Source: an uncultured Eudoraea sp. | GTDB taxonomy: Bacteria > Bacteroidota > Bacteroidia > Flavobacteriales > Flavobacteriaceae | DNA: 64,000 nucleotides | Assembly: GCF_947258525.1 (NCBI RefSeq) | Contig: NZ_CAMYIP010000079.1 | Location: 19,447 to 83,446 of the forward strand | Direction: 5' to 3' | In this document: positions 1-64,000 of the stretch, piece by piece | Layout: every line of letters begins with the position of its first letter | Numbering within the stretch: the first letter of the stretch is position 1 | Notes under the pieces: generated by a model | The model's input: the letters and a program-made list of their open reading frames with translations, nothing else | What the model was told of the DNA's origin: nothing | Database searches by the model: none | Program-made: the position numbers and the translations under genes

Positions 1-313
1 CAAAAAAACTACTCACAACACATCGAAATCCATAATCATAGATTGCCCATGCGGCGTGTTCTCTTGAAGAACCAGATCCAAAATTTTTCCCGCCAACCAG
101 AATTTTACCACTATAGATTGGATTGTTCAGCACAAATTGTTCTTTTGGGGAATTGTCAGCATGATATCTCCAATCACGAAAAAGGTTATCACCAAAACCC
201 TTTCGCTCGGTTGCTTTAAGAAACCTCGCGGGGATAATCTGATCCGTATCTACATTTTCAATTGGCAGCGGAACAGCTGAAGTGCTTAAAACTTTAAATT
301 TATCGTATGCCAT
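1..313 (-). CDS. leuD: 3-isopropylmalate dehydratase small subunit (partial, N-terminal part)
   Basis: Small swivel-domain subunit of isopropylmalate isomerase, which interconverts 2- and 3-isopropylmalate in leucine biosynthesis together with LeuC. The reverse strand reads [24 protein letters not shown] and continues with the family hallmark [16 protein letters not shown], so the first 104 residues are present; the rest lies beyond the left edge. The start is the ATG at 311-313. It is 34 bp downstream of leuC on the same strand, the usual leuC-leuD order, and is probably cotranscribed with it. The family call is secure; only completeness is unknown. Confidence 0.95.
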
Positions 314-347
314 TAGTATTTATTTCCTTTAATTATTATTCTAAAAA

Positions 348-1757
348 TTATGCCGTTTCAAAAACCATCAACTCCCTTGGGTCTGTTACCTTTCCTGTAA
401 CTGCTGCGGCTGCAGCAACCAAAGGACTGGCCAGGAGTGTTCTTGATCCGGGACCTTGCCTGCCTTCAAAATTTCTGTTAGACGTACTAACAGCATATTT
501 ACCTGCTGGAATTTTGTCGTCATTCATGGCCAGACAAGCAGAACAGCCAGGTTCTCTTAATTCAAAACCGGCCTCATTTAGAATATCCAGGAGACCTTCT
601 TTTTTAATGGCGTCTTCAACTTTATGGGAACCCGGAACCAACCAGGCCGTAACATTATTAGCCTTTTGTCTTCCTTTGACCAAACTGGCAAAGGCCCTGA
701 AATCTTCTATCCTGCCATTAGTGCAACTTCCAAGGAAAACGAAATCTATATCTTTCCCCAGCATATTATCACCTTCTTCAAAGTTCATATATTCAAGCGA
801 TTTCTTATAGGTAGAGGCACCGCCCTGAATAGCATCAGATTTAGGGATACCACCTGAAATTCCAATTCCCATTCCCGGATTAGTCCCATAAGTAATCATT
901 GGTTCAATATCTTCACCATTGAATGTAACTTCATGATCAAAAACAGCGTCCTCATCTGTAAACAACGTTTCCCAATAAGTCATTGCCTTATCCCAGGCTG
1001 CGCCTTTTGGAGTAAACTCTCTATTTTTTATATAGTCAAATGTCTTCTCATCAGGGGCAATCATACCACCTCGTGCACCCATTTCAATACTGAGGTTACA
1101 TACAGTCATGCGTCCTTCCATGGACATCTGTCTAAAGACATCCCCAGCGTATTCAACAAAATACCCGGTTGCGCCTGAAGTACTCAATTTAGATATGATA
1201 TAGAGTGCGACATCTTTTGGCGTAACCGCATTATTTAGTTTTCCATTTATGGAAATACGCATGCTTTTTGGTTTCGGTTGCATAATGCACTGGCTGGCTA
1301 AAACCATTTCTACTTCAGATGTGCCAATACCAAATGCTATAGCACCAAAAGCACCGTGTGTTGAAGTATGTGAGTCACCACAAACAATAGTTGCGCCAGG
1401 TAATGTAATCCCATTTTCAGGTCCTATTACATGTACAATACCGTTTTTTTCATGGCCCAGACCCCAGTACGGAATTTGGTGTTGCTTTGCGTTTAGTTCC
1501 AAAGCCTTCAATTGGTTCGCGGATAAAGGATCTTTAACCGGCAGATGTTGGTTTATTGTAGGCGTATTATGATCTGCTGTTGCAAAAGTCCGCTCAGGAT
1601 ATAAAACTTTAATATTTCTATTTTTTAATCCCAAAAATGCCACCGGACTAGTTACCTCGTGAACAAGATGACGGTCAATAAAGAGCACATCAGGTCCATT
1701 CAAGACCTTTTTGACTACATGTGAGTCCCAAACTTTATCAAATAGTGTTTTTTTCAT
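348..1757 (-). CDS. leuC: 3-isopropylmalate dehydratase large subunit
   Basis: Catalytic aconitase-family subunit of isopropylmalate isomerase (leucine biosynthesis, cytosol), forming a heterodimer with LeuD. The 469 residues match the usual length of LeuC. The three cysteines expected to hold the 4Fe-4S cluster are visible: Cys345 in FLGSCTNGR, and Cys405 and Cys408 in [10 protein letters not shown]. The substrate and cluster loop [13 protein letters not shown] is at about residues 126-138. The ATG start at 1757 follows a TACATTTG -7 element by about 40 nt. It is first in a leuC-leuD unit; other leu genes are outside the window. Confidence 0.97.
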
Positions 1758-2113
1758 AAATATTTAAATAACTAAGGAATAGCTTTTTAGCACAGCCAAC
1801 AAATGTATGAAATACAAACAAAATCGAGTAAAACAATGTACCTTTAAATTACGATGTTCAATGAGCTTACCACATATATAAAATATTGATAATCAATTAT
1901 ATAAATACATTATAACTACTTAATAGTTTTATGTTAATGGTGGGCAGCATACTAGTATTTTAGCCACAGGCAAAAAATTCAATAACATTTTTATGCAATT
2001 CTGGTTTAATATGGCCAGACATTGGTTTAACATTATTGTAACTATTACATGCAAATCCTATTCCTATCTTTAGTAAAACCTAACAACTTATTTCACAATT
2101 AAAAAACAAACTC
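1758..2113. other. Intergenic region between divergent leuC and DUF2911 gene
   Basis: This 356-bp AT-rich gap separates two divergent genes. On the minus strand a TACATTTG -7 element (1807-1800) could serve leuC. I found no convincing paired -33/-7 promoter for the plus-strand gene (TATCTTTA near 2065 is the nearest -7-like sequence). No tRNA fold, attenuator-like leader peptide or repeat was recognised. Confidence 0.5.
1800..1807 (-). promoter_or_regulatory. Putative -7 element for leuC
   Basis: TACATTTG on the minus strand matches the Bacteroidetes TAnnTTTG consensus and lies about 43 nt before the leuC ATG. A TTG is found only with a 26-nt spacer, longer than normal, so the assignment is tentative. 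Confidence 0.35.
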
Positions 2114-3223
2114 ATGAAAAAAAATTACAAAAAAGCTTCACTATTTTTACTAGTAGCCTTAATGTTCTTTAGCATTAATGGCAATGCCCAATTAGATTTA
2201 CCGAGAGGTAGTCAAAAAGCGAAAGTTTCACAGCGAATAGGAATAACTGATATCTCTATTACTTATTCAAGACCTGCCGTAAAAGGCAGGGAGATATGGG
2301 GAAAGTTAGTGCCTTATGGTATGAACAATCTGGGATTTGGAACGGCCAAAGAATCCCCATGGCGAGCCGGCGCAAATGAAAACACCATAATTAAATTTAC
2401 AGATGACGTTAAGATTGAAGGGCAACCATTGAGTGCCGGTAAGTACGGACTGCACATGATTCTTCATGATGACAAAAATGCAACTGTAATTTTTTCTAAA
2501 AACTATGAGGCCTGGGGCAGCTATTTTTACGAACCTAATGAAGATGCATTAAGGGTCGATGTTAATACGAAGGAGATTCCACATGTTGAAGAGCTAACTT
2601 ATCTTTTTACTGAGGTTGGTGCTAATTCTACAATGGCTTCATTAAACTGGGAAAAGAAACAAATACCTTTTAAAATTGAAGTTGATGTTTCTGATATAGT
2701 CCTGGCAGATATACGTCATAAACTACAGAATACTCCTGGTTTTAACCGGCAAACCTGGGAGCAGGCGGCTAATTATTCATTTAATAATGGAGGAGATCTT
2801 GATGAGGCACTTGGCTGGATAAATGCTACTATAGAAGGAATGTTTTTTAGTCAAAAAACTTTCAACAACCTCAGTACAAAGGCTAGAATTCTAACAAAAC
2901 AGGGAAAAACTTCGGAAGCAGATGCCGTTATGGATGAAGCCTTGGGTCTTGCAACAGTGCTAGAAGTTCATGGCTATGGAAGACAATTAATTGCCCGGGG
3001 AGAAAAAGAAAAAGCAATGGAGGTTTTTAAAATGAATGCAAAAAATAATAAAGGACAGTGGCCCGTTGATTACGGATTAGCAAGAGCTTATTCTGCGATG
3101 GGTAACTATAAAACCGCATTAAAGCATTTAAAAATTGCAGCTAATAGAGCCCCTGATCAGATAAATAAGGATGCCATCGCCTCTAATTTAACAAAGCTTG
3201 AAAAAGGCGAAGATATTAACTAA
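2114..3223 (+). CDS. Secreted DUF2911 protein with C-terminal TPR-like repeats
   Basis: Exported protein of unknown function. Residues 1-25 form a signal peptide ending NGNAQ. Residues about 27-175 match the DUF2911 pattern (SQRIGITDISITYSRPAVKGREIWG; PLSAGKYGLHMI; FSKNYEAWGSYFY). The C-terminal third has helix-turn-helix repeats of TPR type (AKEKAMEVFKMN-like; LARAYSAMGNYKTALKHLKIA). DUF2911 is common and uncharacterised in Bacteroidetes; a periplasmic or outer-membrane-facing location is inferred from the signal peptide. It stands alone and converges on recG across a hairpin. Confidence 0.85.
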   Translation: MKKNYKKASLFLLVALMFFSINGNAQLDLPRGSQKAKVSQRIGITDISITYSRPAVKGREIWGKLVPYGMNNLGFGTAKESPWRAGANENTIIKFTDDVKIEGQPLSAGKYGLHMILHDDKNATVIFSKNYEAWGSYFYEPNEDALRVDVNTKEIPHVEELTYLFTEVGANSTMASLNWEKKQIPFKIEVDVSDIVLADIRHKLQNTPGFNRQTWEQAANYSFNNGGDLDEALGWINATIEGMFFSQKTFNNLSTKARILTKQGKTSEADAVMDEALGLATVLEVHGYGRQLIARGEKEKAMEVFKMNAKNNKGQWPVDYGLARAYSAMGNYKTALKHLKIAANRAPDQINKDAIASNLTKLEKGEDIN

Positions 3224-3251
3224 ATAACTTTTTCCTTTGATATAATATTAG

Positions 3252-3272
3252 GAGCCGGATAAATTCCGGCTC
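3252..3272. terminator. Hairpin between convergent DUF2911 gene and recG
   Basis: GAGCCGGA-TAAAT-TCCGGCTC forms an 8-bp, GC-rich perfect stem with a 5-nt loop. It sits in the 49-bp gap and abuts the recG stop codon. There is no long T tract after it, so it may be a weak or bidirectional terminator. Confidence 0.6.
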
Positions 3273-5378
3273 TTAACTTATATAATTCCAGATATCCTTG
3301 TGCTTCATTAATTGGGCATAAGTATATCTGATTGGTTTATTTTCTTCTTTCTGTAATGCGGGATCATCATTAAGAATCTTAATTGCATAATACCTTGCGG
3401 TTTTTAAGATATCATTGTCTTTTACAATATCGGCTATTTTTAGATTCAGAATACCACTTTGCTGGGTTCCCATAAGATCACCGGGTCCGCGAAGTTTCAA
3501 GTCCACTTCTGCAATTTCAAATCCGTCATTTGTGCTTGTCATGGTTTCAAGCCTGGTTTTAGCGTCTGAAGATAGCTTGTGACCTGTCATAAGGATACAA
3601 TAGCTTTGTTCAGCTCCTCGGCCCACACGTCCCCTTAATTGGTGTAATTGAGAAAGACCGAAGCGTTCTGCACTTTCTATAATCATAACAGAAGCATTAG
3701 GGATGTTTACCCCTACCTCAATTACTGTTGTGGCAACCATAATTTGTGTTTCTCCCTTAACAAAGCGTTCCATCTCATAATCCTTATCTTGTGGTTTCAT
3801 CTTCCCATGCACTATTGATATCTGATAATGGGGTAGTGGAAAATCGCGTGCAATACTCTCATAGCCGTCCATTAAATCCTTGTAATCCAATGCCTCTGAC
3901 TCCTGAATTAGCGGATATACAATATATACTTGTCTTCCCTTCTTTATTTCATCTCGCAAAAACTGAAACACTTTCAATCGGTTTTTGTCAAATCTGTGTA
4001 CGGTCTTTACGGCTTTTCTTCCAGGAGGGAGCTCATCAATCACAGATATATCAAGATCTCCATAAAGGCTCATGGCCAGGGTTCTTGGAATTGGGGTAGC
4101 GGTCATCACTAAGATATGAGGAGGAACCTCGTTCTTGTGCCATAATTTAGATCTTTGTGCAACACCAAACCTATGTTGCTCATCAATTATTGCCAATCCA
4201 AGATTTTTAAATTGTACTTTATCCTCTAATACAGCATGTGTGCCAATAAGAAGATTAAGTGTACCATCTTCGAGGTGCTCATGAATATGCTTTCTCTCAG
4301 CCTTTTTAACAGATCCGGTAAGTAAGGCTACATTAATTCCAATAGTACCCAGCAATTCTTTAATGCTTTTATAATGCTGATTTGCCAATATTTCCGTAGG
4401 AGCCATTAAACACGCCTGATAACCGTTATCCAGCGCTATTAAGATAGCCATTAGGGCAACTACGGTTTTACCAGATCCAACATCCCCTTGCAAAAGGCGG
4501 TTCATTTGGGCTTTACTGCCCAGGTCTGCCCTTATTTCTTTAATGACTTTCTTTTGAGCGGTTGTAAGTTCAAAGGGTAAATGGTCTTTATAAAATGTGT
4601 TAAATAATTCACCTACACTTTTAAAGGGATAACCTTTTATTTTTTGTTTTCGAATTAATTTCTTTGAAATGAGCTGTAGCTGTACGAAAAACAACTCTTC
4701 AAATTTGAGCCGGAATTGTGCTTTGGATAATAATTTCAGATCCTTGGGAAAATGTATATTGAACATAGCTTCCTTTTTAGAAATCAACCTGAGTTCATCT
4801 CTTAAAGCCGGTGCAAGGGTTTCTCTGAACTCTCCCTTTGTTTCAATAAATAATTGCTGTATTAATTTACTGAGCACTCTGTTTGTAATACCCTTTGCAC
4901 TGAGTTTTTCTGTAGAGGGATATATTGGTTGTAAAGACACCCTTATACCTTTTTCATGCTCGGTGAGCAATTCCATATCGGGGTGCGGCATGGAGAATCT
5001 GCCACTAAACCAATTCGTTCTTCCAAAAATGACATAGGGCGTATTCAGTTTGATATTTTCCCTAATCCATTTCTGTCCGCGGAACCAAACCAGTTCCATT
5101 TCCCCGGTGTTATCCATGAACTTAGCGACGAAACGGCTTCCTCTTTTTTGCTCTACAGTTTTAATATTGATGATTTTCCCAATAATTTGAACATCTGCAT
5201 TACCTCTTTGTAACTCATTAATTTTATAATATCTTGTTTTATCAATATACCTGTTAGGAAAAAGATTAATCAAATCCTGATAAGTCACTATCCCTAACTC
5301 AGACTTGAGTATTTCTGACCTGTTTGGACCAACACCTTTTAAATAGGTTACCGGGGTTTGGAGATAGTTCGAATTCAT
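3273..5378 (-). CDS. recG: ATP-dependent DNA helicase RecG
   Basis: Branch-migration helicase that remodels stalled forks and Holliday junctions. The 701 residues give a complete RecG: N-terminal wedge/OB region (about 50-150, PNRYIDKT and GKIINIKTVEQKRGSRFVAKF), Walker A GDVGSGKT at 298-305, the RecG-typical Walker B DEQHRFG at about 399-405, MTATPIPRTLAMSLYGDLD, and the C-terminal helicase motifs QLRGRVGRG and LRGPGDLMGTQQSG. The ATG at 5378 gives the normal N-terminus. It diverges from the M1 peptidase gene by 81 bp. Confidence 0.97.
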   Translation of the reverse strand: MNSNYLQTPVTYLKGVGPNRSEILKSELGIVTYQDLINLFPNRYIDKTRYYKINELQRGNADVQIIGKIINIKTVEQKRGSRFVAKFMDNTGEMELVWFRGQKWIRENIKLNTPYVIFGRTNWFSGRFSMPHPDMELLTEHEKGIRVSLQPIYPSTEKLSAKGITNRVLSKLIQQLFIETKGEFRETLAPALRDELRLISKKEAMFNIHFPKDLKLLSKAQFRLKFEELFFVQLQLISKKLIRKQKIKGYPFKSVGELFNTFYKDHLPFELTTAQKKVIKEIRADLGSKAQMNRLLQGDVGSGKTVVALMAILIALDNGYQACLMAPTEILANQHYKSIKELLGTIGINVALLTGSVKKAERKHIHEHLEDGTLNLLIGTHAVLEDKVQFKNLGLAIIDEQHRFGVAQRSKLWHKNEVPPHILVMTATPIPRTLAMSLYGDLDISVIDELPPGRKAVKTVHRFDKNRLKVFQFLRDEIKKGRQVYIVYPLIQESEALDYKDLMDGYESIARDFPLPHYQISIVHGKMKPQDKDYEMERFVKGETQIMVATTVIEVGVNIPNASVMIIESAERFGLSQLHQLRGRVGRGAEQSYCILMTGHKLSSDAKTRLETMTSTNDGFEIAEVDLKLRGPGDLMGTQQSGILNLKIADIVKDNDILKTARYYAIKILNDDPALQKEENKPIRYTYAQLMKHKDIWNYIS

Positions 5379-5426
5379 AAAACGAAAATAACGGTTACGG
5401 AATAATACTGCAATACCGCAAATTGC

Positions 5427-5434
5427 TAAATTTG
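5427..5434 (+). promoter_or_regulatory. Putative -7 element for the M1 peptidase gene
   Basis: TAAATTTG matches TAnnTTTG exactly and is 25 nt before the ATG at 5460. No good TTG lies 17-23 nt upstream, so only the -7 box supports it. Confidence 0.4.
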
Positions 5435-5459
5435 GATTGACAATTGTATATTAAACTTT

Positions 5460-7550
5460 ATGAACCTTATTAATTCGCTTTTAGCAATTCTTTTTTCAGG
5501 TTTTTTGTTTAGTCAGCCTCAGCCTTCAGTAGATTTCTATAAAGCAGATATTGATATAATTCCCAATGCAGCGGATAAAAAAATAAATGGTAAGATAATC
5601 TATTGGTTTAATATTCTCAGTAAAACGGATTCTGTTTTTTTAGACGCAAAAAACATGAATTTCTCTGCTGTTTTAATAAATGGTAAAAAAGTTCGCCATA
5701 AGAATACAAAGGACAAGATAATTGTTTATAAGAAACTCAAGGCAAACAGAGCGTATGAATTAACGCTGGACTATTCGGCAATTCCAAAGCAAACAGTTTA
5801 CTTTTTAGGATGGGAAGATTCAATTGCCGATAACAATCAAATTTGGACTCAGGGCCAGGGAAAATATACCAGTCATTGGCTTCCAAGTTTTGATGATATG
5901 AATGAGAAGGTTGAATTTGATCTCGAACTCACTTTTGATAAGGACTATGAAGTTATCGCAAATGGTAAATTAAAAAATACATTATTAAAAGATTCACTGA
6001 GAACCTCGATTTTTGATATGAAAAAGCCAATGAGCAGCTATCTTCTGGCTTTTGCGATTGGAACTTATAACTGTAAGAAAATTAAAAGTAAGAATGGAAT
6101 TCCAATAGAGCTCTATTATTATCCCGGAGACAGCTTAAAAGTTGAACCAACTTACAGGTATACCAGTGAAATTTTTGATTTTCTTTCAGAAGAAATCGGG
6201 ATAGATTATCCATGGCAAAATTACAAACAGATACCTGTTCGTGATTTTTTGTATGCCGGCATGGAGAATACGGGAACTACCATATTTTCTGATGGCTATG
6301 TAATAGATAGTGTAGCTTTTATAGATAAAAATTATGTAAATGTTAACGCCCATGAAATGGCACACCAGTGGTTTGGAAACCTGGTTACCGAAAAAGATGG
6401 GAATCATCACTGGCTCCATGAAGGTTTTGCAACATACTATGCTTTGCTTGCAGAAAAAAAACTGTTTGGCGAAGAGTACTTTTATTGGAAACTTTATAAA
6501 TCTGCAAAACAACTTCAAGACCTATATAGGGAGGGGAAAGGTGAAGCGTTAACAGATCCAAAGGCGAGTAGTTTAACCTTTTATGAAAAAGGGGCCTGGG
6601 CTCTTCATATATTGAGAACAAAACTTGGGGACAAGGTTTTCAAAGCAGGTATAAGGTCCTATCTTAACAAATATCAGTATTCTAATGTCACTATATCTGA
6701 TTTTATCTCAGAGATGCAACTGGTAAGCAAATCAGATTTGCGTGAATTTGAGCAAACTTGGCTGAGAGATGTAAAATTTCCATTTGAGAAAGCAAAGTTA
6801 CTACTTGCTTCATCTTCCGCTGATTTGCAGGCCTTTTTTAATCTTCAAAGTGAATTAACATCAAGCAATGCAATGAATGAGCCAATTATTACTAAGGTAT
6901 GGACTAGCAATACATCTTCAATGCTAAGAGAAAATATCATCTTTGACTATCATAAATCCTTATCTGAAAGTTTTAGCAGGAATGCATTTGATACAAAAGA
7001 TTTGAAGACGAGGCAGGCTTTATGCATAACAACCGATAGAATTCCTTTGGGACTTAAAAAGCAATTTGAATCCTTATTAAAAGATAAAAGTTATCTTACA
7101 ATTGAAAATGCACTTTACCGTTTGTGGATTTCCTTTCCTGAAGACAGAATGGCCTATTTGGAAAAAACTAAAGGTATCATTGGACTTCCTAATAAAAATG
7201 TTCGTTTATTATGGTTGTTATTGGCAGTATTGACAAAAGACTATTTAAATGACTCACAGAAGGCCGCATTTGCCAACGAATTATTCCGATATACTTCAAT
7301 GGAAAATTCTATTGAGGTAAGGCAAAATGCATTTTCTTTGATTTCTGAAGTTTTTCCTTTTACGGATCAAAACCTGAAAGATTTGGTCAATGCCTCTGTT
7401 CATCATTCCTGGCAATTCAGAAATTTTGCCAGAAACCAGATAGAAAGGCTACTAAAAGACGAAAAACAAAAAGGGCGGATACATGAATTGTCAAAAGAAC
7501 TAAAGGGAGAAGAATTGCGTTATATACAAAGTAAACTGAATGTGAGATGA
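5460..7550 (+). CDS. M1 family zinc aminopeptidase, secreted
   Basis: Gluzincin aminopeptidase releasing N-terminal amino acids from peptides, exported by an N-terminal signal (LLAILFSGFLFSQP). The active site is intact: HEMAH at 298-302 gives two zinc histidines, and Glu321 in HWLHEGFATYY is the third ligand. YAGMENTGTT (about 265-273) is the exopeptidase GAMEN-type loop. The C-terminal half is helical and of lower conservation. At 696 residues it is complete. Its TGA overlaps the ATG of the patatin gene (ATGA, 7547-7550), so the two are translationally coupled. Which peptides it cleaves cannot be told. Confidence 0.92.
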   Translation: MNLINSLLAILFSGFLFSQPQPSVDFYKADIDIIPNAADKKINGKIIYWFNILSKTDSVFLDAKNMNFSAVLINGKKVRHKNTKDKIIVYKKLKANRAYELTLDYSAIPKQTVYFLGWEDSIADNNQIWTQGQGKYTSHWLPSFDDMNEKVEFDLELTFDKDYEVIANGKLKNTLLKDSLRTSIFDMKKPMSSYLLAFAIGTYNCKKIKSKNGIPIELYYYPGDSLKVEPTYRYTSEIFDFLSEEIGIDYPWQNYKQIPVRDFLYAGMENTGTTIFSDGYVIDSVAFIDKNYVNVNAHEMAHQWFGNLVTEKDGNHHWLHEGFATYYALLAEKKLFGEEYFYWKLYKSAKQLQDLYREGKGEALTDPKASSLTFYEKGAWALHILRTKLGDKVFKAGIRSYLNKYQYSNVTISDFISEMQLVSKSDLREFEQTWLRDVKFPFEKAKLLLASSSADLQAFFNLQSELTSSNAMNEPIITKVWTSNTSSMLRENIIFDYHKSLSESFSRNAFDTKDLKTRQALCITTDRIPLGLKKQFESLLKDKSYLTIENALYRLWISFPEDRMAYLEKTKGIIGLPNKNVRLLWLLLAVLTKDYLNDSQKAAFANELFRYTSMENSIEVRQNAFSLISEVFPFTDQNLKDLVNASVHHSWQFRNFARNQIERLLKDEKQKGRIHELSKELKGEELRYIQSKLNVR

Positions 7551-8455
7551 GAGCTTTAGTAATATCAGGGGGTGGGAGCAAGGGCGCCTTTGCAGGAGGC
7601 GTTGCCCAATACCTGATGCAGGAATTGAATCATAATTACGATCTATATCTCGGTACATCAACCGGAAGCTTGCTAATTTCACATCTGGCACTACAAAAGA
7701 TTCAAAAAATTAAAGAAGTTTATACCTCCGTAGATCAGGACAGCATCTTTAGTAATTGCCCTTTTGTGATTCAAAAAAAATATGGCGTGGCCAATATTGG
7801 CATAAACCATTGGAATGTGCTAAAGAACTTCTACAAAGGCAGCCGAACTTTTGGCGAGAGTCACAATTTATTGAAACTTATAAAAAACACACTCACACCT
7901 GAGGAATTTGAAATTCTTAAATCAGGTTCTAAGGATATCGTAGTTACAGTATCCAATCTCTCTTTAAATACCGTAGAATATAAGTCCATTAAGGATTTTG
8001 ACTATGAAGATTTTTGTGAATGGATTTGGATTTCATGTAATTACACACCTTTTATGAGCCTGGTCCGAAAAGAGGGTTGCGAATATGCTGATGGGGGACT
8101 TGGCAGTATGGTACCTATTGAAGAGGCCATTATGAGAGGGGCAACGGAAGTAGATGCTATTATTTTACATACTGAAGTGACTCATTTTAACAGAATGCCC
8201 TCTAAGAATGCATTTTCGCTCCTTACCAGCATGTTTGCATTTATGTTAGATAGAATAGAACGCCAGAATATCCGAATTGGAAAGTTTGTTGCCAATAACA
8301 ACAATGCAATAATCAATTTCTATTATACGCCAACCGTATTAACAACAAATTCATTAATCTTCGATAAAGAGAAAATGACCTCCTGGTGGGAAAAGGGTCA
8401 TGAGTTTGCAAGAAGTAAAAATGTGGAGCTAAGTGCTTTTGAACCCGAACAGTAA
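7547..8455 (+). CDS. Patatin-like phospholipase family protein
   Basis: Predicted serine acyl hydrolase with a Ser-Asp dyad. The N-terminus holds the oxyanion loop SGGGSKGAFAGG (residues 6-17), the nucleophile elbow GTSTG is at about residues 37-41, and the catalytic aspartate lies in DGGLGSMVP near residue 182. At 302 residues it is a compact, single-domain patatin without a signal peptide or beta-barrel, so it is expected in the cytosol or on the inner membrane. It is coupled by a 4-bp overlap to the secreted M1 aminopeptidase and converges on an unknown membrane protein gene 20 bp away. The substrate is unknown. Confidence 0.92.
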   Translation: MRALVISGGGSKGAFAGGVAQYLMQELNHNYDLYLGTSTGSLLISHLALQKIQKIKEVYTSVDQDSIFSNCPFVIQKKYGVANIGINHWNVLKNFYKGSRTFGESHNLLKLIKNTLTPEEFEILKSGSKDIVVTVSNLSLNTVEYKSIKDFDYEDFCEWIWISCNYTPFMSLVRKEGCEYADGGLGSMVPIEEAIMRGATEVDAIILHTEVTHFNRMPSKNAFSLLTSMFAFMLDRIERQNIRIGKFVANNNNAIINFYYTPTVLTTNSLIFDKEKMTSWWEKGHEFARSKNVELSAFEPEQ

Positions 8456-8475
8456 TTTATATTACTTCTAAAAAT

Positions 8476-8994
8476 TTACCAAATTTCTCCAATTTCCTTT
8501 TTTACAAAGGCGAGTGCCGTTGCCGAAGGAGATTGTTTTTCCATAGTTTCATTTAGAATGTCTTCACGCAACTTATCAGCAGAGTCTGATTCAGACATGC
8601 CAGCTTTTCTTATAGATTGAATAGTCGCATTTTTAGCAGCCTTTATAATATTCCAACAATCATCGCTCATATAGATCTGTTGGGATAAATTGTGATCGAA
8701 CTCATTTTCAATAGTTCGAATCAATAATTGCTCATATGCATTTTTATCAGCAGATTTGGGTGCTACCCTAACAACAAGACTTGGTATTGAGATACGTTCT
8801 AAGAACAGTGCCATACGTTCATAGGCCTGCAAGCGTATAGGCATGGCATTTTTTTGTGAATCTTTGTGAAGTAAAAATCTTCTTCTACCTTCCTCGTTCC
8901 TGGTATGTAATCTAAAAAAATAAAAAGCCACGGCTCCGGTAACCACCGCAGGTAACAAAAATGCGAAAAGCTGAAAAATATCGTCCCCAGTCAT
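8476..8994 (-). CDS. Conserved single-pass membrane protein of unknown function
   Basis: I do not recognise a characterised family. The 172-residue product has one hydrophobic segment near the N-terminus (about residues 8-28, FQLFAFLLPAVVTGAVAFYFF), then a basic stretch (RLHTRNEEGRRRF) consistent with a cytosolic C-terminal domain. That domain is helical and ends in a charged amphipathic region (SESDSADKLREDILNETMEK). The topology suggests a membrane-anchored scaffold or regulator. It is probably monocistronic, converging on the patatin gene. The ATG at 8994 places the TM segment normally. Confidence 0.7.
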   Translation of the reverse strand: MTGDDIFQLFAFLLPAVVTGAVAFYFFRLHTRNEEGRRRFLLHKDSQKNAMPIRLQAYERMALFLERISIPSLVVRVAPKSADKNAYEQLLIRTIENEFDHNLSQQIYMSDDCWNIIKAAKNATIQSIRKAGMSESDSADKLREDILNETMEKQSPSATALAFVKKEIGEIW

Positions 8995-9111
8995 GTTTTG
9001 GTAATTTAGTTTGGTTTATGGATGTAGAACGTAAGAATATTCAAAAAATTATAGCTCTTATTTTTCTCTTTAAGAAAGTAGCACTGTAATACTATTTGAG
9101 CATATTTTCTT

Positions 9112-9885
9112 TCATTTCTTCATATTTTGTCTCAACCTAAGGTAGAATAAATTGAAGTTGGGGTGAAGCTTGATATACAATGATTTAACCATATCGGTTT
9201 TTCTTGAAACTACGATTCTCTCTGCTTTTACATCAGTAGTATTTCCAATTATTGCAGCTACAGGAGCAGCCTGTGAATATACATTTTCCCAACTGTTTGC
9301 ATCATCTGTATGGAATTCAAGGGTTACAGCCATCTCAGGATTTACTTTAATTACACCGGCTATCTTGTTCAGCATATCGGTAGCTGCTCCTTCAAGTATA
9401 ACACCATTGGGAGTAGCACCAAACAAAGTAGAATTATCCATGATTACGGTGACAGCACCACTTTCAACTTTAATATTAGCGTTCTCACCCAGCGTTTGCT
9501 TAAAATTAGTAAGGACAAGTAGTGAAATGGAATCATTGCTGGTCAGAGTCTCATTAATAAATTTCAACTCTCCTTCTTTCTTTCTCAGCGCCTCCATGAC
9601 ACCGCTAAGCTTGTCCTGTCTTTGACTAGCTTGCCCGGTAAAGCTATTTAGGTTTTCTAATAATATAGCATTGTTTTCTTCCAGTCCTTTTAACTGACTT
9701 TCAAAGGAATCTGCTCTGGCCTGGCTTATTTTTTCATTTTTTTTAGATTCTAAAAGTTCGGCTTTTAAACCTTCCAATTCCGCATTCAAGCTGTTAACCT
9801 GTGCGATGAGCTCTTTCTTCTTCTGAGCTTGCAAAGTACTTCCCAGCAAAAGCAAAAAGAGTATTGATAAAGTAATTCTATTCAT
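9112..9885 (-). CDS. Secreted coiled-coil protein with a degenerate OmpA-like C-terminal domain
   Basis: The 257-residue product begins with a signal peptide (SILFLLLLGSTLQAQ), followed by a coiled coil (about 22-125), then a region alignable with the OmpA-domain lipoprotein at 16023-16874: LTSNDSISLLVLTNFKQTLGENANIKVESGAVTVIMDNSTLFG parallels the ITRRDSVNLALVQSLKGVL...VFVSISDKLLFS stretch there. The C-terminal domain has LEFHTDDANSWENVYSQAAPVAAI where OmpA domains have GHTDD followed by LSxxRA, and it lacks the NRRT arginines. Peptidoglycan binding is therefore doubtful. It looks like a diverged paralogue that has also lost the lipobox. Function unknown. Confidence 0.75.
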   Translation of the reverse strand: MNRITLSILFLLLLGSTLQAQKKKELIAQVNSLNAELEGLKAELLESKKNEKISQARADSFESQLKGLEENNAILLENLNSFTGQASQRQDKLSGVMEALRKKEGELKFINETLTSNDSISLLVLTNFKQTLGENANIKVESGAVTVIMDNSTLFGATPNGVILEGAATDMLNKIAGVIKVNPEMAVTLEFHTDDANSWENVYSQAAPVAAIIGNTTDVKAERIVVSRKTDMVKSLYIKLHPNFNLFYLRLRQNMKK

Positions 9886-9940
9886 GGGTGTTATCGATTA
9901 ATTAAAAAACAGGAATATTTACCTTTATTTAAATGAAAGA

Positions 9941-9969
9941 CAAAAATAGGTTATTTATACGTTTACCAA
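9941..9969 (-). promoter_or_regulatory. Promoter for the degenerate OmpA-like gene
   Basis: On the minus strand TTG (9969-9967), an 18-nt spacer and TATTTTTG (9948-9941) match the Bacteroidetes consensus TTG-N17-23-TAnnTTTG. The predicted transcript would have a leader of about 50 nt before the ATG at 9885. Confidence 0.6.
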
Positions 9970-10015
9970 TTTACCTCGGTCAACTAATTCTATATAATAT
10001 TTAACCAAATTCAAT

Positions 10016-11296
10016 TCAATCATCCATATTCAGGTAATCAAGGCTCATTTCAGCAAGTGTTTTTACACCCAAAATCAATCCGCTGTCATCAATTATAAAA
10101 TCTGGTGTATGATGCGGGAATGACTCAGTAGTACCAGCTGTCATCCCACCTAAAAAAAAGAAAAACCCGGGGACTTGTTCTTGAAAATAAGAAAAGTCTT
10201 CGGCGCCTGTAATAGCTTTTTGAATTTGAACATTTTCCATTCCACCAACGCGTTGCATGGTAGGTAACATTTTAACCACCAGATCCGGATCATTATTAGT
10301 TATGGCAGTCATTGTTTGAATGTCTATGGTAGCATCACCGCCATAGGCTTTCGCTATTGTAGGTACCATTTCCTCCATTCTTTGATTGATCATTTTTTGC
10401 ATGTCATAATCCAGGGTACGGATTGTACCTATAAGTTCGGCACTTTCCGGAATAATATTAAAACGAACCCCGCTCTTAATTTTGCCTACTGAAATTACAG
10501 CCGCTTCATTAGTAAGATCAGATTCCCTGCTTATGATTGTCTGTAATCCATCAATTATTTTGGCACTTATAAGAATGGGATCAACACCTAACCACGGCTG
10601 TGAACCATGACTTTGCTTTCCTTTTACATTGATTACAAAACGCTGTGCAGCAGCCATAGCGCCCCCTGATTTATAGCGAATGACACCTACCGGGATTTCA
10701 GATTTTATGTGTAATCCGAAAATTGCATCTACATCCGGAGCTTTTAACACACCTTCCTTAACCATCATAATTGCACCGCCTTCTTCCCCGGGAGGAGCTC
10801 CTTCCTCTGCGGGTTGAAAAATAAACTTTACCGTTCCCTTTATCTTGTCTTTATTTTTGGATAAAACCTCTGCCACGCCCATTAAAATAGCTGTGTGTGT
10901 ATCATGTCCGCAGGCATGCATAACTCCAACCTGCTCTCCGAGAAATTCGGCTGTAACTGTAGATTTAAATGCTAGATCATTACGCTCAGTCACCGGTAAG
11001 GCATCAATATCTGCCCTTAAGGCCACAACCTTACCTGGCTGATCTCCTTTCAGAATACCAACAACACCGGTATGAGCTACTCCGGTTTGCACAGCTATAC
11101 CTAATGATTTTAAATGTGCAGCTATCTTTTCAGCAGTCTTGAATTCCCGATTGGACAATTCCGGGTTTTGATGTATTTCTCTTCTCCACTTAACAACCTT
11201 TCCTTCAATAAGCTCATAATCATTAGATAAATCTGTTCCCTGAGCCAGAACTATTGTTCCGACAAGAAGAAAAAATATTGTAATTAACTTTTTCAT
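10016..11296 (-). CDS. Secreted M20 family amidohydrolase (N-acyl amino acid hydrolase type)
   Basis: Metal-dependent aminoacylase or carboxypeptidase of the M20D (hippurate hydrolase/IAA-amide hydrolase) type. A signal peptide (LITIFFLLVGTIVLAQG) sends it out of the cytosol, unlike many relatives. Metal-site motifs are present in order: LRADIDALPV (about 93-102), MHACGHDTHTA (about 126-136), PAEEGAPPGEEGG (about 162-174), GLHIKSEIPVG and the C-terminal GAEDFSYF. The dimerisation domain lies between (SHGSQPWLGVDPI). At 426 residues it is complete. It is 4 bp downstream of the DsrE-like gene, so they form an operon. The acyl substrate is not identifiable. Confidence 0.92.
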   Translation of the reverse strand: MKKLITIFFLLVGTIVLAQGTDLSNDYELIEGKVVKWRREIHQNPELSNREFKTAEKIAAHLKSLGIAVQTGVAHTGVVGILKGDQPGKVVALRADIDALPVTERNDLAFKSTVTAEFLGEQVGVMHACGHDTHTAILMGVAEVLSKNKDKIKGTVKFIFQPAEEGAPPGEEGGAIMMVKEGVLKAPDVDAIFGLHIKSEIPVGVIRYKSGGAMAAAQRFVINVKGKQSHGSQPWLGVDPILISAKIIDGLQTIISRESDLTNEAAVISVGKIKSGVRFNIIPESAELIGTIRTLDYDMQKMINQRMEEMVPTIAKAYGGDATIDIQTMTAITNNDPDLVVKMLPTMQRVGGMENVQIQKAITGAEDFSYFQEQVPGFFFFLGGMTAGTTESFPHHTPDFIIDDSGLILGVKTLAEMSLDYLNMDD

Positions 11297-11300
11297 AGTA

Positions 11301-11855
11301 TCAAAATTTTATTAGTTGAAAACCATCATCCTGAAGCTGAATTAATGCCGTCATAGCAGATAAAGCCAGCTCAACACCATCAATGGTCTCAGAAATAGGA
11401 ATATTGCGTGAAATTGAGGACTGACCACAAAATATAACCTCAGTGCCAGCATCCAAAAGATTTTGTAATAGCTCTTCATTGGGATTGTCAGTGTTGTACC
11501 GACTTCTATATTCAGAATTTTTCAGAAGGTCTTTTGAAGCTTTGTTGTGAACTACGAGGGCAACTTTGAGATTTGAATGAGGCACCCCACTCTGAGCGTG
11601 CATATTTAGAAAGCGAGCTGCAGTTTCAATACTTCTGTTTAATTTATCTGGTGATTCTGAAGTATTCATAACATCAAAAACCACCTTGTACTCTTTTGCA
11701 GGATTTGTTTTGAAATCGGGATTCTTTATTCGCCAAACTTCCCCATACCCCGTAATAATAGGTCCGGATTCTTTTATTTGAGATAGCAGTGGCGAAAATC
11801 CTAAATGAAGGATAGTGAAGAGACTAAAAAAAATAATTCTTAACATATGGTTCAA
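11301..11855 (-). CDS. Secreted DsrE/DsrF-like family protein
   Basis: Periplasmic-type DsrE-fold protein. An N-terminal hydrophobic signal (IIFFSLFTILHLGFSPLLSQ) precedes the domain. VVFDVMNTSESPDKLNRSIETAARFLNMHAQSGVPHSNLKVALVVHNKA and the cysteine-containing segment GTEVIFCGQSS match the stand-alone secreted DsrE-like proteins common in Bacteroidetes. The conserved Cys suggests a sulfur or redox role, but none is established for this group. It is the first gene of a two-gene unit with the M20 amidohydrolase, 4 bp apart; a functional link is only inferred from this. Confidence 0.82.
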   Translation of the reverse strand: MNHMLRIIFFSLFTILHLGFSPLLSQIKESGPIITGYGEVWRIKNPDFKTNPAKEYKVVFDVMNTSESPDKLNRSIETAARFLNMHAQSGVPHSNLKVALVVHNKASKDLLKNSEYRSRYNTDNPNEELLQNLLDAGTEVIFCGQSSISRNIPISETIDGVELALSAMTALIQLQDDGFQLIKF

Positions 11856-11974
11856 TAGAATTTCTAAATATATTCAAATTGTCTAAAATAAGAAGTCAAA
11901 GTTCATAAATAATGATACGTCACTTTTTCATGAGGTTAATTATGGCTAAATTCACATCATAAAATACTATTGGA

Positions 11975-14302
11975 TTGAAGACTTTTCTTGATGAATTAAA
12001 TGATGCTCAAAAAGGCCCTGTTTTACACAAGGAGGGACCCTTAATGGTTATTGCGGGTGCAGGCTCAGGTAAAACCAGGGTTCTTACCTATAGAATTGCT
12101 CATTTAATGAGGCAGGGTGTTGATCCTTTTAATATTCTGGCGCTTACATTTACAAACAAGGCTGCCAGGGAAATGAAAAAGCGAATTGCAAGTATTGTTG
12201 GGGGCTCTGAGGCCAAGAATTTATGGATGGGCACATTTCACTCCATTTTTGCACGTTTGCTTCGGTTTGATGGCGATAAATTGGGCTACCCAAGTAACTA
12301 CACCATTTATGATACGCAAGATTCACAGCGTTTAATTTCATCTATAATTAAAGAGATGGGATTAGATAAGGATATTTATAAATACAAACAGATTCAAAAT
12401 CGTATTTCATCCTATAAAAACAGTTTGATTACCGTAAAGGCCTATTTCCAGAATCCTGAATTAATTGAGGCGGATGCCATGGCTAAGAGGCCCAGGTTGG
12501 GAGATATATACCAAAACTATGTGGACCGTTGTTTTAAAGCGGGCGCAATGGATTTTGATGATTTACTTTTACGAACTAATGAATTATTGAGCCGATTTCC
12601 GGAAGTTTTAATGAAATATCAGGAGCGATTCCGATATATCCTGGTAGATGAGTATCAGGATACAAACCACTCGCAGTATTTGATTGTTAAAGCCCTGGCC
12701 GATCGGTTTCAAAATATTTGTGTTGTTGGTGATGATGCCCAGAGCATTTACTCTTTCAGAGGCGCAAACATCACAAATATCCTAAACTTTCAGAGAGATT
12801 ATGACGATGTTGCAGTTTATAGGTTAGAGCAAAATTATCGGTCAACCAAGAATATAGTCAATGCTGCAAATTCTATTATTGCAAACAATAAGAATCAACT
12901 GGAAAAAGTAGTATGGACGGCAAATGATGAGGGCACAAAAATAAAACTTCACAGAAGCATCACTGATGCTGAGGAAGGAAGATATGTGGCAGGTTCAATT
13001 TTTGAAAACAAAATGCAAAACCAGCGTTTAAATAGCGATTTTGCAGTACTCTATCGAACAAACTCACAATCGCGTGGCATAGAGGATGCATTACGTAAAA
13101 GAGATATTCCGTACAGGATTTATGGGGGTCTTTCCTTTTATCAACGAAAAGAAATCAAGGACTTGTTATCATACCTTAGGCTTGTAATCAATCCAAAGGA
13201 TGAAGAAGCTTTAAAAAGAGTTATAAATTTCCCCACACGCGGAATTGGGCAAACTACAGTAGATAGGCTTACAGTTGCGGCAAACCATTACTCAAAATCC
13301 ATATTTGAAGTAATGGAGAATTTAGATAAAATTGATCTAAAAATAAACGCAGGCACTAAAAGAAAACTCGAAGATTTTACGAATATGATTAAGAGTTTTC
13401 AAATAATGAATGAGAGTGCAGATGCTTTTACTTTGGCCGAGCATGTGGCCAGAAAAACAGGGATACTCCTGGAGTTCAAGAAAGATGGTACCCCGGAAGG
13501 GATTGCCCGAATGGAGAATATTGAAGAACTATTAAATGGTATCAAAGACTTTGTGGAAGGACAAAAGGAACTGGCAGATGCAAAAGGAGATTTAACTGAG
13601 TTTCTGGAGGATGTAGCACTGGCCACAGATTTGGATAAAGACACGGGTGATGATGATCGGGTAGCCTTAATGACCATTCACCTTGCCAAAGGTTTGGAGT
13701 TTCCTTTTGTTTATATAGTGGGGATGGAAGAGGATCTTTTCCCATCTGCAATGAGCATGAATACAAGAAGTGAATTGGAAGAGGAACGCAGGTTATTTTA
13801 TGTTGCTTTAACCCGAGCTGAGGAGCAGGCTTATTTAACCTACACGCAAAACAGATATCGTTGGGGTAAATTAATTGATGCCGAACCCAGTCGTTTCATT
13901 GAAGAAATTGAGGATAGATTTATAGAGAACCTTACTCCAGTAGATACTTATCAATATAAGCCCTTAATCAATACCGATATTTTTGGAGATATTGACAAGT
14001 CGAAACTTCGAAAGAAGAAACCGGAAAATGGTGTCCCGCCCGGGATTAGAAAACCTAACGAAAATCAATTAAGAAGACTAAGAAAACTTAAACCAGAATT
14101 AGCCAAACCTATCGGAAATAGTAATCCTATTGATCCAAATCTATCAGAAGGCGCTTTGGTAAATCATACACGTTTTGGCCGTGGCAAAGTATTGCGAATT
14201 GAAGGAGCAGGCAACGACAAGAAGGCAGAAATAAAATTTGAAAAAGGAGATGTAAAAAAGTTGCTACTTCGATTTGCAAAACTTGAAATAATTGATGATT
14301 AG
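11975..14302 (+). CDS. UvrD/PcrA-type superfamily 1A DNA helicase
   Basis: ATP-dependent 3'-5' helicase acting in excision repair and in clearing recombination intermediates or stalled transcription. Motifs: Walker A GAGSGKT (28-34), Ia TFTNKAAREMKKR, II VDEYQDTN, III GDDAQSIYSFRGA, IV LEQNYRSTKNI, V/VI LMTIHLAKGLEFPFVYIVGMEEDLFP and RRLFYVALTRAEE. The C-terminal tail with VNHTRFGRGKVLRIEG (about 722-737) is the PcrA-type RNA-polymerase-interacting tudor-like module. At 775 residues it is complete. The start is TTG (11975); no in-frame ATG exists upstream before the stop, and the TTG gives the expected N-terminus. Confidence 0.95.
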   Translation: MKTFLDELNDAQKGPVLHKEGPLMVIAGAGSGKTRVLTYRIAHLMRQGVDPFNILALTFTNKAAREMKKRIASIVGGSEAKNLWMGTFHSIFARLLRFDGDKLGYPSNYTIYDTQDSQRLISSIIKEMGLDKDIYKYKQIQNRISSYKNSLITVKAYFQNPELIEADAMAKRPRLGDIYQNYVDRCFKAGAMDFDDLLLRTNELLSRFPEVLMKYQERFRYILVDEYQDTNHSQYLIVKALADRFQNICVVGDDAQSIYSFRGANITNILNFQRDYDDVAVYRLEQNYRSTKNIVNAANSIIANNKNQLEKVVWTANDEGTKIKLHRSITDAEEGRYVAGSIFENKMQNQRLNSDFAVLYRTNSQSRGIEDALRKRDIPYRIYGGLSFYQRKEIKDLLSYLRLVINPKDEEALKRVINFPTRGIGQTTVDRLTVAANHYSKSIFEVMENLDKIDLKINAGTKRKLEDFTNMIKSFQIMNESADAFTLAEHVARKTGILLEFKKDGTPEGIARMENIEELLNGIKDFVEGQKELADAKGDLTEFLEDVALATDLDKDTGDDDRVALMTIHLAKGLEFPFVYIVGMEEDLFPSAMSMNTRSELEEERRLFYVALTRAEEQAYLTYTQNRYRWGKLIDAEPSRFIEEIEDRFIENLTPVDTYQYKPLINTDIFGDIDKSKLRKKKPENGVPPGIRKPNENQLRRLRKLKPELAKPIGNSNPIDPNLSEGALVNHTRFGRGKVLRIEGAGNDKKAEIKFEKGDVKKLLLRFAKLEIIDD

Positions 14303-14358
14303 TTAAGGCACATTTATTTATCACTTTGAAGGGAGGATTTGTCCAATCGAAGATATAA

Positions 14359-14391
14359 TTGCCATGGCATAATTATTTCATATTATATTTG
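14359..14391 (+). promoter_or_regulatory. Promoter for the GH16 lipoprotein gene
   Basis: TTG (14359-14361), a 22-nt spacer and TATATTTG (14384-14391) match the Bacteroidetes consensus. Transcription would start near 14397, downstream of the TTG that the ORF track uses as start (14394). This favours the ATG at 14418. Confidence 0.6.
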
Positions 14392-14417
14392 GATTGTATA
14401 TTAAATTAATTTGCGCA

Positions 14418-15293
14418 ATGTATAAGAAGATCATAATCATATTTTTGGTGTTACTAATAGGATGCAGTAAGAGTAGTCCGCAAGAAGCAGATCAGGGAGA
14501 GGTATCCGGACCTATAGATATTGGTGACGTACAGGATGTTAATGCACCTGACTATTGGGATAAGGCAGTTTTGGTTTGGCAGGACGAATTTGATGGTGAT
14601 TCGTTATCCGAAGAGAATTGGGTTTCCGAGACGGGGGCCACTGGTTGGGGCAATAATGAACTTCAGAATTATACTGAAGACGAAAATGTGCTGGTAAGCG
14701 ACGGAACCCTAAAAATAATAGCAAAGAAAATAGAATTGGGCCCTGGAACTGTTGGTTATACTTCTGCAAGATTAAACAGTACCTCCAGCTTTAAATATGG
14801 CAGAATGGAGATTAGGGCAAAAATACCAGATCATATAGGCAATGGTTTATGGCCGGCACTATGGATGCTGGGTTCAAACATTCAAACAGCGGGATGGCCG
14901 GCATGTGGTGAAATAGATATCATGGAGTACGTAAGTTTTGAGCCCAATCGAGTTCATTTTTCCATTCACAGTGTTGCCAACAATCACAAAGATGGAACCC
15001 AGGTAACTTCCGGTCCGGTTTTATTGGAAACTATAGAAGAAGAATTTCATAATTATGGAATTCTATGGACAGACAAATACCTTAAATTTTACATAGACGA
15101 TATAGACAATATTAAACTTCTATTTCCTCGCCCAGCTGTTACAAATGCAGAGAATTGGCCTTTTTCAGGATCATTCTACTTTTTAATGAACATTGCTGTT
15201 GGAGGTGATTGGGGAGGATTAGAAGGTGTTGATAATAACATTTTTCCGGCAATTATGGAGGTCGATTATGTAAGGGTTTATCAGGTTAAATAA
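14418..15293 (+). CDS. GH16 family beta-glucanase (laminarinase-like) lipoprotein
   Basis: Endo-acting retaining glycoside hydrolase, most likely cleaving beta-1,3(1,4)-glucans such as laminarin. The protein of 291 residues has a lipoprotein signal (IIIIFLVLLIGCSKSS; lipid Cys16), a linker, and one GH16 domain. The catalytic motif GEIDIMEYV is at about 164-172 (nucleophile Glu165, acid/base Glu170). Flanking motifs W.DEFDG, TGWGNNELQNYT and PALWMLG fit GH16 subfamily 3. No carbohydrate-binding module or SusCD pair is adjacent, so it is not part of a visible polysaccharide locus. I use the ATG at 14418, not the TTG at 14394, because of the promoter position and the signal peptide. Confidence 0.93.
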   Translation: MYKKIIIIFLVLLIGCSKSSPQEADQGEVSGPIDIGDVQDVNAPDYWDKAVLVWQDEFDGDSLSEENWVSETGATGWGNNELQNYTEDENVLVSDGTLKIIAKKIELGPGTVGYTSARLNSTSSFKYGRMEIRAKIPDHIGNGLWPALWMLGSNIQTAGWPACGEIDIMEYVSFEPNRVHFSIHSVANNHKDGTQVTSGPVLLETIEEEFHNYGILWTDKYLKFYIDDIDNIKLLFPRPAVTNAENWPFSGSFYFLMNIAVGGDWGGLEGVDNNIFPAIMEVDYVRVYQVK

Positions 15294-15352
15294 AAATCCC
15301 ATTTGTTATCTGCAAAGAATAATTATGATTCCTCCAAATATTCAATAAGAAA

Positions 15353-15973
15353 ATGGCCGAATTCATTAAGATTTATGAGCAGAATCCTAATCCAAAAGAA
15401 ATAGACAAGGTTGTATCTATCCTGCAAAAAGGGGGATTAATTATATACCCAACAGATACAGTTTATGGCCTGGGTTGCGATATTACCAATACAAAGGCCA
15501 TGGAAAAAATTGCCCGAATAAAGGGAATTAAACTCGAAAAGGCTTACTGGTCATTTGTTTGTGCAGATCTCAGCAATCTTTCAGATTACGTCCGGCAACT
15601 AGACACACCTACATTTAAGATTCTTAAAAGAGCCCTTCCCGGGCCTTACACTTTTGTGTTACCAGGGAGTAGTAAATTACCTAAGGTATTTAAGAAAAGA
15701 AAGACTGTAGGAATAAGGGTTCCGGATAATAATATTGCAAGGGCTCTTGTAAAAGGCCTGGGCAATCCCATTATATCTACGTCTATTAGAGATGAAGATG
15801 AGCTGTTGGAATATACTACAGACCCTGAATTGATCTTTGAAAAATGGCATAATTTGGTAGATGTAGTTGTTGACGGGGGGTATGGAGGCAATTTGGGCTC
15901 CACAGTTATAGATCTGTCGGGAGATGAACCAGAAGTACTTCGGACGGGGAAAGGAGATCCGGATATTGTATAA
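15353..15973 (+). CDS. Sua5/YciO/YrdC family protein, YciO subgroup
   Basis: Member of the family whose best-known members make threonylcarbamoyl-AMP for the t6A37 modification of tRNA. The 206 residues show the P-loop-like KGGLIIYPTDTVYGLGCDI (about 27-45), RIKGIK, LPGPYTFVLPG and IISTSIR. Both the length and the pattern IKLEKAYWSFVCADLSNLSDY resemble E. coli YciO rather than TsaC: the usual KxRxxxKP signature of TsaC is missing. A t6A role is therefore uncertain, and a true TsaC may be elsewhere. It converges on the OmpA lipoprotein gene with a shared terminator. Confidence 0.88.
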   Translation: MAEFIKIYEQNPNPKEIDKVVSILQKGGLIIYPTDTVYGLGCDITNTKAMEKIARIKGIKLEKAYWSFVCADLSNLSDYVRQLDTPTFKILKRALPGPYTFVLPGSSKLPKVFKKRKTVGIRVPDNNIARALVKGLGNPIISTSIRDEDELLEYTTDPELIFEKWHNLVDVVVDGGYGGNLGSTVIDLSGDEPEVLRTGKGDPDIV

Positions 15974-15974
15974 T

Positions 15975-16007
15975 AAAAAAACCGCGGTTATTGACCGCGG
16001 TTTTTTT
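15975..16007. terminator. Bidirectional intrinsic terminator
   Basis: AAAAAA-ACCGCGGT-TATTG-ACCGCGGT-TTTTTT is a perfect GC-rich 8-bp stem extended by A/T tracts on each side. It separates the convergent yciO-like and OmpA genes and would work in both directions. Confidence 0.93.
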
Positions 16008-16022
16008 AAGATTATTCAAAGA

Positions 16023-16874
16023 TTAGTCGTTAATGGCAGGATCTTTCATGCCTTCTTCGATCATGCTATAGAACTGATCAAGTTTGGGAAGAACAACGAT
16101 TCTCGTCCTTCTGTTCTTAGCCTTATTAGTTGGAGAAAGTGGAATATACTCTGATCTACCTGCAGCCGTCATTCTCTTCGGATCTACACCATAATCGTTC
16201 TGTAATACACGCACAACGGCAGTTGATCTTTTAACACTCAAATCCCAGTTGTCTAACAGAATACCTTTTCTGTAAGGAACATCATCAGTATGTCCTTCTA
16301 CCATAAATTCAAAGTCAGGTTTGTTGTTAACAACCTTAGCAACTTTGCCTAAGACTTCTTTAGCTCTTGAAGTAAGATTATAACTTCCACTGCTGAATAA
16401 TAATTTGTCAGATATTGAAACAAAAACTACACCCTTCTCAACACTGATTTCTATATCTTCATCATCCAGATTTCCAAGTACTCCTTTTAAACTTTGAACC
16501 AATGCCAGATTAACAGAATCTCTCCTGGTAATGGCGTTCTGCAGCTTACGTATAGTAAGATCTTTTTCCTGAAGGCTTTCCAAAGACTTCTCAAGGTTTT
16601 CTGCACCCTTTGTTGTCAGGGTTGTTAAGTTACCCATATTGTTAATTAGCTCCTGATTGTTTGCTTTCAGAAATGCATTTTGATCTTCTAAAGTTTGTAA
16701 TCTTGCATCTGCAGTTGCCTTTTCTTCAAGACAAGAGTTCAATTTAACTGTTGCAGAGTTTAACAGATCCTGTGTTTCTTTTTGTTTGGTTTCTAGTTCT
16801 GCATATTTCTTTTGCGATACGCAAGAGGATAAAAGAACCGCCATTCCTAAAAAGCCTAGAATAAGTTTTTTCAT
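16023..16874 (-). CDS. OmpA family lipoprotein with coiled coil (peptidoglycan-binding)
   Basis: Outer-membrane-anchored lipoprotein that tethers to the cell wall. Lipobox AVLLSSC gives lipid Cys18. Residues about 20-120 are coiled coil. The C-terminal OmpA/MotB domain has FMVEGHTDDVPY, WDLSVKRSTAVVRVLQ, GVDPKRMTAAGRSEY and NKAKNRRTRIVVLPK, keeping the Asp and Arg that hold diaminopimelate. At 283 residues it is typical of flavobacterial OmpA lipoproteins. The sequence at 9112-9885 appears to be a diverged paralogue. It lies alone between a bidirectional terminator and the upstream glycosyltransferase gene. Confidence 0.92.
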   Translation of the reverse strand: MKKLILGFLGMAVLLSSCVSQKKYAELETKQKETQDLLNSATVKLNSCLEEKATADARLQTLEDQNAFLKANNQELINNMGNLTTLTTKGAENLEKSLESLQEKDLTIRKLQNAITRRDSVNLALVQSLKGVLGNLDDEDIEISVEKGVVFVSISDKLLFSSGSYNLTSRAKEVLGKVAKVVNNKPDFEFMVEGHTDDVPYRKGILLDNWDLSVKRSTAVVRVLQNDYGVDPKRMTAAGRSEYIPLSPTNKAKNRRTRIVVLPKLDQFYSMIEEGMKDPAIND

Positions 16875-16975
16875 AATAATGTTTATATAAATTAATTATT
16901 TGTTTGTTTAAATCATCTATCACCTAATACAAGGTAAAATTATAACATTTGCTTTCCTTTAATTTTCAAAATTAG

Positions 16976-17977
16976 TTAATCTTTTACTAAAATGTTAAAA
17001 TTCCTTATATGATCTACGAAATAGGACCATACTATGGATTTTGTTACGTAGTACATTATGATAAAATTGGCTTTTTCCCTTTTCCTGTACATTTTACCAA
17101 AATGCCTGTAATAACTTAAATGGGCCCTTATTACTGCCAGACAGTGAGCAGGTTTAAGCTGTAAAATAAATCGAATAGCCGCAATGCCGTCCAAAAGAAG
17201 ACGCACAAAAATTATGGGAAATGCTTTTTTGCGGGGAAGATTTTTAGTTATTGAGTAAAGAGAGTTTCTAAAATTTAAATAGGTTTTTTTTGGGTTCATA
17301 TTACTAAGTGTTGAACCTCCCAGATGGTAAACATGAGATGCTCCAACATAGTAAATCTTTAGTCCTTTATTTTGAGCCCGCCAACATAGATCAACCTCTT
17401 CCTGATGAGCAAAATAATCCTCATCAAATCCGCCCAGGCTATGGAATACTTCACTTTTAATGAACATACAGGCACCTGTTGCCCAGAAAATTTCTCTGGT
17501 ATCATCATACTGTCCTTCGTCTTTCTCAATGGCCTGAAAAATACGACCCCTGCAGAATGGGTATCCAAACTGATCTAAAAATCCACCGCAAGCTCCGGCA
17601 TATTCAAAGTATTCCTTGCGTAATAGGTCAAGAATTTTAGGCTGAATTATGGAAGCCTCGGGAAGCTTTAGAAATGCTTCTTTTATGGGTTCCAACCAAC
17701 CGGGTGTAACTTGCACATCTGAATTTAAAAGACAATAAATATCCGCATCAACATTTTTTAAAGCATCGTTGTAGCCTTTTGCAAATCCATAATTAGAACT
17801 ATTTTGAAGCAATTTTACGTTGGGAAAGTTCTCCTGTACAAAAGCCACAGAACCGTCCGTAGAGGCGTTATCAGCTACATATATGTCTGCGTCACCGGAA
17901 TATTTCACCACAAGCGGCAAGTATCTCTCCAGGAGGGCTTCTCCATTCCAATTAAGTATTACGATTGCAAATTTCAA
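16976..17977 (-). CDS. Family 2 glycosyltransferase (WbbL/rhamnosyltransferase-like)
   Basis: Inverting GT-A sugar transferase, probably for cell-surface glycans. The N-terminus has VILNWNGEALLERYLPL and the nucleotide-binding VADNASTDGS (about 33-42). LLNSDVQVTPGWLEP supplies the metal-binding NSD in place of DxD, and GGFDEDYFAHQEEVDLCWR holds the conserved ED and W of the WbbL group. The C-terminal third is hydrophobic and basic (about 240-333), suggesting membrane association. It starts 12 bp after the HsdR-N-type gene, so they are likely cotranscribed. The sugar donor and acceptor cannot be read from sequence. Confidence 0.9.
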   Translation of the reverse strand: MKFAIVILNWNGEALLERYLPLVVKYSGDADIYVADNASTDGSVAFVQENFPNVKLLQNSSNYGFAKGYNDALKNVDADIYCLLNSDVQVTPGWLEPIKEAFLKLPEASIIQPKILDLLRKEYFEYAGACGGFLDQFGYPFCRGRIFQAIEKDEGQYDDTREIFWATGACMFIKSEVFHSLGGFDEDYFAHQEEVDLCWRAQNKGLKIYYVGASHVYHLGGSTLSNMNPKKTYLNFRNSLYSITKNLPRKKAFPIIFVRLLLDGIAAIRFILQLKPAHCLAVIRAHLSYYRHFGKMYRKREKANFIIMYYVTKSIVWSYFVDHIRNFNILVKD

Positions 17978-17989
17978 AACGGTAGCAAA

Positions 17990-18436
17990 TTAACGGCTAA
18001 ATTCAGGAATTTGCCTTAAAAAATAATATTTTTCTTGCTCATAGTTCATTTTGCAATAGAAATGATCCAAACCATTGGTCACCATAAGGTATTCTGCCTG
18101 CATTTTTAAATTATAACGTGCAATCTGATCAAAAACAGCTTGTGAGATTGTGATATTCGGTGATTTGCATTCAACCAAAATGTGGATGCTGCCATCGGTG
18201 TTGAAAACTACTATATCATATCTTTTTCTCAAACCATTTAATGACAAGGTTTTCTCAACATTAATTAAAGAGACCGGATATTTCTTATCTGTATTAAGAA
18301 AATGAATTACATGCTGTCGAACCCATTCTTCGGGCTGCAGGCTTACAAACTTTTTGCGTATAATATCAAAAATCTGCTGCTTATTTTCGCTACTTTTGAA
18401 TCTGAACCGGTAGCGAGGAAAGTTGAGAGATAACAT
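17990..18436 (-). CDS. Stand-alone HsdR-N-type (PD-(D/E)XK fold) protein
   Basis: A 148-residue protein matching the N-terminal nuclease-like domain of type I restriction R subunits. The pattern RYDIVVFNTDGSIHILVECKSP (about 72-93) supplies the D...ExK core of the PD-(D/E)XK fold. No helicase, methylase or specificity genes are nearby, so it is not a restriction system. It sits between holA (divergent, 26 bp) and a glycosyltransferase (12 bp downstream). A DNA or RNA processing role is possible. The core residues D, E and K are all present, so it could be catalytically active. Function unknown. Confidence 0.85.
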   Translation of the reverse strand: MLSLNFPRYRFRFKSSENKQQIFDIIRKKFVSLQPEEWVRQHVIHFLNTDKKYPVSLINVEKTLSLNGLRKRYDIVVFNTDGSIHILVECKSPNITISQAVFDQIARYNLKMQAEYLMVTNGLDHFYCKMNYEQEKYYFLRQIPEFSR

Positions 18437-18462
18437 AAAACAAATTTGGTAATTTTTTTTGG

Positions 18463-19467
18463 ATGGAAGAAGTAAAGCAAATTGTAAATAACATCCGAAG
18501 CAGTATCATATGCCCTATATATTTTTTAATGGGTGATGAGCCTTATTATATTGATAAAATAGCTCAGTTTATCAGTGATAATGTTTTAACTGAGGAAGAG
18601 AAAGGGTTTAATCAAATGGTGTTATATGGTAAGGAAACATCATTGGATCAGGTTTTGGCGAATGCCAAGAGATATCCCATGATGGCAGAAAGACAAGTTG
18701 TTATTGTGAAAGAGGCACAGCATTTAGCAAGAAATATTGAAGATTTATACTCTTATGCCGAAAACCCCCAAACTTCAACGGTACTGGTATTTTGTTATAA
18801 ATATAAAAAGCTGGACAAACGAAAAAAGTTGCATAAAACTCTTCTTGCCAATGGAAGTGTAGTTTTCGAAAGCAAAAAACTATATGAAAATCAGGTTTCA
18901 GATTGGATAAGACTAACATTGAAACATAAGGGCTATGCGATTTCCCACAAAGCTGCAATTTTGTTAGTGGAGTACCTGGGAACCGACCTTAGCAGGATTA
19001 ATAATGAACTGGAAAAATTACAATTGGTACTTCCGGATAAAACCGAAATTGATCCCGATCTCATTGAAAAACACATAGGAATAAGCAAGGACTATAATAA
19101 TTTTGAATTAAAAAAAGCCATCGGAGAAAGAAATGTTGTAAAAGCAACCAGGATAATCAATTATTTTGCTCAAAATCCTAAGGATAATCCCTTTGTTGTT
19201 ACTGTCAGTCTCCTGCATAATTTTTTCACACAGCTGCTACAGTATCATGGATTATCGGACCATTCTCCCAAAAATGTATCTTCCGCCCTGCGAATTAATC
19301 CTTATTTTGTTGGTGAGTTTCAGACTGCTTCCAGAAACTATCCAATGAAGAGGGTTAGCAGTATTATTTCATATTTAAGAGAACTGGACTTAAAAGGAAA
19401 AGGGGTAGGTGCTTATAATATTTCTCAGGCTGATCTTCTAAAAGAATTACTTGTAAAAATAATTTAG
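18463..19467 (+). CDS. holA: DNA polymerase III subunit delta
   Basis: Clamp-loader subunit that opens the beta sliding clamp. The 334 residues show the delta pattern: PIYFLMGDEPYYIDKIAQFI (about 19-38), ERQVVIVKEAQHL, STVLVFCYKYKKLDKRKKLHKTL, LGTDLSRINNELEKLQLVL, the conserved IEKHIGISKDYNNFELKKAI, and a helical C-terminal collar domain with PYFVGEFQTASRNYPMKRV. The ATG at 18463 gives the typical N-terminus. It diverges from the HsdR-N-type gene with only 26 bp between start codons, so the promoters overlap. Confidence 0.95.
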   Translation: MEEVKQIVNNIRSSIICPIYFLMGDEPYYIDKIAQFISDNVLTEEEKGFNQMVLYGKETSLDQVLANAKRYPMMAERQVVIVKEAQHLARNIEDLYSYAENPQTSTVLVFCYKYKKLDKRKKLHKTLLANGSVVFESKKLYENQVSDWIRLTLKHKGYAISHKAAILLVEYLGTDLSRINNELEKLQLVLPDKTEIDPDLIEKHIGISKDYNNFELKKAIGERNVVKATRIINYFAQNPKDNPFVVTVSLLHNFFTQLLQYHGLSDHSPKNVSSALRINPYFVGEFQTASRNYPMKRVSSIISYLRELDLKGKGVGAYNISQADLLKELLVKII

Positions 19468-19472
19468 ATAAA

Positions 19473-19850
19473 TTATTTTTTGTCTATGCTGTAGCGCCCG
19501 GGTCCAAGTAGCATTATAACAACAAAAATGACTAAATACATAAGTGCGAGTTCTTTTTTGCCAAAGGGATCTGCACTATGAACGATAAAGGCTGCGACGG
19601 CCATAACAATTACAATAGGCAAGGAAGCCCAACGAGTTTTGAAACCAATAATAACAAGAATTGGACAGATGAATTCCCCAATTGTTGCAAGAAAGAGAGA
19701 AGGAGTAGGGCCTATGCCTATTGGGTCTGCAAATTGAAAATCTCCACCTAATAGTTTCTGTAATTTAGGAATGCCATGAGACAACAGAAAAGCAGAAGGC
19801 AGAATCCGAAGTACTGCCAAACCAATATCACTTTTTAGCTTTTTAGTCAT
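19473..19850 (-). CDS. DoxX family membrane protein
   Basis: Small four-helix inner-membrane protein. The 125 residues carry ILPSAFLLSHGIPKLQKLLGG (first helix with the conserved H-G-K), a second helix around PSLFLATIGEFICPILVIIGFKTRWASLPI with the conserved GE, and two more helices (VIVMAVAAFIVHSADPFGKKELALMYLVIFVVIMLLGPGRYSIDKK). This matches DoxX/SURF4-like proteins, whose roles range from quinone-linked redox to resistance. It converges on holA with 5 bp between stops. Confidence 0.9.
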   Translation of the reverse strand: MTKKLKSDIGLAVLRILPSAFLLSHGIPKLQKLLGGDFQFADPIGIGPTPSLFLATIGEFICPILVIIGFKTRWASLPIVIVMAVAAFIVHSADPFGKKELALMYLVIFVVIMLLGPGRYSIDKK

Positions 19851-19986
19851 TCATTTTAAGATTGGAGACTCTAAAATAAGCTTTTTTTTCTAACTTATGC
19901 CCATCTGGTTTAGATAGTTCAAATTTTTCCAGATTCCGTTAATTATTAATTAACAGTTAAATTTAGAAAAAGTGATTCCCGGAAGT

Positions 19987-20481
19987 CTATTTTTCTGAAA
20001 CTCTTTTATAACGATATCTATTTCGTAAAGTCTTTTGTTCAGTATTCAGATAATCCACTTTTTTTTCTACTGTGTATTCATTTTCACTTATGTTATAAGT
20101 TTTATAGATCACTGCAAGTTTATTGTTGTCCTTACCACGATATCTTGTTACCAGCTTCATAGTTCCCATTTCCAGCTTTTTTTCAATAATCTCTTCATTA
20201 TCTAAATATGTTCCGTTTTTCTTTATTTTGATACTTTCTCTGGAATTTGCTTTAGGTTCATCCGGATATTGAATATTCGTCAGGATCTTATTTCCTTCAA
20301 TCAAAATTTGCATTTTACTCCTTAGTGTTACTTCTTTTCCATCTCCATAATTAATATACATGAGGCTGCCTGACCATTGGGTATTATTCAGGTTTTCAAA
20401 ATCAGAAATAGTAACTCTAGGTTGTCCGAAAGAGGACGAGGTTACTAAAAGGCAGAGAACTAAAAAGGATAGAGTTTTCAT
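19987..20481 (-). CDS. Secreted protein of unknown function
   Basis: I do not recognise a characterised family. The 164-residue product begins MKTLSFLVLCLLVTSSSFGQ, a clear signal peptide. The rest is beta-rich and basic, with repeated charge-rich strands (EGNKILTNIQYPDEPKANSRESIKIKKNGTY; ENEYTVEKKVDYLN). The ORF track starts at a TTG (20502); the ATG at 20481 fits the signal peptide better. It is probably a periplasmic or surface lipocalin-like or beta-sandwich protein, but that is a guess from strand pattern only. It is flanked by gaps of 136 and 102 bp, so it is likely monocistronic. Confidence 0.72.
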   Translation of the reverse strand: MKTLSFLVLCLLVTSSSFGQPRVTISDFENLNNTQWSGSLMYINYGDGKEVTLRSKMQILIEGNKILTNIQYPDEPKANSRESIKIKKNGTYLDNEEIIEKKLEMGTMKLVTRYRGKDNNKLAVIYKTYNISENEYTVEKKVDYLNTEQKTLRNRYRYKRVSEK

Positions 20482-20583
20482 GATCGCCAGAGTATTGGTC
20501 AATGGGTCTTAATTAAAAAATTTCAATTTTAGAGAATTAGAGATCTATAAATTCGAGTCCAAAATGATAAATGAGGTTATCTT

Positions 20584-22995
20584 TTAGCGGAGTTTAGGAT
20601 ATTCGATAGGATTAGCCTCATGCATTATATCATATACCCTTTCATATATATCCTCTTCATTTGGTTTAGAAAAATAGTCTCCATCTGAAGCATACGCTGG
20701 TCTGTGAGCTTTTGCTGTTAGGGTTTGAGGGGTACTGTCCAGATATTTATATGCCCCCTGACGCTCTATAATATCCTGCATCAGATAAGCCGCACATCCT
20801 CCTGGGACATCTTCATCGATGATCAAGAGTCTGTTGGTTTTTTTAATACTTGCTAAGACAGAATTACTAAGGTCAAAAGGGAGCAATGACTGTGCATCAA
20901 TTACTTCCGAATCAATTCCTACTTCTTTTAATTCCTGCGCTACGTTTTGAACAATTCGCAGTGTAGAACCGTAAGACAAAAGTGTTATATCCGTACCTTC
21001 TTTAACAATTTCAACCTCTCCAATGGGAGTGGAAATTTCGCCCAGGTTACTCGGTTTGTCTTCCTTAAGCCTATACCCATTTAAACTTTCAATGATAAGC
21101 GCAGGTTCATCACTCTTCATAAGCGTATTGTAAAAACCAGCTGCTTTGGTCATATTCCTTGGAGTCAGGATATAGATTCCTCTTAGTAAGTGAATAATGC
21201 CACCCATTTGTGAGCCGGAGTGCCAAATACCTTCTAAACGATGGCCACGGGTTCTAATAATCAGAGGCGCTTTTTGTTTACCAACCGTACGATAAAGTAA
21301 TGTTGCCAGGTCATCGCTAAGAGTTTGCAGGCCATATAAAAGATAATCCAGATATTGAATTTCTGCAATCGGTCGCAGGCCCCTAAGAGCAAGGCCAATT
21401 CCTTGACCTATGATAGTTGCTTCTCTGATACCTGTGTCTGCAACCCGCAATTCTCCATATTTTTTCTGAAGACCCTCCAACCCCTGATTTACATCGCCAA
21501 TGGCACCGCTATCTTCTCCAAAAACTAGTGCTTGTGGGTATTTGCCAAAAAGCTTATCAAAATTATCTCTGAGAATAATCCGTCCATCTACCTTTTCGGG
21601 CTTCTCATCGTATATAGGTTTTATTTCTTCAATGTTTATAGCCTTGTTGGGTAATTCACTATAGAGGTGAGAGCTGAATTTGATTTGAGAGTCCTCAAGG
21701 AAATTTTCAATCCATTTTAGCAAGTTATCTTTATCAATAGAATTTTCTCCAATCAAATAACGAAGTGCCTTTCTTGAATTTTTGGCCAAATCCCTTTTTA
21801 GAGGTTCTTCTACGGCGATAAGGTCATTTTTTATTTTATTTATAAATGCCCTGTTAGGACTATTTACAGCTACTTTGTTCAACAGTTCTATTAATTCTTT
21901 TTTAGCCTCCCGATGAGGAGATAAAAATTCTATCCAGGCCTCTTTTTTTGCGTTCCTTACCTCCTTTTTAATAGCTAATTCTATAGCTTGCAAAGATTCA
22001 TTGTCTATGATTTTGTTTTCAAGTATCCATTCCCTGAATCGTTTATTGCAGTCATTTTCTTTTTCCCATTTCAATCTATCCGCGCTCTTATACCTTTCCT
22101 GCGATCCCGAGGTTGAATGCCCCTGCGGTTGCGTTAGTTCAGTTACATGGATTAATACAGGTATATGTTCATCCCTTGCCAGTTCTGAGGCATTCTCATA
22201 GGTATGAATTAATGCGGTATAATCCCAGCCTTTTACCTTCAGAAGCTCAAAACCATTATTGTTTTCATCTCTTTGAAATCCTTTGAGTATTTCGGATATA
22301 TCTTCTTTAGTAGTTTGAAATTTAGCAGGTACTGAAATTCCATATTGATCATCCCATACACTAATGATCATAGGTACTTGTAAAACTCCTGCTGCGTTAA
22401 ATGTTTCAAAAAAATGCCCTTCAGAAGTACTGGCATTGCCAATGGTTCCCCACGCAACTTCGTTACCATTTTTAGAAAATTTTTCGCTATCAATTCCCTT
22501 TACATTGCGGTAGATCTTAGAAGCCTGTGCTAAACCAAGAAGTCTTGGCATTTGGCCCGCTGTAGGGGATATATCAGGACTACTATTTTTTTGAGCAGTG
22601 AGGTCTTTCCATGAACCGTCTTCATTAAGGCTATAAGACCCAAAATGGCCACCCATTTGCCTTCCGGCACTCATAGGCTCTTTTTCTATATCTGTTGTAG
22701 CATACAGGCCATGAAAGAAGTCTTTAGCGCTAAGTTGCCCCAAGGCCATCATGAAGGTTTGGTCTCTGTAGTAACCGCTTCTAAAATCACCATTTCTAAA
22801 AGATCTGGCCATTGCTAATTGTGGTAATTCTTTACCATCTCCAAAAATTCCGAATTTGGCTTTGCCTGTAAGAACTTCCCTTCTTCCTAAAAGACTACAC
22901 TCGCGGCTGGTGATTGCTATTTCATAATCTTTTAAAATCTGTGCCCTAAAATCTTCAAAAGAAATATCGTCGCTGGTTTGTAATTTTAAACTCAT
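20584..22995 (-). CDS. Fused alpha/beta 2-oxoacid dehydrogenase E1 (branched-chain type)
   Basis: Thiamine-diphosphate-dependent decarboxylase component of a 2-oxoacid dehydrogenase complex, with alpha and beta chains fused in 803 residues. Alpha domain: SAGRQMGGHFGS, GTIGNASTSEGHFFETFNAAGVLQVPMIISVWDDQYGIS (TPP motif). Beta domain (about 470-803): VFGEDSGAIGDVNQGLEGLQKKYG, RVADTGIREATIIGQGIGLALRGLRPIAEIQYLDYL, RTRGHRLEGIWHSGSQMGG, ending with the transketolase C-terminal domain. It resembles Bacteroidetes 2-oxoisovalerate-type E1 proteins. The TPP motif reads G-N-A...DD instead of the usual GDG...NN. No E2 or E3 gene is adjacent. Confidence 0.88.
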   Translation of the reverse strand: MSLKLQTSDDISFEDFRAQILKDYEIAITSRECSLLGRREVLTGKAKFGIFGDGKELPQLAMARSFRNGDFRSGYYRDQTFMMALGQLSAKDFFHGLYATTDIEKEPMSAGRQMGGHFGSYSLNEDGSWKDLTAQKNSSPDISPTAGQMPRLLGLAQASKIYRNVKGIDSEKFSKNGNEVAWGTIGNASTSEGHFFETFNAAGVLQVPMIISVWDDQYGISVPAKFQTTKEDISEILKGFQRDENNNGFELLKVKGWDYTALIHTYENASELARDEHIPVLIHVTELTQPQGHSTSGSQERYKSADRLKWEKENDCNKRFREWILENKIIDNESLQAIELAIKKEVRNAKKEAWIEFLSPHREAKKELIELLNKVAVNSPNRAFINKIKNDLIAVEEPLKRDLAKNSRKALRYLIGENSIDKDNLLKWIENFLEDSQIKFSSHLYSELPNKAINIEEIKPIYDEKPEKVDGRIILRDNFDKLFGKYPQALVFGEDSGAIGDVNQGLEGLQKKYGELRVADTGIREATIIGQGIGLALRGLRPIAEIQYLDYLLYGLQTLSDDLATLLYRTVGKQKAPLIIRTRGHRLEGIWHSGSQMGGIIHLLRGIYILTPRNMTKAAGFYNTLMKSDEPALIIESLNGYRLKEDKPSNLGEISTPIGEVEIVKEGTDITLLSYGSTLRIVQNVAQELKEVGIDSEVIDAQSLLPFDLSNSVLASIKKTNRLLIIDEDVPGGCAAYLMQDIIERQGAYKYLDSTPQTLTAKAHRPAYASDGDYFSKPNEEDIYERVYDIMHEANPIEYPKLR

Positions 22996-23012
22996 TAGGG
23001 AAAGATTTGCAG

Positions 23013-23043
23013 CAAAAATAGGAAAACAGGATGATTTTTACAA
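23013..23043 (-). promoter_or_regulatory. Promoter for the fused E1 gene
   Basis: Minus-strand TTG (23043-23041), 20-nt spacer, TATTTTTG (23020-23013). This fits the Bacteroidetes consensus and leaves a leader of about 10 nt before the ATG at 22995. Confidence 0.65.
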
Positions 23044-23152
23044 TCAAAAAAATTGGTTTTTTGTTAACAAATAAATAAAAAATACACAAAAATATAGGAT
23101 GTAATTATAAATAATTTAAAAAAAAGGAAAATATCTAAGAATAGTATAATTC

Positions 23153-25987
23153 CTAAAACCACTTTCTGGTGAAAAGACCTATTAAAGTTTTAGGGCTAAG
23201 TGTAATCACAAATCGAATTCTTTCAGCATAGTTTGGTTGTGCAATTTCCCAACCATTACTGGAATACACAGGAAAATATAATTCAAAATAGTCTGTAAGT
23301 AAATTAAGACGAATACCAGAGTCGTATACAAATCTTGCAGGTAGACCTCTATTTTTTATAAATCCGATATCACCATACAATTCTACCCATCTCCAAATAT
23401 TTACACTAGAATTCGTCGTCGCGATCCAGTCGTTTGCAAAAGGGTTCTCCAACCTTGATTTAAAACCACCCTCGGCAATAATTAGCTGTTGACTCCATAT
23501 GCCCGAGTCCTCAGATCTGCCCAGATAATTATAGTCAAATAAATAATCTGTAGGTCGGTCCAGCGCAAAGCTAAAGTAATCTCCGGTTGTGTTGTTTCTC
23601 AAAAATTTACCGGCAAAAAAGCGAAAGTTGAATTGGGTATTGTTTACGAATAGTTTACGGTATTCCAGATTAAAAGCTAGTTTGGAAAAGTCCACCGAAT
23701 ACTGGGCATCTAAAAACCATTTAAAATAATCTATTATGCCATTATTTGAATTCGTGAATCTTGCATTGAGGACGCTATAATCCGGGTCAGTTTCTATATC
23801 GAGACTCGGGTCTATATTTCTAAAGACGTTGACGTATCTGAGTGTGAGTTGTTTTCGTTTATTGGATATGAGGTCTGCAGGACGCCAGCCCAATCTAATG
23901 GTTGGGGTAAATGTGCTGTAACGCGAATTTGTCTGAAAATGAGATGACGATCCTCTTAGTTCATAATTAGTGACATAGAAACCACTTTTACCGTGATAAT
24001 GGCGATAATTAAGCCTGCCATAGCCTACAAAAGTTTTTTCCCTGATTGCGTAGGATGGTGCAACATCAAATATAAAGGGTCGCTCTAAAAGGGTTTTGTT
24101 TGTAAATCTGATACCCGGACTTAAACCATCATAGATGTTAAAGTTTAGGATGGGCATATAAAAAATTTGATTGTAATAGGGGTCTTCAGTGTCTTTGAAG
24201 AATTGAAATTTCAATTTTTTATTGCTAATAAAAAAGCCTTTCAGTGTTTTCCAGTTATCTCTCTGATTAAATTCCGGGATAGTCTGGTCATAATTTAGCA
24301 CCAGTCTTTTTTCAAAGTTACGAGGTATAGTAAAAGTTTCTTCAGTTTTAATCCCGGTAAACCAATATTTGGAAACGACCTCATCGTTTCTAAGTCCAAA
24401 TAAGGATATTGGAACTTCGGTTCCCGTTTTGTTCTTAAGGGTTACATATAGAGAATCCTTGGTTTTAATTACATTGGAAATCTTATAATCAATGCGGTCA
24501 TCTGTCTCAACATAGGTCCTAAAAAACCAATCAATGTCCTTCTCCGAATTTTCTTTTAAAATTCGCTCAAAGTCTGATGGTTTAACAAGACTTAATTTAT
24601 ATTGTTCATAAAACTCTTTAATAGCAGTATCAATACTCTCAACGCTGGTATAATCTGCAAGATATGCCAGTCCCAGGCCAGCTTTGTATGTATTGGCTAT
24701 TTTCTGATTAAATTTTATCAGGGAATCATTTGGAGTTGTCAGACCCTGATCAAGATTTTTTCTTGCTGTGAACATGTAAAGAAAAGGGTATTGCTCATTG
24801 TAATCCATTTGGGCCATATGAAATCCTTTGATAAGCCAACCCTTTGATAATTTTCCTAATAGTTTTTGATCCGGATAAAACTCCTCTACAAACTTTATCA
24901 TTAAATAATTGATAACAGCATCACTTACCCATTTTTCTTTGCGGGGATTAAGAAATATTGATTCTTTTATGTAATTGTTCAGGGCAGTTTTCAAAAATGA
25001 CATTTCAAACTGAAATTGTTTCTCATAGGGGCGTATAAAAGATGGCAGTTGATTTAATCCATAAATTGGGTTTTTATTAAAATCTACCTCACTTACAAGC
25101 AGTTGCTCATATGGAAAGTCTCCCAGATTTTCGTGAATAAACCGAGATATTCGATGAATAGAAACACCCTGTGAAATTTCATCAAATTTGGTTCTCCTGA
25201 GATCTGTAACCACTAATAGCTCGGGAGTGACATGTTTTGTGAACTTTTTTTGTGCATTCAGAATAATATAGCAACTCTTTCTATTAACACCTTCCAGAGT
25301 AGCTACCTGTTTTCCGGGATAGCTTGTTATGTCTACTTCCTTGAAATTAGTCCCCAAAAACAAAGAATCAGGATAACTGAAAATAATATTGCTATCCGTA
25401 TTTCCCGTATGAAGGTCTTCAAGATTTTTGTTTGAATACAACTGCCATTCCCCACTATAAACAGCCGGCGTGAGATACCAATCTTTCAAATAATACCCGC
25501 CAGTAATGTTATAACCAAATGAAGTATATCTATTTGGAGGTAGTTTGACAGAATACGTAAAAAATAATTTAGCGGAGGCACCGGGAGCCAAAGGGGCATT
25601 TAATTCAACTTTAATTATGTCAAAACTTGAAGTCCTATTCCACGAGGTAGCCCTGTATTCATCATCGACTATACTGAAAATTAAAGTCCTCCCGCGATCT
25701 TTTTCTTTAGCCAGGTGGAGACTTTTTTTAAACTCTTCTGCGAAACGCTTGGCAAGGGCAGTGCTCTTATCGGAATAAGCATTTGCCCAATCATTAAAAT
25801 AAAGGACTTTCAGGGTATCTTTTGAATTATTGATATATTCAAATTCCTGTTGAATATTTATTTCATTGGATTCTGATTCTAAAGAGGCTTTAATACTGTT
25901 ATTATGCTGCGCATAAATACCACTAATGCCAATAAAATAAAGCATAGCAGTAATTAATTGTAAACTTTGAATGCGCTTTAGAAACAT
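23153..25987 (-). CDS. Outer-membrane beta-barrel protein with an M1-peptidase-like domain lacking zinc ligands
   Basis: A 944-residue exported protein (signal IQSLQLITAMLYFIGISGIYAQ). Residues about 30-560 follow the M1 aminopeptidase architecture (FEYINNSKDTLKVLYFNDWANAYSDKST at the start; RTYVETDDRIDYKISNV at the end), but the HExxH motif is absent: the position of the NEG helix reads EKWVSDAVINYLMIKFVEEF, with no HExxH upstream. Residues about 600-944 are alternating amphipathic strands ending in the aromatic residues KWF, as expected of an outer-membrane barrel. So it appears to be a pseudo-peptidase displayed on a barrel. It is 7 bp after the LOG gene. Function unknown. Confidence 0.75.
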   Translation of the reverse strand: MFLKRIQSLQLITAMLYFIGISGIYAQHNNSIKASLESESNEINIQQEFEYINNSKDTLKVLYFNDWANAYSDKSTALAKRFAEEFKKSLHLAKEKDRGRTLIFSIVDDEYRATSWNRTSSFDIIKVELNAPLAPGASAKLFFTYSVKLPPNRYTSFGYNITGGYYLKDWYLTPAVYSGEWQLYSNKNLEDLHTGNTDSNIIFSYPDSLFLGTNFKEVDITSYPGKQVATLEGVNRKSCYIILNAQKKFTKHVTPELLVVTDLRRTKFDEISQGVSIHRISRFIHENLGDFPYEQLLVSEVDFNKNPIYGLNQLPSFIRPYEKQFQFEMSFLKTALNNYIKESIFLNPRKEKWVSDAVINYLMIKFVEEFYPDQKLLGKLSKGWLIKGFHMAQMDYNEQYPFLYMFTARKNLDQGLTTPNDSLIKFNQKIANTYKAGLGLAYLADYTSVESIDTAIKEFYEQYKLSLVKPSDFERILKENSEKDIDWFFRTYVETDDRIDYKISNVIKTKDSLYVTLKNKTGTEVPISLFGLRNDEVVSKYWFTGIKTEETFTIPRNFEKRLVLNYDQTIPEFNQRDNWKTLKGFFISNKKLKFQFFKDTEDPYYNQIFYMPILNFNIYDGLSPGIRFTNKTLLERPFIFDVAPSYAIREKTFVGYGRLNYRHYHGKSGFYVTNYELRGSSSHFQTNSRYSTFTPTIRLGWRPADLISNKRKQLTLRYVNVFRNIDPSLDIETDPDYSVLNARFTNSNNGIIDYFKWFLDAQYSVDFSKLAFNLEYRKLFVNNTQFNFRFFAGKFLRNNTTGDYFSFALDRPTDYLFDYNYLGRSEDSGIWSQQLIIAEGGFKSRLENPFANDWIATTNSSVNIWRWVELYGDIGFIKNRGLPARFVYDSGIRLNLLTDYFELYFPVYSSNGWEIAQPNYAERIRFVITLSPKTLIGLFTRKWF

Positions 25988-25994
25988 ATATGAA

Positions 25995-26681
25995 TTAGAA
26001 ATTTGGGCTCAATGTATGGCCTTTATAGAAGGCATCAATAATTTCTACAACTTCTTCCTCTGTATCAACAAGGCTTATTAAATCGAGGTCTGTCTCACTA
26101 ATATTACCTTCATTTAGCATAGTATCTTTTATCCAGTTTATCAAACCTTTCCAAAAGGATTTTCCGACAAGAATAATTGGAAATTTACCGATTTTATTCG
26201 TCTGAATAAGGGTAAGGGCTTCGAAGAGTTCATCAAGTGTACCGAAACCTCCAGGTAAAACCACAAACGCCTGTGAATACTTTACAAACATTACCTTGCG
26301 GACAAAGAAGTAATCAAAATCCAGGCTCTTATCATCATCGATATAGGGGTTGTCATTTTGTTCAAAAGGAAGTTCAATATTCAATCCCACTGAGGTTCCT
26401 CCGGCCAAATGCGCTCCTTTATTACCAGCTTCCATAATGCCCGGACCCCCTCCTGTGATAATACCATATCCGGCTTCAGAGACCTTTTTAGCTACATTGA
26501 CTGTCAGTTTGTAATAATTAGCATTTTCTCTGGTTCTGGCTGAACCAAAAATTGTAACACAAGGGCCAATTTCACTCATTTTTTCAAATCCATTTACAAA
26601 TTCACCCATTATTTTAAAAATGGCCCATGAGTCATTGGTTTTTATTTCATTCCATCCTTTATGGTGCTTTTCTTTCCTCAT
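25995..26681 (-). CDS. LOG family (TIGR00730) nucleotide phosphoribohydrolase-like protein
   Basis: Rossmann-fold protein related to cytokinin riboside 5'-monophosphate phosphoribohydrolases, which hydrolyse the N-glycosidic bond of nucleoside monophosphates. The 228 residues contain VTIFGSARTRENANYY (about 42-57), GYGIITGGGPGIMEAGNKGA and the signature PGGFGTLDELFEALTLIQT (about 142-160). No signal peptide; cytosolic. It is 7 bp upstream of the barrel protein gene, forming a two-gene unit, and is separated by 44 bp from the uvrA stop. The natural substrate in bacteria (often AMP or a damaged nucleotide) is not proven here. Confidence 0.93.
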   Translation of the reverse strand: MRKEKHHKGWNEIKTNDSWAIFKIMGEFVNGFEKMSEIGPCVTIFGSARTRENANYYKLTVNVAKKVSEAGYGIITGGGPGIMEAGNKGAHLAGGTSVGLNIELPFEQNDNPYIDDDKSLDFDYFFVRKVMFVKYSQAFVVLPGGFGTLDELFEALTLIQTNKIGKFPIILVGKSFWKGLINWIKDTMLNEGNISETDLDLISLVDTEEEVVEIIDAFYKGHTLSPNF

Positions 26682-26725
26682 ATTCTTTTTTTTACTTACA
26701 AGTACAGTTGTATTGTAATATTGAT

Positions 26726-29587
26726 TTAACTACGAACTTCTAATTTGGAGTTCATTAATTCAAATTCCTTGTTAAGGTAAAATGACGTATAACTTTTATC
26801 ATCTTTAGCAACTTCTTCCGGAGATCCTGCTGCAACTATCATGCCGCCCCCGCGACCGCCTTCGTAACCTATGTCGATTATATGATCGGCCATTTTTATA
26901 ACGTCCATATTATGTTCTATTACTACAATGGTATTGCCTTTATTGACTAGTTTATTTAAAACCTCCATCAGTACTCTAATGTCCTCAAAATGAAGTCCGG
27001 TTGTGGGCTCGTCCAGAATATAAAAGGTGTTTCCAGTATCTCGTTTGGACAATTCAGTGGCAAGTTTTACCCTTTGTGCTTCTCCTCCTGAAAGTGTCGT
27101 TGATTGCTGTCCTAATGAAATATAACCCAGTCCGACATCCTGAATAGTCTTTAATTTCCGATGAATCTTTGGTATTTGATCAAAAAAGGCCACGGCTTCA
27201 TCAATGGTCATTTCAAGAACGTCGGCAATAGATTGTCCCTTGTATCGTATTTCCAAAGTTTCCCTGTTAAATCGTTTTCCATTACAGGTTTCACATTCAA
27301 CATATACATCAGGTAAAAAATTCATCTCTATAATTCTTAGTCCTCCTCCCTGACAAGTTTCACACCTTCCACCTTTTACATTAAAACTAAACCTCCCCGG
27401 TTTATAACCCCTGATAGCCGCCTCAGGTGTTTTAGAAAAAAGGGAACGGATTTCTCCGAAAACACCGGTATATGTAGCAGGATTAGACCTGGGAGTCCTT
27501 CCAATAGGTGACTGGTTTATGTCTATTACCTTATCAATATTTTCAAGTCCCTTAATAGCCGCATATGGCATTGGTTTTTTTACACCATTAAAATAGTGTG
27601 CATTCATTATGGGATAAAGCGTTTCGTTAATAAGGGTAGATTTGCCACTACCTGAAACACCTGTCACCGCAACCATTTTTCCCAAAGGGAATTCAACCGA
27701 TACATTCTTCAAATTATTACCTGTACAGCCTGTCAAAATTATACTTTTTCCATTTCCCTTTCTCCTTGTCTCAGGTATAGGAATCACCTTTTCTCCCGTA
27801 ATAAATTGGGATGTTAATGTATGTTGATCAATGAGTTCAGACGGAGTTCCCTCCGAGATAATTTCACCTCCATGTTTTCCTGCGTGTGGACCAATATCAA
27901 TTACATGATCTGCATTTTCAATCATATCGCGGTCATGTTCAACAACAATTACAGAGTTTCCAATATCCCTTAGGGATTTCAATGATCTGATCAGTCGATT
28001 GTTGTCGCGCTGATGTAAGCCAATACTAGGTTCATCCATTATATATAACACCCCAACCAGCTGAGACCCTATTTGTGTAGCAAGTCTTATTCGCTGGGCT
28101 TCTCCTCCGGAAAGAGACTTTGAACTGCGATTCAGGGATAAATAATCAAGACCTACATCTAACAAAAACTTTAATCTGGATTTTATCTCTTTTATGATCT
28201 CTTCGGCAATCTTTCTTTGATTACCTTTTAATTTGGAGTCGAGTTGATCAAAAAAGCCAGCGAGATCGGATATATCCAATTGACATAATTCTGCTATATT
28301 CTTATCCTCAATTTTGTAATAAAGTGATTCTATTTTTAATCTTGAACCATTACAGGCAGGACAGGTTCTCTTATCCATAAAATCTCTGGCCCAGCGCTTA
28401 ATTGATCTGGAATCTGCCTGGTGATATTGGTTTTTAATAAAGTTCGCTATGCCCTCATAGTCAATATGGTATACTCGTTTTACACCAAGGGTTTTAGAAT
28501 CAACTTCAAACTGTTCAGAACCTCCATATAATATAGTTTTAAGCGCCTCATCCGGAATAGTGGATATGGTATCTGTAAGCTCAAATTGGTATCGTTTGGC
28601 GATTGTTTCTAATTGTTTAAAAGCCCAGGAACGTTTATATTCACCCAAGGGTGCAATACCCCCTGATTGAATGGATAATTTTTTATTCGGAAAAATTTTA
28701 TTTTCGTTTACCTCGAAAACATGCCCCAATCCATTACATTCTTTACACATGCCCTTAGGAGAATTGAAGGAAAATGTATTGGGTTCAGGTGTTGGATATG
28801 AAATTCCGGTAGTAGGACACATTAAGTCTCTACTGAAATATCTTGGAATTACTTCGCCTTCTTCAAGAACCATTAAGACGTTGTCACCGCTATACATGGC
28901 CGTATTAATTGATTCAGAAAGTCTTTTCTTCAAATTTTCGTTATCGTCAATTTTCAGGCGGTCAATAACAATTTCTATATCATGTGTTTTATATCTATCG
29001 ACCTTCATTCCTTTGGTGATATCCATTATTTCACCATCTACCCTTACTTTTACGAAGCCTTGTTTTCCAATTTGTTCAAAAAGTTCTCTATAATGCCCTT
29101 TCCTTGATTTAATAACCGGTGCCAGGATGTTTATCCTTTTTCCAGAATAACTTTTATTAATAAGTTCTTTAATTTTATCATCACTATAGCTAACCATTTT
29201 CTCACCAGTATTATAGCTATAGGCATCTGATGCCCTTGCAAACAATAATCTAAGAAAATCGTAAACTTCGGTAATTGTTCCTACTGTAGAACGTGGAGAT
29301 TTTGAGGTTGTTTTTTGTTCTATTGCGATTACTGGAGACAACCCATCAATTTTATCTACGTCGGGCCGCTCCAAGCCACCTAAAAACTGCCGTGCATAAG
29401 AAGCAAAGGTTTCTATATAGCGTCGCTGGCCTTCGGCATAAATAGTATCAAAGGCCAATGAGGATTTACCACTTCCTGAAAGTCCGGTTATTACAACCAG
29501 CTTTTCTCTTGGGATGGTTACATCAATATTTTTTAAATTATGAACCCGGGCACCCTTGACTTCAATATTCTCCTCGTAATTTATCAT
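26726..29587 (-). CDS. uvrA: Excinuclease ABC subunit A
   Basis: Damage-recognition ATPase of nucleotide excision repair. Two ABC modules: Walker [15 protein letters not shown] near the N-terminus and [14 protein letters not shown] in the C-terminal half; signatures [17 protein letters not shown] and [28 protein letters not shown] and [11 protein letters not shown]. The second zinc module CETCQGGG...[10 protein letters not shown] is complete. In the first, [10 protein letters not shown]...CKECNG has only one Cys in the first half. Start: the ATG at 29587 (953 residues) rather than the TTG at 29599, because a TACCTTTG -7 box at 29612-29605 would place the transcription start at about the TTG. 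Confidence 0.96.
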
Positions 29588-29604
29588 TGAATTGAACAAA
29601 GTTG

Positions 29605-29612
29605 CAAAGGTA
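29605..29612 (-). promoter_or_regulatory. -7 element for uvrA
   Basis: TACCTTTG on the minus strand, 18 nt before the uvrA ATG. The same sequence precedes the thioredoxin (40341-40334) and mutS2 (53230-53223) genes at similar distance, so its position decides the start codon. No clear TTG at -33. Confidence 0.5.
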
Positions 29613-29961
29613 CATTTTTGACGACTAAAAAGGAAGTCTGGTTTCTTTTGATTTTGTTAAACCGTTGTACATGTATAATTGCCAATTTCATTCCAGGTAA
29701 CTTGTTCTATTAAGTTCAGCACAAATATTATAGACTTCTAAGATAGAATCGCATAATCTAAATAATTAAACAAGGTAGAAATACGACAAGAATTTTAGAC
29801 ACAATAATCCCTCGCCAAAATTTTAGTGCATTAAAGCCGGCAGGATAACAAAAACATGATTTAAAGAGATGAAATGGAAGAAATAAATTAAAATATCAGA
29901 ATATAATTACTCATGATAAGAAGCCATTTCGTAGTTGCTATAAAATATATATACTATTAAA
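29613..29961. other. Intergenic region between uvrA and the DNA repair cassette
   Basis: About 350 bp of AT-rich sequence upstream of uvrA and downstream of the TIGR03915-type gene. I see no ORF, tRNA, terminator hairpin with a T tract or repeat. In genomes of this group a radical-SAM partner (TIGR03916) often accompanies TIGR03915; nothing of it is here. Confidence 0.5.
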
Positions 29962-30735
29962 TTATACCGCCTCCAGATCTTTCTGATATTTCCTGCGCGG
30001 TTTGCTAAATTGATGTGTATGTAATTTATTGGAAATTAAAGATTTCATAGAATTTTTTGCAAAATAGGTATCCCACAACGCTATAGCTTCAATGGGCTTA
30101 GTTTGGAAAGAACCATTTAAGGATTCTTTATTCGCATATATTTCTTTTGAATCCAAGGTTATTAATTGTATCGTATGAAGGTCATAATAAAGACCATAGT
30201 TGCGCTTTATATCATAGATTATCCATTGTCTGTCTCCAAAATTAGATCTGAAGTGTTTGGATACAAGCGGCAATAGGTTATACGACGGTTCGGCAATACT
30301 ATAGTGAACACCATCTATTGAGACGTTGAACTTCATAAATGCCTCCATTTGACTTTTTTTCTTACTTACCATATTTGCTAAATGGTTTATTTTAAAAGCC
30401 ATATCATCGGTTAAATCTAAATGATTATTCGACCCTTTGGCAACTATTTTTTCAATGTATGAATAGAGTAATTGTTCAATACCGGCCGTTTCACTTAGAA
30501 ATGCAAAATAAATATTTTTCATTACGAGATTGCTTCTTTGGCTTATGCCATTCCAAACTCGTTTAGCTTTGGGTACCTGGGTTAAAATTGTTTGTGTATC
30601 GTTAAACAAGCCTTTTTGTACCTCGTCTTTTCTTTGAATGTTAATAACATTGATTTTTTGTTCAAATGCCATGAATACAGAAGTTAAGAATCCATTAAAA
30701 CTTCCATCATATACCAATATTTTTTCTTTTTCCAT
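29962..30735 (-). CDS. TIGR03915-type putative DNA repair/metabolism protein
   Basis: A 257-residue protein of the TIGR03915/DUF4130 type, starting with the usual ILVYDGSFNGFLTSVFMAFEQK (about 6-27) and ending WDTYFAKNSMKSLISNKLHTHQFSKPRRKYQKDL. Other recognisable segments are FNDTQTILTQVPKAKRVWNGI and FMKFNVSIDGVHYSIAEPSYNLLPLVSKHFRSNFGDRQWIIYD. The family is predicted to act in DNA repair with a radical-SAM protein (TIGR03916), which is not in this window. It is 5 bp downstream of the small QLSLF protein and is presumably controlled by the divergent S24 repressor. Confidence 0.85.
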   Translation of the reverse strand: MEKEKILVYDGSFNGFLTSVFMAFEQKINVINIQRKDEVQKGLFNDTQTILTQVPKAKRVWNGISQRSNLVMKNIYFAFLSETAGIEQLLYSYIEKIVAKGSNNHLDLTDDMAFKINHLANMVSKKKSQMEAFMKFNVSIDGVHYSIAEPSYNLLPLVSKHFRSNFGDRQWIIYDIKRNYGLYYDLHTIQLITLDSKEIYANKESLNGSFQTKPIEAIALWDTYFAKNSMKSLISNKLHTHQFSKPRRKYQKDLEAV

Positions 30736-30740
30736 AACTT

Positions 30741-30932
30741 TTAGAATAAACTTAATTGTTTGCTGATTGAATTCTGCGATATTTTTTTAGATGCCTTTTG
30801 CTTAATCCCAAATGGTCTCTTTTCTTTTTTTACTTCTCTAACACTTCTTGCAATAAGGCCATCATCTAATCCTCTTTGAGCCCATTGACTAAGTTTTTTG
30901 GTAATAATTTCATCTAACATAACTGTGTTCAT
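30741..30932 (-). CDS. Small basic protein ending in a beta-clamp-binding motif
   Basis: No recognised family. A short protein of 63 residues (59 if it starts at the ATG at 30920), helical in its first half (MLDEIITKKLSQWAQRGLDDGL), strongly basic in the second (VREVKKEKRPFGIKQKASKK), and ending exactly in KQLSLF. QLSLF matches the consensus pentapeptide QL(S/D)LF that docks polymerases and repair factors on the beta sliding clamp. It is the first gene of an operon with TIGR03915 and diverges from an S24 repressor. The ORF-track start (TTG at 30947) overlaps the predicted -7 box, so an ATG start is preferred. It may be a clamp-recruiting microprotein; this is inference. Confidence 0.7.
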   Translation of the reverse strand: MNTVMLDEIITKKLSQWAQRGLDDGLIARSVREVKKEKRPFGIKQKASKKISQNSISKQLSLF

Positions 30933-30944
30933 TTGTATATAATC

Positions 30945-30952
30945 CAAAAATA
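30945..30952 (-). promoter_or_regulatory. -7 element for the small QLSLF protein operon
   Basis: TATTTTTG on the minus strand matches TAnnTTTG. Transcription would start near 30938, a few nt before the ATG at 30932. Operator A (30954-30964) lies immediately upstream of it. No clear TTG is present at -33, which is common for a regulated promoter. Confidence 0.55.
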
Positions 30953-30953
30953 T

Positions 30954-31004
30954 GGAAAATATCCTAAATTAGGAAATATTCCTATAATATTTTGGAAATA
31001 ATCC
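30954..31004. promoter_or_regulatory. Three GGA-N5-TCC operators between divergent S24 repressor and clamp-motif operon
   Basis: Three inverted repeats share one design: GGA-AAATA-TCC (30954-30964), GGA-AATAT-TCC (30972-30982, within TAGGAAATATTCCTA) and GGA-AATAA-TCC (30994-31004, within TTTGGAAATAATCCAAA). Centres are 18 and 22 bp apart. The first abuts the minus-strand -7 box; the third overlaps the plus-strand -33 element. This is the expected layout for autoregulation and co-repression by a dimeric LexA-like protein. Confidence 0.7.
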
Positions 31005-31020
31005 AAATTTTGTATCTTTG
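30991..31020 (+). promoter_or_regulatory. Promoter of the XRE/S24 repressor gene
   Basis: TTTG (30991-30994), 18-nt spacer, TATCTTTG (31013-31020): a perfect Bacteroidetes promoter. Transcription would start near 31026, giving a leader of about 115 nt, longer than others here. Operator C overlaps the -33 element. Confidence 0.75.
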
Positions 31021-31140
31021 AGTACCCGGGGCTGAAATATATTTTGCAGCAACATAGTACCAGCAGTTTTTGAAAGGTGCATTAAAGAAGGATCGGGTTT
31101 TTAAATTGACGTATAGGTATTAAAGAGAAAATTAAGGAAT

Positions 31141-31899
31141 ATGGGAATAGAAAATGAGCTTACTATTAAGAGATTTATTGAGATAAGACGGGATTTGGGA
31201 TATACACAAGCAGAATTTGCAAGGATACTCGGAATTCCCAATACAACTGCGGATATAGAGCGTGGTCGTACCAAATTATCGGGCAAGGTGGTTGTTGAAT
31301 TGTTAAAGCAATTTAAAGTAAATCCACTATGGTTATTTGGTGATAGTAAGAATCAGCATTTAAATTATTCCGGGACCAGTGTTATTCCTAAAGTTGTTAC
31401 TGTAGATTCTTCTGAAAATGACAATATGGTTTTGGTAAATGCAAAGGCTGCCGCAGGGTATCCTCAAAATATTCAGGATACGAGTTGGTACAAGCAGCTG
31501 CCTGCATTTGATCTCCCGCTGCCTGAATTCAGAAATGCCACTTACAGGGGTTTTCAGGTTGAAGGTGATAGCATGCTGCCTAATTTGCAGCCCGGGGAAT
31601 GGGTTTTGGCAAAGGCGGTTGAGGGGCTGGATGATCTTAATCCAAATAAGATGTATGTGGTAGTTCTCCATGATGCTGTATTAGTCAAAAAGATTGAGAA
31701 ATTACCGGGAAATTCGAAGATACTCTTAATATCACTAAATGAAATCTATCCACCTTACGAAATTGAAGCAGAGCAGATACAGGAACTTTGGCAGGTAAGC
31801 AGTAAAATAACTTTTGGGGTAGACGCTACAACAGAAAAAGGCTTGCTAAGACAGTTACAGGAATCAATGGAAGAGTTAAAAAATCAGCTAGGTAAATAA
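31141..31899 (+). CDS. XRE-family HTH / S24 peptidase repressor (LexA-like, self-cleaving)
   Basis: DNA-binding repressor inactivated by autoproteolysis. Residues 7-67 form an XRE helix-turn-helix (YTQAEFARILGIPNTTADIERGR). The S24 domain has the scissile AAAGY pair at Ala105-Gly106, nucleophile Ser144 in GDSMLPNL and the general-base Lys183 in AVLVKKIEK. The final 30 residues are a helical tail (LLRQLQESMEELKNQLG). At 252 residues it is complete. It is divergent from the clamp-motif/TIGR03915 operon, with three operators in between, so it probably controls both as a RecA- or stress-responsive switch. The trigger is inferred from the family and not shown. Confidence 0.9.
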   Translation: MGIENELTIKRFIEIRRDLGYTQAEFARILGIPNTTADIERGRTKLSGKVVVELLKQFKVNPLWLFGDSKNQHLNYSGTSVIPKVVTVDSSENDNMVLVNAKAAAGYPQNIQDTSWYKQLPAFDLPLPEFRNATYRGFQVEGDSMLPNLQPGEWVLAKAVEGLDDLNPNKMYVVVLHDAVLVKKIEKLPGNSKILLISLNEIYPPYEIEAEQIQELWQVSSKITFGVDATTEKGLLRQLQESMEELKNQLGK

Positions 31900-31958
31900 G
31901 TATTGTAAAACCGGATGCTATAATTGAGAAAAAATGGCTAATCCAAGCCTTTTTAAAT

Positions 31959-33641
31959 CTAGAAACCTACTGCAGTATCATCTCCGCGTTTATCTGCACC
32001 ACCTTCGAGTCGGCCGTCGGGTAATACTAAAATTGCATCCACTTTTCCCAAGATAGGTGTGCGATCTTCGTTAATAGGGTAACCTTTAGATTTTAGTTCA
32101 TCTTTTAGCTTATCCGGAAAACCTCCTGTTTCAAAAACGATATAATCAGGCAACCATTGATGGTGAAATCTAGGTGCATTTACGGATTCTTGCATACTTA
32201 GATTGAATTCATATGTATTTAGAATCGTTTGAGCTACAGCAGTAATTATCGTGGATCCTCCGGGAGAACCCACAACCATCCATAGCTCACCATCTTTTTC
32301 GACAATAGTCGGCGTCATTGAGCTTAGCATTCGTTTCTCAGGGGCAATAGAATTGGCTTCAGCACCTATTAAACCAAACATATTTGGCACTCCTGGTTTG
32401 GCGCTAAAATCATCCATCTCATTATTTAAGAAGAACCCTAATTCATCACAATATAGTTTGGATCCATATGCCCCGTTCAAGGTAGTAGTCACCGAAACAG
32501 CATTTCCCATCTGATCAACAATGGAATAATGAGTAGTCTCTTTACTTTCTACAATTTCAATTTTACCGTGCTCCACCTCACTGGATGGTGTGGCCGCTTC
32601 AAATGAAAAGTTCTCCATGCGGTTTTTAAGATAATTCTTGCTTAATAAAACGTCGAGAGGGATAACAACAAAATCCGGATCTCCCAGGAAAAAGTTTCTG
32701 TCGGCATAGGCCCGCCTTGCTGCCTCCGTAAACAACTGAATAGATTTCGCAGAATTATGACCATAGTCTGAGATGTCATAAGGCTCAATCATCTTAAAAA
32801 TTTGATTTATCGTTACTCCGCCACTACTTGGTGGACTCATTGAAATTATCCTTAAATCTTTGTAATTAAACACTATAGGTTGTCGCCACTTGGCCTCATA
32901 CTTTGCCAAATCTTCCTCAGTTACAAATCCTCCCTCTTCCTGAATAAACCGGGCCAGTATTTTTGCAGTTTCTCCTTTATAAAATTCATCCCTTCCGTTT
33001 ACGGCTATTCTTCTCAAAGTAGTAGCAAGGGCTGGATATCGAAGTGTGTCTCCAGGTTCGCATTTATTATAAAATAAAGTGTTTTCACCATTCACGCTTC
33101 TGATCTCATCCCAATACTTATCTAGTCTGGCGGCTTGTTTTGTGGTTACCTCAACCCCTTGATCAACTAATTCTATTACGGGGTCTATTATATCTTTTAT
33201 AGGCAAAGTGCCGAATTTTTTATGTACTTCAAAGATGCCGGCAATAGTTCCGGGAACACCCGTGCCACTTGCCCCGATTGTGCTCATGCCCGGAATAACA
33301 TTGCCCAGGGAATCCAGATACATATCTTTGTGGGCTGCCAATGGCGCTTTTTCACGGTAATCAATAGCGCCAATATTGCCATCATTTTTACGGTATACCA
33401 TAAAACCCCCTCCACCAAGATTGCCGGCAAAAGGATAGGCCACAGCCAATGCAAGTTCAGTTCCAACCATAGCATCAAAAGCATTCCCACCTTTTTCTAG
33501 TATATCTGCACCTATTTTTGAAGCCTCTTTACGCGCAGATACTACCATGGCATTTTGGCTTACGACCCCAGTTGGAGGATTAGGTTGTCTTTTACAATGT
33601 GTAAAAAGGATTAGTGCAAAAAATAGAATTAGTATTCGCAT
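31959..33641 (-). CDS. ggt: Gamma-glutamyltransferase/gamma-glutamyl hydrolase, exported
   Basis: N-terminal-nucleophile hydrolase that cleaves gamma-glutamyl bonds such as those in glutathione, outside the cytosol. The proenzyme of 560 residues has an export signal (LILFFALILFTHCKRQPN; a Cys follows, but His at -1 makes the lipobox unusual). The autocleavage site and nucleophile are in ESKETTHYSIVDQMGNAVSVTTTLN (about 365-390, second Thr of the TTHYS stretch). The substrate motifs FLNNEMDDFS and GSPGGSTI follow. It overlaps the upstream DUF479 gene by 13 bp, so both are probably cotranscribed. Confidence 0.95.
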   Translation of the reverse strand: MRILILFFALILFTHCKRQPNPPTGVVSQNAMVVSARKEASKIGADILEKGGNAFDAMVGTELALAVAYPFAGNLGGGGFMVYRKNDGNIGAIDYREKAPLAAHKDMYLDSLGNVIPGMSTIGASGTGVPGTIAGIFEVHKKFGTLPIKDIIDPVIELVDQGVEVTTKQAARLDKYWDEIRSVNGENTLFYNKCEPGDTLRYPALATTLRRIAVNGRDEFYKGETAKILARFIQEEGGFVTEEDLAKYEAKWRQPIVFNYKDLRIISMSPPSSGGVTINQIFKMIEPYDISDYGHNSAKSIQLFTEAARRAYADRNFFLGDPDFVVIPLDVLLSKNYLKNRMENFSFEAATPSSEVEHGKIEIVESKETTHYSIVDQMGNAVSVTTTLNGAYGSKLYCDELGFFLNNEMDDFSAKPGVPNMFGLIGAEANSIAPEKRMLSSMTPTIVEKDGELWMVVGSPGGSTIITAVAQTILNTYEFNLSMQESVNAPRFHHQWLPDYIVFETGGFPDKLKDELKSKGYPINEDRTPILGKVDAILVLPDGRLEGGADKRGDDTAVGF

Positions 33642-34222
33642 ATTGAAATATATTTTTGTTTCGAAAAGGCTTCTAATTCTTTAAAAAAAGAAGTAAACTC
33701 CCCCTCAAATGCATCATAGTCTTTTTCCAGATCAAGGATGGCGTAATTCATTTTGCTTTTGTTGTTGGTTCTTCTGTTCATTCCACTTAAAACCCTGCTT
33801 ATCCCATCCATTTTGGCATAGTTGAGGAGCCAATTATCACTAATCATATATGGAATCATTCGTTTAGTATTATCAGGCAGTATGGTAATGTTATCTTTTA
33901 GCAAATCATAAAAATTATCTACATATAGTTCCAAAGGAGTATCCGAATACTGTTTCCAGTTTTTAGCTAAAAAGTGATCATAAAAAATATCGACTATTAC
34001 CCTGCTGTAGTGACTGTAATTATTATGCAATCTTTTACTACTTGTTTTTGCTATTGGATGTGAATCTGTATAGGTATCTATTTCCCTATGCAATAATATC
34101 CCTTTTTGTATTCTGTCTGGCAGGTGTTTGTATTTATTGCCCCTTATACTGTCGGCAATGAAATTTCCGATAGTTATTTCGTCATCTCCGAAAGAGAGAT
34201 ATATATGAGCTAAAAAATTCAT
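33629..34222 (-). CDS. DUF479/ACP phosphodiesterase family protein
   Basis: Relative of E. coli AcpH, which removes the 4'-phosphopantetheine arm from acyl carrier protein. The 197 residues start MNFLAHIYLSFGDDEITIGNFIADSIRGNKYKHLP and continue GILLHREIDTYTDSHP, with the His and Asp residues typical of this HD-like helical fold; SHYSRVIVDIFYDHFLAKNW is the next conserved block. No signal peptide; cytosolic. Its 3' end overlaps ggt by 13 bp. Whether it acts on ACP in this organism is not known, because many homologues are annotated only by similarity. Confidence 0.88.
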   Translation of the reverse strand: MNFLAHIYLSFGDDEITIGNFIADSIRGNKYKHLPDRIQKGILLHREIDTYTDSHPIAKTSSKRLHNNYSHYSRVIVDIFYDHFLAKNWKQYSDTPLELYVDNFYDLLKDNITILPDNTKRMIPYMISDNWLLNYAKMDGISRVLSGMNRRTNNKSKMNYAILDLEKDYDAFEGEFTSFFKELEAFSKQKYISICEY

Positions 34223-34289
34223 TTAGTACGAATATAATCTTCACAATGGAATTTACAAATTTGGAACGCATGTTAATTAACAAGACATG

Positions 34290-34297
34290 TATATTTG
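34290..34297 (+). promoter_or_regulatory. -7 element for the phosphoglucosamine mutase gene
   Basis: TATATTTG matches the consensus; transcription would start about 14 nt before the ATG at 34318. A TTG lies 26 nt upstream, slightly too far. The promoter looks intact although the gene is broken. Confidence 0.45.
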
Positions 34298-34317
34298 CAA
34301 AAACTATTTAGAAACAT

Positions 34318-35686
34318 ATGACATTAATAAAATCTATATCGGGTATAAGAGGTACCATAGGAGGGAAGCCAAATGATAATCTGACTCCCATTGATACCGT
34401 AAAATTTGCAGCAGCGTATGGTACATGGTTAAAAGACTATTCCAACTCAGATAAGTTAAAAGTTGTTGTTGGACGAGATGCCCGTCTATCTGGAGAAATG
34501 ATTCAGAATTTGGTGATATCTACATTAGTTGGGCTTGGAATAGATGTGATAGACCTTGGATTGTCTACTACCCCTACCGTGGAAATAGCGGTTCCTTTGG
34601 AAAAGGCGCATGGCGGTAAATCCAAAACAATGGAATGCACTAAAACTTTTAAATGAAAAAGGTGAGTTTCTTGATGCAGCCCAGGGGGCAATTATTCTTG
34701 AATTGGCGGAAAAAGAAGATTTCAATTTTTCTGAAGTCGATGAACTTGGAACTATCTCAAAAAATAACGCTTATCTAGACATTCATATAGATGAAGTCCT
34801 GAATTTACCATTAGTCGATGCAGAGACGATTAAAAAGTCCGGGTTTAAGGTGGTAGTGGATGGAGTTAATTCTACCGGGGGAATAGCAATTCCCAAATTA
34901 CTTGAAACTTTGGGAGTAGAAGTCATTAAGTTGTATTGTGAGCCTACCGGGCATTTTCCACATAATCCTGAACCACTAAAAGAACATTTAGAAGATATTT
35001 GTGAGCTTGTTGTAAAGGAAAAAGCCGATTTTGGAATAGTTGTAGATCCAGATGTAGACCGTTTGGCATTTATTTGTAATGATGGAGAAATGTTTGGAGA
35101 AGAATATACCTTAGTAGCTTGTGCAGACTATGTGCTTGGGAAAACAAAAGGAAATACCGTTTCCAATTTATCATCTTCCAGGGCACTGAGGGATATTACA
35201 ATAAAGCACGATGGTCTTTATGAAGCAGCTGCTGTAGGCGAGGTGAATGTTGTAAAGAAAATGAAAGCCACTAATGCCATTATTGGAGGTGAGGGTAATG
35301 GGGGAATTATCTACCCTTCAAGTCATTACGGTAGGGACTCACTGGTAGGGACTGCCTTATTTTTAATGCTTATGGCGGAGAAAGGCGGTTCGGTTAGAGA
35401 ACTTAGAGACAGCTATCCCAGTTACTTTATGAGTAAGAAGAAAATTCAATTAACACCTGAATTGGATGTTGATAGGATATTAGTGTCAATTTCTGAAAGC
35501 TACAAAGACAAAGAAATCTCTACAATTGATGGGGTAAAAATAGATTTTGAAGAAAGTTGGGTGCATTTAAGAAAGTCTAATACAGAACCAATTATTCGAA
35601 TATACACTGAGGCAAAAACTCAGGTTGAAGCTGATTCTTTAGCAGATAAAATCATAGGAGAGATAAAAGAGATAGCAGGTATATAA
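34318..35686 (+). pseudogene. glmM: Phosphoglucosamine mutase-like gene broken by an apparent 20-bp deletion at the catalytic serine
   Basis: Alpha-D-phosphohexomutase that interconverts glucosamine 6- and 1-phosphate for UDP-GlcNAc synthesis. The gene is in two ORFs: 34318-34656 (MTLIKSISGIRGTIGG...PTVEIAVPLEKAHGG) and a second in another frame to 35686 (NPKQWNALKLLNEKGEFL...). Joined, they make a colinear mutase with the metal loop DPDVDRLAF and the phosphate loop RKSNTEPIIRIY. At the junction (34617/34618) seven codons of the family block GGIILTASHNP are missing, 20 nt plus a shared A. This removes the phosphorylated serine. Either a real mutation or a sequencing/assembly error. Confidence 0.85.
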
Positions 35687-35703
35687 GATATAATACGGGC
35701 TAC

Positions 35704-35723
35704 AATAGAGTAAATACTCTATT
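35704..35723. terminator. Hairpin between convergent mutase and acyltransferase genes
   Basis: AATAGAGT-AAAT-ACTCTATT is a perfect 8-bp stem with a 4-nt loop, followed by TTTT and abutting the acyltransferase stop. It is AT-rich and therefore weak, but well placed for both directions. Confidence 0.5.
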
Positions 35724-36611
35724 TTAAAGAAATTTTTCAGGTACTTTATCCCTGTGTTTCCATCGACGGTGAGTCCACAGATAGTAAGCAGGGTTCTGTA
35801 TTATTTCTTCTTCTGTAAGACGTAGGAACTGGTCAGTAATTTCATTCTCTTTAGTCTTACTACCTTCTTTGGCAATCGGAATGAATTCAGTGCTATAATA
35901 CCCTCGTTTTACTTTGGTAACTTTTGCAAAGACAACGGCGTGGTTATACTTTCTGGCTAATATTTCAGGACTATTGTATACTGGCACCTTTATATTCATA
36001 AATTCTGTCCAGTATTGTGCTAGGTGCACCTGTGGGGACTGATCACTCACAATTCCGTATACGCCTCTAATGCCTTTTTGGTGATTGCGTGCCATTGTAA
36101 TTACCGTCTCCTTTTGAGAAATTGGTGTTGTACTCCATATACCCCTGATTTTTTTAATCAATCTGTCAAAATAAACATTATCAATTTTTTGGTAGACAGC
36201 GAACCCCTTAGATTTCACATGAACATTGACTATGATACTCCATTCCCAATTGCCATAATGCGGAAACATAACGAGTATACTTCGTTCTTTTTCTAAATCC
36301 AGAAGAAAATCAATATTGGGCAGCGCGTAACGTTTCTTTAATTCTTCTTCACTAATATTCAGGGTTTTAACAGTTTCCAGTAACATATCGCACATGTGCT
36401 TATAAAATGCCTTCTGAATATCTTTTTTCTCTTTTTTAGTTTTATCAGGAAAAACCAGGGATAAATTATTATAAACAACTTTCTTTCTGTACCCAACTAT
36501 GCGGTAAACCAGGAAATACATCAGATCAGAGAAAAAATAAAAAAGCCCGTACGGTAGTATTGAGATTAACCATAAAAATGGGTAGGCAAGAATATATACA
36601 AGACGTTGCAT
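35724..36611 (-). CDS. Lipid A biosynthesis-type (HtrB/LpxL family) acyltransferase
   Basis: Inner-membrane acyltransferase adding secondary acyl chains to lipid A or related lipids. The 295 residues have an N-terminal membrane anchor (LVYILAYPFLWLISILPYGLFYFF) and the catalytic HX4(D/E) motif in MFPHYGNWEW (about 117-126). Later blocks are GIRGVYGIVSDQSPQ and IIQNPAYYLWTHRRWK, both typical of LpxL/HtrB. I chose the ATG at 36611, not the TTG at 36632 in the track: the track start lies inside the predicted -7 box. It shares a palindromic promoter region with the divergent rhomboid gene. Confidence 0.92.
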   Translation of the reverse strand: MQRLVYILAYPFLWLISILPYGLFYFFSDLMYFLVYRIVGYRKKVVYNNLSLVFPDKTKKEKKDIQKAFYKHMCDMLLETVKTLNISEEELKKRYALPNIDFLLDLEKERSILVMFPHYGNWEWSIIVNVHVKSKGFAVYQKIDNVYFDRLIKKIRGIWSTTPISQKETVITMARNHQKGIRGVYGIVSDQSPQVHLAQYWTEFMNIKVPVYNSPEILARKYNHAVVFAKVTKVKRGYYSTEFIPIAKEGSKTKENEITDQFLRLTEEEIIQNPAYYLWTHRRWKHRDKVPEKFL

Positions 36612-36629
36612 GTTTAAAATAAATATGGG

Positions 36630-36647
36630 CAAATATAGCTATATTTG
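36630..36647. promoter_or_regulatory. Perfectly palindromic double -7 element for divergent acyltransferase and rhomboid genes
   Basis: CAAATATAGCTATATTTG is an 18-bp perfect palindrome. It contains TATATTTG on the minus strand (36637-36630) and on the plus strand (36640-36647), each matching TAnnTTTG. The starts would be near 36624 and 36654, leaving leaders of about 13 and 18 nt. No clear -33 TTG is seen in either direction. Confidence 0.6.
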
Positions 36648-36671
36648 GCGCTTAATTAAATTGACATTTTT

Positions 36672-37319
36672 ATGAATTTACATCTCGCTACAATTGCAAT
36701 AATAGTTGTAAATGTTTTAATATCCCTCAGAGGTTTCAACGATGTAATTTTCTTTGATCGCTATAAGTTTACAATAGGTGCAATTAAGGCGGGTCAACGC
36801 GATAGAATGGTGACTTCAGGATTTCTACATGTAGATATTTCTCACCTTTTCATGAATATGTTTACCTTATATTTCTTTGCTCCGGTTGTAATTAATTGGT
36901 TTGGCTGGGAAAAATTTTTGATAATTTATTTTGTTAGCCTTGTTGCAGGAAGTTTACTGGCCCTTTTTTTTCATAAAGATGAACCTTTTTATAGCGCTGT
37001 AGGAGCAAGTGGTGCAGTTACCGGAATATTGTACGCAGCCATTTTATTACAGCCCGATATGCGACTTGGAATAATGTTTATACCAATCCCCATCCCGGCA
37101 TATGTTCTGGGTCTGGCCTATATGTTATATTCCATTTATGGCATGAAAAAGCGCCTGGGTAATATAGGGCATACCGCACACTTTGGTGGTGCTGTAGGGG
37201 GGTATGCTTCATCCTTGCTATTTAAACCGGATCTGATAGTAACGGATACCCTAATGGTAATACTTCTGGCCATTCCTATTATAATTCTGTTTATACTGGA
37301 AAAATTAGGTAAAATTTAG
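36672..37319 (+). CDS. Rhomboid family intramembrane serine protease
   Basis: Membrane-embedded protease that cleaves within or near transmembrane helices. The 215 residues form six predicted helices. The nucleophile is Ser113 in GASGAVTG and the catalytic His170 is in GHTAHFGGAVGG. The early block FLHVDISHLFMNMFTLYFF (about 51-69) holds the HxxxxN-like pair seen in rhomboids. A short C-terminal helix follows. The gene diverges from the lipid A-type acyltransferase with overlapping promoters. The substrate is unknown. Confidence 0.94.
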   Translation: MNLHLATIAIIVVNVLISLRGFNDVIFFDRYKFTIGAIKAGQRDRMVTSGFLHVDISHLFMNMFTLYFFAPVVINWFGWEKFLIIYFVSLVAGSLLALFFHKDEPFYSAVGASGAVTGILYAAILLQPDMRLGIMFIPIPIPAYVLGLAYMLYSIYGMKKRLGNIGHTAHFGGAVGGYASSLLFKPDLIVTDTLMVILLAIPIIILFILEKLGKI

Positions 37320-37484
37320 AAATACTATACTAGTATTGTAAGTTTAAACCTACTTATTTATCGGAAAAGATTAATAGTTTTAACTACTAATCCTACCGCT
37401 TATCGAAAAAAGCCTTGGTTTTATATACCTTTTTGGTAGTTTTACCGTTAATTAATCGCCCAAGATTAGTTAAATAACCTACTT

Positions 37485-39137
37485 ATGATTAAAAGAATCC
37501 CCATTTTACTTATGGCCTCTATGGCCTTTTTTGTATCCTGTAGTGACGAAACAACCGTTTTCGTTGATGAACAACAGGAGAATCTTATCTTAGAAAATGA
37601 TTTCTTAAAGTTAAGCGGCAGTGTCAATTTCGATAATTCCGGAGTGCTGGATATTTTTGAAGATGAACAAATTACAAATAAGCAATTCTCAACCGCGAAA
37701 GCAGATGAAGCAGGAGATTATCCTATTTCACTTGTAGCACAGGTAAATCCGCCAAGCCTTGGAGGAAGTACCGTTCTAACGGCATCTCATGTAGATGTTG
37801 AAGGAGATTATGCTTATGTCTCCTACAATTTAGCAGGTGAAGATTATTATGGTGCCATAGATATTGTTAATGTTGCAGATCCTCATAATCCTGTGGTAAC
37901 CTCAAGACTTATCTATTTAAATTCCGATATAAACTCGTTAGAATATTCAGATGGATATTTATATGCGGTAGGGGGGCTGAATAAAGAGGCATCTTTTACT
38001 GCTACTTCCAGCGCATTTGTTACTAAAATAAAAATTAATGCCGGAGGTACGATGGATATAGGTGCCGGCATTCTTTATGGTTACCAACCTGGTGATAATG
38101 CAACAGATATAGAGGTGGATGGTAAGGAAGTTTATGTTACCAGTGGGAAAAATGGATCTGTCACGATTTATGACGCGAACGATTTTGATATTAAAAAGGA
38201 AGAATTATTTTCAGATCTGCGGTCTTTGGCGTTCGACAATAATAAACTAGCATTATTAGACGCAGGCTTTGGCTTACGCATACTGGATGATAATTTAAAT
38301 ACTAAAAAAGAAATTCCGATTAGTTCCGACTTTGGGTCATTTACTAAAAGAACAGTTGATTTTTTAGATGATAAAATTGTTGTAGCTGAAGGAAGTAATG
38401 GAGTTGGATTATATTCTTATGATTCGGGTACCCGTTTGCAATACATACCAATAAGTATTGATCCCAATAAAGAAGTAACAGGAGACGTAGTAAATAATGC
38501 AGTCGCTTTTAACAAGGATATGATATTTATGGCCAATGGCGGTGCCGGACTCTCCTTATCTGAAGACAGAGGACCCAGCGCTGCAACTTACGGGGTAATA
38601 CAGATTAGTGGCTCTGTGAATTATGTAGAATCTAAAGGGGATTATGCGTTTGCTGCATCAGGAGCAGAAGGGTTACAAATCATTAAATTAAACAGGCTGT
38701 CACAAAGCTTAGCGGCAACTTGTGCAACACTAACAGAATATGAGGGCACGTCTAAACTTGTTATCAATGAAGGACAGGATATTGCCTTTAGAGGGGCAAA
38801 GCGTTTCAATTCTATACAAGTGAGCGGATCGTTATTAATGTGCGGTTCCTGGACTGTAATCAATGATGTGGATATTAAAAAAGAAAGTGGCCTTCTGGAA
38901 ATGAATGGTAACTTATTGGTGGGGAGGAATAGGAAAAGGAAAGAAATTAAAATTGAAGAAGGAGCCACCTTGCGTATTGAAGGAAATCTTACTATTTATG
39001 GGGATTTAGATTTAAAAGACGGATCAACAATAGAATTCATAGGCTCTGACTCCGTAGTCAATATTTTTGGCGAGGTTAAAATTGGGGACAATGTAACCAT
39101 TGCCGGTGAATTTGACGATTTGCAGAACAAGTTTTAA
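37485..39137 (+). CDS. LVIVD-like beta-propeller lipoprotein
   Basis: Surface or periplasmic lipoprotein of unknown function. The signal ends MAFFVSCSDETTV (lipid Cys). Residues about 75-400 consist of repeated beta-propeller-like units, with LVIVD-type phrases (VEGDYAYVSYNLAGEDYYGAIDIVNVADPHNPVVTS; VDGKEVYVTSGKNGSVTIYDANDF; VESKGDYAFAASGAEGLQIIKL). The last 90 residues form a stacked beta-helix with alternating Ile/Leu and Gly (IKIEEGATLRIEGNLTIYGDLDLKDGSTIEFIGSDSVVNIFGEV), similar in pattern to bactofilin-like folds. It is monocistronic and followed by a strong terminator. Confidence 0.8.
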   Translation: MIKRIPILLMASMAFFVSCSDETTVFVDEQQENLILENDFLKLSGSVNFDNSGVLDIFEDEQITNKQFSTAKADEAGDYPISLVAQVNPPSLGGSTVLTASHVDVEGDYAYVSYNLAGEDYYGAIDIVNVADPHNPVVTSRLIYLNSDINSLEYSDGYLYAVGGLNKEASFTATSSAFVTKIKINAGGTMDIGAGILYGYQPGDNATDIEVDGKEVYVTSGKNGSVTIYDANDFDIKKEELFSDLRSLAFDNNKLALLDAGFGLRILDDNLNTKKEIPISSDFGSFTKRTVDFLDDKIVVAEGSNGVGLYSYDSGTRLQYIPISIDPNKEVTGDVVNNAVAFNKDMIFMANGGAGLSLSEDRGPSAATYGVIQISGSVNYVESKGDYAFAASGAEGLQIIKLNRLSQSLAATCATLTEYEGTSKLVINEGQDIAFRGAKRFNSIQVSGSLLMCGSWTVINDVDIKKESGLLEMNGNLLVGRNRKRKEIKIEEGATLRIEGNLTIYGDLDLKDGSTIEFIGSDSVVNIFGEVKIGDNVTIAGEFDDLQNKF

Positions 39138-39154
39138 GCTCTATTGGATTACAT

Positions 39155-39190
39155 AAAAAAACCCCTGATGTTTAAAACATCAGGGGTTTT
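39155..39190. terminator. Bidirectional intrinsic terminator
   Basis: AAAAAA-ACCCCTGATG-TTTAAAA-CATCAGGGGT-TTT: a 10-bp perfect stem flanked by A and T tracts, between the convergent propeller lipoprotein and thioredoxin-like genes. Confidence 0.93.
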
Positions 39191-39206
39191 GTAATTTATA
39201 TTTTAT

Positions 39207-40316
39207 CTACTGCAGTAGTTCGCTGATTTTATTTTCTAATGCAGGACCTCTTAAATTTTTTGCAATGATAACTCCGTTCTCATCAAGAATGAATGTTGCC
39301 GGGATTGCCTTTACATTATAAAGTTCAGCTATTTCATCAAAATATTTCACATTAGAAACATGGTTCCATTCCAAACCGTCGTCTTCAATGGCCTTAGTCC
39401 AGTCTTCAAAACGTCTGTCCAAAGAAACCCCCAGAATATTCAGGCCCTTGTCATGGTATTTTTTATAAACCTTAACCACATTAGGGTTTTCTGCCCTGCA
39501 TGGTTTGCACCATGCCGCCCAAAAGTCTACTATAGTTACTTTTCCCAATACATCATTTAATGCCAATTCATCGCCGGATGGGGTAGGAGCTGAAAAATTT
39601 GGCGCCTTTTCACCAATAGAAGTACTTACAAGTTTGTCAAGTTTAGTTTTAATTCGCTGGCCAACAGAAGTTTCTTTGATACTTGGACTTAGCGCGTCAT
39701 ACAATTCTTTAATTTCCTTTTCTGAAAGCACCTTTGTTGTTAAAGCTTTTTCAATTATCAAAGCGGAAATAAGCGCTTCCGGGTTCTCTTTAACGAATGT
39801 TAATTCAAAAGTTTTAGCTTCTTCCTGCAATTCAAAATATTCGTCCCTCAAAGAGTTCATGGCCGCGGTGTCCTGCACAGCAGAAGCATTACGCATTTCA
39901 TCAGACATAGATCTTGCCCTATTTGCCAAACCTCTGGATTCTTTAAGAAAACCAGCAAATAAGTCATTCTGTAGAGTACCTTTAATTTTAGCAAAGGCCA
40001 GGCTGTCTTTCTGCGCACTAACTTCAATAGTTCCATTTTCGATTACCACAGGAATGTTTCCTCGTACGCTATTAATCAATAAATAATGAAGCTCTGGCAT
40101 TCCGGAAGAGCCGGTAAATGTAAATTTTCCGTTTTCTAAAGTCGTAGTGTCTACTTCAATTAACTGATTAGCTTCATCGGTTTTTTTAAGGAAGACCTGT
40201 GTGCCATTCTCCACTTCACCACTTAGGTTACCTTCTAGTTTAAATCCATCGGTTGTAGTGTTACATGCTACAAGTAGGCCTAATAGCAATGCTGGTAGTA
40301 TTAATTTTTTCATCAT
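39207..40316 (-). CDS. Thioredoxin-like lipoprotein (ResA/TlpA type) with N-terminal DUF4369
   Basis: Membrane-anchored thiol-disulfide oxidoreductase facing the periplasm. Lipobox LLGLLVACN. The N-terminal region (about 25-125) matches DUF4369 (FKLEGNLSGEVENGTQVFLKK). A helical middle section follows. The C-terminal 140 residues are a TlpA-like thioredoxin with APNFSAPTPSGDELALNDVLGKVTIVDFWAAWCKPCRAENP, the active-site CKPC, and the cis-proline in VKAIPATFILDENG. At 369 residues it is complete. A TACCTTTG box lies 18 nt upstream of the ATG at 40316. Typical partners are not adjacent. Confidence 0.93.
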   Translation of the reverse strand: MMKKLILPALLLGLLVACNTTTDGFKLEGNLSGEVENGTQVFLKKTDEANQLIEVDTTTLENGKFTFTGSSGMPELHYLLINSVRGNIPVVIENGTIEVSAQKDSLAFAKIKGTLQNDLFAGFLKESRGLANRARSMSDEMRNASAVQDTAAMNSLRDEYFELQEEAKTFELTFVKENPEALISALIIEKALTTKVLSEKEIKELYDALSPSIKETSVGQRIKTKLDKLVSTSIGEKAPNFSAPTPSGDELALNDVLGKVTIVDFWAAWCKPCRAENPNVVKVYKKYHDKGLNILGVSLDRRFEDWTKAIEDDGLEWNHVSNVKYFDEIAELYNVKAIPATFILDENGVIIAKNLRGPALENKISELLQ

Positions 40317-40333
40317 TTTTTAAATAAGATGTG

Positions 40334-40341
40334 CAAAGGTA
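40334..40341 (-). promoter_or_regulatory. -7 element for the thioredoxin-like gene
   Basis: TACCTTTG on the minus strand ends 18 nt before the ATG at 40316. It is identical in sequence and position to the -7 box of uvrA. Confidence 0.5.
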
Positions 40342-40358
40342 CTTATATAAGACAGAAT

Positions 40359-40394
40359 AAAAAAAGTCCTTAGACATAAGGTTATGTTAAGGAC
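40359..40394 (-). terminator. Intrinsic terminator of the outer-membrane protein gene
   Basis: On the minus strand GTCCTTAACATAA...TTATGTCTAAGGAC forms a long stem with one mismatch, followed by TTTTTTT. It lies 24 nt after the stop codon at 40419. Confidence 0.85.
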
Positions 40395-40418
40395 AGATCT
40401 ATAAAAAAAGGTTTTGAT

Positions 40419-40931
40419 TTAGAATTGATAACGTATGCCCAGGGCGATATCAAAGTCAAAATTATCCGTAAAATCATTATATCCTAAAATACCAAGTTCT
40501 GGCCGTAGATCTAAGGACAATAATAAAGGAATATCAAAATTATATTCTATTCCCACATTTCCTGCGGCAAAGACAAAAAACCCGCCGTCCGGAGTAAATG
40601 GCTCATTCCCGCCACTACCCGGCACTGGTTCAAAACTGACGCTTCCAAACCCTCCACCTGCACCGTAGTACCAGTTAAAATTACCATCTATATGGCGTAC
40701 CCACTCATAAAGTGCGGATACTTTAAAAGCATCAAATTCCCTGCTGTCTCTCCAGCCCAGATTTAATTCCAGCCTATGATATCTGCTAAGTAATCGTTGA
40801 TACGAAATTTCTGCTCCAAACCCATCGCTATCCCCCAGACGAAGTCCAAGAGCATTATCAGAAATTTCCTGTGCGCTAATTGTAATTGTAAAAAGGCATG
40901 TTAGAAGTAGAACCGGATTAAAAATTTTCAT
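40419..40931 (-). CDS. Small outer-membrane beta-barrel protein
   Basis: A 170-residue exported protein (signal IFNPVLLLTCLFTITISAQE) with eight or so amphipathic strands separated by turns (LGLRLGDSDGFGAEISYQRLLS; HRLELNLGWRDSREFDAFKVSALYEW; FNWYYGAGGGFGSVSF) and the terminal strand IALGIRYQF ending in Phe, as expected for Omp85-inserted barrels. No catalytic residues. Similar to small OmpW/OmpX-like porins of Bacteroidetes, but the exact family is uncertain. The ATG at 40931 gives a better signal peptide than the track start at 40964. It is followed by its own terminator. Confidence 0.8.
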   Translation of the reverse strand: MKIFNPVLLLTCLFTITISAQEISDNALGLRLGDSDGFGAEISYQRLLSRYHRLELNLGWRDSREFDAFKVSALYEWVRHIDGNFNWYYGAGGGFGSVSFEPVPGSGGNEPFTPDGGFFVFAAGNVGIEYNFDIPLLLSLDLRPELGILGYNDFTDNFDFDIALGIRYQF

Positions 40932-41008
40932 ATGTTCTGATTTTAGTTTAGGTTTAAAATCCATCTCAGCTAATAAAAACTTAATTTTACAACTAAAATT
41001 GTTCTGGA

Positions 41009-43924
41009 TTGGATAAAAATCTTTTAGCAGATCTTAGAAGCAGCCTTGATGGCACTTTGCAATTTGATACCCTGTCAAGGGCACTTTATGCAACAGATGC
41101 CTCGGTTTATCGTAAGGTACCTCTGGCAGTTGCTTTCCCAAAAGATCAAAATGACATTATAAAACTTATACTTTTTGCCCAAAAACATCAAGTTGGGCTC
41201 ATACCGAGAACAGCCGGTACATCATTAGCCGGACAATGCGTTGGAGATGGCATTGTGGTTGACGTATCCAAACATATGACTAAAATTCTTCATCTTGATG
41301 TTGAAAGAAAAACAGTCACGGTTCAGCCCGGAGTTATACGCGATGAACTTAATGAATACCTCAAAGCTCATGGTTTGTTTTTTGGACCAAATACTTCAAC
41401 TTCTAACCGCTGCATGATTGGCGGTATGGTTGGAAATAATTCAAGCGGTACAACGTCTATTCAATATGGTGTTACACGCGACAAAGTCATTGCTCTGAAA
41501 ACAATACTTTCCGACGGTTTTCCGGCAACCTTTGAATCTATTACATCTGCTGAGTACAGAAAAAAAATGGATATGCCCAACCTTGAAGGAACCATATATA
41601 TGGGAATATATTCGGAGTTGCAAAGCAAAGAGGTACAACAAAATATCAAGGAAGAATTTCCAAAGGAGAGTATTCATAGAAGAAATACCGGTTATGCAGT
41701 AGATGAATTATTGCATAGTAATCTTTTTGGCGGTCCTGAGGAGGAAATTAATATTTGTAAATTATTAAGTGGGAGTGAAGGAACTCTGGCCTTTACCACG
41801 GAAATCACTCTGCAATTAGATGAAGTTCCACCACCGATTTCAGCCATGGTGGTTACACATTATAAAACCCTTGAGGATTGTCTCAAGGATGTTGTTCCTG
41901 TTATGAAGCACAATCTACATTTGTGCGAAATGATGGATAAAGTGATTTTGGACTGTACAAAAAATAACAGAGAGCAATTAACGAACCGATACTTTGTTGA
42001 AGGTGATCCTGCAGCATTGCTTATGTTGGAGCTAAAAGATGATTCGGAAGAAGCTCTTGAAGGAAATTTGAAAAAGCTGTTAAAAACGATAGAGAAATCG
42101 GGTTTGAGTTATTCCAATCCCATTCTGAGGGGTAACGATATCAATAAAGCCATTGCTTTGAGAAAGGCGGGTCTTGGCCTTTTAGGAAATATGGTAGGAG
42201 ACAGAAAGGCTGTAGCTTGTATTGAAGATACAGCGGTTTCTTTGCCAGACCTTAAAGCCTTTATAGGTGATTTCACAAAGATCATGAAAGATTATGGCCA
42301 GGACGCCGTGTATTATGCCCATGCCGGTGCAGGCGAGCTTCATTTAAGGCCAATTCTAAACTTAAAACGTGCCCAAGATGTCTCCCTTTTCAGAGCCATA
42401 ACAACAGATGTAGCTAAACTGACCAAAAAATACGGGGGGTCGTTTAGCGGAGAACATGGTGATGGTATTGTAAGGGCTGAATTTATTCCTATGATGCTTG
42501 GCGAGCAGAACTATGAATTGCTTAAACGCATAAAGTCATATTTTGATCCTGATCATATTTTTAATCCGGGCAAAATTGTAGATGCATATCCAATGGATGA
42601 ATCATTGCGATATGAAGTTGAGCGGGAAGAACCCGAGATCAGTACAATTTTTGATTTCTCAGACAGTGAGGGAATTTTAAAAGCATCTGAAAAATGTAAT
42701 GGTAGCGGCGACTGCAGAAAGTCCCATAACGCTTCAGGAGGGATGTGTCCGAGTTATCAGGCAACAAAGAATGAAAAAGATACAACCCGGGGAAGGGCAA
42801 ATGCATTGCGGGAGGTGCTAACAAATTCTCTTGGGCAAAACCGATTTAACTCTGATGAATTAGTGGAGGTATTCGATCTCTGTTTAAGCTGTAAAGCCTG
42901 TTCAAGTGAATGCCCTAGTAATGTTGATGTTTCAACTTTAAAATCGGAGTTTTTATATCAATATCAGGAGATCAACGGGTATAAATTCAGGAATAAACTG
43001 TTTGCATACAATACCCGGTTAAATGCTCTCGGAAGCAAAATGCCTAAAGTAACAAATACTATTTATAATTCCGGACCGCTTAGTAAAGTGATAAAGAAAA
43101 TTTCGGGAATTGCACCTGAAAGGAGGTTACCTTTTGTATCAAGTATAAATTTCAATAAATACCTTCAAAATATTGATAAACAACTAAATAAAAAAAGTAG
43201 AAAGGTAGTTCTATATATTGATGAATTCACCAGGTATTTGGACACGGATCTTGGTATAGATGCGATAGACTTGTTTTCCGGATTGGGATATGAAGTAAGT
43301 CTTTACTACGCAGAGAGCGGACGAACATTTATTTCAAAAGGATTTTTGAAACAGGCTAAAAAGCTGGCAGAGAAAAATATTGCAACATTGTTCAATTACG
43401 CCCGGCAGGGTATTCCTATAGTCGGAATAGAACCCTCTGCCATTCTAACTTTCAGAGATGAATACAAAAGGTTTCATTTTGAGGCTGATAAAGTTGAAAC
43501 AATTGCATCTGTGTCTTTCCTTATTGAGGAATTTCTTTCTAATGAGATCAAAAATGGAAATATTCGTAAGGAACAATTCACTAAGTCAGCTGCAAACGTC
43601 AAAATCCACAATCACTGTCATCAAAAGGCCCTATCTAACCAAAAAGTTACATTTGACATATTAAATCTGCCCGAAAACTACAAAGTTAGCATCATTTCTT
43701 CCGGTTGCTGTGGTATGGCCGGGTCTTTTGGTTATGAGCGTGAGCACTATAATACTAGCATGCAAATAGGAGAGTTAAAACTGTTTCCTTCAATAAGAAA
43801 ATCTGGTGAAGATGTAATTATTTCCGCTAATGGAACGAGTTGCAGGCATCAGATTTATGATGGCACGGGAAGACAAGCGCAGCACCCTGTGACAATTTTA
43901 AAGAATGCCTTAAGCATCAATTGA
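41009..43924 (+). CDS. FAD-binding and (Fe-S)-binding oxidoreductase (D-lactate dehydrogenase-like fusion)
   Basis: Fusion of a VAO-type FAD dehydrogenase with a GlpC/LutA-like iron-sulfur module, probably passing electrons from a 2-hydroxyacid such as D-lactate to quinone. FAD domain: PRTAGTSLAGQCVGDGIVVDVSKHM (about 70-95), HGLFFGPNTSTSNRCMIGGMVGNNSSG, and the C-terminal cap GEHGDGIVRAEFIPMMLG. Two 4Fe-4S motifs: CNGSGDCR...GGMCPSYQ and CLSCKACSSECPSNVDV. Two CCG-type cysteine motifs follow (HNHCHQKAL; SSGCCGMAGSFGYE). Start TTG at 41009; no upstream ATG is in frame. Its 3' end overlaps the convergent phosphoesterase gene by 15 bp. Confidence 0.9.
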   Translation: MDKNLLADLRSSLDGTLQFDTLSRALYATDASVYRKVPLAVAFPKDQNDIIKLILFAQKHQVGLIPRTAGTSLAGQCVGDGIVVDVSKHMTKILHLDVERKTVTVQPGVIRDELNEYLKAHGLFFGPNTSTSNRCMIGGMVGNNSSGTTSIQYGVTRDKVIALKTILSDGFPATFESITSAEYRKKMDMPNLEGTIYMGIYSELQSKEVQQNIKEEFPKESIHRRNTGYAVDELLHSNLFGGPEEEINICKLLSGSEGTLAFTTEITLQLDEVPPPISAMVVTHYKTLEDCLKDVVPVMKHNLHLCEMMDKVILDCTKNNREQLTNRYFVEGDPAALLMLELKDDSEEALEGNLKKLLKTIEKSGLSYSNPILRGNDINKAIALRKAGLGLLGNMVGDRKAVACIEDTAVSLPDLKAFIGDFTKIMKDYGQDAVYYAHAGAGELHLRPILNLKRAQDVSLFRAITTDVAKLTKKYGGSFSGEHGDGIVRAEFIPMMLGEQNYELLKRIKSYFDPDHIFNPGKIVDAYPMDESLRYEVEREEPEISTIFDFSDSEGILKASEKCNGSGDCRKSHNASGGMCPSYQATKNEKDTTRGRANALREVLTNSLGQNRFNSDELVEVFDLCLSCKACSSECPSNVDVSTLKSEFLYQYQEINGYKFRNKLFAYNTRLNALGSKMPKVTNTIYNSGPLSKVIKKISGIAPERRLPFVSSINFNKYLQNIDKQLNKKSRKVVLYIDEFTRYLDTDLGIDAIDLFSGLGYEVSLYYAESGRTFISKGFLKQAKKLAEKNIATLFNYARQGIPIVGIEPSAILTFRDEYKRFHFEADKVETIASVSFLIEEFLSNEIKNGNIRKEQFTKSAANVKIHNHCHQKALSNQKVTFDILNLPENYKVSIISSGCCGMAGSFGYEREHYNTSMQIGELKLFPSIRKSGEDVIISANGTSCRHQIYDGTGRQAQHPVTILKNALSIN

Positions 43925-44782
43925 TTCGTCTTCTCCTTGTGATTGCTTTTGTTTTGGGGGGTGGGTCCTTTCTAATGTTTCAATAAGATCGCTTAAATCC
44001 ATTAGCTTCAAATCTTCATCTGCAAAAAAAGGAGAGAGTTTATCGTAGCTATAATTGTAAACTTTCCATCGTTTGAACGAATATTCCAAAGCACTAAGGC
44101 TTTCTACCCAATCACCGGAATTCAGATAAGTACATTTTCCATTTTTTGTTTCAAAAGTTTCTTTTTCAGGCTGGTGAATATGTCCACAGATCACATAGTC
44201 ATAGCCATTGGCAAGAGCTGTTTCTATTGCAGTTTGCTTAAAAATACTAATATACTTATCAGCATTTTTAACGCTGCTTTTTATTTTCCCGGTCAAAGAA
44301 TATTTTTCTTTTCCAAATTTTGCAAAGAACCGGTTGAATACCCGATTAATGCAAAGTACAAGTCCGAATCCGGTATCACCCATTTTAGCAAGCCACTTTA
44401 TTTGTGGAAAAGAAATATCAAAAACATCTCCATGAAAAATCCAGGCTTTCTGACCATCTAATTTTAAAACTAATTTGTCTTGTATTGATAAATTTCCTAT
44501 CAGGGTATTACTAAACCTGCGTAATTTCTCATCATGATTTCCAGTAATATAAATGACTTCGGTGCCCTTTGAAGCCATACCTATAATTTTTTTTAGAATC
44601 TTTAAATGTGATGCAGGAAAAAAGTGATTTTTAAATTGCCAGATATCAATAATATTGCCATTCAGAATTAACTTTTTTGGATCTATACTGCTTAGATATG
44701 CCATCAGCTCATCTGCATGACAATTGGGATTGCCTAAATGCACATCAGATATTACCGCTACCTCTATAAGACGCTTTTTCAC
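43910..44782 (-). CDS. LpxH-like metallophosphoesterase with an altered metal site
   Basis: Calcineurin-type phosphoesterase resembling UDP-2,3-diacylglucosamine hydrolase (lipid X synthesis). Motifs in order: ISDVHLGNPNCH (about 12-23; DxH), LNGNIIDIW (about 39-47), ITGNHDEKLRRF (GNHD), WIFHGDVFD, and ICGHIHQP. The second motif is normally GDxxD, where the first Asp bridges both metals; here it is Asn (AAT). At 290 residues it is longer than E. coli LpxH (about 240), by a basic C-terminal tail. It may be catalytically weak or specialised. The gene is convergent with the FAD/Fe-S fusion (15-bp overlap). Confidence 0.88.
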   Translation of the reverse strand: MKKRLIEVAVISDVHLGNPNCHADELMAYLSSIDPKKLILNGNIIDIWQFKNHFFPASHLKILKKIIGMASKGTEVIYITGNHDEKLRRFSNTLIGNLSIQDKLVLKLDGQKAWIFHGDVFDISFPQIKWLAKMGDTGFGLVLCINRVFNRFFAKFGKEKYSLTGKIKSSVKNADKYISIFKQTAIETALANGYDYVICGHIHQPEKETFETKNGKCTYLNSGDWVESLSALEYSFKRWKVYNYSYDKLSPFFADEDLKLMDLSDLIETLERTHPPKQKQSQGEDESIDA

Positions 44783-44921
44783 AGGATAAGGAAGTTTTGT
44801 GTAAAATTAGACCCATTGGTATAGTTTCACCTTAAGGCAAAGTCACTATTGCTTAAAACTAAGGTTAAGTTTGACGTCAAAAATTATTCATTTGTTACCT
44901 TACCATTAACTCAAGCTGTGT

Positions 44922-44952
44922 TTTGTTTCCCATTATTTAACATCTATCTTTG
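44922..44952 (+). promoter_or_regulatory. Promoter of aroC
   Basis: TTTG (44922-44925), 19-nt spacer, TATCTTTG (44945-44952): a perfect Bacteroidetes promoter with about 48 nt of leader before the ATG at 45007. Confidence 0.75.
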
Positions 44953-45006
44953 GCTCTTGAAAAAAAGAGTTATTACTTCTAACTAGATATAAAAGGATCT
45001 TGGCTT

Positions 45007-46071
45007 ATGGCTGGTAATACATTTGGAAGACTTTTTAAACTTACTACTTTTGGAGAATCCCATGGGAAGGCAATTGGTGGTGTTATAGACGGATGTCCGT
45101 CCGGAATAAAGTTGAATTTGGAAGCAATACAGCAAGAGCTGGATAGGAGAAAGCCCGGCCAATCTGCTATAGTTACACAACGTAAGGAGCCGGATACTGT
45201 TGTTTTTTATTCCGGAATATTTGAAGGGCAGACCACTGGAACCCCAATTGGATTTGCGATTTATAATACAAATCAGAAATCAAAAGATTACTCGCATATA
45301 AAAGATTCATATCGCCCGTCTCATGCAGATTATGTATATGATAAAAAGTATGGTTTTAGGGACTATAGGGGAGGGGGCAGAAGTTCTGCTCGTGAAACAG
45401 CCAGTCGTGTAGTTGCGGGAGCTATCGCTAAACAATTTTTAAATGGCATTAGTATAAATGCCTACGTTTCCCAGGTTGGTTCCCTTAAACTTGAAAAACC
45501 CTATTCGGAACTGGATTTGAAATTAACCGAAAGTAATGCTGTGCGTTGTCCGGATCCTGACACCGCCACCAGAATGGAATCTTATATTAAAGAAGTTCGA
45601 AAGGAAGGTGATACAATTGGTGGAATCATTAGCTGTGTGATCAAAAATGTTCCCGTTGGACTTGGAGAACCTGTTTTTGATAAGCTTCATGCTGATCTTG
45701 GTAAAGCCATGTTATCTATTAATGCGGTCAAAGGATTTGAATATGGCAGCGGTTTTGAAGGAGTCAAAATGAAAGGTAGTGTTCATAATGATCAATTCAA
45801 ACCGGATGGGAGTACAATTACCAATAACAGCGGTGGTATACAAGGTGGCATTAGCAATGGTATGGATATCTATTTTAATGTAGCCTTTAAACCGGTTGCG
45901 ACAGTCATTCAGGCTTATGAAACTATCGATAAAGATGGCAATATGGTTAAAACTCAGGGCAAGGGTAGGCATGATCCGTGTGTCGTGCCAAGAGCTGTGC
46001 CCATTGTAGAAGCAATGGCGGCATTAGTACTTGCCGACTTTACTTTGCTAAATAGAACCATAAAATTATAA
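45007..46071 (+). CDS. aroC: Chorismate synthase
   Basis: Last enzyme of the shikimate pathway, converting 5-enolpyruvylshikimate 3-phosphate to chorismate with reduced FMN. The 354 residues begin [33 protein letters not shown] (GESHG motif at 17-21) and contain the family signatures [24 protein letters not shown] and [21 protein letters not shown]. It is complete. It precedes the symporter gene by 59 bp; because the gap contains only a weak hairpin, aroC may be cotranscribed with the symporter, but aroC is a housekeeping gene and the link may be incidental. Confidence 0.98.
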
Positions 46072-46130
46072 ACCGCCTTTTTTAGGGGGTTTCCTGTCAA
46101 AATACTATCTTTCTAACCTAAACTTTTTAT

Positions 46131-47456
46131 ATGAAGAAACTGGAATTGCATTGGCAAATCCTAATAGGGATGATCCTTGGCCTTCTTTTTGGCTTCGCTA
46201 TGACCTATATTGAATGGGGTCGTGGTTTTGTGCAGGATTGGATTAACCCTTTTGGAACTATTTTTGTTAAACTTCTCAAGTTAATTGCAATTCCACTTAT
46301 TCTTGCTTCTTTAATTAAAGGAATATCTGATTTAAAGGACATTTCAAAGTTCAGAAATATTGGACTTCGGACAATAGCTATTTATGTATGTACCACAATA
46401 ATTGCCATTACTATTGGTCTGGTTTTAGTTAATGTTTTGAAGCCAGGCGAAGGCATTTCAGATGAAACAATTACAAAATTAACGGATACCTATGCGACAG
46501 ATAGCGGTGTAACCTCAAAGATTGAAGAAGCTTCAAGGCAAAAGGAAGTTGGTCCATTGCAGTTTATGGAAGACATGGTTCCTGATAATGCATTTGGCGC
46601 TCTAAGTGATAACAGCTTAATGCTTCAGGTCATCTTTTTCACAATATTCCTTGGTATAGCAATGCTGTTAATCGGAGAAAAAAGAGCTAAACCACTAAAA
46701 AAGTTTTTTGATTCACTCAATGATGTTGTACTCAAAATGGTAGATCTTATAATGCTCACCGCTCCGGTGGCAGTTTTTGCATTGTTAGCAAATGTTGTTG
46801 TCTCCTCTGGTGACCCGGATCTGTTACTGGCACTATTGAAATATGCCGGGGTAGTGGTTTTGGGACTATTTTTAATGATTGTATTTTATGCTGTGGTTGT
46901 TGCCACTTATACACAGAAAAATCCTTTCTGGTTTCTTAAGGAGATAAGTCCGGCTCAATTATTGGCATTTTCCACAAGTTCGAGCGCGGCAACTCTTCCG
47001 GTTACGATGGAAAGGGTAGAGGAGCATATAGGGGTAGATAAAGAGGTATCTAGTTTTGTACTCCCAGTAGGCGCTACCATTAATATGGATGGTACAAGCT
47101 TATATCAGGGTGTTGCGGCTGTTTTTATCGCCCAGGCTCTTGATTTTAATCTCTCTCTTGGCGGACAGCTGACTATTGTGCTTACCGCGTTACTGGCATC
47201 TATTGGCTCGGCAGCAGTCCCTGGAGCCGGTATGGTAATGCTGGTCATTGTTTTGGAATCTATAGGTTTTCCATCTGATAAACTGGCTATTGGACTGGCA
47301 CTAATTTTTGCAGTAGACCGTCCATTAGATATGTGCAGAACTATTATTAATGTTACCGGAGACGCTACCGTTTCAATGATTGTTGCCAAGTCTGTCGGGA
47401 AATTAGGTAAACCCCGCATAGAAGACTGGGATAAGTTTTATGAAGAAGTAAAATAA
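46131..47456 (+). CDS. Dicarboxylate/amino acid:cation symporter (DAACS family)
   Basis: Sodium- or proton-coupled importer of glutamate, aspartate or C4-dicarboxylates (GltP/DctA family), with about eight helices and two re-entrant loops. Landmarks: serine-rich loop AFSTSSSAATLPVTMERVEE (about 281-300), NMDGTSLYQGVAAVFIAQ (TM7 cation site), and DRPLDMCRTIINVTGDATVSMIVAK (TM8 substrate site with the conserved Asp, Arg and Asn). At 441 residues it is complete. The next gene starts 16 bp after its stop, so the symporter is likely the first gene of the ATP-grasp/NFGA/QEGLA operon. An acidic amino-acid substrate fits those neighbours. Confidence 0.93.
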   Translation: MKKLELHWQILIGMILGLLFGFAMTYIEWGRGFVQDWINPFGTIFVKLLKLIAIPLILASLIKGISDLKDISKFRNIGLRTIAIYVCTTIIAITIGLVLVNVLKPGEGISDETITKLTDTYATDSGVTSKIEEASRQKEVGPLQFMEDMVPDNAFGALSDNSLMLQVIFFTIFLGIAMLLIGEKRAKPLKKFFDSLNDVVLKMVDLIMLTAPVAVFALLANVVVSSGDPDLLLALLKYAGVVVLGLFLMIVFYAVVVATYTQKNPFWFLKEISPAQLLAFSTSSSAATLPVTMERVEEHIGVDKEVSSFVLPVGATINMDGTSLYQGVAAVFIAQALDFNLSLGGQLTIVLTALLASIGSAAVPGAGMVMLVIVLESIGFPSDKLAIGLALIFAVDRPLDMCRTIINVTGDATVSMIVAKSVGKLGKPRIEDWDKFYEEVK

Positions 47457-47472
47457 ACTAAAATTAAGTCCA

Positions 47473-48504
47473 ATGAACATTTGTTTTCTTATGTATCCTT
47501 GGGAGGAGATTGATCCTGAGAATGATACAAGCCTTGCATTAATTCATGAATGCGTTAAACGCAACCACGGAGTAGCCTTGTGCACGCCTGCTAATCTTAC
47601 TATTCGCAATAGTGTTACAAATGCCTTTTGCACCGTTATTGGCAGAATGGATAAAGTACCCGGCAGTCTTAAGTCTTTTTATAGAAAGGCTGAAATTAGG
47701 GAGGAAATGCTGCCGCTGGCCGGCTTTGATGTTATCTTCATGAGAGCCAATCCACCACTTGACCCTATTATGTTGAATTTTTTGGATTCTGTAAAGGACG
47801 ATGTGTTCATAGTTAATTCACTGCAGGGTTTGAGGGAGGCGAATAACAAGTTGTACACTGCGGCTTTTGGTGATAGTCATGACAATATAATACCTACTAC
47901 CCATGTTTCTAAGAATAAAAACTATCTGGTAAAGCAGATTAAAGAATCCAAAGCCGATAAAATGATCTTAAAGCCATTGAATGGCTTTGGAGGTTCGGGT
48001 GTTATCCTAATTGAGAAATCGGCAATGTCAAATATAAAGTCGCTATTGGATTTTTATATTTCAAGTTCCGATGGATCATCTAATTATGTCATTCTTCAGG
48101 AATATATTGAAGGAGCAGAGCAAGGTGATGTTAGAATTCTGATTTTAAACGGAGAACCAATTGGTGCAATGAGGCGTATACCGGGTTCTGATGATCATCG
48201 CTCCAATGTTTCTGCAGGAGGTTCTGTTGCAAAGCATACGCTTACAAAACAGGAAAAAGCATTATGCAAGCAAATTGGGCCCAAACTGGTTAAGGACGGG
48301 CTGTATTTTGTAGGAATCGATGTTATCGGCGGTAAATTAGTGGAGGTAAATGTTATGTCACCGGGCGGGATAACCTATATGAATAAGGTTTATAAAACCA
48401 AAATTCAGTCCAAAATAATAGACTTTATTGAGAGCAAGGTAGTTGACAAATTGCAAGCTTTTAACAGGCGTTCCAGATTGCGAAACGAGGTTGAGAATGC
48501 TTAA
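47473..48504 (+). CDS. Glutathione-synthetase-like ATP-grasp ligase
   Basis: ATP-grasp enzyme forming an amide between a carboxylate and an amine. The 343 residues follow the GshB pattern: an N-terminal Rossmann-like part (MNICFLMYPWEEIDPENDTS; FDVIFMRANPPLDPIML), then ILKPLNGFGGSGVILIEK (ATP loop, about 163-180), ILQEYIEGAEQGDVRILILNGEPIGAMRRIPG, and GIDVIGGKLVEVNVMSPGGITYMN (metal site). No gamma-glutamylcysteine synthetase gene is nearby. The product in this organism need not be glutathione. It overlaps the next gene by 8 bp and is transcribed with a symporter, an amidohydrolase and a QEGLA metallopeptidase. Confidence 0.88.
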   Translation: MNICFLMYPWEEIDPENDTSLALIHECVKRNHGVALCTPANLTIRNSVTNAFCTVIGRMDKVPGSLKSFYRKAEIREEMLPLAGFDVIFMRANPPLDPIMLNFLDSVKDDVFIVNSLQGLREANNKLYTAAFGDSHDNIIPTTHVSKNKNYLVKQIKESKADKMILKPLNGFGGSGVILIEKSAMSNIKSLLDFYISSSDGSSNYVILQEYIEGAEQGDVRILILNGEPIGAMRRIPGSDDHRSNVSAGGSVAKHTLTKQEKALCKQIGPKLVKDGLYFVGIDVIGGKLVEVNVMSPGGITYMNKVYKTKIQSKIIDFIESKVVDKLQAFNRRSRLRNEVENA

Positions 48505-49324
48505 ACTTTCGGTTGCCGATATTATCTCAAAAATTAAATCTGAGATTCCGTTTGAGGCAGTTTCAGATGATTATTCCTTTATTTTAAAAATAAGTGATTA
48601 CGCCCCTTATATATGTGCAGCGGTGCACGATGGGCATCAATTTAGAAAATCACTCTGGGATAATTGCCTTCATACCGAGTACGATCGATGGTATGAAGAA
48701 GATCCATGTACAAGCGAAATGGTTGCTTCTCACCCCATAGTCTTAACCGGCTGTGACAGCAGGTTTGAATATGATCTTAATAGGCCTCCTGATGGAGCCA
48801 TTTATTCAGATGCCTGGGGTAAGCCCTTGTGGAAAATACCAATATCTGCTCAGGAATACGATCACAGCATGCAAAAACATGCTTCATTTTATAGTGTTGT
48901 TCACGCTCTTGTTGAACAAATTGAAGCGAAATATGGAAAGGCCATTGTTTTTGATATGCACAGTTATAACTGGAAGCGCTGGGACCGGATTGTGCCTACG
49001 TGGAACCTTGGTACCAGTAATATAGATAACAATCGGTTCGGCGAAATAGTCACCGACTGGCAAGAAAAGCTGGAGACTATTAAATTACCGAATAATATAA
49101 AATCCAATTGTAAAATTAACGACACCTTTCAGGGAAATGGATTTTTTCTGAAATATATTACAACAACTTTTGGCAACACACTTGTTTTAGCAACTGAAAT
49201 TGCAAAGGTCTATTGCGATGAGCTCACTGCTATTATTTATCCCGAGGTAGTACGTGCTGTGGAATTGCAATTAAAAGAATTAGTACCTTTGCAGGCTAAA
49301 GAATTTCACGAGAAAGATTTATGA
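48497..49324 (+). CDS. N-formylglutamate amidohydrolase-like protein
   Basis: Zinc-dependent hydrolase fold related to N-formylglutamate deformylase (HutG-type). The 275 residues show PYICAAVHDGHQF (about 34-46), the metal-binding VFDMHSYNWKRW (about 139-150) and the C-terminal DELTAIIYPEVVRAVELQLKELV. The start is the ATG at 48497 inside the ligase stop (ATGCTTAA), an 8-bp overlap, rather than the track's TTG at 48443. Its last bases overlap the QEGLA gene by 4 bp (ATGA). Because the ligase, hydrolase and metallopeptidase are so tightly coupled, it may act on the ligase product or a related N-acyl amino acid rather than formylglutamate. Confidence 0.85.
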   Translation: MLKLSVADIISKIKSEIPFEAVSDDYSFILKISDYAPYICAAVHDGHQFRKSLWDNCLHTEYDRWYEEDPCTSEMVASHPIVLTGCDSRFEYDLNRPPDGAIYSDAWGKPLWKIPISAQEYDHSMQKHASFYSVVHALVEQIEAKYGKAIVFDMHSYNWKRWDRIVPTWNLGTSNIDNNRFGEIVTDWQEKLETIKLPNNIKSNCKINDTFQGNGFFLKYITTTFGNTLVLATEIAKVYCDELTAIIYPEVVRAVELQLKELVPLQAKEFHEKDL

Positions 49325-50493
49325 TTACCGAAGATCAGCGCCTGTCTATTAAATTAGAGTATCCCAATTTATTTGAAGTAGATGACAACCTGGATAGACT
49401 CATAAAGAATATTGAGTTGCTGAGCTATGTAAATCCGCTTAATGGTGAAAAAGAAAAACATAAGTTTTTTGCTTCCAAATTTGTAGAAAACCCCAAATTC
49501 AAATATCCAAAATTAAAGTTCGATCCTTATAAGCTTCATCGCTTGTTTTATTCACAAAGATTAGAGCGAATAAAAGATGCGGAATTAAAGGATTTATATA
49601 CAGATATTATTTATTATTATGCCAATATGGTGCAATGCATCAAAACTATTGGCAAGGGGAAAGAGTTTTATTACAATTCTTTGAATATATATGGAACCCC
49701 AACTGAAAAGGATGTTCAAAATGCAAAATTTATACTTCATTTTGATGATGAGCCTGCAAGTGTTGATATGGAAACCGTATTTTCCACGGATGATGCCAGG
49801 GCCTATTTTGAAGATTTTGCCGCATCATATGAATTTCCGGTAAATATTAAATTTGCGACCCACATAGCAGCTGACGCTATGGTAAGCAATGCAACCAAAA
49901 CATTACTTATAAAACGCAATGCAAGGTTTAGCCAAAACCAACTGCTCACATTGGCAAATCATGAAATTGGAGTACACCTGGTAACTACTTTTAATGCTTC
50001 TCTTCAACCTTTAAAAATATTTTCCAACGGTTTTCCAAAAAATGTAGAAACTCAGGAAGGATTGGCAGTTTTTAGCGAATACATGAGCGGAGCACTTACA
50101 ATTAAAAGACTTAAAGAGCTAGCATATAGAGTTATAGCAGCAGATAGTTTAATTAAAGGTTATAGTTTCGCAGACACCTTCGATCTGATACACAACCAAT
50201 ACAAATTGAACCGAAATGACGCATTTTCAATTACTCTTAGGGCACATAGAGGCGGAGGTTTTACCAAGGATCGACTATATCTTAGTGGATTGAAAAAAAT
50301 CTACAAACGTTATAGGAATGGCGAGTCTATGGATGTATTACTCACCGGAAAAGTAGCGATGAACAACGCTGATCAAATAAAATATTTACAAAATTTAGGT
50401 TTAGCTAAGCCCATAAGCCATAATAATCTGGCATATTCGACAAATAGGAGCTCAAATCCCACACTCGAATTTATTTTAAATAATTTGAAATAG
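49321..50493 (+). CDS. QEGLA-motif (DUF1704) metallocarboxypeptidase-like protein
   Basis: Member of the family known as flavohemoglobin expression-modulating QEGLA motif protein (TIGR02421), related to the vertebrate MATCAP tubulin carboxypeptidases. The 390 residues include HEIGVH at 214-219 (an HExxxH zinc motif) and the second metal-ligand-bearing QEGLA at 245-249, then AYRVIAADSLIKGYSFADTFDLI. The zinc ligands expected for activity are all present. It is the last gene of the operon and its ATG overlaps the preceding TGA (4 bp). A TACCTTTG internal -7 box at 49284-49291 could give extra expression. The physiological substrate in bacteria is unknown. Confidence 0.88.
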   Translation: MITEDQRLSIKLEYPNLFEVDDNLDRLIKNIELLSYVNPLNGEKEKHKFFASKFVENPKFKYPKLKFDPYKLHRLFYSQRLERIKDAELKDLYTDIIYYYANMVQCIKTIGKGKEFYYNSLNIYGTPTEKDVQNAKFILHFDDEPASVDMETVFSTDDARAYFEDFAASYEFPVNIKFATHIAADAMVSNATKTLLIKRNARFSQNQLLTLANHEIGVHLVTTFNASLQPLKIFSNGFPKNVETQEGLAVFSEYMSGALTIKRLKELAYRVIAADSLIKGYSFADTFDLIHNQYKLNRNDAFSITLRAHRGGGFTKDRLYLSGLKKIYKRYRNGESMDVLLTGKVAMNNADQIKYLQNLGLAKPISHNNLAYSTNRSSNPTLEFILNNLK

Positions 50494-50494
50494 A

Positions 50495-50908
50495 CTAATC
50501 CAGAAATTTTGCCTTTAGTTCCGGGGTAGGGATCATGCAGTCATTTTGTTTACCAAACCAACTGTACCTGTTTTTGGCTATCAGGTCATAGATCCAATCT
50601 CTAATAGGTCTTGGAACCCATTCAAAAATACTTAACAGACGCCAGCCACCACCAAAAGACTTACCAATCTCCAAAGCCGCAGATGATTTAATGTAATAGG
50701 CAGTATTAGGGTCAATTAGAATGATTGAATCTATTTGTGATGAATCTATACCCCTTTGACTCAGAAGCATTTTGGCCGTATCACTTTGCAGGGCTGCAAA
50801 CTTGTAACGATTTTTTTTATCGTGCTTAATGACAAACTGAATGGAACTATTGCAAAGGTTACAAACGCCATCAAACAAAATAATTTTTTTATCGTCTCTT
50901 GGTATCAC
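50495..50908 (-). CDS. DCC family thiol-disulfide oxidoreductase-like protein
   Basis: Small protein of the DUF393/YuxK group. The N-terminus has the defining FDGVCNLCNSSIQFVIKHDKK (DxxCxxC, about 11-31), followed by YKFAALQSDTAKMLL and the C-terminal WVPRPIRDWIYDLIAKNRYSWFGKQND. At 137 residues it is complete. The redox role is inferred from the two cysteines; no biochemical activity is established for most members. The start is GTG (50908), with no better in-frame ATG. It converges on the QEGLA gene with only 1 bp between stops. Confidence 0.9.
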   Translation of the reverse strand: MIPRDDKKIILFDGVCNLCNSSIQFVIKHDKKNRYKFAALQSDTAKMLLSQRGIDSSQIDSIILIDPNTAYYIKSSAALEIGKSFGGGWRLLSIFEWVPRPIRDWIYDLIAKNRYSWFGKQNDCMIPTPELKAKFLD

Positions 50909-51031
50909 AAGGCAAAAATAAAGCCTAAAACCTAGAATCCGATATGTTTTATAATCAATTTAAGAAACTTAGGGCATTGGATTTAGAGCGAATATTTAAT
51001 TATATACATATATAAACATCTTTACCAACAA

Positions 51032-53203
51032 CTACTTTTTGGTTTCGACCAATTCTAATTGATCCACACTCACATTAGTTGTAAACATCCCGTAATTGAC
51101 TACCGCTTTATTTTTCTCAAGTTTATCTATACTTCCAACCGCACGGCCATCATGCATCCTTACCCGGTCGCCAATTTTAAATACGGGTCTTGGTTTATTC
51201 TTTTCCTTTAATTTGGCTTTCCTGCTATCAGTTTTCTTTTTCTCCCGGATCACTTTTACTTTTTTCTGAACTTCCTGTGCAGTTTCGAGCTTCTTTTGCC
51301 TTTCTACCTTGGCCTGAGTGACGGATTTCTTTTTTCGCTTACTATTTTCAGTCTCCACAATTCGCAAAAGCTCTGAGACCAAAACACGCTTTTTGTTATC
51401 TAAAAAATATTTTTCTGCTGCTGTGTTTATTTTATTACCCAAATGTATCATTCGCTGGTCATGATCATACAGCTCCTGATAATTTTCTAATTTAGACTTA
51501 ATCTTCGCATTTAGTTTTTCCAACCTTATTGATTCATCACGCGCTTTGGATTCTTCTTCTTTTAGCCTGGATCCGGTCTGAGCCATTTTGTTACGTTCCT
51601 TTTGCATTTTGGCAATAGTGGCATCAAATCGTAATTTACCGCGTTCAACCTTCTTCTTAGCCTTATTGATCAAATTATACGGGATTCCATTTTTCTGCGC
51701 TACTTCAAATGTAAAAGAACTGCCTGGCTGCCCTAACTCTAATTGAAAGGTAGGTTCCAGAGTTTTAGAATTGAAAAGCATATTTGCATTAGTGGTATGC
51801 GGTAACTCATCAGCCAATGCCTTTAGGTTAGCATAATGTGTGGTAATAACGCCAAATGCACCACGTTCATAAAAAACTTCTAAAAATGCCTCTGCAAGGG
51901 CACCCCCTAATTCAGGATCACTTCCGGTCCCAAATTCATCAATAAGAAATAAAGTATTCTTATTGCACTTCCTAAGAAACCGATTCATGTTCTTAAGTCT
52001 GTAACTATAAGTACTCAGATGATTTTCAATAGATTGATTATCTCCTATATCCGTAAGTATATTTTTAAACAAGCATACAGAACTTCGTTCGTGAACTGGA
52101 ATCAAAAGACCGCTTTGTAGCATAACCTGAAGTAATCCAATGGTTTTTAGCGTAATGCTTTTTCCTCCTGCATTCGGACCTGAAATTACGATTATCCTGT
52201 TTTCCGGATGTAGCTCAATAGTCTGTGGCCATGTCTTTTCACCGCTTTTTTTGTTAGTTAGAAAAAGCAATGGATGGAAAGCATCTCGCAAATAAAGCCT
52301 GCTAGAATTATTTATTTCAGGCAATAGTGCATTCATATCTCTTGCATATTTTGCCTTGGCAGCAGTAATATCGATCTGTGTTAGAAAACCTTGGTACTCC
52401 CGGAGGAGAGATTCGTAAGGTCTTATTAAATCTGTTAATTGATTAAGAATCCTTTGAACTTCCTCTTTTTCATCAAATTCCAGGTTATTGAGTTCCCTGC
52501 TGTACTTTAATGACGCTTCTGGTTCTATATAAACAATACTACCCGTTTTGGAGGTTCCCATTACAGTTCCCTTTACTTTACGCCTGTACATTGCTTTAAC
52601 GGCCAATACCCTGCGATTTTCTACAACAGACTCTCGTATTTCATCTAAATATTCAGCAGACTGACTGGCATTAAGTGCAGTGGCAAAACTTTGATTGATC
52701 TTACCTTTAACCTGGTTTATTTGCCTGCGTATTATTTTTAATGCTTCCGAAGCATTGTCTTTGACCTCACCAAAGCGATCGATAACCAATCCAATATTAG
52801 TAGTTATCTCGGTATTGGATTCTATTTGTTCGATGCAAGAAAATAATAAGGGATAATATTCCTTAAATTTTTTAAAGAACTTTTTGTGTGTATTTACCAG
52901 AGTACAGATATGCGCAATCCGCCGGAAACCTGAAATTTCCAGGGTTGTATTTTCTATTTTGAGCAGCTTTAGCTCATTGTTTATTGTATCAAATCCGTGA
53001 TTGGGGATCTTATTATCATTGCTAAAAGAAGCCAGATATTCAGATGTTTGGCCCAGGATTTCTAAGAGCTCTTTCTTTTCTGATATTGGCTGTATAGATA
53101 AAGCATCCATTTTTCCCAATTCAGTACTACAGCGGTCAGACAATTGTTGTAATACCAGCGGGAATTCTAAATCTTGTAAAGTCTTTTTATCTATTATTTG
53201 CAT
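51032..53203 (-). CDS. mutS2: MutS2 family protein without Smr domain
   Basis: Dimeric MutS-like ATPase that suppresses homologous recombination and rescues collided ribosomes in other bacteria. The 723 residues include a helical MutS core (about 1-320), Walker A VISGPNAGGKSITLKT, Walker B NTLFLIDEFGTGSDPELGGALAEAFL, then a long coiled coil (ERGKLRFDATIAKMQKERNKM...) and a KOW-like C-terminal module (FKIGDRVRMHDGRAVGSIDKLEK). The C-terminal Smr endonuclease domain of Bacillus-type MutS2 is absent. The ATG at 53203 fits a TACCTTTG -7 box at 53230-53223; the track start at 53284 lies upstream of that promoter. Confidence 0.93.
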   Translation of the reverse strand: MQIIDKKTLQDLEFPLVLQQLSDRCSTELGKMDALSIQPISEKKELLEILGQTSEYLASFSNDNKIPNHGFDTINNELKLLKIENTTLEISGFRRIAHICTLVNTHKKFFKKFKEYYPLLFSCIEQIESNTEITTNIGLVIDRFGEVKDNASEALKIIRRQINQVKGKINQSFATALNASQSAEYLDEIRESVVENRRVLAVKAMYRRKVKGTVMGTSKTGSIVYIEPEASLKYSRELNNLEFDEKEEVQRILNQLTDLIRPYESLLREYQGFLTQIDITAAKAKYARDMNALLPEINNSSRLYLRDAFHPLLFLTNKKSGEKTWPQTIELHPENRIIVISGPNAGGKSITLKTIGLLQVMLQSGLLIPVHERSSVCLFKNILTDIGDNQSIENHLSTYSYRLKNMNRFLRKCNKNTLFLIDEFGTGSDPELGGALAEAFLEVFYERGAFGVITTHYANLKALADELPHTTNANMLFNSKTLEPTFQLELGQPGSSFTFEVAQKNGIPYNLINKAKKKVERGKLRFDATIAKMQKERNKMAQTGSRLKEEESKARDESIRLEKLNAKIKSKLENYQELYDHDQRMIHLGNKINTAAEKYFLDNKKRVLVSELLRIVETENSKRKKKSVTQAKVERQKKLETAQEVQKKVKVIREKKKTDSRKAKLKEKNKPRPVFKIGDRVRMHDGRAVGSIDKLEKNKAVVNYGMFTTNVSVDQLELVETKK

Positions 53204-53222
53204 TACCGGGAATTGCAGATGG

Positions 53223-53230
53223 CAAAGGTA
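53223..53230 (-). promoter_or_regulatory. -7 element for mutS2
   Basis: TACCTTTG on the minus strand, 20 nt before the ATG at 53203, the same box and spacing as upstream of uvrA and the thioredoxin gene. It decides the mutS2 start. Confidence 0.5.
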
Positions 53231-53345
53231 TGGAATAGGTGTGATTTTGAAAATTCTATTGTTCAATGAGTAAAATGAGTGCATATTTTACTGTTAAGGG
53301 CAATAATCATACATAATCAACTGTTTTAATAGCTATAGACTAAGT

Positions 53346-54422
53346 ATGCAGTTTTATATGAGAAGATATTACCATAGAATTTGCTTGTTGTTCCTGCTTG
53401 TAATTGTAATTAGTTGCAGTACTACAAGGAATGTTGATATTCTAACTATAGAGCCTGCACCGGTTTCTCTTTCCAATACGATTAAAAGAGTAGGGATAAT
53501 AGGAGGGAAAGTACATTTAAAGGAAGAGAAAGAACAAACCGGACTGCACCAGCTCATTTCAAGAGAAAATCAACAACTTGCCAAAGAAGCAAGGGATGCG
53601 GCAATCAAAGGTTTATATAATGAACTTACTGGTGACAGTCGTTTTGATACCATCATATTGATGGAAGATTTAGTGCAAAATGAGAAAGATCCTGATAATA
53701 ATGGAGACTATTTAAGCTGGGAGGTAGTTGAAGCACTATGCCAAAGACATCAGGTTGATGCTATTTTTTCAATGGCTTATTATGATTCAGACACCAGGGT
53801 ATCTTTAAAGAAGACCACGATGGATCAACTTAATTTATTACGTGTTAAAGAAAAAGTTCCAGCGCACCAGATTACACTTGAAACTTTGATTGAAAACGGT
53901 TGGAGGATTTATGACCCTTCGAATAAGCTCCTAATAGATGAGTTTACTTTTAACAATCAGATTGTTTCTACTGCTAAGGGACTTGATCCTTATGAAGCAC
54001 TGCAGGCAATAGAAGACAGAGCAAAAGATATTGTAGAACAGGGTAAACAAACAGGAAGTTCCTATGGTGCCAGACTGCAGCCCTATGAGCATAGTATAAC
54101 CAGGGAATATTATGTAAAATGCACACCAATATTCGAAGAGGCCGAAGCCTATACACTATCTGGTAATTGGGAATTAGCTGCGGATCTATGGAAAAAAGAA
54201 ACGGAAAATCCAGATCAGAAAATAAGCAGTAAAGCCTGCTATAACCTCGCAGTTTTGAATGAACGAAACAATAATCTAACAGCTGCAATGGAATGGGCAA
54301 TAAGAGCTAATACTAAACACCAGTCAAAATACTTTGCGGCGTATATTGAAGCATTAGAGTACAGACAGCAGCAAAATCAATTGCTTAATTCACAAGAATC
54401 AGAACCTATAACTTCCAAATAG
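53346..54422 (+). CDS. DUF6340-type lipoprotein with C-terminal TPR-like region
   Basis: Uncharacterised lipoprotein of Bacteroidetes. Signal peptide and lipobox (LLFLLVIVISCSTTRNVDIL) give lipid Cys after about 23 residues. The N-terminal domain starts LTIEPAPVSLSNTIKRVGIIGGKV and includes a nucleotide-binding-like or GldC-type block TGDSRFDTIILMEDL. The C-terminal part (about 250-345) has TPR-like helices (PIFEEAEAYTLSGNWELAADLWKKE; KACYNLAVLNERNNNLTAAMEWAIRA). The start could also be the ATG at 53358. It is likely at the outer membrane. It stands between mutS2 (divergent) and ung. Confidence 0.8.
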   Translation: MQFYMRRYYHRICLLFLLVIVISCSTTRNVDILTIEPAPVSLSNTIKRVGIIGGKVHLKEEKEQTGLHQLISRENQQLAKEARDAAIKGLYNELTGDSRFDTIILMEDLVQNEKDPDNNGDYLSWEVVEALCQRHQVDAIFSMAYYDSDTRVSLKKTTMDQLNLLRVKEKVPAHQITLETLIENGWRIYDPSNKLLIDEFTFNNQIVSTAKGLDPYEALQAIEDRAKDIVEQGKQTGSSYGARLQPYEHSITREYYVKCTPIFEEAEAYTLSGNWELAADLWKKETENPDQKISSKACYNLAVLNERNNNLTAAMEWAIRANTKHQSKYFAAYIEALEYRQQQNQLLNSQESEPITSK

Positions 54423-54511
54423 TTTTCCAGACAGATTAGAACATCGCTATTGATTTGGTAAAGTCGTTATTATTGATTTAATTTTACTACGATTACTAAG
54501 TCCTTTGTTAA

Positions 54512-55177
54512 ATGAACGTTACTATTCATCCGAGCTGGCAGAGTCAGCTCCAATCCGAATTCCAAAAACCCTATTTCGATACTTTGGTACGGTTTGTTAG
54601 AGATGAATATCGTTCAACAACCTGCTATCCTAAAGGGAATAACATTTTTGCTGCCTTTGACCACTCCAATTTCGAGCTCACCAAAGTGGTGATCATTGGT
54701 CAGGACCCTTACCACGGGCCCAATCAGGCTAATGGCCTCTGTTTTTCCGTAAAAGACGGAATTCCGCATCCACCATCTTTAATAAATATATTTAAGGAAA
54801 TAGAGACAGATATTGGGAAACCATACCCTAAAAGCGGTAACCTTGAACACTGGGCAGACCAGGGTGTTTTGTTGCTAAATGCCACTTTAACTGTCAGGGC
54901 GCATAGTGCCGGTAGTCATCAGAATAAGGGCTGGGAAGTTTTTACTGATTCAGTGATACGCAAGCTTTCAGCAGAGAAAAAAGGGTTGGTATTTCTGTTA
55001 TGGGGAGGATATGCAAAAAAGAAGATTAGCTTGATTGATACCTCAAAACACTACATTCTTACTTCCGGACATCCCTCACCCTTAAGCGCCAACAGAGGTC
55101 TTTGGTTTGGGAACAAACACTTCAGTAAGACAAATGAACTCTTGAAGAATATGGGTAAAACGCCTATAAACTGGTGA
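54512..55177 (+). CDS. ung: Uracil-DNA glycosylase
   Basis: Removes uracil from DNA by cleaving the N-glycosidic bond, starting base-excision repair. The 221 residues have the water-activating loop GQDPYHGPNQANGLCFSV (about 64-81; catalytic Asp), LLLNATLTVRAHSAGSHQNKGWE, and HPSPLSANRG (His, about 189) of family 1 UDG. It is complete and starts at an ATG with the usual N-terminus (IHPSWQSQLQSEFQKPYF). The stop region overlaps the convergent binding-protein-fold gene by 14 bp. Confidence 0.98.
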   Translation: MNVTIHPSWQSQLQSEFQKPYFDTLVRFVRDEYRSTTCYPKGNNIFAAFDHSNFELTKVVIIGQDPYHGPNQANGLCFSVKDGIPHPPSLINIFKEIETDIGKPYPKSGNLEHWADQGVLLLNATLTVRAHSAGSHQNKGWEVFTDSVIRKLSAEKKGLVFLLWGGYAKKKISLIDTSKHYILTSGHPSPLSANRGLWFGNKHFSKTNELLKNMGKTPINW

Positions 55178-56015
55178 TTAGCTCGTCAATATCAAGTTTA
55201 TTCTTGATCAATTTTAATTTAAAGAGATAATCCTGAACGATGTTTATTGTTTCCAGACTTATTTGTGATTGACTCCATTCTGTTAGGCCTAACCATTCTC
55301 GTACATCCTCAATCCGCTGTTCATATTTGTTAGAAATTGTCCTGTCAATACTTGGGATACGTTTGAATTCAGTGGTGTAAAGATTAATTACTTCTAAAAT
55401 ATGTTGGAGTATTTCTCTATTCTTATTTAGAAAAGATTCGGTAGCAGCGATAACAAAACACGGCCATGGAGTAGGGCAGTCTGCAAGTCTTCTGAATATA
55501 CCTGAATCAACAATAGGTTTAGTCGTAAAGTGTTCCCACATAAAATAATCTGCTGTCCCCAATTTTAGAGCGTCTATAGCACCATCCAGGGTATTCACTA
55601 TATGGAAATTAAGTGAAGATGTATCCCATCCGTTAGATTGGGCATTCACAAAGGACATAAGGTGGCTGCCACTGCCAAACCTGCTAATTGCCACAGTTGC
55701 ATTTTGTAGATCCGCCATATTTTGGAATTCGCTATCAGCAGCTACATGGATACCCCATTGAAGGGGTGTAGCTATATACTCCTGGACTATTTTTACAGGA
55801 TTTCCTTCAGTAATACTTTTTACAATGCCTTCAGTGAGAATAATAGCCAGGTCTGTCTGCCCTTCTTCTAACATGGCACACATCTTTCCTGTACCTTCCG
55901 GAACATCTGTCCATATCAGGTTAATCCCTCTTGTTTCAAATGCGCCTTCTTCTATAGCCATTAGCCAGGCATAATTAAAATGCTCGGGGACTCCAATAAT
56001 CTTAACAGTTTTCAA
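55164..56015 (-). CDS. Cytosolic periplasmic-binding-protein-fold protein (Ca3427/NMT1-like)
   Basis: A 283-residue protein with the two-lobe fold of ABC substrate-binding proteins (NMT1/THI5 or MqnA-like): VKIIGVPEHFNYAWLMAIEEGAFETRGINLIWTDVPEGTGKMCAMLEEGQTDLAIILTEGIV, and LQNATVAISRFGSGSHLMSFVNAQSNGWD. It has no signal peptide, so it should stay in the cytosol, and no permease or ATPase is nearby. That pattern resembles enzymes on this fold, or the stand-alone Ca3427-type group. It overlaps the nucleoside phosphorylase gene by 4 bp. A role in metabolising that enzyme's product is inferred, not shown. Confidence 0.8.
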   Translation of the reverse strand: MKTVKIIGVPEHFNYAWLMAIEEGAFETRGINLIWTDVPEGTGKMCAMLEEGQTDLAIILTEGIVKSITEGNPVKIVQEYIATPLQWGIHVAADSEFQNMADLQNATVAISRFGSGSHLMSFVNAQSNGWDTSSLNFHIVNTLDGAIDALKLGTADYFMWEHFTTKPIVDSGIFRRLADCPTPWPCFVIAATESFLNKNREILQHILEVINLYTTEFKRIPSIDRTISNKYEQRIEDVREWLGLTEWSQSQISLETINIVQDYLFKLKLIKNKLDIDELITSL

Positions 56016-56884
56016 TATGCCGTGAGTTTTTCAAGCGTATACTTAATAAGAGCATCTATAGTTTTAACCGGATCTTTAGAAAACTGACCTGTACTTCTAT
56101 TTGCTAATATACAGTTCATTGATGCCGCTCTGTGACCCATTAATTTTGAAAGGCCATAAATAGCTGATGTTTCCATTTCCAGATTAGTAATCCTCATTCC
56201 ATTATACTCAAAAGAGCTTAACTTGGAATTCAGGTCATTGTCCTCCAATAGTAATCGCAATCTGCGTCCCTGGGGTCCATAGAAACCAACATTTGTACCT
56301 GTGAAGCCCATAATAACGTTATCTGAGCGTAGTTTTTCAGTTAATTGAAGATCAGACTCCACTACGTAGGGAATAGACTTAAAAACAGACCATTCCGTTT
56401 GATCTATAAAGGCAAGCTGAATTTCTGGGTGTTGAATATGTTCACTTTCGTAGAAATGAAGCACATTATCAAAACCAATGGCATATTCGCTTAATATAAA
56501 GGAATCTGTTTCAATATCTGGCTGTAAACCGCCCGATGTGCCAACACGGACAATGTCCAGACTAGTTTTATTTTCTTTTATTGTTCTGGTCTCGAAATCG
56601 ATATTAACCAATGCATCGAGTTCATTAATTACAATATCAATATTGTCTGCTCCAATGCCTGATGAAACTACAGAAATTCTGGTTCCATTGAGCATTCCTG
56701 TATGAGTAATAAATTCCCTTTTTCCTTTTTTTACTTCTATTGTATCAAAATATTTAGAAACTAATGGAACTCGGTTTTGGTCACCGACAACAATGACGGT
56801 CTCTGCCAGGTCTTGAGGTAATAAATTAAGGTGATATATGCTGTTATCAGCATTAAGAATGAGCTCAGAAGCACTCAGCTGCAT
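56012..56884 (-). CDS. Nucleoside phosphorylase family protein (PNP/UDP type)
   Basis: Phosphorolytic or hydrolytic cleavage of the N-glycosidic bond of a nucleoside. The 290 residues include AETVIVVGDQNRVPLVSKYFDTIEV (about 26-50), VRVGTSGGLQPDIETDSFILSEYAIGFDNVLHFY (phosphate-binding region), and LEMETSAIYGLSKLMGHRAASMNCILANR (substrate Glu-Met-Glu type motif). It resembles uridine phosphorylase-like enzymes; the base is not clear. It is the middle gene of a three-gene operon: 1 bp after the DUF1835 gene and 4-bp overlap with the binding-protein-fold gene. Confidence 0.9.
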   Translation of the reverse strand: MQLSASELILNADNSIYHLNLLPQDLAETVIVVGDQNRVPLVSKYFDTIEVKKGKREFITHTGMLNGTRISVVSSGIGADNIDIVINELDALVNIDFETRTIKENKTSLDIVRVGTSGGLQPDIETDSFILSEYAIGFDNVLHFYESEHIQHPEIQLAFIDQTEWSVFKSIPYVVESDLQLTEKLRSDNVIMGFTGTNVGFYGPQGRRLRLLLEDNDLNSKLSSFEYNGMRITNLEMETSAIYGLSKLMGHRAASMNCILANRSTGQFSKDPVKTIDALIKYTLEKLTAY

Positions 56885-56885
56885 A

Positions 56886-57818
56886 CTACAGTTTTAGAAT
56901 TCTGTCGGACTCCGTATTATATAAGAAATTATACTTTAATGCGCCTCCCAGATAGTCTTCACTGTCTCTTATTTGAGAATAATAATTGGTTTGTCCATCT
57001 AGTATTTCTTTTCCTTTTGCGGTTAACCGTACGGGATTGAATGAAGAAAAAAGAGGCCGCAGGTTAGAAATTACTCGCTCGTATTGCGTGTCACCAAAAC
57101 CATAAAATCCTTGATTTTCAAGTAGTTTACTAAGTAATTGTTTTTTAGATTTTGGTTTTTGTTGAAGAGAATATTCAAGAACGCGATTCTCCAGCTCGTT
57201 CAAACCATTTTTAATGGTAGGAAACCTTTTTAAGTGAACTTTGATAGCATCAGAGAGATAGTCAAATTGATAATTATCAAAATCCATCAGATTTTCTAAT
57301 CGGATAGGATTATCGCTGCAATACAATTGCCAGACATAATCTGCATATTCTATATCATTCTGGGATAGCTTTGTCTTATTAGCATAAGAATTCAAAATTT
57401 GCTCATCATTTAAATCGCTGAGCCCGTACAAACGATTTGTTTCATCCTCATCCCCACTGCATACTAAATATATTTCAGCATATCTCCTGTGTTTCTTTAG
57501 CCAACTTAACACTGCGAGCATATTTATCTGGCAAAATAAGTCGTATTCAAACCAAAGTATAATCTGATCTTGTTGTTTATGATTACAAAGAGAACGATAT
57601 TCTTTTAAGGTCTTCTCAACAAACCAGGACTTGCTGACCTTGTAATTTTTATGAAGAAAATCAAAACGAGTTTTCCAAAACGATTCACTACCTACATTAG
57701 TTTCCGTTTTTCCCTCACAAAGCATTTCCCGCCAGGTGATTATATCGCCCTTAAGTTTTAGTGATTTTAACTTTTGGGTGAAACTATCCCCGTTGGTGAT
57801 ATGCAATTGGGAACTCAT
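56886..57818 (-). CDS. DUF1835 domain-containing protein
   Basis: A 310-residue cytosolic protein. The N-terminus carries DUF1835: LHITNGDSFTQKLKSLKLKGDIITWREMLCEG (about 5-36) and IILWFEYDLFCQINMLAVLSWL. The family is uncharacterised; the first block resembles a nucleotide-binding Rossmann-like strand-loop. The C-terminal part (about 195-310) is wHTH-like in pattern, ending GGALKYNFLYNTESDRILKL. It is the first of three tightly packed genes with a nucleoside phosphorylase and a cytosolic binding-protein-fold protein, suggesting a shared nucleotide-related function. Confidence 0.82.
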   Translation of the reverse strand: MSSQLHITNGDSFTQKLKSLKLKGDIITWREMLCEGKTETNVGSESFWKTRFDFLHKNYKVSKSWFVEKTLKEYRSLCNHKQQDQIILWFEYDLFCQINMLAVLSWLKKHRRYAEIYLVCSGDEDETNRLYGLSDLNDEQILNSYANKTKLSQNDIEYADYVWQLYCSDNPIRLENLMDFDNYQFDYLSDAIKVHLKRFPTIKNGLNELENRVLEYSLQQKPKSKKQLLSKLLENQGFYGFGDTQYERVISNLRPLFSSFNPVRLTAKGKEILDGQTNYYSQIRDSEDYLGGALKYNFLYNTESDRILKL

Positions 57819-57959
57819 TATGATTAGGTAGTTTAGTTTATAACGTTTAAAAGTAACATTTAATCGAAAAAAACAAAAACAAATTAACAGAAAAACCTCT
57901 GAAATTATAGTTAAATTTTTTTAACCGGGTTATTTGAGTATATAAAAACGGGCTCAAAG

Positions 57960-58289
57960 TTAACCTCCCACGCGTTTTGTCCTAAAACCCATTTCCTGAA
58001 GCAAGGTCATTATTTTGTCTCTGTAATCACCCTGAATTATTATTGAATTGTTTTTAAATGTACCACCCACACTTAATTTTTTCTTTAAATCCTGAGCTAA
58101 TTTTTTAAAATCTTTTTCAGCTCCGTTATACCCCTCCAAAATAGTGATCGGTTTACCTTTTCTTTTTTCATATTTACAGATTATCGGCTCTTTCTGAAGC
58201 CACAATTCTGGTTTCTTCTCAGCAACTTTATCTGCCTCTGAGGAAATATGCTCCGGAAATAAATTCTTTAATTGATCTTTTAAATCCAT
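57960..58289 (-). CDS. SUI1/eIF1-like (YciH-type) translation initiation factor
   Basis: Bacterial homologue of eukaryotic eIF1, thought to monitor start-codon selection. The 109 residues consist of a short acidic lead (to about 35) and the SUI1 domain: EKRKGKPITILEGYNGAEKDFKKLAQDLKKKLSVGGTFKNNSIIIQGDYRDKIMTLLQEMGFRTKRVGG. The KKLSVGG and IIIQGD blocks are the family core. It is complete and cytosolic. It follows the 2OG oxygenase gene by about 100 bp and lies downstream of nothing obviously related. Function in bacteria is not firmly established. Confidence 0.93.
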   Translation of the reverse strand: MDLKDQLKNLFPEHISSEADKVAEKKPELWLQKEPIICKYEKRKGKPITILEGYNGAEKDFKKLAQDLKKKLSVGGTFKNNSIIIQGDYRDKIMTLLQEMGFRTKRVGG

Positions 58290-58390
58290 TTTGGGACTTC
58301 TATGATTAAACGTCTAAGACGCAATAAGTTATAAAACCTAAATCCTTGATATATAATAATATAAACATTATTAATTAAAGTAATAAGTAA

Positions 58391-59338
58391 TTATTTAATT
58401 AATCCCAGTTCTATTAGGCGTTCATTTAAAAACTCTCCTGCTGTTATATCATCAAAACGTTTGGGATGCTCTTGATCAATACAATTGTCAAGGCAATTAA
58501 GGGGCATACTGCTTATCGGATGCATAAAAAAGGGAATAGAGTATCTGGAAGTATTCCATAATTCACGGGGCGGATTAACCACCCTATGAACTGTAGATTT
58601 AAGTTTCTCATTAGATAGGCGAGAAAGCATATCCCCGACATTGATCATTAACTGATCCGTCGTGGCGATTGCATCAATCCATTCTCCCTTATGATTTTGA
58701 ACCTGAAGGCCTCTGCCATGTGCTCCCATCAGCAAGGTTATGAGGTTTATATCTCCGTGAGCAGCCGCTCTCACTGCATTTTTAGGTTCATTAACAATTG
58801 GAGGATAGTGAATTGGTCTTAAAATAGAATTACCATTCTTAATATAACCATCAAAGTAAGTTTCAGAAAGATTCAGATGAAGCGCCAGTGCTCTAAGCAC
58901 GTATTTGGCAGTCTTCTCCAGCATCTTATAAGTTTCTTTGCCAACTGTATTGAATTTTGGCAATTCTCTTACGATTACATTTTCCGGGTATTCCTTTTCA
59001 AGTATTGGGTCATCTTCAACATACTGACCAAAATGCCAAAACTCCTTTAAGTCTCCTTCCTTTCTTCCTTTTGCATGCTCTTTGCCAAAGGATGTATAGC
59101 CTCTTTGACCTCCAATACCATCTATTTCATACGAATCCTTCACACTCTGAGGTAATTCGAAGAACTTTTTAACTTCCCCATATAAATCTTTGACCAGTTC
59201 ATCAGAAAGAAAATGACCACTTAGGGCAACAAAGCCAATATTTTCAAAAGCGCTGCCAATTTCTTTCGTAAACTTCTCTTTTCGCTCCGGATTGCCGCTA
59301 GTATAATCTCTTAAGTCTACACTGGGGATATTGCTCAT
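58391..59338 (-). CDS. Isopenicillin N synthase-like 2-oxoglutarate/Fe(II) oxygenase
   Basis: Non-heme iron oxygenase of the flavonol synthase/isopenicillin N synthase family. The 315 residues have the N-terminal DIOX_N region (VDLRDYTSGNPERKEKFTKEIGSAFENIGFVALSGH), then AAAHGDINLITLLMG (HxD, about 211-213), the distal iron His in STVHRVVNPP (about 268) and SRYSIPFFMHP (Arg/Ser binding the 2-oxoglutarate carboxylate, about 281-287). All iron ligands and the RxS motif are present, so it should be active. A TAACTTTG box at 59368-59361 may be its -7 element. No biosynthetic partner genes are adjacent; the substrate is unknown. Confidence 0.9.
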   Translation of the reverse strand: MSNIPSVDLRDYTSGNPERKEKFTKEIGSAFENIGFVALSGHFLSDELVKDLYGEVKKFFELPQSVKDSYEIDGIGGQRGYTSFGKEHAKGRKEGDLKEFWHFGQYVEDDPILEKEYPENVIVRELPKFNTVGKETYKMLEKTAKYVLRALALHLNLSETYFDGYIKNGNSILRPIHYPPIVNEPKNAVRAAAHGDINLITLLMGAHGRGLQVQNHKGEWIDAIATTDQLMINVGDMLSRLSNEKLKSTVHRVVNPPRELWNTSRYSIPFFMHPISSMPLNCLDNCIDQEHPKRFDDITAGEFLNERLIELGLIK

Positions 59339-59469
59339 AGCTAAGGTTTTAATATGCTTTCAAAGTTAATAAATATTAAGTGCAAACATGCATGGATTTC
59401 TACTGTTTTATTGAGGTCAATTTTGTTACATTTATACCCGTATCACAAGCACAAACTATTTGTTGAAAT

Positions 59470-61446
59470 ATGCAATATTCAAGCAAAGGGATAAGTAACG
59501 AAAAGCAACTGGAGCTCTACAGGGCTATGTTAAAGCCAAGAATGATCGAAGAAAAGATGCTAATTCTCTTACGTCAGGGAAAGATATCTAAATGGTTTAG
59601 TGGTATAGGTCAGGAAGCTATTGCAGTAGGTGTTGCCACTGCTTTGAATGAAGATGAATATATTCTTCCAATGCACAGAAACCTAGGAGTTTTTACAACA
59701 CGGGGCATACCTTTATTTCGATTATTTACCCAATGGCAGGGTAAGTCCAGTGGATTTACAAATGGCCGCGATCGAAGTTTTCATTTTGGAACTCAGGAGT
59801 ATAAGATTGTGGGCATGATTTCCCATCTGGGGCCTCAACTGGGTGTGGCAGATGGTATTGCTTTGGCAGATCTTCTAAAGAAAAGACAGAAAGTAACCGC
59901 TGTATTTACAGGTGAAGGTGCTACCAGCGAAGGCGACTTCCATGAAGCGCTCAATGTGGCTGCGGTGTGGGATTTACCCGTACTATTTTGTGTTGAAAAC
60001 AATGGATACGGACTTTCTACACCAATATCCGAGCAGTTTAAATGTGAACATATTGCAGATAAAGGTAAAGGTTATGGAATGGAAGCCCATATCATAAACG
60101 GAAATAATATCCTTGAAGTTTACAGTAAAGTCAATGAATTATGTGAAAGTATCCGAAAAGAGCCAAGACCGGTCTTATTGGAATTCAAAACATTTAGAAT
60201 GCGCGGACATGAAGAGGCTAGTGGCACCAAATATGTTCCTAAAAGACTATTGGAGGAATGGGCGGCGCTGGATCCTTTAGAAAATTATGTTGAGTATTTA
60301 CACGCTCAGGGGATTCTTTCTGAGGAAAAGGAAGTTGAATATAAAAAGGAAATCATTCACGAAATAGATGATAATCTTAAGCTGGCTTTTGCGGAAGGAG
60401 AGGTGCAATTTAGTGAAAGTAAAGAATTAAATGATGTTTATAAAGAGTATAAATATCAAGATGTTAAACCAAATATAGAAGTACATAATATTCGCCTGGT
60501 TGATGCAATTTCGGAAAGTTTAAAACAATCAATGGAAAAGCATGAGGACTTGGTGATATTGGGTCAGGATATTGCCGATTATGGGGGTGTCTTTAAAATA
60601 ACGGAAGGTTTTGTTGAAGCTTTTGGGGCAGAAAGGGTAAGAAATACACCTATATGTGAATCGGCAATTGTATCTGCAGCCATGGGGCTTTCTATCAATG
60701 GAATAAAATCCGTAATGGAAATGCAATTTGGCGATTTTGTCAGTTCAGGTTTTAATCCAATAATCAATTACCTTGCTAAAGTCCACTATCGGTGGAATGA
60801 AAATGCAGATGTGGTAATTAGAATGCCTTGTGGTGCAGGAGTGGGTGCCGGACCGTTTCATTCCCAGACCAATGAAGCGTGGTTCACAAAAACTCCGGGA
60901 CTAAAAGTAGTGTATCCTGCTTTCCCTTATGACGCAAAAGGTCTTTTGGCAACAGCGATTAATGATCCCAACCCGGTAATGTTTTTTGAACATAAAGCGC
61001 TTTATCGCAGTGTTTACCAGGAGGTTCCCACTTCTTATTACACCTTACCATTTGGAAAAGCCAGCCTGTTGAAAGAAGGTGATGAAGTTTCAATAGTCAC
61101 CTACGGTGCTGGTGTTCACTGGGCTCTTGAATGTTTGGAGCAACATCCAGAAATACGAGCAGATCTTTTAGATTTGCGCACACTCCAGCCTTTAGACACT
61201 CAGGCAATTTATGAATCTGTTAAAAAGACAGGGAAATTAATTATTCTACAGGAAGACAGTATGTTTGGAGGGATTGCCAGTGATATATCTGCACTTGTGA
61301 TGGAGGAGTGTTTTGAATTTCTGGATGCTCCGGTGAAACGGGTCGCGAGTATGGAAACTCCGGTTCCATTTGCCAAATCATTGGAAAATAATTATTTACC
61401 CAAAGAAAGGTTTCTGACCTCTTTAATTGAGTTGATGGAATATTAA
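59470..61446 (+). CDS. Fused alpha/beta 2-oxoacid dehydrogenase E1 (canonical TPP motif)
   Basis: TPP-dependent E1 component with alpha and beta chains fused in 658 residues. Alpha part: GQEAIAVGVATAL (about 54-66), the TPP motif AVFTGEGATSEGDFHEALNVAAVWDLPVLFCVENNGYGLS (GEG...NN), and FKTFRMRGHEEAS. Beta part (about 335-658): LVILGQDIADYGGVFKITEGFVEAFGAERVRNTPICESAIVSAAMG, MPCGAGVGAGPFHSQTNEAWFTKTPGLKVVYPA, and the transketolase C-terminal domain. Similar to branched-chain or acetoin-type E1. Unlike the other fused E1 in this window it keeps the usual ligands. No E2/E3 genes are adjacent. Confidence 0.92.
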   Translation: MQYSSKGISNEKQLELYRAMLKPRMIEEKMLILLRQGKISKWFSGIGQEAIAVGVATALNEDEYILPMHRNLGVFTTRGIPLFRLFTQWQGKSSGFTNGRDRSFHFGTQEYKIVGMISHLGPQLGVADGIALADLLKKRQKVTAVFTGEGATSEGDFHEALNVAAVWDLPVLFCVENNGYGLSTPISEQFKCEHIADKGKGYGMEAHIINGNNILEVYSKVNELCESIRKEPRPVLLEFKTFRMRGHEEASGTKYVPKRLLEEWAALDPLENYVEYLHAQGILSEEKEVEYKKEIIHEIDDNLKLAFAEGEVQFSESKELNDVYKEYKYQDVKPNIEVHNIRLVDAISESLKQSMEKHEDLVILGQDIADYGGVFKITEGFVEAFGAERVRNTPICESAIVSAAMGLSINGIKSVMEMQFGDFVSSGFNPIINYLAKVHYRWNENADVVIRMPCGAGVGAGPFHSQTNEAWFTKTPGLKVVYPAFPYDAKGLLATAINDPNPVMFFEHKALYRSVYQEVPTSYYTLPFGKASLLKEGDEVSIVTYGAGVHWALECLEQHPEIRADLLDLRTLQPLDTQAIYESVKKTGKLIILQEDSMFGGIASDISALVMEECFEFLDAPVKRVASMETPVPFAKSLENNYLPKERFLTSLIELMEY

Positions 61447-61527
61447 AAATATACCCCTGATTTAAAGAACCTGAATCAATAAAATTTTTACTTTAGTTAC
61501 TTCTAAAATAATTACAAATAATCTTTT

Positions 61528-62037
61528 ATGAAAAATACAGTTTTTTTAATCCTGGCAATACTTTTAGTTGCTTGTTCTGCAACGAATACAGCTACTTCCC
61601 AATCTTCTCAAATGAAGAAAAAAACACTTAAAGGAACCTGGTCTCTGACCAATATTCGTTTTGTTGGAGAAGAAGGGCTTTATAAAGCAGATTTATTTGG
61701 TATTGCCGATTCGCCTTGTTATAAAGGCGGTGAATGGATGTTTATTCCAAACAATGGAACGGGTAGGTTCTCCATTAACGGGTCTGAAAGATGCCAGGAA
61801 GGTACACACCGCATTCTTTGGTCTTTCTATGAACCAGGAGACGGGAGTACAGAACTACAGTTCAAATTGGTGGACACCAAAAATAAACCACTTAGTGGTG
61901 ATAAAAGTGGCTACCGAATGAGTATAGAAAGCTTAAGTGAATCTAAGGTGGAATTCAGAGTAGAGGTTGATTATAAAGGAAAACCTTTTGATGTAGTCCT
62001 CAATTTAGAAAAGGTTTCTAAAGATGTAACGCTTTAA
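61528..62037 (+). CDS. Lipocalin-like lipoprotein
   Basis: Small lipoprotein (169 residues; LAILLVACSATN, lipid Cys16) with a single beta-barrel-like domain: KGTWSLTNIRFVGEEGLYKADLFGIADSPCYKGGEWMFIPNNGTGRFSINGSERCQEGTHRILWSFYEPG. The W of KGTW near the start of the domain and the two cysteines are typical of the lipocalin-like DUF5004/DUF4488 type group in Bacteroidetes. Outer-membrane location is inferred. It is 23 bp upstream of an OmpA-family gene and is possibly cotranscribed with it. The ligand is unknown. Confidence 0.85.
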   Translation: MKNTVFLILAILLVACSATNTATSQSSQMKKKTLKGTWSLTNIRFVGEEGLYKADLFGIADSPCYKGGEWMFIPNNGTGRFSINGSERCQEGTHRILWSFYEPGDGSTELQFKLVDTKNKPLSGDKSGYRMSIESLSESKVEFRVEVDYKGKPFDVVLNLEKVSKDVTL

Positions 62038-62060
62038 AATAAATTCAAAATAGTATTCAG

Positions 62061-62735
62061 ATGACAAGAAAATTTACAAGTTTCCTATTGGTTGGGATGA
62101 TGTTCCTTACGCTAAACAGCAGTTGTAACGCCATAAAAAACTCTAATAAAACACAAAGAGGGGCTGCTATTGGCGGAGCAGGTGGTGCTGTGGTTGGCGG
62201 CCTTATTGGCGGAAATATTGGTGGTGCATTGATCGGTGCTGCCATAGGTGGAGTTGCCGGGGGTCTCATTGGAAATAATATGGACAAGCAGGCACAGAAA
62301 ATTGAAAATGAAATTCCAGGGGCGGATGTAAAACGTGTAGGAGAAGGGATCCATATAATTTTTGACGACAAAAGTGGCGTCAACTTTGCGTTTGACAGTT
62401 CTGACTTAACGGCAGAGGCCAAATCCAACCTGGATAAGGTCGCAGAAATATTTAATGAATTTCCGGACACGAATTTAATGATACAGGGATATACTGATAG
62501 TGTAGGCAACGATGAGTATAATTTAAAGTTATCAAAAAGGCGGGCTGATGCTGTTGCTAAATATATAGCCAATGCCGGCGTGGCTAAAAGCAGAATGACT
62601 GTTGAAGGTTTTGGTGAAGCTTCACCCAGATTTGACAATGCTACCAAAGAAGGACAGGCTAAGAACAGAAGGGTAGAAATAGGAGTGTCTGCCAATAAAC
62701 AAATGATTGAAGATGCAAAGGCTCAGGCCAATTAA
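62061..62735 (+). CDS. OmpA family lipoprotein with N-terminal glycine zipper
   Basis: Outer-membrane lipoprotein binding peptidoglycan. Lipobox TLNSSC (lipid Cys about 22). Residues about 35-70 are a Gly/Ala-rich glycine zipper (AAIGGAGGAVVGGLIGGNIGGALIGAAIGGVAGGLIGNNMDKQ), predicted to insert in membrane. The C-terminal OmpA domain has GYTDSVGNDEYNLKLSKRRADAVAKYI, GVAKSRMTVEGFGEASPRFDNATKEGQAKNRRVEIGV, all peptidoglycan-binding residues intact. At 224 residues it is a YiaD-like protein. It is 23 bp after the lipocalin-like gene and is followed by a strong terminator. Confidence 0.94.
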   Translation: MTRKFTSFLLVGMMFLTLNSSCNAIKNSNKTQRGAAIGGAGGAVVGGLIGGNIGGALIGAAIGGVAGGLIGNNMDKQAQKIENEIPGADVKRVGEGIHIIFDDKSGVNFAFDSSDLTAEAKSNLDKVAEIFNEFPDTNLMIQGYTDSVGNDEYNLKLSKRRADAVAKYIANAGVAKSRMTVEGFGEASPRFDNATKEGQAKNRRVEIGVSANKQMIEDAKAQAN

Positions 62736-62766
62736 TTAAGATTATTTAAGGATTAAAATTTTTTGT

Positions 62767-62794
62767 AAACCCGACTTTTGAGTCGGGTTTTTTT
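62767..62794 (+). terminator. Intrinsic terminator
   Basis: AAACCCGACT-TTTG-AGTCGGGTTT followed by TTTT: a 10-bp perfect stem after the OmpA-family gene. Confidence 0.93.
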
Positions 62795-62817
62795 ACAAAA
62801 ACAACTATCTTCAATCA

Positions 62818-63939
62818 GTGGAAAAATACGATGTGATCATAATAGGTGGTGGGTTAGCTGGACTCACTTCCGCAATTCATTTGGCCAGGGAAGGATATAA
62901 TTTGCTTCTTCTGGAACGCTATCCCTATCCACACCATAAAGTATGCGGTGAATATGTGTCTAACGAAATAGTACCTTACCTTGAAAGCCTGAATGTAACA
63001 CTTCCCAAAACAGTTGCCATAGATACGCTTCAACTCTCTACAAAACAGGGAAAATTACTTCAAACAAAATTGCCTTTAGGAGGGTTTGGAATAAGCAGAT
63101 ATGCTTTTGATAATTCCCTTTACAAAAGAGTAATTTCATTAGGAGTCTCTGTTAAATTTGAGTCAGTAAAAAATGTAACCTTTTTAAATGACGTATTTTA
63201 TGTAGATACAGAAAATGAAAATAGATACTCAGCTATAGTGACAATAGGGGCTTATGGAAAACGATCAGGGTTAGATAAACAGCTGGATCGAAATTTCATA
63301 AACAAAAAGGCACCATGGATAGGGGTAAAGGCACACTATGACTTGCAGGAATTCCCGGATAACCTGGTGGCATTGCATAATTTTGAAGGTGGGTACGGCG
63401 GCTTATCTAAAATTGAGTCCGGGGCTGTAAACTTTTGCTATCTGGCCTCCTATAAAAGTTTTCAAACTGAAAAAAATATTGAGAAATTTAATTCGAAGGT
63501 TGTTGCCGGGAATAAATTTCTAAATCACTTTCTTAGGAATGCAAAACCACTTTTCGACGAACCTATGAGCATCGCACAAGTATCTTTTGAACGCAAACAG
63601 GCAATAGAAAAACATATGCTGATGTGTGGTGACACGGCAGGTTTAATTCATCCGCTTTGCGGTAACGGTATGGCAATGGCTATTCATAGTGCTAAACTTG
63701 CATCGGAGCGAATTGACACTTTTTTTAAAAATTCAGATTACACCAGAGCTCAAATGGAATCTGATTACAACAAAGAATGGCAAAATACATTCAGACGAAG
63801 ATTGCAAACCGGTAGGGTCTTACAGTCCTTATTATTAAATGAAGGAGCATCAAACATGCTTATGGGAACTATTGCAAAATCACCTGGACTAATAAGATCG
63901 CTTATCAAAAGAACTCATGGAAAACCAATATCCCTATAA
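62818..63939 (+). CDS. FAD-dependent oxidoreductase, geranylgeranyl-reductase type
   Basis: Flavin-dependent reductase or hydroxylase of the geranylgeranyl reductase/PHBH superfamily. The 373 residues begin with the FAD Rossmann motif YDVIIIGGGLAGLTSAIHLAREG (GxGxxG, about 4-26) and PHHKVCGEYVSNE, the substrate-side block. The second FAD motif is in LMCGDTAGLIHPLCGNGMAMAIHSAKLASERID (about 276-308). Start GTG at 62818, right after the terminator hairpin. It overlaps the next gene by 1 bp (TAATG). In flavobacteria this pair often neighbours a type III polyketide synthase, which would lie past the right edge. Confidence 0.92.
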   Translation: MEKYDVIIIGGGLAGLTSAIHLAREGYNLLLLERYPYPHHKVCGEYVSNEIVPYLESLNVTLPKTVAIDTLQLSTKQGKLLQTKLPLGGFGISRYAFDNSLYKRVISLGVSVKFESVKNVTFLNDVFYVDTENENRYSAIVTIGAYGKRSGLDKQLDRNFINKKAPWIGVKAHYDLQEFPDNLVALHNFEGGYGGLSKIESGAVNFCYLASYKSFQTEKNIEKFNSKVVAGNKFLNHFLRNAKPLFDEPMSIAQVSFERKQAIEKHMLMCGDTAGLIHPLCGNGMAMAIHSAKLASERIDTFFKNSDYTRAQMESDYNKEWQNTFRRRLQTGRVLQSLLLNEGASNMLMGTIAKSPGLIRSLIKRTHGKPISL

Positions 63940-64000
63940 TGGATTTACGATATAGAAATACGGAATCTGAATTAATGGATGATCCAAATGTAGCAATTGA
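63939..64000 (+). CDS. Class I SAM methyltransferase (partial, N-terminal part)
   Basis: Only 20 codons are visible: the N-terminus MDLRYRNTESELMDDPNVAI, which I recall from flavobacterial SAM methyltransferases found beside a geranylgeranyl-reductase-like gene and a type III polyketide synthase. The ATG shares a base with the preceding TAA (TAATG), so the two are translationally coupled. The methyltransferase identity rests on this recollection and on context, not on a visible SAM motif. Confidence 0.55.
   Translation, partial: MDLRYRNTESELMDDPNVAI

Follow-up and report, generated by a model that had tools for sequence, protein, structure and literature searches.

Known ligase-peptidase systems and the locus

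ATP-grasp ligases combined with a peptidase which releases the product are known from the LysW/LysX carrier-protein system and from RimK. Neighbourhoods of ATP-grasp amidoligases and peptidases were reportedly described by Iyer et al. in 2009, with the coupling of amide ligases to peptidases as a general theme. For the MATCAP peptidase family a function, the trimming of tubulin tails, has been assigned only in animals (PMC10499314); a description of the roles of bacterial members was not found in the searchable literature.

Here we describe a bacterial MATCAP-family protein, QEGLA, which is encoded next to a GshB-like ATP-grasp ligase (GSHB) and an N-formylglutamate amidohydrolase-like protein (FGase). 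The existing labels are 'glutathione synthetase' (PRK12458) for the ligase and 'flavohemoglobin expression-modulating QEGLA motif protein' (TIGR02421) for the peptidase. Neither covers the pairing of the two, and both names imply functions unsupported by this analysis. The first-pass annotation knew of no established pathway of this kind; likewise, the searchable open literature gave no description of a ligase-FGase-QEGLA pathway. In it the genes appear only in tables for Photobacterium (PMC10308900) and Vibrio vulnificus (PMC3091676), without interpretation. Searches by gene name and locus tag for S. meliloti, which carries a type B cassette on pSymB, returned no mention of it.

The locus is part of a window, i.e., the whole stretch of DNA that was analysed, of 64,000 nucleotides from an uncultured marine Eudoraea sp. 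Four genes follow each other on the forward strand: SDF, GSHB, FGase and QEGLA (Table 1). A 16-bp gap separates SDF from GSHB, GSHB overlaps FGase by 8 bp, and FGase overlaps QEGLA by 4 bp; the coordinates of the open reading frames agree with the initial description of four genes lying within 16 bp or overlapping. In the window SDF is probably co-transcribed with the cassette.

Table 1. Positions in the window of the cassette genes, their sequence motifs and the flanking genes.
Feature	Position	Strand	Basis
aroC (chorismate synthase)	45007..46071	+	ORF; upstream boundary, outside cassette
SDF, sodium:dicarboxylate symporter-family transporter	46131..47456	+	PF00375, 424 bits
GSHB, GshB-like ATP-grasp amide ligase (PRK12458, type A)	47473..48504	+	PF02951 + PF02955; NF009110
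GSHB lid loop, GshB-type, residues 235-251, RIPGSDDHRSNVSAGGS	48175..48225	+	alignment to E. coli GshB
FGase, N-formylglutamate amidohydrolase-like metallo-amidohydrolase	48497..49324	+	PF05013; predicted fold
FGase H44-D-G-H47, putative metal site	48626..48637	+	homologue alignment; H44 invariant
FGase D153-M-H155-S, putative metal site	48953..48964	+	D153 invariant, H155 nearly invariant
QEGLA/MATCAP-family gluzincin carboxypeptidase-like protein	49321..50493	+	PF08014; predicted fold
QEGLA HEIGVH (HExxxH) metal-binding/catalytic motif, residues 214-219	49960..49977	+	homologue alignment
QEGLA motif, residues 245-249	50053..50067	+	invariant in 22 homologues; aligns with MATCAP EEGLA
DCC1-like thiol-disulfide oxidoreductase gene, convergent	50495..50908	-	PF04134; downstream boundary, outside cassette

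Conservation of the gene set

The conserved unit consists of three enzymes, the GSHB-like ligase, the FGase-like amidohydrolase and the QEGLA/MATCAP peptidase. We observe a conserved gene set, fusions and intact metal and ATP sites. In a sample of 297 Bacteroidota genomes, with ligases counted at PRK12458 scores of at least 396 bits, the ligase is present in 16 genomes and QEGLA in 17. QEGLA adjoins the ligase in all 16 (Fisher p 1.5e-25), and in 13 of these 16 FGase adjoins QEGLA. In three genomes (L030, L032, L033) the type B set, which contains the second of two ligase types, has no FGase next to it. Galbibacter was considered as a case of a ligase without QEGLA and was rejected; its own type B QEGLA adjoins the ligase. 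All three enzymes are found together in 67 of the 80 nearest loci. The cassette is also present in Rhizobiaceae and Vibrionaceae, with FGase and QEGLA fused in several; fusions are found in Photobacterium, Vibrio and genome G045. The cassette genes are under purifying selection, which together with the conservation across phyla places the gene set well beyond chance. Of the initial view, the operon of a ligase and two hydrolases holds, and it is conserved; the refutation foreseen there, genes not kept together in relatives, does not apply to these three enzymes.

In Photobacterium damselae the adjacent ligase and QEGLA genes are induced together at low salt, 38.4x and 27.5x (PMC10308900). A gene similar to rhodanese/3-mercaptopyruvate sulfurtransferase is located between ligase and FGase in 11 of 68 cassettes and in G088 and G103 of the phylum sample. 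As to viral spread, there is one partial match in viral contigs and one putative phage record.

In 11 of the 80 nearest loci QEGLA is present while FGase and a window-type ligase are absent (one such genome has a separate type B set). Therefore, the QEGLA substrate cannot be only the product of that ligase. In the SDF-QEGLA-only genomes ligase and FGase are both missing; SDF is positioned directly upstream of QEGLA in all 11 loci. Stand-alone QEGLA is under strong purifying selection (dN/dS 0.02 to 0.06).

The transporter is not a conserved member of the cassette. It is probably a bystander and is an old neighbour of aroC, which is present in 62 of the 80 nearest loci. The aroC-SDF pair exists in relatives without the cassette, and the relative G182 has a clean empty site, with DCC1 directly after SDF. 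Cassettes at the Aquimarina location, in Rhizobiaceae and in Photobacterium, and all type B-only loci, have no SDF beside them; the distance from SDF to the ligase is <200 bp in 39 of 68 cassettes. SDF scores below both equivalog/subfamily cut-offs examined, GltP (263, cut-off 638) and DctA (239, cut-off 513). Of the gene order in the first-pass annotation, the succession of ligase, FGase and QEGLA is conserved and the participation of SDF is not. The suggested import of an acidic amino acid is left without specific evidence because aroC-SDF occurs without the cassette and cassettes occur without SDF.

Properties of the three enzymes

GSHB consists of an N-terminal GSH-S_N and a GSH-S_ATP domain (Pfam) and matches NCBIfam PRK12458 (NF009110) with 473 bits (cut-off 408). 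It shares with E. coli GshB (PDB 1gsa) the two-domain plan, the ATP and Mg residues, R210, and a lid loop in which the counterparts of the E. coli arginines R225 and R233 are kept. This lid loop is of the GshB type, for a small enclosed acceptor. Unlike E. coli GshB, with which it is about 30% identical, GSHB belongs to a separate clade, and its setting differs: a prokaryotic-type GshA is absent from the window's genome and a MATCAP-family peptidase is an obligatory neighbour. Profile matches to the RimK/LysX-type ATP-grasp relatives are weak. The cassette also differs from LysW/LysX in that its ligase is of the GshB type and no carrier gene is contained within it.

FGase matches PF05013 with 53 bits (cut-off 29); a sequence search of the PDB gave no match. 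For the AlphaFold2 model (pLDDT 92) the best fold match is the N-formylglutamate amidohydrolase 2q7s (E 7e-12), followed by M14 carboxypeptidases. The likeness to N-formylglutamate amidohydrolases (2q7s; Atu2144, 2odf) thus comprises the fold (TM-score 0.70) and PF05013. The differences are an identity of only about 15%, the fusion to or pairing with QEGLA, and a location outside a histidine-utilisation (hut) context; the neighbours are the ligase, QEGLA and the flanking aroC, SDF, DCC1 and mutS2.

QEGLA scores 353 bits against PF08014 (MATCAP, cut-off 27) and 313 against TIGR02421, below the curated cut-off of 339, which the Photobacterium fusion passes with 460. Its structural model (pLDDT 91) matches human MATCAP (7z5g, Foldseek E 3e-9), followed by M32 carboxypeptidases. 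HEIGVH is aligned with HEIGTH of human MATCAP. H214, E215, H219 and the QEGLA motif, including E246, are invariant among 22 homologues, in line with the earlier statement that the zinc ligands are intact; by analogy, E246 would be the third metal ligand. The similarities to MATCAP/TMCP1 (KIAA0895L; 7z5g; PMC10499314) extend to the fold, the HExxxH + Glu site and a KD-YL-G region near the C-terminus. Yet QEGLA is bacterial, about 20% identical, linked to a ligase and FGase, and has no microtubule-binding context. As far as the models indicate, FGase and QEGLA possess predicted peptidase folds with their putative metal residues intact.

Type B QEGLA proteins have an N-terminal extension without a match in Pfam or the PDB. 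The possibility of a new domain was rejected, since the extension can be aligned to FGase, of which it is a degenerate copy (hhalign 96.8%).

A possible ligate-and-trim module

We tentatively propose, with somewhat less than even confidence, that GSHB, FGase and QEGLA form a cytoplasmic module which ligates and trims a small γ-glutamyl- or N-acyl-type peptide-like metabolite outside the standard glutathione pathway, with SDF as a bystander. The ligase would activate a small acceptor of the glutamyl type, either gamma-Glu-X or an N-acyl amino acid/dipeptide, at its carboxylate and attach an amino acid there. The MATCAP-fold zincin may take the C-terminal residue off this product or a related small peptide, and the M14-like FGase may take off the acyl (or gamma-acyl) end. 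The FGase-QEGLA fusion suggests that both act on one common substrate, and thus that the three enzymes produce and rework a small peptide-like metabolite. We counted in favour the adjacency of ligase and QEGLA, the FGase fusions, the degenerate FGase domain of type B QEGLA, the joint absence of ligase and FGase from the SDF-QEGLA-only genomes, the low-salt co-induction, the kept catalytic residues, lid loop and GSH-S_N domain, the absence of GshA and both hydrolase folds. Counted against are the passed PRK05246 cut-off, the missing FGase beside the type B set and the ligase-less QEGLA loci. A small molecule as substrate, rather than a protein, is suggested by the GshB-like lid and domain plan, the one basis for this preference.

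The alternative closest to the existing label is a pathway of glutathione or another gamma-Glu-Cys-X thiol, in which a divergent GshB receives gamma-Glu-Cys from an unrecognised source and FGase and QEGLA degrade or recycle the thiol. The GshB domain plan and residues agree with it, as does a score of 287 against PRK05246, the glutathione synthase equivalog, just above the cut-off of 272; the sulfurtransferase gene that some relatives have between ligase and FGase would be consistent with a thiol or persulfide. However, TIGR01380 is missed (241, cut-off 299), and in the tree type A, type B and canonical GshB form three clades, the canonical one with a support of 100/100. A profile search of the window's genome detected neither GshA type, PF04262 or PF04107, so that a true GshB with its GshA elsewhere, the refutation envisaged in the first-pass annotation, was rejected; a search for PF03074 gave no match either but, carried out without positive control, is not counted as evidence. 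Bacteroidota with a canonical GshB (50% identical to E. coli) have a GCS2-type GshA (PF04107) in the same stretch; in G194 and G076 PF04262 is absent and GshA is of the PF04107 type. Finally, the cassette is present in Rhizobiaceae and Vibrio, which make glutathione with canonical genes. We consider the thiol pathway unlikely.

Modification of protein tails is less likely than small-molecule chemistry. In a C-terminal cycle the tail of a protein or peptide would receive an amino acid from the ligase and lose it again to QEGLA, as in tubulin tyrosination or by LysW carrier logic. The MATCAP tubulin carboxypeptidase fold with all metal residues and the constant neighbourhood of ligase and QEGLA speak for it, and protein ends are the targets of the ATP-grasp relatives RimK and LysX. 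But the ligase, with its GshB N-terminal domain and lid, is neither RimK- nor TTL-like, the 16-bp gap and the overlaps leave no space for a small carrier gene, and FGase would have no role. The cycle is further weakened: the ligase is never without MATCAP, yet MATCAP persists without the window-type ligase in the 11 loci. We regard it as improbable, and slightly more so the extended version in which it is a bacterial counterpart or possible ancestor of tubulin tyrosination with FGase editing the acyl end.

Equally improbable as the simple cycle is a salvage or housekeeping role, in which the main task of FGase and QEGLA is the breakdown of damaged or N-formylated peptides, and the ligase stores the amino acids set free or disposes of them. 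Two metallohydrolases with, judged by family, likely N-acyl-amino-acid and C-terminal specificities, and a QEGLA which can stand alone under strong selection, would suit it; it would leave unexplained why the ligase is never without QEGLA and why FGase is missing where the ligase is missing. The pathway first suggested, with SDF importing aspartate, glutamate or a dicarboxylate for conjugation by the ligase and release by the hydrolases, is slightly less probable than the salvage role; the proximity of SDF to ligase and QEGLA is outweighed by the empty site and the SDF-less cassettes, and SDF was rejected as a pathway component.

In genomes which lack GshA and have QEGLA next to a PRK12458 ligase, the name 'glutathione synthetase' is probably wrong and is no ground for assuming that glutathione is present. 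The tight link of a MATCAP protein to an amidohydrolase and a dedicated ligase, kept across phyla, is a direct way to find the function of bacterial MATCAP proteins.

Conservation of the three-gene unit

The four window ORFs were assigned with Pfam and NCBIfam profiles (see table), and ORF calls and profile matches bear out the coordinates and motifs that the first-pass annotation gave for them. The symporter gene SDF lies 16 bp ahead of the GshB-like ligase gene GSHB; GSHB overlaps the gene for the N-formylglutamate amidohydrolase-like FGase by 8 bp, and FGase overlaps the gene for the MATCAP-family QEGLA by 4 bp. All four had been read as one operon that could import, conjugate and hydrolyse an acidic amino acid. 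GSHB, FGase and QEGLA are indeed neighbours in relatives; the symporter is not part of the unit, as it stays where the cassette is missing.

Seventeen genomes of a sample of 297 Bacteroidota, the window's genome among them, carry PF08014. A GSHB homologue adjoins QEGLA in the window and in 15 of the 16 others fetched. The ligase subfamily PRK12458 (at least 396 bits) occurs in 16 of the 297, each with a QEGLA (Fisher p 1.5e-25 for co-occurrence), and FGase adjoins or is fused to QEGLA in 13 of these 16. Among the 80 loci of GTDB genomes nearest to the window's QEGLA, GSHB is found in 67 and FGase in 68. Where GSHB and FGase are both detectable (68 loci), FGase is always within 150 bp of QEGLA; 53 of these loci have GSHB no more than 100 bp from FGase, and only 39 have SDF no more than 200 bp from GSHB.

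Two types exist. Type A has the order GSHB-FGase-QEGLA and a QEGLA of 390 aa. Type B runs from FGase through a longer QEGLA (about 610 aa, of which 235 aa are an N-terminal extension) to a second ligase that shares only some 30% identity with the type A enzyme; type B is also present on Rhizobiaceae plasmids, including pSymB of S. meliloti. On reading the neighbours, FGase does not adjoin the type B set at three loci (L030, L032, L033). Two loci (L023, L024) combine both ligases in one gene run, in which FGase and a long QEGLA each occur once; these ligases may act successively.

Table. Coordinates of features in the window and in loci of other genomes
Feature	Position	Strand	Assignment
SDF	46131-47456	+	PF00375 (Pfam)
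GSHB	47473-48504	+	PF02951, PF02955; PRK12458 473 bits, cut-off 408
FGase	48497-49324	+	PF05013 (Pfam)
QEGLA	49321-50493	+	MATCAP PF08014 (Pfam)
DCC1-like	50495-50908	-	thiol-disulfide oxidoreductase-like
Lone MATCAP-family gene	L018:6931-8205		
FGase-QEGLA fusion, Vibrio sp. HDW18 plasmid	L052:6164-8155		
Sulfurtransferase-like gene, ligase-FGase gap	L026:4770-5606		rhodanese family
same	L023:9319-10137		rhodanese family
same	L077:5343-6167		rhodanese family
same	L116:4906-5754		rhodanese family
same	L123:5008-5805		rhodanese family
same	L127:4912-6075		rhodanese family
ORF of about 110 aa, sulfurtransferase-FGase interval	L026:5612-5938		
same	L116:5812-6147		
same	L123:5812-6147		

Flanking genes and QEGLA without the ligase

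SDF is an old neighbour outside the three-gene unit. The pair of chorismate synthase (aroC) and SDF is found in several Flavobacteriaceae without QEGLA, and in one genome (G182) the order FAD/FeS gene, LpxH-like, aroC, SDF, DCC1, mutS2, ung is the window's own minus only the three cassette genes. The Aquimarina cassette has a different genomic place without SDF, and type B-only sets lack SDF as well. The DCC1-like gene, convergent with the cassette, holds its position at 48 of the 80 nearest loci and is also present at the empty site.

In 11 of these 80 loci (Arenibacter, Maribacter, two Muricauda/Flagellimonas, Galbibacter and others) SDF is directly followed by QEGLA with its metal residues kept, and a search of their genomes for type A ligase and FGase found none; Galbibacter marinus has an additional type B QEGLA-ligase pair. 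For Arenibacter QEGLA, dN/dS is 0.02-0.06, a rough estimate with synonymous sites near saturation in several pairs, which indicates strong purifying selection. Since QEGLA is thus retained under selection without type A ligase and FGase, it has a use independent of this ligase. A lone MATCAP-family gene (L018, genome G186), 26% identical to the window's QEGLA and the best match to the Pfam model, lies beside an RND efflux operon, with ligase and FGase absent. A MATCAP-family gene is also seen in Pseudomonas phage Y1 (L057, OQ572403.1), an unverified record filed as phage that may be host DNA.

The ligase and glutathione synthesis

Catalytic residues and lid arginines of GSHB are identical to those of E. 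coli GshB. Several of these arginines are also kept in RimK and therefore do not reveal which substrate is used. GSHB scores above one GshB equivalog cut-off and below another, and its clade is separate from canonical GshB. The first-pass annotation had itself raised the objection of a true GshB with a GshA elsewhere; a profile search of the genome (estimated completeness 100%) found neither PF04262 nor PF04107. In two control Bacteroidota (G194, G076) a canonical GshB, 50-52% identical to the E. coli enzyme, shares a stretch with a GCS2-type GshA. Taken together, the separate clade, the lack of a GshA of these two types and the controls make standard glutathione synthesis by the window's genome unlikely. 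A rare true glutathione operon of Bacteroidota, canonical gshB and GCS2-type gshA with a DNase II-family gene in between, is seen at L175 and L176, from two members of one genus.

Hydrolases, sulphur and proposed function

AlphaFold2 models of FGase (pLDDT 92) and QEGLA (pLDDT 91) were used for fold searches. FGase matches N-formylglutamate amidohydrolase 2q7s first and M14 carboxypeptidases next; QEGLA matches human MATCAP 7z5g first and M32 carboxypeptidases next. Sequence profiles concur with the MATCAP match (E 1.5e-17). The structural alignment of QEGLA is long with a large rmsd (TM 0.5-0.6), thus the domain orientation differs. Profile comparison with hhalign (96.8%, E 2e-10) shows the N-terminal extension of type B QEGLA to be a degenerate FGase. 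Fusions of FGase and QEGLA in several genomes (G045, Photobacterium, Vibrio) argue that both act together. In the Vibrio sp. HDW18 fusion, to which no ligase is adjacent, H155 and H47 of FGase are gone and the QEGLA metal site is kept.

In 11 of 68 type A cassettes ligase and FGase are 0.8-1.7 kb apart. The gap, read in five of the 11, holds a rhodanese-family gene nearest to 3-mercaptopyruvate sulfurtransferase (216 bits in one relative, below the cut-off of 250). Often it also holds a small ORF, fused to the sulfurtransferase in L127, which has no Pfam match and is TerB-like by eye only. The sulfurtransferase-like gene may hint at a thiol; alternatively, it may have inserted by chance and been passed down within a single lineage.

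In Photobacterium damselae at 1% NaCl, GshB RS17020 and QEGLA RS17025, consecutive tags on chromosome II, were up 38.4-fold and 27.5-fold (PMC10308900); the Vibrio vulnificus pair VV2_1203-VV2_1204 appears among clade 2-specific genes in PMC3091676. Both papers leave the pair uninterpreted, and the open-access literature searched yielded no description of this ligase-peptidase pairing. Each cassette protein belongs to a known family, and an ATP-grasp ligase coupled to peptidases is an already known kind. Our best reading, held tentatively, is a module which ligates and trims a small molecule: with a small glutamyl-type or N-acyl compound as acceptor, the ligase would form an amide, which FGase and QEGLA would trim.
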